DNA of 20,401 nucleotides, taken from positions 1 through 20,401 of the IMG/VR virus record IMGVR_UViG_3300027906_000199. One strand, written 5' to 3'. The stretch comes from a virus. A program made the position numbers and the translations under genes. This document shows positions 1-20,401 of this stretch, one piece after another. Numbering within the stretch: position 1 is the stretch's first letter; each line of letters opens with the position of its first letter. The notes below the pieces were generated by a model. It was not told where the DNA came from and searched no databases. It was given only the letters and a program-made list of their open reading frames with translations.

Positions 1-52
1 GAAATGACTCTAAACTATCACTAACTCACACACCACTAACTAACACTTTATT

Positions 53-196
53 ATGACCAAAGCTGTAATGATCTCCATGCTCCGTAAGGGTAACAATGGT
101 GAGCAAATCCTTGAAATTCTTGAGAGTTTAGCTAGCGACACTAATGTACAACAACCCGCTACTAATGAGCCAACACTTATGGAGCTTGAGTTCTGA
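53..196 (+). CDS. small hypothetical cyanophage protein (47 aa)
   Basis: An ATG-to-TGA ORF encodes a 47-residue soluble protein with no membrane segment. It begins MTKAVMISMLRKGNNGEQIL and has a predicted amphipathic helix at residues 6-28, then a Thr/Asn/Gln/Pro-rich tail ending LMELEF. The pattern 'LRKGNNGEQILEILESL' resembles small proteins of unknown function that recur in T4-like cyanophages; this is recalled, not searched. No clear Shine-Dalgarno sequence precedes the ATG (upstream is CACTTTATT), so the start is less certain, although the next in-frame ATGs (codons 6 and 9) would cut into the conserved-looking helix. It stands alone upstream of a structured, gene-free leader, and its own promoter must lie before the window. 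No function can be assigned. Confidence 0.6.
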   Translation: MTKAVMISMLRKGNNGEQILEILESLASDTNVQQPATNEPTLMELEF

Positions 197-269
197 TTAC
201 ATAGTCGCAAGACAGAGTGATAACGATGGAGCACACAGTTAGTGTCACATACTGACAGACACTGTGTGT

Positions 270-315
270 AACATAAGAGAGCCACAGTTATTGACACATA
301 GTGGCTCCTTATGTT
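270..315 (+). repeat. imperfect inverted repeat / hairpin, 15-bp stem
   Basis: The left arm 270-285 (AACATAAG, bulged A at 278, GAGCCAC) is complementary to the right arm 301-315 (GTGGCTCCTTATGTT). This gives a 15-bp stem with one bulge and a 15-nt loop (286-300). No T-run follows on either strand, so it does not look like an intrinsic terminator. The loop contains the -35 hexamer and the right arm runs into the -10 hexamer of the promoter at 291-320, so operator or cruciform function is more plausible than RNA function. It lies upstream of the predicted transcription start near 327. Confidence 0.8.
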
Positions 316-320
316 ATAAT
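291..320 (+). promoter_or_regulatory. consensus sigma70-type promoter with extended -10
   Basis: TTGACA (291-296), an 18-nt spacer and TATAAT (315-320), with TG at 312-313 giving the extended form TGTTATAAT. Both hexamers match the bacterial housekeeping sigma consensus exactly. The predicted start is near 327 and the first downstream gene is the small ORF at 559. Perfect hexamers suggest a strong promoter read by unmodified host RNA polymerase, as for phage early genes. Confidence 0.7.
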
Positions 321-354
321 TAGTAAGCAACAGTTGTTTTTGCATAGCGACAGT

Positions 355-366
355 AATCCGCGGATT
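355..366. repeat. 12-bp perfect palindrome
   Basis: AATCCGCGGATT reads the same on both strands. It lies about 30 nt downstream of the predicted start of the promoter at 291-320, in a GC-rich patch that contrasts with the AT-rich surroundings. It could be a protein-binding site or an RNA hairpin without a proper loop. Function unknown. Confidence 0.7.
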
Positions 367-390
367 CGTGTTGGCGCGCCGGGTTGGTGT

Positions 391-410
391 AGCGGTTCCC
401 AGCGGTTCCC
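391..410. repeat. tandem duplication of a 10-mer
   Basis: AGCGGTTCCC occurs twice back to back (391-400 and 401-410) with no mismatch, followed by a further C. It is GC-rich in an AT-rich genome. It may be a recent slippage duplication or a paired binding site. Confidence 0.85.
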
Positions 411-558
411 CAAGAATATCGAAGGATTTATGATATAGGGCCGATTAAAAGAAATTGCGGCAAGTCTAACCTACAAAGTGTTACGGACGGCCTTTATATA
501 TTTTGCAAATAAAAAAAAGTTTCTATATAAAAAAAATTCTGTAGACCCGCGAGTTAGT

Positions 559-771
559 ATGAGTATTTCAAAGATATACCACATATATTTGAAGGATGAG
601 TGTATACTTCCTTCGTTAGATGTAGAGAAATTTAAGTATAATTGGGAGTGTTTGAATATGATTGTGGGCTTAATGAAGACTGACTATGTAGCTGAGGATC
701 TCTCATATGAGGTAGTAGAAATACTACATGAAAGAGAGGATATCAGTAATTTGTCAGACAATTCATTTTAA
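559..771 (+). CDS. small hypothetical cyanophage protein (70 aa)
   Basis: The ATG at 559 gives a 70-residue acidic soluble protein beginning MSISKIYHIYLKDECILPSL and ending in NLSDNSF. The N-terminal part (IYHIYLKDECIL, then LDVEKFKYNWECLNMIVGLM at about residues 20-39) has the pattern of short proteins of unknown function common in T4-like cyanophages, as recalled. The frame stays open upstream to a GTG at 478, which would add 27 residues. Those codons are largely Lys, Phe and Tyr from A/T homopolymers and look like leader DNA, so the ATG is preferred, although neither start has a good ribosome site. The promoter at 291-320 is the likely driver. No transmembrane segment or catalytic motif is visible. 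Confidence 0.65.
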   Translation: MSISKIYHIYLKDECILPSLDVEKFKYNWECLNMIVGLMKTDYVAEDLSYEVVEILHEREDISNLSDNSF

Positions 772-805
772 CCCGTAGGTGAGGAAGACCGTAAGGGATT
801 TCGAG

Positions 806-834
806 TTGACAGACACTAAATATCGAAGTATAAT
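806..834 (+). promoter_or_regulatory. consensus sigma70-type promoter for the glycosyltransferase gene
   Basis: TTGACA (806-811), a 17-nt spacer and TATAAT (829-834): both hexamers and the spacing are ideal. The predicted start near 841 leaves a leader of about 20 nt carrying GGAG (847-850) ahead of the ATG at 863. The flanking 11-mer TGACAGACACT (807-817) also occurs at 253-263, and AATATCGAAG (819-828) also occurs at 415-424. Confidence 0.75.
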
Positions 835-862
835 AAAAACTGAACTGGAGTGATATTACAGC

Positions 863-1645
863 ATGGCCAAAGGTTTTACAGTCAAGGCATCAACACCAAA
901 GAAAAAGGAAGAAGGTCCAGCATCATGGGATTATGATGCAATTAAGGAAAGGATGAGAGGTAAATCAATTGTTTTTTGTTTACCTGGGAGGGGATGTAGT
1001 TATGCATTCATGAAAAATTTTGTACAATTATGTTTTGATTTAGTACAGAATCAGATGAGTATACAGATCAGTCAAGATTATTCATCAATGGTAAACTTTG
1101 CTCGTTGTAAGTGTCTTGGAGCAAATGTATTACGTGGGCCAGATCAAATTCCATGGGATGGTAAATTAGAGTATGATTATCAGTTATGGATTGATAGTGA
1201 TATTATTTTCAACACTGAGAAGTTCTGGCAATTATGTGATGTAGCTTTAGGGGAAGATGGCACGGAGAGACCTATTAGCGCTGGGTGGTATTCAACGGAG
1301 GATGGTCGCACGACTTCTGTTGCTCATTGGTTAGAGGAGGATGATTTCCGTAATAATGGAGGTGTAATGAATCATGAGATGGTAGATGGTATTTCAAAGA
1401 GAAAGAAGCCATTTACTGTTGACTATACTGGATTTGGATGGGTTTTAATTCAGAAGGGTGTTTTTGAGAATGAAGGTATGAAGTATCCATGGTTTGCTCC
1501 AAAGATGCAAGTATTTGAGAGTGGTGCCGTGCAAGATATGTGTGGAGAGGATGTATCATTCTGTCTTGATGCTATTGAATCAGGATATGAGATTTGGTGT
1601 GATCCACGGATTCGAGTGGGTCATGAAAAGACCCGTGTTATTTGA
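863..1645 (+). CDS. GT-A-fold glycosyltransferase-like protein
   Basis: A 260-aa protein with the layout of an inverting, metal-dependent GT-A glycosyltransferase. A short basic N-terminus (KKKEE, 13-17) precedes a first beta strand at 34-41 (KSIVFCLP). A DxD-type metal and nucleotide-sugar motif appears as WIDSD (109-113). A Gly/Trp-rich acceptor region follows at about 185-195 (DYTGFGWVLI). Late motifs are GEDVSFC (228-234), with a likely catalytic acidic pair, and a C-terminal His (H254 in RVGHEK), which often completes the metal site. No signal peptide or membrane helix is seen, so it should act in the host cytoplasm. Donor and acceptor cannot be told; virion protein, host surface sugar or nucleotide are all possible. 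It has its own sigma70 promoter (806-834), and the 48-aa ORF starts 8 nt after its stop. Related proteins occur in cyanophage structural regions, as recalled. Confidence 0.75.
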   Translation: MAKGFTVKASTPKKKEEGPASWDYDAIKERMRGKSIVFCLPGRGCSYAFMKNFVQLCFDLVQNQMSIQISQDYSSMVNFARCKCLGANVLRGPDQIPWDGKLEYDYQLWIDSDIIFNTEKFWQLCDVALGEDGTERPISAGWYSTEDGRTTSVAHWLEEDDFRNNGGVMNHEMVDGISKRKKPFTVDYTGFGWVLIQKGVFENEGMKYPWFAPKMQVFESGAVQDMCGEDVSFCLDAIESGYEIWCDPRIRVGHEKTRVI

Positions 1646-1653
1646 GGTAAATT

Positions 1654-1800
1654 ATGGCTAAGATGAAGAAGTCTCTGACTGGAGAGGCAATGATTGAGTC
1701 AACACCAAAGAAGACTCGACAAGGAATGGGTAAACATAGTAAGTTATCCGCTAGTTCTAGTAATCCCAAAAGAAAACGTTATCGTGGACAAGGACGATAG
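1654..1800 (+). CDS. small basic protein (48 aa), conserved in cyanophages
   Basis: An ATG-to-TAG ORF of 48 residues, very rich in Lys, Arg and Ser, starting MAKMKKSLTGEAMIESTPKK and ending KRKRYRGQGR. The strong net positive charge and lack of hydrophobic segments suggest binding to nucleic acid or to an acidic protein surface, but this is inference. Its ribosome site GAGG (1644-1647) overlaps the TGA stop of the glycosyltransferase gene, so the two genes look translationally coupled and co-transcribed. The intrinsic terminator begins 10 nt after its stop, making it the last gene of the unit. Very similar short ORFs ending in an 'RYRGQGR'-like tail occur in other cyanophages, from memory. 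Function unknown. Confidence 0.75.
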   Translation: MAKMKKSLTGEAMIESTPKKTRQGMGKHSKLSASSSNPKRKRYRGQGR

Positions 1801-1810
1801 AATATAAATC

Positions 1811-1838
1811 AAAGGTCTCTTATAGGGACCTTTTTTTT
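1811..1838 (+). terminator. intrinsic (rho-independent) terminator
   Basis: AAAGGTCTC (1811-1819) pairs with GGGACCTTT (1825-1833) as a 9-bp stem with one G-T pair and the loop TTATA. A run of eight T follows (1831-1838). It closes the glycosyltransferase/48-aa unit and separates it from the late baseplate genes. Confidence 0.92.
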
Positions 1839-1870
1839 ATGGAATGATATATAAAAGAAAGGTAGTTATC

Positions 1871-2023
1871 ATGGAACAAAACTTTCTCAGAGAGATCAAT
1901 AACGATCAAAAGACACCAAAGAATAAGAAGAAGATTCGTGAGGATGGATTTTACGAAGCAAGTGAAGCAGATTATAAAGACTTTTGGGAAAATGAAGATA
2001 CCAAGCAAACTTTGATTGATTAA
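1871..2023 (+). CDS. small charged hypothetical protein (50 aa)
   Basis: An ATG-to-TAA ORF of 50 residues beginning MEQNFLREINNDQKTPKNKK. A basic middle (about residues 14-23) is followed by an acidic aromatic C-terminal half containing DGFYEASEADYKDFWENED. There is no membrane segment and no recognised domain. A ribosome site AAAGG (1858-1862) lies 8 nt before the ATG, which supports real translation. It sits alone between the terminator and the late promoter at 2042. A TATATAAAA stretch at 1848-1856 is a possible degenerate late promoter for it. The opposite-strand ORF across the same bases is ignored because it lacks a ribosome site. Function unknown. Confidence 0.6.
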   Translation: MEQNFLREINNDQKTPKNKKKIREDGFYEASEADYKDFWENEDTKQTLID

Positions 2024-2041
2024 AACTCTAAGGTTTTTGTA

Positions 2042-2048
2042 ATAAATA
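2042..2048 (+). promoter_or_regulatory. T4-type late promoter for gene 25
   Basis: ATAAATA inside GTAATAAATAAC (2039-2050) matches the core of the T4 late promoter TATAAATA and the looser form reported for cyanophages. It lies in the gap between the 50-aa ORF and gene 25, about 27 nt before the preferred start. The same 12-mer recurs exactly at 17041-17052 before gene 8. Confidence 0.7.
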
Positions 2049-2074
2049 ACTCATAATTGTTGTGGACAAATTAC

Positions 2075-2476
2075 GTGCCTGTCCAAAGAGTCAGTCAAGG
2101 GTTTAAGGATGTAAGTGCATCATTTAAAATCAACCCAGTAAATCTAGATTTAATTGTAGTACGAAATGAGAATGCAATTGCACGATCTATTCGTAACTTA
2201 ATTTTCACTATTCCTGGTGAGAAACCATTTCAACCTAGTGTTGGTTGTCAGGTAACTAATTTGTTATTTGAAAATTTAGATAGACTTACTGCTAGTTCTA
2301 TTCAATCTCAGATTGAGTATACTATCAATCGATTTGAACCTAGAGCAGGTTTAAGAAGTGTAACTGTTAATCCAAATTTTGATGCCAACATATTTGAAGT
2401 CACTATCAGATATGATATTATTGGTTTGGATGTTGCTCAACAACAATTATCATTCGCATTACAACCCACTAGGTAA
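2075..2476 (+). CDS. 25: baseplate wedge protein gp25 (GPW/gp25 family)
   Basis: A homologue of T4 gp25, the small lysozyme-like-fold wedge protein that helps join the wedge to the tube and sheath base. With the GTG at 2075 it has 133 residues, close to T4 gp25 (132). Family signatures are NENAIARSIRNLI (31-43), the loop PGEKPFQPSVG (47-57) and a C-terminal strand ending in DIIGLDVAQQQLSFALQPTR, the usual cyanophage-type finish. The frame is open back to TTG at 2057, adding six residues. GTG is preferred because GGA (2064-2066) sits 8 nt upstream while nothing resembling a ribosome site precedes the TTG. The ATG of gene 6 follows its TAA directly, so the two are surely coupled. A late promoter lies at 2042. 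Confidence 0.9.
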   Translation: MPVQRVSQGFKDVSASFKINPVNLDLIVVRNENAIARSIRNLIFTIPGEKPFQPSVGCQVTNLLFENLDRLTASSIQSQIEYTINRFEPRAGLRSVTVNPNFDANIFEVTIRYDIIGLDVAQQQLSFALQPTR

Positions 2477-4522
2477 ATGCCTTTAGTAAATTTTAGCGAT
2501 TTAAATTTTGATCAGATAAAAACTTCAATAGTTGATTATCTTCGTGCAAATACAAATTTCACGGATTATGATTTTGAAGGATCTAATCTAAGTACAATCA
2601 TCGATACGTTAGCTTATAATACGTATATCACTTCATATAATGCCAATATGGCAACAAATGAAGTATTCATTGATAGTGCAACGTTAAGGGAGAATGTAGT
2701 ATCTCTTGCACGTAACATAGGATATGTACCTAGATCAAAGAAGTCATCAGTAGCAAGAATTAGTTTTACAGTAAATGTATCAAATACAACTGCTGTAGCT
2801 ATAACACTCAAGGCTGGTGAAGTTGTGGCATCTAGGTCAACTGGTGTCAATAGTATGAAGAATTTTACATTCTCTATACCAAATGATATTACAGTCCCAG
2901 TCAATTCTGCAGGTTTTGCAGACTTTTTCAATATTGATGTATATGAGGGAACATATGTCACTCAAACATTTACTGTCGATACTGCTAATCCTCAACAGAA
3001 ATTTGTATTACCTAACTCTGGTATTGATACCGATTTATTATCAGTTGTCGTAAGAGATACTAAAGACTCAACTGTAACTAGAAAGTTTGAGTTATTTGAT
3101 AGTTTATTTGACGTTACCGCATCAACTCGAGCATATTTTATTCAAGAGATTGGACAAGAGAGATATGAGTTGATGTTTGGTGATGGTATTTTTGGTGTTG
3201 CATTAGAGAATGACAATTATGTTGAAGCAAGTTATATTATTACAAATGGAAGTTTAGCAAATAATATTAACCAGTTCTCATTTATAGGTAATCTCAGAGC
3301 TACTAATGGTGATGCCGTAAGTTCTGGAGTATCAATTATAACTACAGAGGCATCATCTGGTGGTGGTAAATCAATTGAATCAGTTGAATCTATCAAAAAA
3401 TATGCACCTCAAATCTATGCATCACAAAACAGAGCAGTAACTGCAGCTGATTATGAAGCATTGATTCCACAAATTTATCCTGAAGCCGAATCAGTTTCAG
3501 CATTTGGTGGTGAAGATTTATCTCCACCTTCTTATGGTAAGGTGTTTGTAAGTATCAAACCATATAATGGTGTCTTCTTATCGAGTGCAATCAAACAAAA
3601 CTTACAACAGTATATGAGAAATTATTCTGTTGCAGGTATTTTGACTGAGATTGTTGACCTGAAGTATTTGTATATTGAATCAAATTGTAAGGTATACTAT
3701 GATGCTAATTTGGCACCAACTGCATCATATGTTAAGGACTTAGTTCTGAAGAATATTGTTAAGTATGCTGAATCATCTGATGTCAATAAGTTTGGTGGAA
3801 GGTTCAAGTATTCTAAGTATCAACAGGTAATTGACCAAAGTCAAGAATCTGTTATGTCAAACATTACAAATATTGACATAAGAAGAGACATTAATACACA
3901 ATTGAACACATTTGCTGAATATGAATTGTGTTTCGGAAATCGTTTTTATGTAAAAAATCATGGACATAGTGCAAATTATGATGGTAGTATTGTTGGATAT
4001 AATATTAAGTCATCCGGTTTTACTGTCAGTGGTATTAGTGGAACTGTATACCTAGGTGATAAACCCTATGGTGATTTGACTAAAGGAACAATATTCTTGT
4101 TCAAACTGAAGTCTTCATCAGAACCGTTTATTGTAAAACAAAATATAGGTACAATTGATTATATTAAGGGAGAGATTAAACTCAACCCACTCAATGTCAT
4201 ATCTACGATTGTGAACAGAGGGGCTCCTTTGATTGAAGTTTCTGCTACTCCATACTCAAATGACGTGATCGGACTCCAAGATCTCTATCTACAATTGGAT
4301 GTAAATAATACAACAGTTAACGTTATCCCTGACAATATTTCTTCTGGAAATGATGTATCAGGAAGTAACTATATTGTGTCTTCAAGTTATGGTTCTAATG
4401 TGTTGGTTAGAGGCCAGTTGATATTTCAAAACGAAGTAACACCTAGTCAATTACAAGATCGTCCCAACATAAACTTTACCTCAACTTCAGGTATAACTAG
4501 AAGAACAAGATCATCTTACTAA
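2477..4522 (+). CDS. 6: baseplate wedge subunit gp6 (J-like)
   Basis: A 681-aa protein of about the length of T4 gp6 (660), the dimeric core of the wedge and inner baseplate ring. The N-terminus MPLVNFSDLNFDQIKTSIVD, followed by the DYDFEGSNLSTIIDTLAYNT and NEVFIDSATLRENVVSLARN stretches at about residues 35-85, is the classic gp6/J-like signature. A further conserved block is AVTAADYEALIPQIYPEAES (about 320-339). The C-terminal ~170 residues (from NRFYVKNHGH) form a beta-rich region typical of the cyanophage version. The ATG abuts the gene 25 stop, with AGG (2471-2473) as a close weak ribosome site, which suggests expression by translational coupling. The giant gp7-like gene starts 18 nt after its stop. 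gp6 is cytoplasmic until assembled with gp7, gp8, gp10, gp25 and gp53. Confidence 0.93.
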   Translation: MPLVNFSDLNFDQIKTSIVDYLRANTNFTDYDFEGSNLSTIIDTLAYNTYITSYNANMATNEVFIDSATLRENVVSLARNIGYVPRSKKSSVARISFTVNVSNTTAVAITLKAGEVVASRSTGVNSMKNFTFSIPNDITVPVNSAGFADFFNIDVYEGTYVTQTFTVDTANPQQKFVLPNSGIDTDLLSVVVRDTKDSTVTRKFELFDSLFDVTASTRAYFIQEIGQERYELMFGDGIFGVALENDNYVEASYIITNGSLANNINQFSFIGNLRATNGDAVSSGVSIITTEASSGGGKSIESVESIKKYAPQIYASQNRAVTAADYEALIPQIYPEAESVSAFGGEDLSPPSYGKVFVSIKPYNGVFLSSAIKQNLQQYMRNYSVAGILTEIVDLKYLYIESNCKVYYDANLAPTASYVKDLVLKNIVKYAESSDVNKFGGRFKYSKYQQVIDQSQESVMSNITNIDIRRDINTQLNTFAEYELCFGNRFYVKNHGHSANYDGSIVGYNIKSSGFTVSGISGTVYLGDKPYGDLTKGTIFLFKLKSSSEPFIVKQNIGTIDYIKGEIKLNPLNVISTIVNRGAPLIEVSATPYSNDVIGLQDLYLQLDVNNTTVNVIPDNISSGNDVSGSNYIVSSSYGSNVLVRGQLIFQNEVTPSQLQDRPNINFTSTSGITRRTRSSY

Positions 4523-4540
4523 TAAGAAGACCGAATACAA

Positions 4541-7500
4541 ATGACAGTAGATAGAGTTAAATTCCAACAAATTGTTGAGAGTCAACTCCCTAGATATGTT
4601 AGGGAAGATTTTCCGTTGCTCGGTGATTTCTTAAAACAGTATTATATCTCTCAGGAGTTTGAAAGTGGTCCTATTGATATTCTTGATAACATCGATCAAT
4701 ATGTAAAAGTTGACAAATTATGTGATGTTGTTGACTCTACTGTATTGACTAGATCAATAAACCAAGTTGAAGATACTATTGATGTATTCTCAACAGAAGG
4801 TTTCTCTGAAAATAATGGTATTATACAGATTAATAATGAAATTGTATTCTATCAAACCAAAACTGAGACTTCATTTGTAGATTGTTCTAGAGGTTTTAGT
4901 GGGGTTACAACATATATTACTCCTGGTACACCTGATGAACTGACATTTTCTACATCAATTGCAGATACTCACTTAATTGGTGCAAATGTAAAGAATTTAA
5001 ACGTTCTTTTTCTGAAACAATTTCTAACTAAACTAAAAAGGCAGGTAACTCCAGGGTTTACTGATAGAAATTTTTATCCAGGATTGAATCAAAGAAACTT
5101 CATACTCAATTCTGATAGTTTTTATAAGTCAAAAGGTACTGAACAATCATACGAAATACTCTTTCGGGCACTATATGGTGAAGATGTAGAACTTATTCGG
5201 CCATCAAAGTTCCTTTTAACACCATCTAATGCAGATTATAAGGTTACCAAAGACTTTGTTGTAGAACAACTTGAAGGTGATCCACTAGAATTAAAGAATC
5301 TTACCATATATCAAGAACTAACTGGTGCAAGAGGGTCTGTTACCAACGTACAACAGATACCTTATGAGAATTTTCAATACTATCAGATCAGTATTGACTC
5401 AGGTTATGATAGAGATGATGATGTAAGTGGTTCTATTTTTGGTGAATTCAAGGCAAATCCACTTACAAAAATTCTAAACAACGTAAGTGTTGGTTCAACT
5501 ATCATTGATGTTGACTCCACAATCGGGTTTCCTGAGTTTGGTACCCTTAGTGTATTGGATATTGACAATAATGAGGTATCTATTGCATATAGTGGTAAGA
5601 CTTCGAACCAATTTTTCAATACAAGTGGGGTCACTAATAAAGTTTTAAAGAAAGAAGACATAACTTTAGACACGTATTCGTATGCATACGTCGGTATTAC
5701 TACTGAAAAACAAATAAAAGTCAGATTTACGTCTACTATACAAGATTTTATCCCAAATGGACCCAATTTTTACTATAGGAAAAATGATACTGTAGAATTG
5801 CAGTCTCTTGGGTATGAATCTGAGACGAAAAAATCCAATAATTACGTATTAAATGTAAAAACTTACTGGGATGTTGTAGATACTAACGTTATTGATGCCG
5901 ATGCCTTTGTATATGAGTTCAAATTCCTAAAAGATCACTTTTTAAGAGAAGGTTATCAGGTAAGATATGAAAATTTAGACGGAACTTACTCAATTTTTGG
6001 TAAAGTTTCGAGAGTTGTGTCTGCAAGAGAAGTCAGAGTGACTTTTGCGCAGCAAATTAACCTAAAAGGACAGTTTATTATAGAAAATCAGACCTTAAAA
6101 GGTGATTCTCAGACATATCCTTACTTAAAAAACTACATTGCGAACGTTCAGAACACATATAGCAAGTATGATGGCGATTTAATCATTGCTTCCAACTCTA
6201 TTGCACGTTATAATAACATTGAAACTGATCCTTATGACAAAAAAATAACTTTTAGTGCAAATTTGAGTTCAACAGACATTCTTATCTTGCCAACTAATCC
6301 CACAACAAGGCCAGATCATGGCTTTTATACGGGTGATGCAGTATTTTTTACATCTGAGGGTAATGGTTTTGAAGGTGTACCTTCAGCTTCATACTTTGTG
6401 TATAGAATTGATGAGAAATCTATCAAACTTTCTAGAAGTAAGGCTGATTTGTCTAGAAAGATTTACATTACCTTCAATGGTTCTGTAGTTGATGCCTCTG
6501 TTGCATATCTTGATTTTTATCAGAAGAATATAGAACCCCAAGGATTGTATAGGCAGATTTCAGTACCTATCAATGATCAGAACTCTTATACCACTAGAGC
6601 CGGTTATACTGGCATGTTCATCAATGGTGTTGAACTAGTAAACTATAAGGACCAAAGTAGTGTTTATTATGGTCAGATTGATAATATGACCATGACTGCT
6701 GGTGGTCAAGGATATGACATTATAAATCCTCCAATATTGAAAATTTTTGATGAAGTTGGTTCTGGTGCCACTGGTATATGTAATGTAAAAGGTTCACTTC
6801 TAAGACTTGACGTTATAGACACTGGTCTTGGGTATTATGAAACCCCCACAATCTCTATTACTGGTGGTAATGGTACGGGTGCAAAAGCTGAACCAAGAAT
6901 GGTATCAATTAAGCATGAAAATTCGTTTTTTGCTGATTTTCCATCTCAAGTTGATCTGAATATTAATACAATCACCTTTCCAAGTGATCACAAACTATTG
7001 GATGGTGAAAAGATAGTCTACGAACCCAGAGGTACTGAAGTTATTACTGGTCTTAGAACTGATAGTTCTTACTTTGTATTTGTTGTAGACCAAGTTACTA
7101 TCCAACTTCATACGAGTAAAAGTGATTCACTTGTAGGTATCAATACAGTCAATTTCACAAAATATGGATCTGGTACTCAATACTTTGTTGCAGCAGATCT
7201 AAAACAGGTTGTGTCTTCAGTTGTAGTCACTAATCCAGGACAGAACTACGAAAACAAGCAAAGAACTATTCCTCCAGTAGGTGTTAATACTGCAGCAAAC
7301 CAAGTAGAAATTATAAATCATGGTTATGAATCAAAAGAAATTGTAAGATATACTAAACCAGCTTCTGGTAGTCCTGTTGAGGGACTAGAGGAAGAGACTG
7401 ACTACTATGTCGTCAAGGTTAGTGATAATGCATTCTCATTGACTGAAATTGGTGTTGAACCTGTATCAACAGATTATTATTATGATAGTGGTATTATTAT

Positions 7501-10500
7501 CAACTTTATAAATGAAGGTTTGGGTTCTTTCAACTATCAACCAATTACTGTAGAAGTTGAAGGTGCCGCAGCTTCTTATGATAAGACCTTCGTGGCAACT
7601 TTTGAAGAACTATTCATTATTGAGTCTCCAATTGAAAAAAATATCATTACACCTATTCAAACTCTTGCATGGACAGACACTGAAGCAGAGATTACAAATA
7701 ATGGTACAGTACCAAATGAATGGTATGTTGAAGTAAATACAAGGTCTGAATGGTTGATTAGTGATGTACCATTTATTGGTAACATTCTTCTGTATGATGC
7801 AAAAGTTCAACCCATCTTTAGAGGGTCTATTGAGAGTATCGATTTAACTGATGGTGGTGTTGGTTATGGTTCTTCAGATATTCTAGATTTTGTAAGACAA
7901 CCTGAAGTTGTGTTTAGTACTGGTGAGGGTGCAAAGGTAACCCCAATCATCAACAACGGACAAATTGTAGAAGTTGTTATCAATACTCCAGGTGAAGGTT
8001 ACAATTCTCCTCCAGACTTACAGATTGTGAGTGAGACAGGTGCCTATGCTGTTTTAGTTCCTATCATTGAAGATGGTTGTCTTAAGAATATAATCATATC
8101 GAAAGGTGGTACTGGTTATGTTACAGGTAAGACTGGTATCAATGTTATAGCATCCGGTAAGGGTGCTAGAGTGAATGCAAATACACAATCCTGGAATGTC
8201 AATCTATTTGAAAAAAATTATAATAATATCCTTGATGATGATGGATTTATTGAGGAGAATATTTCGAATGATACTCTAGAATATTGTGCTGCATATGTAC
8301 CTAGACCTCTCAGAAGAAGTCTGAATGTGATAAATGGTTTTGAAGAAAATAATGAGTTATATGGTATATTTGACTTAAGTTTTGTTCCAGAGACAGGTGA
8401 AGAGGCACCTAATATCTATCACTCACCTATCGTTGGATGGGCATATGATGGTAATCCGATTTATGGCCCTTATGGTTTTGCAAATATTGATGGTACAGGT
8501 GTTATCAAGAGAATGCAGTCCGGTTATAAACTGGCAAAAGTTCAAAAAGGTAGACCTCCTTATAGTGCATTCCCAAATGGGTTCTTTACAAAAGACTATA
8601 TTTTCAATGGTGATGGGGATTTGGATGTTCATAATGGTAGATTCTGTGTAACCCCTGATTATCCTGATGGAATATACGCATACTTCTGTACTATTTCAGA
8701 AGAGGTTGCTTCTACTGGTCCATTCACTAATTACAGAATTCCAGTATTCCCATATGTGATTGGTGATACTTATAGGTCAACACCTATAGCATATAACTTC
8801 TTGGCAAGGTCTAATCAAACTGATTATGATATTGAATGTAAGGGTTGGTTCAGAAACACCAAGTATTATTACACGAATGGTGGAAAGAGTGGATATGAAT
8901 ATATCTTCAATTCCAATACTGTGAGAAAACAGACTATTGATGTTACATCAACATCTGCTGGAATTGTAGATAATGTTGAAGTGTTTGACCGTGGTCAGGA
9001 TTATAGAGTCAATGACAAAGCAATCTTCAATAACACTGATACTGGTGGTAGGAATTTAAATGTTGTAGTCTCTAGAGTTGAAGGTAAAAAGGTAGAATCT
9101 GTAAGTCTTGCTACAACCTATATTGATAATGTTGAAGTTTATTCAAGTACTCTTTCTAATTTGTTTGTTGGATTGACTTCAGCACCACATGGTTTCCTTT
9201 CTGATGATACTGTTTTCATCGATGGACTTTCTGATACGTATAAGAATTTCCAAGGTTCTTATAGTATTGGTATTAGTAGTGCAAGATGGTTCACTTCTCT
9301 GGGTATTGAAACAGGTCCTGTTACCGGTATTGTGACTTACATATATGTTTCTGGTAGTCTTGATGGTTCTACTATACAATCAGATGACATTTTGAGGATT
9401 GATGATGAGAAGTTCAAAGTTCTGAATATCGATCAACTCTCAGGTAGGATTAGAGTCAAGAGGGGTTACGACGATACCTTGTCTGTTACTCATACTTCTG
9501 GTTCTTTGGTCAGTAATGACCCAAGACTAATTGCATTTATATCTGCAGGTATTACTACAACAAAAGATTTACCATCAAATAGAAAATATTACTTCGAACC
9601 TAATGAATCAGTAGGTCTTGGTAGTGAAGTTGTTGGTACTGCAACAACATTAGTATTTGCTAATCCTGGTGCAGGTAAGACTCAAATGAGAGTCGATCAA
9701 CAACAACTTTACATACCAGGTCATAACCTTACATTGAATACTCCAATGACCTACCATACTAATGGTGGTACATCTATTGATGTTTGGAGTGGAATTACTA
9801 GTTCTAATATATTCCCGTTAGAATCGAATAGACACGTTTTTGCAGTTCCGTTTACTAAAGATATAATCGGTATTGCTACAGTCAAGGTTGGTATTGATAG
9901 TACCTCAGGTCACTACGTTGGTATTTCTAGTGACACAGGTGGTCTTTTATACTTTACCACTTCAGTTGGTCTTGGTAGTTACCATAGTTTCCAAACCAAT
10001 CTTCCATCAGTATTCAGTTGTAGAGTTTCTAAGAACGTTGTTACTGTTGGTACTGCAGGTACACATGGATTGAAACCTAAAGATATTGTTACTGTTGATG
10101 TAAACCCAACTACAGTTACAGATATATCTGTCATCTATGATGATTATAATAGAAGAATTGTATTTGATCCTGATACTATTGAACCTGCAGGTATTAATAC
10201 AGTTGCTAATACCTTTGTTGTTCCTGAAGACAAGTATCAGTTAGGTGACAAGGTTATCTACAGTTCAGTAGATCCTGATCCAAATCTTTCTAATAAGGGT
10301 CTTTATTATGTTTATGTTTTTGACAACAATAAGATTAAGTTGGTTGAGTATGCATCTGAACTGAGTAGGGAGACACCTGCCTTTGTCAATATCGGAACTG
10401 CACACACCACTACACTCTCCAGAATCAATCCAGAACTGAAAGTTCAGAAAAATCAAAATATAAGATTTGATCTTTCTGATGATTCACTATCTTTTTCAAA

Positions 10501-13500
10501 TTCTGGTATTAAACTTTCTGCCTTTGATATGTTCATCTATAAAGATGATTCATATAGGAATAAATTCTGGATTGGAAGAAATTCGTCTTCCTTTGATGTT
10601 ATCAAAACCGGAGTTGTTGGTATCGATACAGATGCAAACTTGACTCTTGTAGTTAATGATGATATTCCCACTAATCTATGGTATAACTTTGAGGTTGATA
10701 ATGTTGATTTCAACCTACCAGTAAAATTGAAAGAATATACTGATACGACTGTATATAACAATAATCAGATTAATATCACCAAAAACAAATTTGATGGTGA
10801 TTATAAGGTTACTGGTATCACATCTATGACCTTTGATTATAATATTCCATATAATAGAGATACTATTGATAGTTACGATACAACGACTGCTATTATGAAG
10901 TATGTGACAAGTTCTCCCAACACGATTGGACCTATTGCACAATTTGCAATATTGGACCATGGAAAAGGTTACAGGTCTCTTCCTGGATTCCTTTTTGTGA
11001 ATAGTGCTAAGGGTTTTGGAGCACTGTTACAACCAACTAGTACTTCTATTGGTAATATTTTATCAACGAAGGTAAATTATATTGGGTTTGGTTATCCATC
11101 GGATACAACTCTGAATGCAGTTGGTAACTTACCAGAAGTTATGAAAATTGAACCTTTGGGTTCATTTGAGCATATTGGTATTAGTTCTAATGGTTTGAAC
11201 TACTATGAGGCACCAGACCTTGTTGTAATCGATGGTGTAACAAAAAAACAAATAACTGATGTAAAATTATTTTATAAGTTGGGTGATACCAACGTTGATA
11301 TTGTTGAGAACACAATTTCACTCAATAATGTTCTTCCATCAATTATTCCAACCAATAACTCAAACGGGTTTGGTATTAGTTCTGTTTCTTATGACTCAAC
11401 ATCGAAGGTTGTTAAACTTTCATTGTCCAAACAGTTTAGTGACCCTCAAGATTGGCCATTCAAATTGGGTGAGACCATAATTGTTGAAGATATTGCCATT
11501 GGTTTTAGTACTGACGGAAGAGGTTACAACTCAGCGAATTATGAGTATGCATTATTCCCGGTAATTGAGCTTGATAGCAATCTTGGTGGTTCTGGTGCAT
11601 ACATTAAGTATAGTCTGGCAGATTATCTCGGTCCTAATGAAGAACCAGGTAAAGTAACGAATTTTAATGTTGGAAAAATTACTCCAAAAACACATTTCCC
11701 AATTTTTAATATAAAATTAAAAATCTCCAATTTCTTTAATGGGGAAAAGGTGTATAATGCCGGTAATGAAGGTATTGTCGAGAGATGGGACCCCGTTAGT
11801 GAGTATCTGTTTGTCTCTACTGGTTCTGATTTTAAAGTTGGCAGTATTATTGAGTCTGAAACATCACAAATTAAGTCTAAAATCAAATCTAAAATTGATT
11901 TCCACTCAACTGTTACTCTTGGTGCAGGAACAACATTTATTGATGGTTGGCAATCCAACTCTGGTATGTTGAATGACAATCTTCAAGTTATTCCCAATAA
12001 TGAGTACTATCAGAACTTCTCATATTCACTCTCGTCGAGAGTTCCTTATAAGACTTGGGATGACCCAGTAAGTTCTCTCAACCATACTGCAGGTTTTGAG
12101 AAATTTGCAGACCTTATTATTGATAATGGTGCAGCAAGTATTACCACAGTCAAAGAAGTGGATGTTGAAACTGTTGTTGACCTTATTGGTGAGAGTAGTT
12201 TGTATTGTTTCCCTGATTTTGATGGTGTAACAGAAACTACTGTCAATATCAGTGATGGTAAGATAGTATCTGACACAATTATATTTGAAAACAAAATTCT
12301 ACTGGATTACTTCGAATCTAGAGGTAATAGAGTATTGGACATTGATGACTTTAGTGGAAGATTCAATAGTAATCCAAGGTCAACCAGATACTCTATTGTA
12401 GATTTCTTTGATAACAAGTATTTCTTTAACAAGTTCTTTATTTTGGTTCGGGATCAGGAACTCAGGAACAGAAATCAATTTAGTATTGTCTCACTAGTAC
12501 AGGATGGTAAGAGAGGTTTTGTCAATGAGTATAGTATCTTAGAGTCTGCAAGGCCTCTGGGTTATTATGGTTATATTAAGGCAGGAGAGGACAAATGGGG
12601 TCTAACCTTCTATCCATTCCTATACAAGTATAATAACTATGATATTTCTTACTTCACTTTCAGTGGATTGAATAATGTAACTGGAATTGGAACTCAACAA
12701 CTTGGTGATGTAGTTAGAATTTCTACTGCAAGTACTGATGTTGCTGTTGCAACAACCACTAATCTGGTTTCAATTGCATCTACTTATAGGGCTGCTAAAC
12801 TCCTTATTCAAATGCAAGATGCAGAAGACAATTATTATGGTAATGAACTCAATATAATTCACGATGGAACAAGAGTAACTACTCTTCAATATGGTGCAAA
12901 TGATAATAAAGTTGGACTTGCAGGTCTGGAAAGTTCTGGTTTTGGAACCTACCACACTTACATTTCTGGAGGATTGATTAAGGTTGATATTGTTCCTACT
13001 GTAGGGACTGCAGTTACTGCAAATGTAAGTATTGTTGCTATCTCTGATAGTAATTCTACTGGTGTATCTACAACAAATATGGTAGTTACAAATCTTTCAT
13101 CTTACAGTAAGACGATTGCAGCTTCTGCATCTCCCGTTGAAAATGTCGTTGCTTCTTACTCTACACCATTCAACTCAGAGTACTTTATTTTATCGATAGA
13201 AGATACTACAAACAATGAGTATGAGATGTATGAAGTGAACATTCTCAGTTTCGATTCTACTAATAGGATTGTCAAATATGGTGATATAGTAACCAACCAA
13301 ATAACTAATGCTGGTCTAGGAACTGTTGGTGTTACAAATACTGGTAATGAAACCAATCTTGTATTTACACCAGACCCCAATATTGATGTTCAAATAAGAG
13401 CATTTGGTATTTCTCTCAAGAATTACAATGATATTACTGGTATTTCCTCTATCAACCTCAATAATAACGTACTATTCTCAGAATATGGAACTTATACTGG

Positions 13501-16500
13501 TACAGAGTTTGACAAGAAGACTTCATTCTTATTGAACTCCAACTATCTTCCAATATTCCAAAGAAGTTTTGCTGGTAACGATCCACTTGTAGTCAAAACC
13601 AACAACAATAATGTTATTATTGATGACCACTACTTTGTAACGGGTGAGAAAGTTACTTACAGTTATGAGAACTCCAGTCAATCAACTGCAAATGCTATTG
13701 GTATTGGAACAACTGTAATTGCTGGTGTAGCTACAGATAAACTTCCATCTACTGTCTATATTGTAAAATTCAGTAATAAGGCTGTAGGGTTTGCGAAAAG
13801 TGCAGGGGCCGCACTAAGTGTTACTCCTGATTTATTAGATATAACCTCTGTTGGTATTGGCACATTCCATAAACTGACTTGTACGAATCAAAATGCACGA
13901 GCATTGATGGCAGTTGATAATATGATTCAATCACCAGTAACTGAAGTCAATATTGAAACACAATTGACAGAAAGTATTGTATTTGATGTTGACTTCAACG
14001 TTGTTGGAATCGAATCATTCAAGGCAGGTGATTTGGTGAAGATTGATGAGGAAATTATGACTATTCAGAGTACTGGGGTAACTTCTGATGACAGTCTTAA
14101 GGTTCTGAGGGGTCAGTTAGGAACAAAAGTTGCATCACACAATATAGGTACCTCAGTCAATTTACTTGGAGGTAACTACAATATTGTCGATAGCACAGTT
14201 TACTTCTCATCTGCTCCAGCGGGCGCAAGACCGATTGGAACTACTACAGCAGGTCCTGACAATGTTGACTGGACTGGTATTACAACACAATCTAGTTTCC
14301 AAGGTAGAACCTTTATTAGAAGTGGTGTTCGTGATACCGACCAAGATACTTATAGCACTAACTACACCTTTGACAATATTCAAAGTGGTTTCGATGGTCG
14401 AAGAAAGGAATTCAGTCTCACTCAAAATGGTCAAAACTTAGTTGGATTTGCAACTAATCAGGCAATCATATTGAATTCAAATATTCTTCAAGAACCACAA
14501 GGTGGTCAAGATACCACAGGTGATTTTAGTTTCCTTGAAGTTGCTGGTGTTACCAGTATTACATATACAGGTCAGAGTGTTTCTTCAGAAGAAGACCCGA
14601 ACAAAGCAACAATTCCTAGAGGAGGAACAATTATTGCTGTTGGTTCTACTCCTGGACTTGGTTATCAACCACTAATTGGTGCTGGTGCTTCTATATTTGT
14701 CAACTCTGGTGGTACAATCAATTCGATTAGTCTTGGCAATACTGGTTCTGGTTATAGAACTGGTATTCAGACGAATGTGGGTGTTGGTATTATCACATCT
14801 TCTGTAGGTATAACCACTGTTATTGGTATTGGTACTGCAAATATTATTGATGGTCATGTAGATAGTATTGACCTTTATAACCTTGGTTCTGACCTTGACT
14901 TCAATAATCCACCTGTAGTTACTATAGACCAACCAATTGGTTTTTCAAATATCCCGTTGGTTTACAGTCCTACTGCTCCAGCAGGAGTTGGTACTGGTGC
15001 AAGAGTTAATGTTACTGTTGGTCAGGGTTCCAGTATCATCAATTTCGATATAGTTAGTGGTGGTTTTGGTTACACTCTGGGTGATAAACTCAACGTTGCT
15101 ATTGGCGGTTCGACAGGTCTTAGAACAGATGCTAGCATCCCATTCACTCCCTTTGAACTAACTGTTACTGATGTATATCGTGACACCTTCAATGGTTTCA
15201 CTATCGGTGAACTAGAGGTATTTGATGTTATTGATGAGTTGTTTGACGGTGTGGCTAAAAAATTCCCCCTCACAATCGCAAAACAACAATATGCTATTGA
15301 AGCAAAGAAAGGTTCAGATATCAATCTTTCCCAGGCACTAATCATAACAATCAATGATGTTCTACAGATTCCTACAGAGGCATATAAGTTCACTGGTGGT
15401 GGTTATGTAGAATTTACAGAACCTCCCAAAAAAGGTGATTCTTGTAAAATTATCTTCTACATGGGTACTCCAGGAGTTGATGTTGTTTTTGTTGACATCC
15501 TCGAAACTGTTAAGATTGGTGATTCACTCCAAATCAAAAATGATAGTTCAAAGGGTCAAACTTTCAGTTTGTATCAAGACCCAAGAGTAGTGACTGGAAT
15601 TACTACTCTTGATACTGTAACTACTCTTGCATATCCTGGTCCTGGTGTTACTACAAATACATCACTTGTAAGACCTGTCACTTGGTGTAAGCAAACTGAT
15701 GATATCACAATCAATGGTACTTTTGTAACTAAGGACAGAATTGACCAGGAACCATATATCTATCCTGCAGCACTACTCACATCTTATGTTGGGTTTACTA
15801 GTAGTTATGCTTATGTTGATAGTGTTAGACCATTGTTTAACTCTAGTGCTGAGACAAATCTTCTTGATTATCAAGATAAAATTTCAATTCTAGACCAAGG
15901 AGTAATTGATGTTGCCACTGCAACAGCAACAACTGGACCAGCAGGAATAATCTCCTCATTTACTGTAACTAATGTCGGTTCTGGTTATAGTTACTTGACA
16001 AACCCATCAGTATCAGTTTCTTTACCTGATGACCCAAGTGGTACTAGAGCAATTGGTATTGCATCTGTAGTCGGTAATGGAGTTGTATCTATTTCTGTGG
16101 CTAGCCCAGGAGCCGGATATACTCAAGCACCTACTGTTCTTATTCAACAACCAACTCCAAGATTAGAAAGGATTGGAGTTTCATCATATTTTGGTGATTA
16201 TGGTGATATTGTTGGTTATGCACATTCTGGTATCAATACGGCATTTATTGAACTTTATATCCCAGAAGATTCTTATATGAGAGACCCTGAGTATGTTGGT
16301 AGTGCTGTTACAGTCAGTCAAATAATTAAGAATGATATCTTTATGGTCAAGGTCTCAAATGTCGGTATATTTACTGGTAATAATTTTGATGGACTTTATA
16401 CGGTCAAGAATGCAGAAACTGTTACTAAAAATCTTTCAAACCTAGGTTTGGGTGTAACCCAAGTTAGAAGAATTGAGTTTACCGGTCAGGGTTACTCTCC

Positions 16501-16681
16501 TGGTTCCGGTGTATTCTATAATGAAAGAATTTATGGTGAATATACATGGGGTAAAATAGGTTTCATAAACAGAGTTCCTGCTACTGCACTAGAGTTCTAC
16601 CCTCAACCTTATAGTGGAATGTCAACATCACCTCTTATCCAAAGATTGGAACCATTGAAATTCAATAATTACAATGTTTAG
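4541..16681 (+). CDS. giant modular virion protein, gp7-like N-terminus (4046 aa)
   Basis: A single 12.1-kb frame without a break. It holds the T4 gene 7 position, between 6 and 8. Residues 24-60 and 158-233 resemble the C-terminal core of T4 gp7; the key block is FYKSKGTEQSYEILFRALY (194-212) followed by GEDVE. The rest is built of recurring modules: a Gly-rich 'GGxGY...P' type (near 721-788, 1096-1221, 1472-1523, 2130-2295, 3390-3533, 3802-3872); an 'H..GD.V.Y...YYV..VD...I.L' type (582-640, 809-884, 921-976, 1890-1962, 3023-3113); and an 'I.ID.E....RG..GT...H' type (67-125, 308-363, 1605-1657, 3143-3215). A YHYH-type domain lies at about 1231-1400. The C-terminus has GEYTWGKIGF and ends SPLIQRLEPLKFNNYNV. 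T4 gp7 is 1032 aa, so this is about four times longer. Probable role: wedge scaffold extended by surface-exposed beta modules. The start is ATG with weak AAGAAG upstream. Structural role is near certain; gp7 identity is likely. Confidence 0.85.
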   Translation: MTVDRVKFQQIVESQLPRYVREDFPLLGDFLKQYYISQEFESGPIDILDNIDQYVKVDKLCDVVDSTVLTRSINQVEDTIDVFSTEGFSENNGIIQINNEIVFYQTKTETSFVDCSRGFSGVTTYITPGTPDELTFSTSIADTHLIGANVKNLNVLFLKQFLTKLKRQVTPGFTDRNFYPGLNQRNFILNSDSFYKSKGTEQSYEILFRALYGEDVELIRPSKFLLTPSNADYKVTKDFVVEQLEGDPLELKNLTIYQELTGARGSVTNVQQIPYENFQYYQISIDSGYDRDDDVSGSIFGEFKANPLTKILNNVSVGSTIIDVDSTIGFPEFGTLSVLDIDNNEVSIAYSGKTSNQFFNTSGVTNKVLKKEDITLDTYSYAYVGITTEKQIKVRFTSTIQDFIPNGPNFYYRKNDTVELQSLGYESETKKSNNYVLNVKTYWDVVDTNVIDADAFVYEFKFLKDHFLREGYQVRYENLDGTYSIFGKVSRVVSAREVRVTFAQQINLKGQFIIENQTLKGDSQTYPYLKNYIANVQNTYSKYDGDLIIASNSIARYNNIETDPYDKKITFSANLSSTDILILPTNPTTRPDHGFYTGDAVFFTSEGNGFEGVPSASYFVYRIDEKSIKLSRSKADLSRKIYITFNGSVVDASVAYLDFYQKNIEPQGLYRQISVPINDQNSYTTRAGYTGMFINGVELVNYKDQSSVYYGQIDNMTMTAGGQGYDIINPPILKIFDEVGSGATGICNVKGSLLRLDVIDTGLGYYETPTISITGGNGTGAKAEPRMVSIKHENSFFADFPSQVDLNINTITFPSDHKLLDGEKIVYEPRGTEVITGLRTDSSYFVFVVDQVTIQLHTSKSDSLVGINTVNFTKYGSGTQYFVAADLKQVVSSVVVTNPGQNYENKQRTIPPVGVNTAANQVEIINHGYESKEIVRYTKPASGSPVEGLEEETDYYVVKVSDNAFSLTEIGVEPVSTDYYYDSGIIINFINEGLGSFNYQPITVEVEGAAASYDKTFVATFEELFIIESPIEKNIITPIQTLAWTDTEAEITNNGTVPNEWYVEVNTRSEWLISDVPFIGNILLYDAKVQPIFRGSIESIDLTDGGVGYGSSDILDFVRQPEVVFSTGEGAKVTPIINNGQIVEVVINTPGEGYNSPPDLQIVSETGAYAVLVPIIEDGCLKNIIISKGGTGYVTGKTGINVIASGKGARVNANTQSWNVNLFEKNYNNILDDDGFIEENISNDTLEYCAAYVPRPLRRSLNVINGFEENNELYGIFDLSFVPETGEEAPNIYHSPIVGWAYDGNPIYGPYGFANIDGTGVIKRMQSGYKLAKVQKGRPPYSAFPNGFFTKDYIFNGDGDLDVHNGRFCVTPDYPDGIYAYFCTISEEVASTGPFTNYRIPVFPYVIGDTYRSTPIAYNFLARSNQTDYDIECKGWFRNTKYYYTNGGKSGYEYIFNSNTVRKQTIDVTSTSAGIVDNVEVFDRGQDYRVNDKAIFNNTDTGGRNLNVVVSRVEGKKVESVSLATTYIDNVEVYSSTLSNLFVGLTSAPHGFLSDDTVFIDGLSDTYKNFQGSYSIGISSARWFTSLGIETGPVTGIVTYIYVSGSLDGSTIQSDDILRIDDEKFKVLNIDQLSGRIRVKRGYDDTLSVTHTSGSLVSNDPRLIAFISAGITTTKDLPSNRKYYFEPNESVGLGSEVVGTATTLVFANPGAGKTQMRVDQQQLYIPGHNLTLNTPMTYHTNGGTSIDVWSGITSSNIFPLESNRHVFAVPFTKDIIGIATVKVGIDSTSGHYVGISSDTGGLLYFTTSVGLGSYHSFQTNLPSVFSCRVSKNVVTVGTAGTHGLKPKDIVTVDVNPTTVTDISVIYDDYNRRIVFDPDTIEPAGINTVANTFVVPEDKYQLGDKVIYSSVDPDPNLSNKGLYYVYVFDNNKIKLVEYASELSRETPAFVNIGTAHTTTLSRINPELKVQKNQNIRFDLSDDSLSFSNSGIKLSAFDMFIYKDDSYRNKFWIGRNSSSFDVIKTGVVGIDTDANLTLVVNDDIPTNLWYNFEVDNVDFNLPVKLKEYTDTTVYNNNQINITKNKFDGDYKVTGITSMTFDYNIPYNRDTIDSYDTTTAIMKYVTSSPNTIGPIAQFAILDHGKGYRSLPGFLFVNSAKGFGALLQPTSTSIGNILSTKVNYIGFGYPSDTTLNAVGNLPEVMKIEPLGSFEHIGISSNGLNYYEAPDLVVIDGVTKKQITDVKLFYKLGDTNVDIVENTISLNNVLPSIIPTNNSNGFGISSVSYDSTSKVVKLSLSKQFSDPQDWPFKLGETIIVEDIAIGFSTDGRGYNSANYEYALFPVIELDSNLGGSGAYIKYSLADYLGPNEEPGKVTNFNVGKITPKTHFPIFNIKLKISNFFNGEKVYNAGNEGIVERWDPVSEYLFVSTGSDFKVGSIIESETSQIKSKIKSKIDFHSTVTLGAGTTFIDGWQSNSGMLNDNLQVIPNNEYYQNFSYSLSSRVPYKTWDDPVSSLNHTAGFEKFADLIIDNGAASITTVKEVDVETVVDLIGESSLYCFPDFDGVTETTVNISDGKIVSDTIIFENKILLDYFESRGNRVLDIDDFSGRFNSNPRSTRYSIVDFFDNKYFFNKFFILVRDQELRNRNQFSIVSLVQDGKRGFVNEYSILESARPLGYYGYIKAGEDKWGLTFYPFLYKYNNYDISYFTFSGLNNVTGIGTQQLGDVVRISTASTDVAVATTTNLVSIASTYRAAKLLIQMQDAEDNYYGNELNIIHDGTRVTTLQYGANDNKVGLAGLESSGFGTYHTYISGGLIKVDIVPTVGTAVTANVSIVAISDSNSTGVSTTNMVVTNLSSYSKTIAASASPVENVVASYSTPFNSEYFILSIEDTTNNEYEMYEVNILSFDSTNRIVKYGDIVTNQITNAGLGTVGVTNTGNETNLVFTPDPNIDVQIRAFGISLKNYNDITGISSINLNNNVLFSEYGTYTGTEFDKKTSFLLNSNYLPIFQRSFAGNDPLVVKTNNNNVIIDDHYFVTGEKVTYSYENSSQSTANAIGIGTTVIAGVATDKLPSTVYIVKFSNKAVGFAKSAGAALSVTPDLLDITSVGIGTFHKLTCTNQNARALMAVDNMIQSPVTEVNIETQLTESIVFDVDFNVVGIESFKAGDLVKIDEEIMTIQSTGVTSDDSLKVLRGQLGTKVASHNIGTSVNLLGGNYNIVDSTVYFSSAPAGARPIGTTTAGPDNVDWTGITTQSSFQGRTFIRSGVRDTDQDTYSTNYTFDNIQSGFDGRRKEFSLTQNGQNLVGFATNQAIILNSNILQEPQGGQDTTGDFSFLEVAGVTSITYTGQSVSSEEDPNKATIPRGGTIIAVGSTPGLGYQPLIGAGASIFVNSGGTINSISLGNTGSGYRTGIQTNVGVGIITSSVGITTVIGIGTANIIDGHVDSIDLYNLGSDLDFNNPPVVTIDQPIGFSNIPLVYSPTAPAGVGTGARVNVTVGQGSSIINFDIVSGGFGYTLGDKLNVAIGGSTGLRTDASIPFTPFELTVTDVYRDTFNGFTIGELEVFDVIDELFDGVAKKFPLTIAKQQYAIEAKKGSDINLSQALIITINDVLQIPTEAYKFTGGGYVEFTEPPKKGDSCKIIFYMGTPGVDVVFVDILETVKIGDSLQIKNDSSKGQTFSLYQDPRVVTGITTLDTVTTLAYPGPGVTTNTSLVRPVTWCKQTDDITINGTFVTKDRIDQEPYIYPAALLTSYVGFTSSYAYVDSVRPLFNSSAETNLLDYQDKISILDQGVIDVATATATTGPAGIISSFTVTNVGSGYSYLTNPSVSVSLPDDPSGTRAIGIASVVGNGVVSISVASPGAGYTQAPTVLIQQPTPRLERIGVSSYFGDYGDIVGYAHSGINTAFIELYIPEDSYMRDPEYVGSAVTVSQIIKNDIFMVKVSNVGIFTGNNFDGLYTVKNAETVTKNLSNLGLGVTQVRRIEFTGQGYSPGSGVFYNERIYGEYTWGKIGFINRVPATALEFYPQPYSGMSTSPLIQRLEPLKFNNYNV
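8231..8740 (+). other. YHYH-type domain within the giant protein
   Basis: Residues ~1231-1400 of the 4046-aa protein contain HSPIVGWAYDGNPIYGPYGF (1294-1313), the hallmark of YHYH-domain proteins. It is followed by NGRFCVTPDYPDG and then YAYF at 1379-1382, where family members usually have YHYH. Both His of the naming motif are therefore absent. The domain sits after a run of Gly-rich modules. Bounds are estimated from motif positions. Confidence 0.75.
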
Positions 16682-16688
16682 ATAAATA
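16682..16688 (+). promoter_or_regulatory. T4-type late promoter for the 108-aa gene
   Basis: ATAAATA directly follows the G of the giant gene's TAG stop (16679-16681) and lies 29 nt before the next ATG (16718). Its position in the short gap matches the late promoters before genes 25 and 8. Confidence 0.65.
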
Positions 16689-16717
16689 CAAACATAGAAA
16701 AGGATTTCGTATAGACG

Positions 16718-17044
16718 ATGGCATATCAAGGTATTAATACGGGTACATCTCCCAATACGGGTTCAGGTGACTCTCTAATTGTAGGTGCCGAAAAGATTAA
16801 TAGTAATTTTCTTCAACTGTTTACAGCCGTTGGTCTTGGTTCCACTGGGACTGGTGATGTTAGTGTGAAATCTCTGACGGTTTCTGGTGTAACAACTTTA
16901 TCCACAGTTTCGGCATCTTCTTCGATTACCGCAACTGGTGGATTTACAAGTGGAATTGGTACCCCGGTTAAGATTTCCGTAGTAGGATCTACATTGACAT
17001 TTAGTGTTGCTGGTATTGGATCTACAACTCTTACATTATCGTAA
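16718..17044 (+). CDS. small virion structural protein (108 aa), GTGSGDSL type
   Basis: A 108-residue protein low in charge and rich in Gly, Ser, Thr and Val. The N-terminal block NTGSGDSLIVGAEKINSNF (13-31) is a recurrent signature of cyanophage structural and fibre-like proteins, where it often opens the chain. Residues ~50-76 (VKSLTVSGVTTLSTVSASSS and on) look like a beta-structured stalk of the type found in phage fibres. The C-terminus closes with GSTLTFSVAGIGSTTLTLS. AAGGA (16700-16704) is a plausible, rather distant ribosome site. It sits between the gp7-like and gp8 genes, where T4 has none, with its own late promoter (16682). Probable role: a minor baseplate or fibre-attachment protein; the exact role is inferred from location and composition. 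Confidence 0.75.
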   Translation: MAYQGINTGTSPNTGSGDSLIVGAEKINSNFLQLFTAVGLGSTGTGDVSVKSLTVSGVTTLSTVSASSSITATGGFTSGIGTPVKISVVGSTLTFSVAGIGSTTLTLS

Positions 17045-17050
17045 TAAATA
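17044..17050 (+). promoter_or_regulatory. T4-type late promoter for gene 8
   Basis: ATAAATA within GTAATAAATAAC (17041-17052) overlaps the TAA stop (17042-17044) of the 108-aa gene and lies 20 nt before the ATG of gene 8. The 12-mer is identical to the one before gene 25 at 2039-2050. Confidence 0.7.
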
Positions 17051-17069
17051 ACAAAAAAGTCTGGTAAAA

Positions 17070-18629
17070 ATGGCTGCTATAATTACAGATCAACTCCGCA
17101 TATTAAATGCGAAGAATTTTGTGGATGATGTACAGAATTCCGCAAATTCTTACTATGCGTGGATTGGTTTACCTGACGCTACTGCATTTCAAAGTGACTG
17201 GGATTCTAATCCTCCAGCACCTAAAGACAGTTTAAATGATTCCAATAATTATTGGGATGATATGTTGGCTCTGAAACGAATCAATGCGTCGGATGTGAGC
17301 CAAGTTGTTAGAAAAATTATATGGCAGTCTGGAACCACATATGATATGTGGAGAAATGATATTACAAGGGATAACCCATCTCTCCCTTCTAATGCATATG
17401 ACATTTATGATGCAAATTACTATGTAATGAATAGTGAGTATAAAGTTTATATTTGTCTATTCAATAATGCAAATCCAGAGAATAGCTATAGAGGTGGTCC
17501 ATCACTAGACGAACCAAATTTCACTGATTTGGAGCCTAGAGAGGCTGGTAGTAGTGGTGATGGTTATATTTGGAAATATCTTTATACTATCAAACCAAAT
17601 GAGATTATCAAGTTTGATTCTACTAATTATATAGCAGTACCAACTGATTGGTTTACTAGTCCAACTTATGCTCCAGTAAGGGAAAATGCTGCTAATAGTG
17701 GTGAAATCAAAATTGTAACCATTAGAAATCGTGGTGTTGGTATTGGAACTGCAAACGTTACTTATACAAGAGTACCTATTTTAGGTAATGGTAGAGGAGC
17801 AGAAGCTACTGTTGTTGTCAATAATGATGCAAAGGTAGAGTCTGTGACTGTATCTAATGGTGGTAATGGTTATACCTTTGGTACACTAGATTTGAAAAAT
17901 GGTGGTGTTCCAAGTGGAACAATTGCACCAGTCTTTGATGTGATTATACCTCCTCCAGGTGGTCATGGTGCTAATATCTATACTGAGTTGGGTGCATATA
18001 ATGTTCTATCTTATGCAAGATTTGAAAATGACACTCAAAACCCAGATTTTATCACAGGAAACCAATTTGCCCAAGTTGGAATTGTAAAAAATCCAACAAA
18101 TTATGATTCTTCTTCAAATCTTACAAGAGACAAGGCTAGTGCTCTATATGCACTCAAACTTGTAGGTACTGGTTATAGTCAGGCGACATTTGTCGCAGAC
18201 TCTTTTGTAACTCAGACTGTTGGTCTTGGTTCTACTGCTGTAGGAAGAGTTGTTTCTTATGACACACAAACTGGTATTCTAAAGTACTGGCAGGACAAAC
18301 GAACTGCAGGTTTTAATACCGATGGAACTCCAGATACAACCCCTGTTTATGGGTTTAATCAGTTACGCTTCACGGAATCTCCAACTGCAGGCGGTAGTAT
18401 TGCTATTGTTCCTACTACAGGTAATACCTTGAGTATTGATGTGAACTTTACGGGTGTTTCTACGGCAATAAATAATAGGACATACTACTTGGGTCAGGAA
18501 TTCACAAAAGGAGTATCAAATCCAGAATCACAAAAATATTCTGGTGATATCATCTATGTTGATAATAGACCTTCTGTTACCCGATCCTCTTCCCAGAAAG
18601 AAGACGTTAAAGTTATCTTGCAATTCTAA
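17070..18629 (+). CDS. 8: baseplate wedge subunit gp8, enlarged
   Basis: A 519-aa homologue of T4 gp8 (334 aa), a dimeric wedge protein that contacts gp6, gp7 and gp10. Three recalled family matches stand out: an N-terminal opening with an aromatic YYAWIGLPDATAF segment (about 28-40); SGDGYIWKYLYTIKPN (163-178), matching GDGYVWEYLFEI in T4; and the C-terminus YSGDIIYVDNRPSV...VILQF (about 490-519), matching the T4 ending with HSGEMIYMENRP. Much of the extra length is a Gly-rich block at about 211-293 (IVTIRNRGVGIGTANVTY, GNGRGAEATVVV, VTVSNGGNGYTF). It is of the same kind as the repeats in the giant protein upstream. The start ATG has a weak ribosome site. A late promoter lies at 17044, and the next gene starts 5 nt after its stop. 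Confidence 0.92.
   Translation: MAAIITDQLRILNAKNFVDDVQNSANSYYAWIGLPDATAFQSDWDSNPPAPKDSLNDSNNYWDDMLALKRINASDVSQVVRKIIWQSGTTYDMWRNDITRDNPSLPSNAYDIYDANYYVMNSEYKVYICLFNNANPENSYRGGPSLDEPNFTDLEPREAGSSGDGYIWKYLYTIKPNEIIKFDSTNYIAVPTDWFTSPTYAPVRENAANSGEIKIVTIRNRGVGIGTANVTYTRVPILGNGRGAEATVVVNNDAKVESVTVSNGGNGYTFGTLDLKNGGVPSGTIAPVFDVIIPPPGGHGANIYTELGAYNVLSYARFENDTQNPDFITGNQFAQVGIVKNPTNYDSSSNLTRDKASALYALKLVGTGYSQATFVADSFVTQTVGLGSTAVGRVVSYDTQTGILKYWQDKRTAGFNTDGTPDTTPVYGFNQLRFTESPTAGGSIAIVPTTGNTLSIDVNFTGVSTAINNRTYYLGQEFTKGVSNPESQKYSGDIIYVDNRPSVTRSSSQKEDVKVILQF
18468..18474 (+). promoter_or_regulatory. possible internal late promoter inside gene 8
   Basis: A full ATAAATA (in CAATAAATAATAGG) lies within the 3' part of gene 8, about 160 nt before the DUF4815-type gene, which has no late promoter in its 5-nt gap. 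It may drive that gene, or be a chance match in an Asn-rich stretch (AINNR). Confidence 0.3.
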
Positions 18630-18634
18630 GAGAT

Positions 18635-20401
18635 ATGCCACAGGAAACTAATCTCAATGTCGCTCCATATTTTGACGACTTTGACCCTCAATCGAATTAC
18701 TATAAAGTTCTTTTCAAACCCGGTTATCCAGTTCAGGCTAGAGAATTAACTAATTTACAGTCAATTCTCCAGAATCAGGTTGAAGATATGGGAAACCATT
18801 TCTTCAAAGAAGGTGCGAAGGTTATTCCTGGTGATGTAACCTATGTTAAAAACTTTTATGGGATTCAGATTGAGCCTGAGTTTCTTGGTATACCTGTTAG
18901 TTTATATCTTGACCAGTTAATTGGTACTGTTATAACTGGTCAGTCTTCGAATGTAACTGCAAGAGTTGTAACATATATCACTAATGATGAGTCAGAGAGA
19001 GGAACTTATACCTTATATGTAAATTATGAAAACTCTTCTTCCGAGGATAATGTAAGTACTTTTATCAGTGGAGAAGTTTTAACCACAAGTACTAATATTA
19101 ATTATGCATCAACCTTTATTTCCACTGGTGAAGGTTTCTGCACAACAATCCCCCAAAATGCTCCTATCGTTGGTTCATCATATAACCTCTCTGAAGGTGT
19201 TTATTTTCTAAGGGGTTATTTTGTCAATGTTAAAACCCAAACCCTAATTCTTGACCAGTATAACAATAATCCATCATATAGAGTTGGTCTTGATGTTTTA
19301 GAAGAGGTTATTTCTTCTGATATTGACCCCACTCTCAACGACAATGCTCAGGGTTTCAATAACTATACTGCACCCGGTGCAGATAGACTTAGAATAACCG
19401 CAATATTAGCAAAAAAATCTCTGAATAGTTACAATGAGAGTAATTTTGTACAACTTTCAGAAGTTAATAATGGTGTCTTAAGGACAATCAACAAAGAGAC
19501 TGATTATAATTTTATAGGTGATGAGTTTGCTAAAAGAACTTTTGACGAATCAGGTAACTATTATGTCAAAGAATTTGTTACAACTATCAAGAACTGTCTA
19601 AACAACGAAGAAGGAAATAGAGGAATATACAGTCCTGGTCAAATTACCGAATCTGGTAATATTCCTAGTGATAATTTGGGAGTCTATAAAATTTCTCCCG
19701 GTAAGGCATATGTTAAAGGGTATAAAGTAGAAACTCTTACATCATCACTGATTGATTTTCCAAAACCAAGAACCACCAAACAATTGAGCAATCAAGGTGT
19801 TAATTTTGGGTTTGGACCAACACTCGCAATTAATAGATTGTATGGTTCACCAACCATTGGTATCAATACAACAGCTACTCTAAGTCTTAGAAGTCAGAGA
19901 GTTGGTGTAAACTCAGAAACTGCACCAGGTAAAGAAATCGGTAATGCAAGAATCTATGACTCTGCACTTGAGTCAGGTTCTTATGATGCAGTTTACCCAG
20001 ATTTGAATGTTTGGGACCTTTCATTGTTTGATGTTGAGACTCATACCGATATTATTGTAAATGAGCCAGTAACACTTAACACATCTGTTCATATCAAAGG
20101 TGAATCAAGTGGTGCAACTGGATATCTTAGGTACTCCGTAAGTTCTGGAGTGGGACTTACTGCATATAGTGTAGAAGGTGATTTCTTCAAAGGAGAGAGA
20201 CTTATTTTCAATGGAGTGCTTGATGATGCACGATTTGTTATCAAGTCAAGGAATTTTTCTTTGTCTGATGTTAAAGCCGTATATGGTATTGTAGGAACTG
20301 GTAATACTTTCACTGCAGATGTTATTCAGACTCCAGTATATGATATTGGTAATGCAACTTGTTCACCTCAAATTGCTAATTCGTCAAGAATTTCAATTCC
20401 A
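18635..20401 (+). CDS. DUF4815-type virion structural protein (N-terminal part)
   Basis: The frame is open from the ATG at 18635 to the last base of the window: 589 codons with no stop, so the C-terminus is missing. The N-terminus MPQETNLNVAPYFDDFDP, then YYKVLFKPGYPVQARELTNL and the LQNQVEDMGNHFFKEG stretch (about residues 22-60), is the signature I associate with the DUF4815 family. That family is frequent in cyanophage and other phage structural clusters. A second typical block is KISPGKAYVKGYKVET (352-367). The rest is beta-rich, low in Cys and without membrane segments. It begins 5 nt after the gene 8 stop with a weak AGAGA ribosome site, so coupling to gene 8 is likely. In T4 gene order this place belongs to genes 9-10, suggesting a peripheral baseplate or fibre-connector role; that is inference. 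Confidence 0.88.
   Translation, partial: MPQETNLNVAPYFDDFDPQSNYYKVLFKPGYPVQARELTNLQSILQNQVEDMGNHFFKEGAKVIPGDVTYVKNFYGIQIEPEFLGIPVSLYLDQLIGTVITGQSSNVTARVVTYITNDESERGTYTLYVNYENSSSEDNVSTFISGEVLTTSTNINYASTFISTGEGFCTTIPQNAPIVGSSYNLSEGVYFLRGYFVNVKTQTLILDQYNNNPSYRVGLDVLEEVISSDIDPTLNDNAQGFNNYTAPGADRLRITAILAKKSLNSYNESNFVQLSEVNNGVLRTINKETDYNFIGDEFAKRTFDESGNYYVKEFVTTIKNCLNNEEGNRGIYSPGQITESGNIPSDNLGVYKISPGKAYVKGYKVETLTSSLIDFPKPRTTKQLSNQGVNFGFGPTLAINRLYGSPTIGINTTATLSLRSQRVGVNSETAPGKEIGNARIYDSALESGSYDAVYPDLNVWDLSLFDVETHTDIIVNEPVTLNTSVHIKGESSGATGYLRYSVSSGVGLTAYSVEGDFFKGERLIFNGVLDDARFVIKSRNFSLSDVKAVYGIVGTGNTFTADVIQTPVYDIGNATCSPQIANSSRISIP

Follow-up and report, generated by a model that had tools for sequence, protein, structure and literature searches.

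A giant gp7 baseplate wedge protein in a T4-like cyanophage, with a conserved core probably split by a long insertion

The 4046-residue open reading frame at positions 4541–16681 (+ strand) of the window, the whole 20,401-base stretch of DNA analysed here, is very probably the gp7 wedge scaffold of a T4-like cyanophage, in which the conserved gp7 core is split and the insertion and C-terminal tail would serve as arms. The window, an IMG/VR virus record in its full length, is a fragment and carries on the + strand, in order, gp25 (2057–2476; PF04965, E 1.3e-15; start codon uncertain), gp6 (2477–4522; PF21379, PF21387 and PF21871; phrog_219, E 2.2e-191), the giant frame (assigned from the open frame itself, its sequence and profile matches), an ORF of 108 residues with weak similarity to the N-terminus of T4 gp9/10 (16718–17044; PF07880, E 2.7e-4, below cut-off; phrog_677, E 9.3e-11), gp8 (17070–18629; PF09215, phrog_438) and the start of a DUF4815 (‘VrlC’) gene cut by the contig end (18635–20401; PF16075, E 3.8e-31; PDB 9euf_0, E 2.7e-15). 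An initial annotation placed the giant gene exactly between genes 6 and 8, which is nearly right, gp6 lying on its upstream side and gp8 downstream, but with the 108-residue ORF intervening before gp8. The slot of this small ORF is filled by a 458-residue protein in S-B05, and neither Bellamy nor P-HM1 has an annotated gene between gp7 and gp8. At the other end of the window, a 260-residue ORF (863–1645) belongs to phrog_1574 and resembles phage glycosyltransferases more weakly.

The identification as gp7 is supported by sequence, profiles, gene order and the finding of no second gp7 in three complete relatives. That a 4046-residue chain opens with a block recalling the T4 gp7 core, as first noted from the DNA alone, holds for the frame itself, and the resemblance of residues 194–217 (FYKSKGTEQSYEILFRALYGEDVE) to T4 gp7 is borne out by phmmer, by a 46-sequence profile (A2) and by hhalign. 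When giant residues 1–300 were compared with all PDB chains (phmmer, E ≤ 10), two sequences only were returned, both of them gp7: the T4-like gp7 9f4a (E 0.0034, aligned at 727–764) and T4 gp7 (5hx2, 5iv5; E 0.0052, aligned at 725–762). The whole giant gave no PDB match at E ≤ 1 by phmmer. Profile A2 retrieved the same two proteins from the PDB more strongly (T4 gp7 1.3e-5, T4-like gp7 2.5e-5), with the first non-gp7 entry at 0.15; heat-labile enterotoxin matches at 0.15–0.18 were taken as chance. Alignment by hhalign to the T4-type gp7 family placed window residues 186–286 on T4 726–814 (E 1e-8), and addition of Aeh1 and F86 to that family gave E 2e-9 against 0.0081 for the best of 60 column shuffles, this second alignment covering residues 187–218 only. 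In T4 the block occupies residues 725–762 of 1032 and is followed by domain V (766–861), the HPVGF piece and domain VI (920–1012); it is therefore not the end of the T4 chain, as had been supposed.

The matching residues belong to a KGT helix block (residues 150–217; 4988–5191, +) recognised by phmmer, profile and hhalign. Ahead of it lie the gp7 N-terminal helices (residues 1–60; 4541–4720, +), assigned from helices in an AlphaFold2 model at pLDDT under 50 and from weak core-profile matches, and a β module (residues 61–149; 4721–4987, +), to which a stretch at 314–361 is related. Weak core-profile matches also fall on the start of the X1, phiM12 and C48C1 proteins (E 3e-4 to 0.008). Residues 10–122 of the phiM12-like profile align with T4 644–758 (hhalign), and it is through the phiM12-like gp7s, without direct alignment to T4 and with a model pLDDT under 50, that the T4 N-terminal helical domain (643–689) is tentatively linked to the giant. 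Behind the KGT block, residues 232–290 and about 391–399 (5234–5737, +) form a counterpart of T4 domain V, found by hhalign to T4 726–814 and by VIA-align, which is split by an Ig-like domain at residues 305–378 (VIA-align to 9n71_A, Z 10.0, rmsd 1.9 over 74 residues, model 305–378). The AlphaFold2 model of residues 1–560 has a mean pLDDT of 69, with the N-terminal helices under 50 and the KGT helices at about 49–70. A Foldseek search with the model ranked gp7-containing entries second and third (9f4a_A0, E 1.1e-4; 5iv5_BJ, E 4.8e-4; chains assigned to gp7 by their residue ranges). VIA-align superposed model residues 232–399 on T4 gp7 763–841 (5hx2_A, Z 8.6, rmsd 2.2, 78 residues), a score that is equally reached by unrelated β barrels and so counts as support rather than proof. 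Matches of model residues about 434–519 to V-ATPase and elongation factors were taken as a common β barrel.

A later part of the gp7 core was recognised far downstream. Among 240 comparisons of giant slices with T4 baseplate proteins, the best match outside the core joined window residues about 2497–2519 to T4 gp7 866–888 in two overlapping slices (E 0.003 and 0.0037), leading us to recognise a later gp7 piece (YYQxFSY ... HxxGF; residues 2467–2526; 11939–12118, +) defined by profile A5, hhalign and spacing. Window residues 2468–2526 correspond to T4 gp7 about 850–889, which holds HPVGF, and the pattern is found in cyanophage, X1, C48C1, T4, Aeh1 and phiM12-like gp7s. Apart from the core, neither the T4 N-terminal part nor the C-terminal part with domain VI gave an E below 0.003 with any giant slice, and the same was true of T4 gp5, gp6, gp8–gp12, gp53 and Wac; for domain VI (920–1012) and the N-terminal part there was no convincing slice match. 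Profile A5, built without T4, Aeh1 and F86, matches within the gp7 gene in all nine whole records searched, including T4 (1.9e-4), F86 (0.0013) and Aeh1 (0.0032); as its rows include sequences from the window, P-HM1, X1 and C48C1 as well as a near-copy of phiM12, matches there are by construction and the independent ones are those in Bellamy, P-SSM4, T4, Aeh1 and F86. A pooled profile of the later piece aligned with T4 at 7.8e-5 (hhalign; best of 100 shuffles 0.0027), but a profile of cyanophage rows only reached 0.013, exactly the value of its best shuffle, so the link of the later piece to T4 runs via intermediates and is moderate. The cyanophage piece aligns with its phiM12-like and short gp7 counterparts at 3.2e-12 and 3.2e-5, respectively (hhalign). 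Against the PDB the pooled profile placed two gp7s at the top, weakly (0.088 and 0.19); integrin matches at E 1.3–1.5 were taken as chance.

The failure of the cyanophage-only profile to rise above shuffles against T4, together with the giant’s wealth of repeated modules, some of them common to gp8, would fit a reading of residues 2468–2526 as a generic tail module recruited into an extension rather than as gp7 core. We consider this improbable. Outside gp7 genes, A5 produced a single match in the nine whole records (E 0.002), in a stop-broken 75-residue frame of P-HM1. A tblastn search with the 80 residues around the later piece matched 339 phage records at 340 places, and the 60 matches listed are annotated as wedge/gp7 (19), structural protein (25), hypothetical (14), YHYH (1) or nothing (1), gene place having been looked at for a few only. 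The order of the spaced pieces and the Pfam model PF23786 also agree with a gp7 core part: model positions 5–52, 158–221 and 235–280 match P-SSM4 gp7 in order at 4–50, 667–730 and 3551–3592, and positions 7–41, 176–221 and 230–279 give three ordered matches in Cr30 gp7. Most other records show one or two pieces and S-B05 none. In the window PF23786 scored 15.7 bits against a curated cut-off of 27 (E 0.01), with nothing at E ≤ 10 in a second run, and the window protein is not filed under this family. T4, Aeh1 and F86 likewise have no match at E ≤ 1, so PF23786 does not define gp7.

How far the later piece lies behind the KGT block differs greatly among gp7s. The gap is 11–18 residues in short marine gp7s (75/75 complete proteins from 80 loci, the five incomplete ones being excluded), 92–104 in the T4 types T4, Aeh1 and F86 (3/3, with a weak later piece, E 5e-4 to 0.006), 264 in X1, 552 in Cr30, 660–973 in phiM12-like proteins (31/31; phiM12 plus 30 of 40 loci, with a 520-residue protein and the incomplete ones excluded) and 1999–2821 in giant cyanophage gp7s (31/31, selected by length; the window together with five named phages and 25 of 80 loci). 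The window protein has 149 residues before the KGT block, 2,250 from there to the later piece and 1,520 after it. As 28 of the 31 phiM12-like proteins terminate 19–50 residues beyond the later piece, the mass that precedes it in them is an insertion, and the series as a whole indicates, from sequence, that most of the giant’s extra mass is likewise internal.

T4 gp7 (1032 residues; 5IV5, 5HX2) shares with the giant its gene place and the order of KGT block, domain V and HPxGF piece, but has about 640 extra N-terminal residues and only 92 residues from KGT block to later piece, where the window has 2,250, with a 1,520-residue tail in addition. The gp7s of the cyanophages S-B05 (4024 residues), Bellamy (4067), P-HM1 (4446), P-SSM2 (5195) and P-SSM4 (7312) are the same gene in the same place with the same split layout, P-SSM4 differing from the window by a further insertion of about 500 residues ahead of the KGT block. 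Sinorhizobium phage phiM12 gp7 (1007 residues) and its uncultured relatives also have the N-terminal core, an insertion and the later piece, but with 660–973 residues between the pieces and mostly an end soon after the second. Short gp7s of the C48C1 type (309–323 residues) have both core pieces in the same order, separated by 11–18 residues and without the giant insertion; an AlphaFold2 model of this family (A7) reached a pLDDT of 33. With sizes that run from 309 up to 7312 residues, the series opens the growth of a molecular machine to structural test, and the approximate boundaries given here allow the gp7 core to be expressed or modelled without its insertion.

The initial annotation had read the giant as a gp7 without its former N-terminal fold but with a single huge C-terminal extension added behind the core. 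Its best conserved block does lie near the N-terminus with 3,800 residues behind it, yet the later gp7 piece at 2468–2526, in the right order, implies that about 2,070 residues are inserted in the core and that 1,520 form a true C-terminal tail. The gp7 identity stands and the extension stands in part, for the tail; the loss finds no support. In the non-T4-type gp7s examined the T4 N-terminal part would not fit, with at most 179 residues before the KGT block except in P-SSM4, which has 655 there and N-terminal core helices that still begin at residue 6. Among the gp7s examined, the 640-residue N-terminal part occurs in T4 types only. P2 gpI (176 residues) and R2 pyocin PA0619 (177 residues), the latter named as a wedge counterpart in PMC10457771, are also short. 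Loss together with a single extension is accordingly an unlikely history, and given the short non-T4 N-termini, the alignment of phiM12-like gp7s from T4 644 onwards and the size of P2 gpI and PA0619, the T4 lineage probably added the first 640 residues of its gp7, rather than cyanophages having lost them. P2 gpI resembles gp7 in a KGT motif in register with three gp7 profiles, and hhalign gave E 0.1 to short gp7 (best of 40 shuffles 0.1), 0.029 to phiM12-like gp7 (0.076) and 0.023 to the cyanophage core (0.096), with a result worse than shuffles for the T4 gp7 family; with E values so close to shuffle level we do not claim homology. A quick gp6 tree (90 rows, midpoint root, long-branch warnings) places the giants on one side of a branch with support 99, the short gp7s with 100 and the three T4 types with 100. 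The tree thus sets the giants apart but gives no direction of change. The intermediate gp7s need two changes on it, and X1 is a long branch.

No separate gp7 was found elsewhere in three complete relatives with giants, the window itself being a 20.4-kb fragment. When Bellamy, P-HM1 and P-SSM4 were searched as complete records, matches of the core and T4 profiles and of PF23786 fell on the giant (3/3), with one exception in P-SSM4, a core-profile match to the β module in another frame; the T4 gp7 profile had no match in the complete P-HM1 record. Elsewhere, one IMG/VR contig (loci L087 and L088) has two T4-type gp7 matches ~14 kb apart, by duplication or assembly artefact.

In many cyanophage records the gene already carries a gp7 annotation. 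Among 60 listed of 479 records matched by the giant gene, 15 call it gp7, wedge initiator, wedge subunit or wedge protein, and the others structural, virion structural, hypothetical or nothing, with one VrlC and one head closure; two Pelagibacter records are among the matches. The giants of S-B05, Bellamy, P-HM1, P-SSM2 and P-SSM4 are annotated gp7 and/or baseplate wedge initiator. In the literature, a 2010 study in Environ Microbiol (PMC3037559) places gp7 in the non-cyanophage core and remarks on its divergence, and a 2020 mSystems paper (PMC7029224) states that cyano- and pelagimyophages lack T4 Gp7, for which VrlC appears to stand in. Our results contradict this absence of gp7 as far as cyanophages are concerned, and replacement of gp7 by VrlC (DUF4815), for which the published statement speaks, is in our judgement hardly credible: the gene that lies between gp6 and gp8 carries a gp7-core signal, an annotated gp7-like gene occurs alongside a VrlC-like gene in phiM12, and the window’s DUF4815 protein has its own match among solved proteins (9euf). 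Searches of the open-licence literature turned up no published account of a split gp7 core.

The insertion, about 2,070 residues with repeated modules between domain V and the HPxGF piece (residues 400–2467; 5738–11941, +), contains a YHYH domain (PF14240; residues 1294–1387; 8420–8701, +) matched at E 9.4e-25 and 88.1 bits (curated cut-off 25) over profile positions 93–184 of 193. All five giants looked at (window, Bellamy, P-HM1, P-SSM2 and P-SSM4) have YHYH within the insertion, and the records of T4, X1, phiM12, C48C1 and Cr30 gave no match at E ≤ 0.001. At what we take to be the position of the motif the window reads IYAYFCT, which differs from the motif in the family’s name; the eight relatives shown have YAYF or YAYY. 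P-SSM4 has further YHYH matches in another frame of 1443 residues. The C-terminal tail of 1,520 residues (2527–4046; 12119–16678, +) contains more repeated modules. Some modules of the insertion are common to gp8 of the same window; one, at gp8 residues about 206–272, recurs several times in both insertion and tail. Mean identity to the window is 0.61–0.62 in the N-terminal helices, the KGT block and the later piece and 0.57 in the YHYH stretch. Domain V and the modules that surround the core have 0.45–0.50, and most of the insertion and tail 0.39–0.46, the last 447 residues reaching 0.50 (two sequences only). A chain of this size might be cut by a protease during assembly, with core, insertion and tail acting separately, though we give this a small chance; size is the one point in its favour. 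Against it, a single open frame runs through KGT block, insertion and later piece in 31/31 giants (length-selected), although cleavage could still occur with such a frame.

The two gp7 core parts, N-terminal and later, may fold as one unit that pairs with two gp6 chains, in the manner of T4 and XM1. The insertion would then emerge from the wedge as an arm anchored at its two ends, with the tail as a second arm, and six gp7 copies would ring the baseplate as a periphery contacting the host or holding fibres, passing a binding signal to gp6 and gp25. Known systems offer analogies. As PMC10457771 describes it, gp17 of Vibrio phage XM1 (242 residues) plays the gp7 role in a wedge of (gp6)2-gp7 type, and an internal loop and the C-terminus of this gp7 ortholog carry the 12 tail spikes; it is, unlike the giant, very small. 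T4 gp7 is a monomer present in six copies, whose domain A swivels outward upon the baseplate switch, according to PMC3004832. In two phiM12-like loci (L205 and L235), DUF285 (BspA-like) repeats are fused behind the later gp7 piece, indicating that the free end also accepts surface-type domains; a BLF1 match in the repeat-rich L235, with no stretch passing, was taken as chance. The repeated modules, the YHYH domain, these DUF285 ends, the XM1 spikes and T4 domain A together suggest, by analogy, that insertion and tail may be peripheral arms touching the host or holding fibres. More tentatively, and short of an even chance in our estimation, gp7 could be a two-piece clamp with sockets, in which phages would load the gap between domain V and HPxGF and the free C-terminus to make the baseplate larger. 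Six giant arms, each a closed YHYH-bearing loop plus an open tail, would in marine cyanophages then take the place of separate T4 periphery proteins, as a second layer integral to the baseplate or a ring in contact with the receptor. The layout of the giant gp7 itself suggests how phages enlarge their cell-attack machine.

Variation of the layout is seen in individual proteins. The second insertion of P-SSM4 gp7, about 500 residues, lies at about 111–616, between N-terminal part and KGT block. The gp7 frame of locus L009, with its first 560 residues 81% identical to the window, stops near 3200 residues, through a frameshift or a true shortening. Inside the insertion of X1 gp7, residues 260–338 match the tail sheath family Gp18_dom_I of Pfam (E 2.9e-6).

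Follow-up and report, generated by a model that had tools for sequence, protein, structure and literature searches.

A recurrent GxGY unit in the giant baseplate wedge protein of a T4-like cyanophage

Results

A cyanophage baseplate operon encoding a giant gp7-type wedge protein

The window, i.e., the whole stretch of 20,401 bases analyzed here, was identified by Pfam and PHROG matches as a baseplate operon of a T4-like cyanophage (Kyanoviridae; Table 1). The genes follow the order gp25–gp6–giant gene–gp8, which is shared with S-SSM7, Syn1, and Bellamy. In S-SSM7, two giant genes of 9,024 and 9,006 bases, both annotated gp7, are separated by a single small gene (L048 11878–20901 and 21967–30972). 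The giant ORF of the window matched phrog_2885, "baseplate wedge subunit," with an E-value of 0 and 3184 bits (best stretch, residues 1086–3428), and its relatives carry the annotation "baseplate wedge initiator"; it is therefore an already known protein. Alignment with IMG/VR relatives was possible from end to end, near-full-length relatives in viral contigs being 38 to 78% identical, and identity to RB11-B was 64% across a 520-aa segment. In one relative contig (L006 5371–14976 and 14820–17510; L015), a frame change near residue 3200 splits the giant gene into products of 3,202 and 897 aa, reflecting either a sequencing error or a real difference. Mass spectrometry of S-CREM2 virions detected a "baseplate wedge protein, intermediate," encoded directly 3′ of the inner wedge proteins, and not the giant protein (PMC10665884).

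Table 1. Features of the window (nucleotide positions in the window; residues of the protein concerned).
Feature	Residues	Position	Strand	Basis or remarks
Small ORF, then protein with weak glycosyltransferase-like match				First two genes, 5′ of gp25
gp25		2057–2476		Third gene
gp6		2477–4522		Directly before giant ORF
Giant baseplate wedge protein (gp7 position)	4,046 aa	4541–16681	+	Uninterrupted ORF; phrog_2885; between gp6 and gp8, as in T4 and cyanophages
Repeat C	67–125	4739–4915		
T4 gp7-like motif, contains SDSFYKSKGTEQSYEILFRALYGEDVEL	184–218	5090–5194	+	hhalign to T4 gp7 724–758
Repeat C	309–365	5465–5635		
Repeat B	563–650	6227–6490	+	Profile self-comparison
GxGY cluster 1, 2 units	711–789	6671–6907	+	Leave-one-out HMM, self-comparison, A4 profile
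Repeat B, two copies	791–1000 (791–888, 907–1000)	6911–7540	+	Profile self-comparison
GxGY cluster 2, 3 units	1095–1217	7823–8191	+	HMM, self-comparison, A4 profile; AlphaFold beta, pLDDT mostly over 90
YHYH domain (PF14240)	1294–1387	8420–8701	+	Pfam E 9e-25
Weak lone GxGY unit	1474–1511	8960–9073	+	Self-comparison P 2e-4 to 7e-3
Repeat C	1605–1660	9353–9520		
Repeat B, two copies	1716–1965 (1716–1853, 1867–1965)	9686–10435	+	Profile self-comparison
GxGY cluster 3, 2–3 units	2130–2232	10928–11236	+	P ∼1e-5 to 1e-6
Repeat B	3006–3118	13556–13894	+	Profile self-comparison
Repeat C	3139–3210	13955–14170		
GxGY cluster 4, 3–4 units	3366–3526	14636–15118	+	E 2e-4 with profile A4
GxGY cluster 5, 2 units	3802–3872	15944–16156	+	HMM, self-comparison, A4; AlphaFold ∼90
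Small gp9/10-N-like protein		16718–17044		Between giant ORF and gp8
gp8, baseplate wedge		17070–18629		
GxGY units in gp8	211–273	17700–17888	+	Profile and sequence search
DUF4815 protein				Last gene, runs past window end

Toward its N terminus, the giant protein contains a motif that hhalign matched to T4 gp7 with P 2e-6, as compared to a best value of 0.026 among 60 shuffled gp7 sequences. The Pfam Gp7 domains V and VI and the helical domain, all present in T4 gp7, were not found in residues 1 to 560 at E-values up to 10, nor were Pfam Gp7 domains found in the whole protein at E-values up to 0.1. A paper on pelagiphages describes T4 gp7 as missing from both groups, with VrlC in its place (PMC7029224). 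The motif suggests, from sequence likeness, that gp7 is conserved at least in part in the giant protein, which would refine the published view of gp7 as absent and replaced (PMC7029224).

Profile self-comparison of the giant protein revealed at least two repeat families, B and C, besides the unit described below, and possible two-copy families, D and E. Repeat B spans ∼90 aa with the pattern G-[DE]-x-[IV]-x-Y ... YxVxxxD and has at least six copies. The AlphaFold model of the second B copy aligned structurally with small beta-barrel domains of ubiquitin E1 enzymes, phage endosialidases, and phage tail proteins (Z 5.5–9.2, where values below 8 may mean merely a common arrangement). Repeat C, in approximately four copies, has the pattern I-D-x-E-x-[IV] ... 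RG ... H. At residues 1379 to 1382 of the YHYH domain (8675–8686), which we take to be the canonical position of the name-giving motif, the sequence reads YAYF, as in every relative with an alignable domain there. The YHYH domain has been proposed as a zinc hydrolase (PMC7824862); if so, the YAYF version may be missing ligands.

A GxGY unit of about 40 residues recurs in five main clusters

A sequence-only reading of the window had claimed a Gly-rich module in at least ten diverged copies along the giant protein, and all of the segments it quoted were found in the 4,046-aa ORF where it had placed them. The module is a beta-strand unit of ∼40 residues (39–47 aa), G-x-[IV]-x2-[IV]-x-[IV]-x3-G-x-G-Y-x(1-9)-P-x-[IV]-x-[IV]-...-G-x-G-A, present in ∼10 to 15 copies; the count of at least ten was correct. 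G.GY occurred 15 times in the ORF (1.6 expected; maximum of 8 in 1,000 shuffles), and the longer plan G.[GD]Y...G.GA occurred 6 times as compared to 0.016 expected by shuffling. When ten hand-picked seed units were each scored by leave-one-out HMMs against 500 shuffles, six beat all shuffles and three were equaled or exceeded by one shuffle; the unit at residue 1474 was weak, its score being reached by 8 of the 500, and is not significant alone. Profiles of the N or C half did not score units of the other half above shuffles in either direction, and the link between the halves was obtained only with a family alignment of 24 sequences (the giant protein and relatives from viral contigs). With this alignment, hhalign self-comparison recovered the anticipated repeat signal between clusters, with P-values mostly of ∼1e-5 to 1e-13, as compared to ∼0.02 or worse for tiles without the module. 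Iteration of a single-unit HMM ended in drift, the profile becoming shorter and more generic. A tblastn search of phages with an artificial unit consensus returned no match, indicating that single sequences are too weak as a probe.

Divergence of the copies around a kept Gly/Tyr/Pro frame was supported by the self-comparison and by conservation among orthologues. The glycines and tyrosines of the motif were conserved in 0.92 of orthologues as compared to 0.73 for other glycines and tyrosines of the protein, a level equaled in 1 of 10,000 random draws and supporting the proposed selection on the frame. Most units were closer to their own orthologue in other phages than to sister units in the same protein, indicating that the copies are old.

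The units sit in five main clusters of 2 to 4 units each, as islands among beta-barrel-like domains, the YHYH domain, and other repeats. Cluster 3 was matched at E 9e-7 by profile A4, which contains no copy of it, and clusters 4 and 5 matched one another in self-comparison with P 1.6e-12. Spacing was 39 to 47 aa within clusters and irregular between them (gaps of ∼300 to 1,100 aa), so that the regular spacing originally perceived holds inside clusters and fails over the full length of the protein. No long unbroken run of equal rungs was found along the giant protein by profile self-comparison.

Predicted structure and a solved relative of the GxGY unit

AlphaFold predicted residues 690 to 1235 with a mean pLDDT of 77.7, the module parts being beta and mostly above 85; the model of residues 3340 to 4046 was poor (mean pLDDT 61.3), with the cluster region 3784 to 3880 near 90. 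The predictions agree with the beta character expected for the two N-terminal clusters and the C-terminal one. Each unit has three predicted strands, and a two-residue turn connects neighboring units (strands in the modeled segment, e.g., 443–449, 452–460, 470–475, 482–488, and 491–499).

PDB fold searches with both models returned no match reaching E 0.001; the matches listed were mostly to non-GxGY domains and did not include Dpo31 (see below), the searches hardly covering the GxGY parts. PDB sequence searches gave no match for the whole giant protein and weak unrelated matches only for cluster 2. Profile searches of PDB sequences identified one solved relative, the Dpo31 tailspike of Cobetia phage Carin-1 (E 0.0097 with the two-unit profile A3 and 0.0015 with A4). 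This match is short, covering ∼60 residues, with a modest E-value in the search. Its score of 21.8 bits compares with at most 7.2 in 2,000 shuffles, none of which came close. The profile aligned in register with Dpo31 domain D3* at P 4e-6, as compared to P 0.75 for a control stretch of Dpo31 N-terminal to D3*. RuvA, seen as a PDB relative with A3, was gone with A4 and was dismissed. At the level of sequence, the GxGY unit was thus found to be related to D3* (residues 434–536), which is described as an Ig-like domain that projects from the spike (PMC13317679). An Ig-like fold is inferred for the GxGY parts of the giant protein.

Distribution of the GxGY unit

A search for the module in other phage proteins had been proposed, and profiles A3 and then A4 found it in gp5, gp8, gp14, wedge, and fiber proteins. 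The gp8 of the window was matched by residues 1081 to 1224 of the giant protein as query (E 2e-5) and by profile A4, which holds no gp8 sequences (E 9e-7); gp8 proteins of relatives also carry units. Giant wedge proteins, gp8, the gp5 hub-lysozyme, the gp14 neck protein, and fiber and other structural proteins are carriers in S-SSM7, P-SSM2, Syn1, S-PM2, and Bellamy, and the unit was also found in pelagiphage HTVC008M and, in one instance, in Carin-1 (carriers in P-SSM2, S-PM2, and HTVC008M being known by position and size only). The two-unit profile did not find it in T4, KVP40, lambda, or the podovirus P-SSP7. Nineteen PHROG families match A4 members, the majority annotated as virion proteins. 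Neither Pfam (21 and 23 members) nor NCBIfam (21 members) gave a credible match for two-unit segments, and a literature search retrieved no paper with the motif strings and no Kyanoviridae baseplate structure.

Outside phages, the unit turns up often in large ORFs from the genomes of many bacteria and some archaea (Verrucomicrobiota, Bacteroidota, Planctomycetota, and others). Cyanobacteria seldom carry it: of 146 genomes, 2 had a match at E 1e-8, including the center genome of the search, and cyanobacterial genomes were rejected as its source on this count. Two near-identical contigs in a bin labeled Flavobacteriales (L152/L154; G002 contigs C54 and C70) carry a 7,476-aa GxGY-rich ORF and are probably a misbinned marine phage contig.

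Discussion

The giant protein is known; its GxGY unit is without a name in the libraries searched (Pfam and NCBIfam) and is best filed among the Ig-like add-on domains of phage virions. With moderate confidence, we propose that the unit forms an Ig-like add-on beta domain, built from repeated three-strand half-units and presented by the virion, where it would act as a spacer and a surface for interactions. In the models, the half-repeat would run through strand 1, the GxGY loop, a proline, strand 2, the GxGA loop, strand 3, and an Asn/Asp-Gly tight turn leading into strand 1 of the following unit, such that at least two adjoining units may form one small Ig-like domain. These domains would have been inserted at several sites of the cyanophage gp7-type wedge protein and into other virion proteins. 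By homology to T4 gp7, the N-terminal part may anchor the giant protein in the wedge, with the other ∼3,500 residues presumably forming a chain of add-on beta domains outside on the baseplate. The carriers are virion proteins (gp5, gp7, gp8, gp14, and fiber); the domains, if exposed there, could serve as rigid spacers and as surfaces open to contact, putatively touching host surface polysaccharide. Against parts of this proposal stand the shortness of the Dpo31 match, the low published DALI scores of D3*, and the fold searches, which gave no confident match; moreover, a three-unit cluster has no obvious fit to one seven-strand sandwich, and gp14 and gp5 are not obvious host-contact proteins. 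It is doubtful, though conceivable, that the units represent an undescribed widespread domain family, copied by Kyanoviridae into hub, wedge, neck, and fibers as a common surface module, so that one fold would set how much of the tail of marine cyanophages is shown to the host.

The units might instead be carbohydrate-binding domains that chiefly hold host surface polysaccharide during adsorption. D3* adjoins a depolymerase domain and has a distant published DALI likeness to sugar-binding Ig-like domains (low Z, 2.8–2.9; PMC13317679), and the unit is present in fiber and baseplate proteins. However, the conserved positions, which are the frame residues Gly, Tyr, Pro, and Ala, look structural, and the unit also occurs in the gp14 neck and gp5 hub, making this explanation unlikely in our judgment. 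Rungs of a beta-solenoid or stacked rod, forming long stiff arms, would agree with the near-constant tandem unit length in clusters, the three strands per unit, and the confident beta prediction, but clusters hold just 2 to 4 units with unrelated domains between them. Strands 3 and 1 of adjoining units are moreover linked by the hairpin-like two-residue turn, which a parallel solenoid would lack, and a beta-sandwich is the likelier fold, D3*, the only solved relative, being described as Ig-like. We consider such rungs quite improbable; of the solenoid or sandwich rod first envisaged, the single rod along the protein is not supported, given the islands, and the sandwich is favored over the solenoid. 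It is very improbable that the units of gp5, gp7, gp8, and gp14 are assembly contacts docking tail proteins together, for although several proteins of the wedge and hub carry the unit within the same phages, including gp7 and gp8 of the window, its occurrence in fibers, in the spike of a podovirus, and in unrelated proteins of bacteria indicates that no partner module is required.

One of the main building blocks of a known protein gains, through the Dpo31 link, a concrete structural hypothesis; this block has no Pfam or NCBIfam name, yet recurs in virion proteins of the tested marine T4-like phages and also in large bacterial proteins. Among the phages tested, the unit distinguishes Kyanoviridae tail proteins from their counterparts in T4, which lacks it.

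Large ORFs of bacteria and archaea share the GxGY unit, often in tandem; as far as seen they are not baseplate proteins, and some lie on phage-like contigs of metagenome bins. Dpo31 D3* (PDB 28lx, 28mg, and 8ck1) contains a pair of GxGY units that align in register with the profile, as a single domain inserted in a beta-helix depolymerase, and the available text of its report names no sequence family for it (PMC13317679). The T4 gene order agrees with that of the window in outline, and T4 gp7 has the motif FYxxKGxExSYxxLFxxLYxExVEI in common with the giant protein, but T4 gp7 is 1,032 aa long as compared to 4,046 aa and lacks the GxGY unit. The closest likeness is to the Kyanoviridae giant wedge proteins (phrog_2885; Bellamy gene 111, S-SSM7 gp7), which share the position between gp6 and gp8 and, in Bellamy, the length class (4,067 aa); the giant protein of the window is an ordinary member of these gp7-type wedge proteins, and nothing essential differs.
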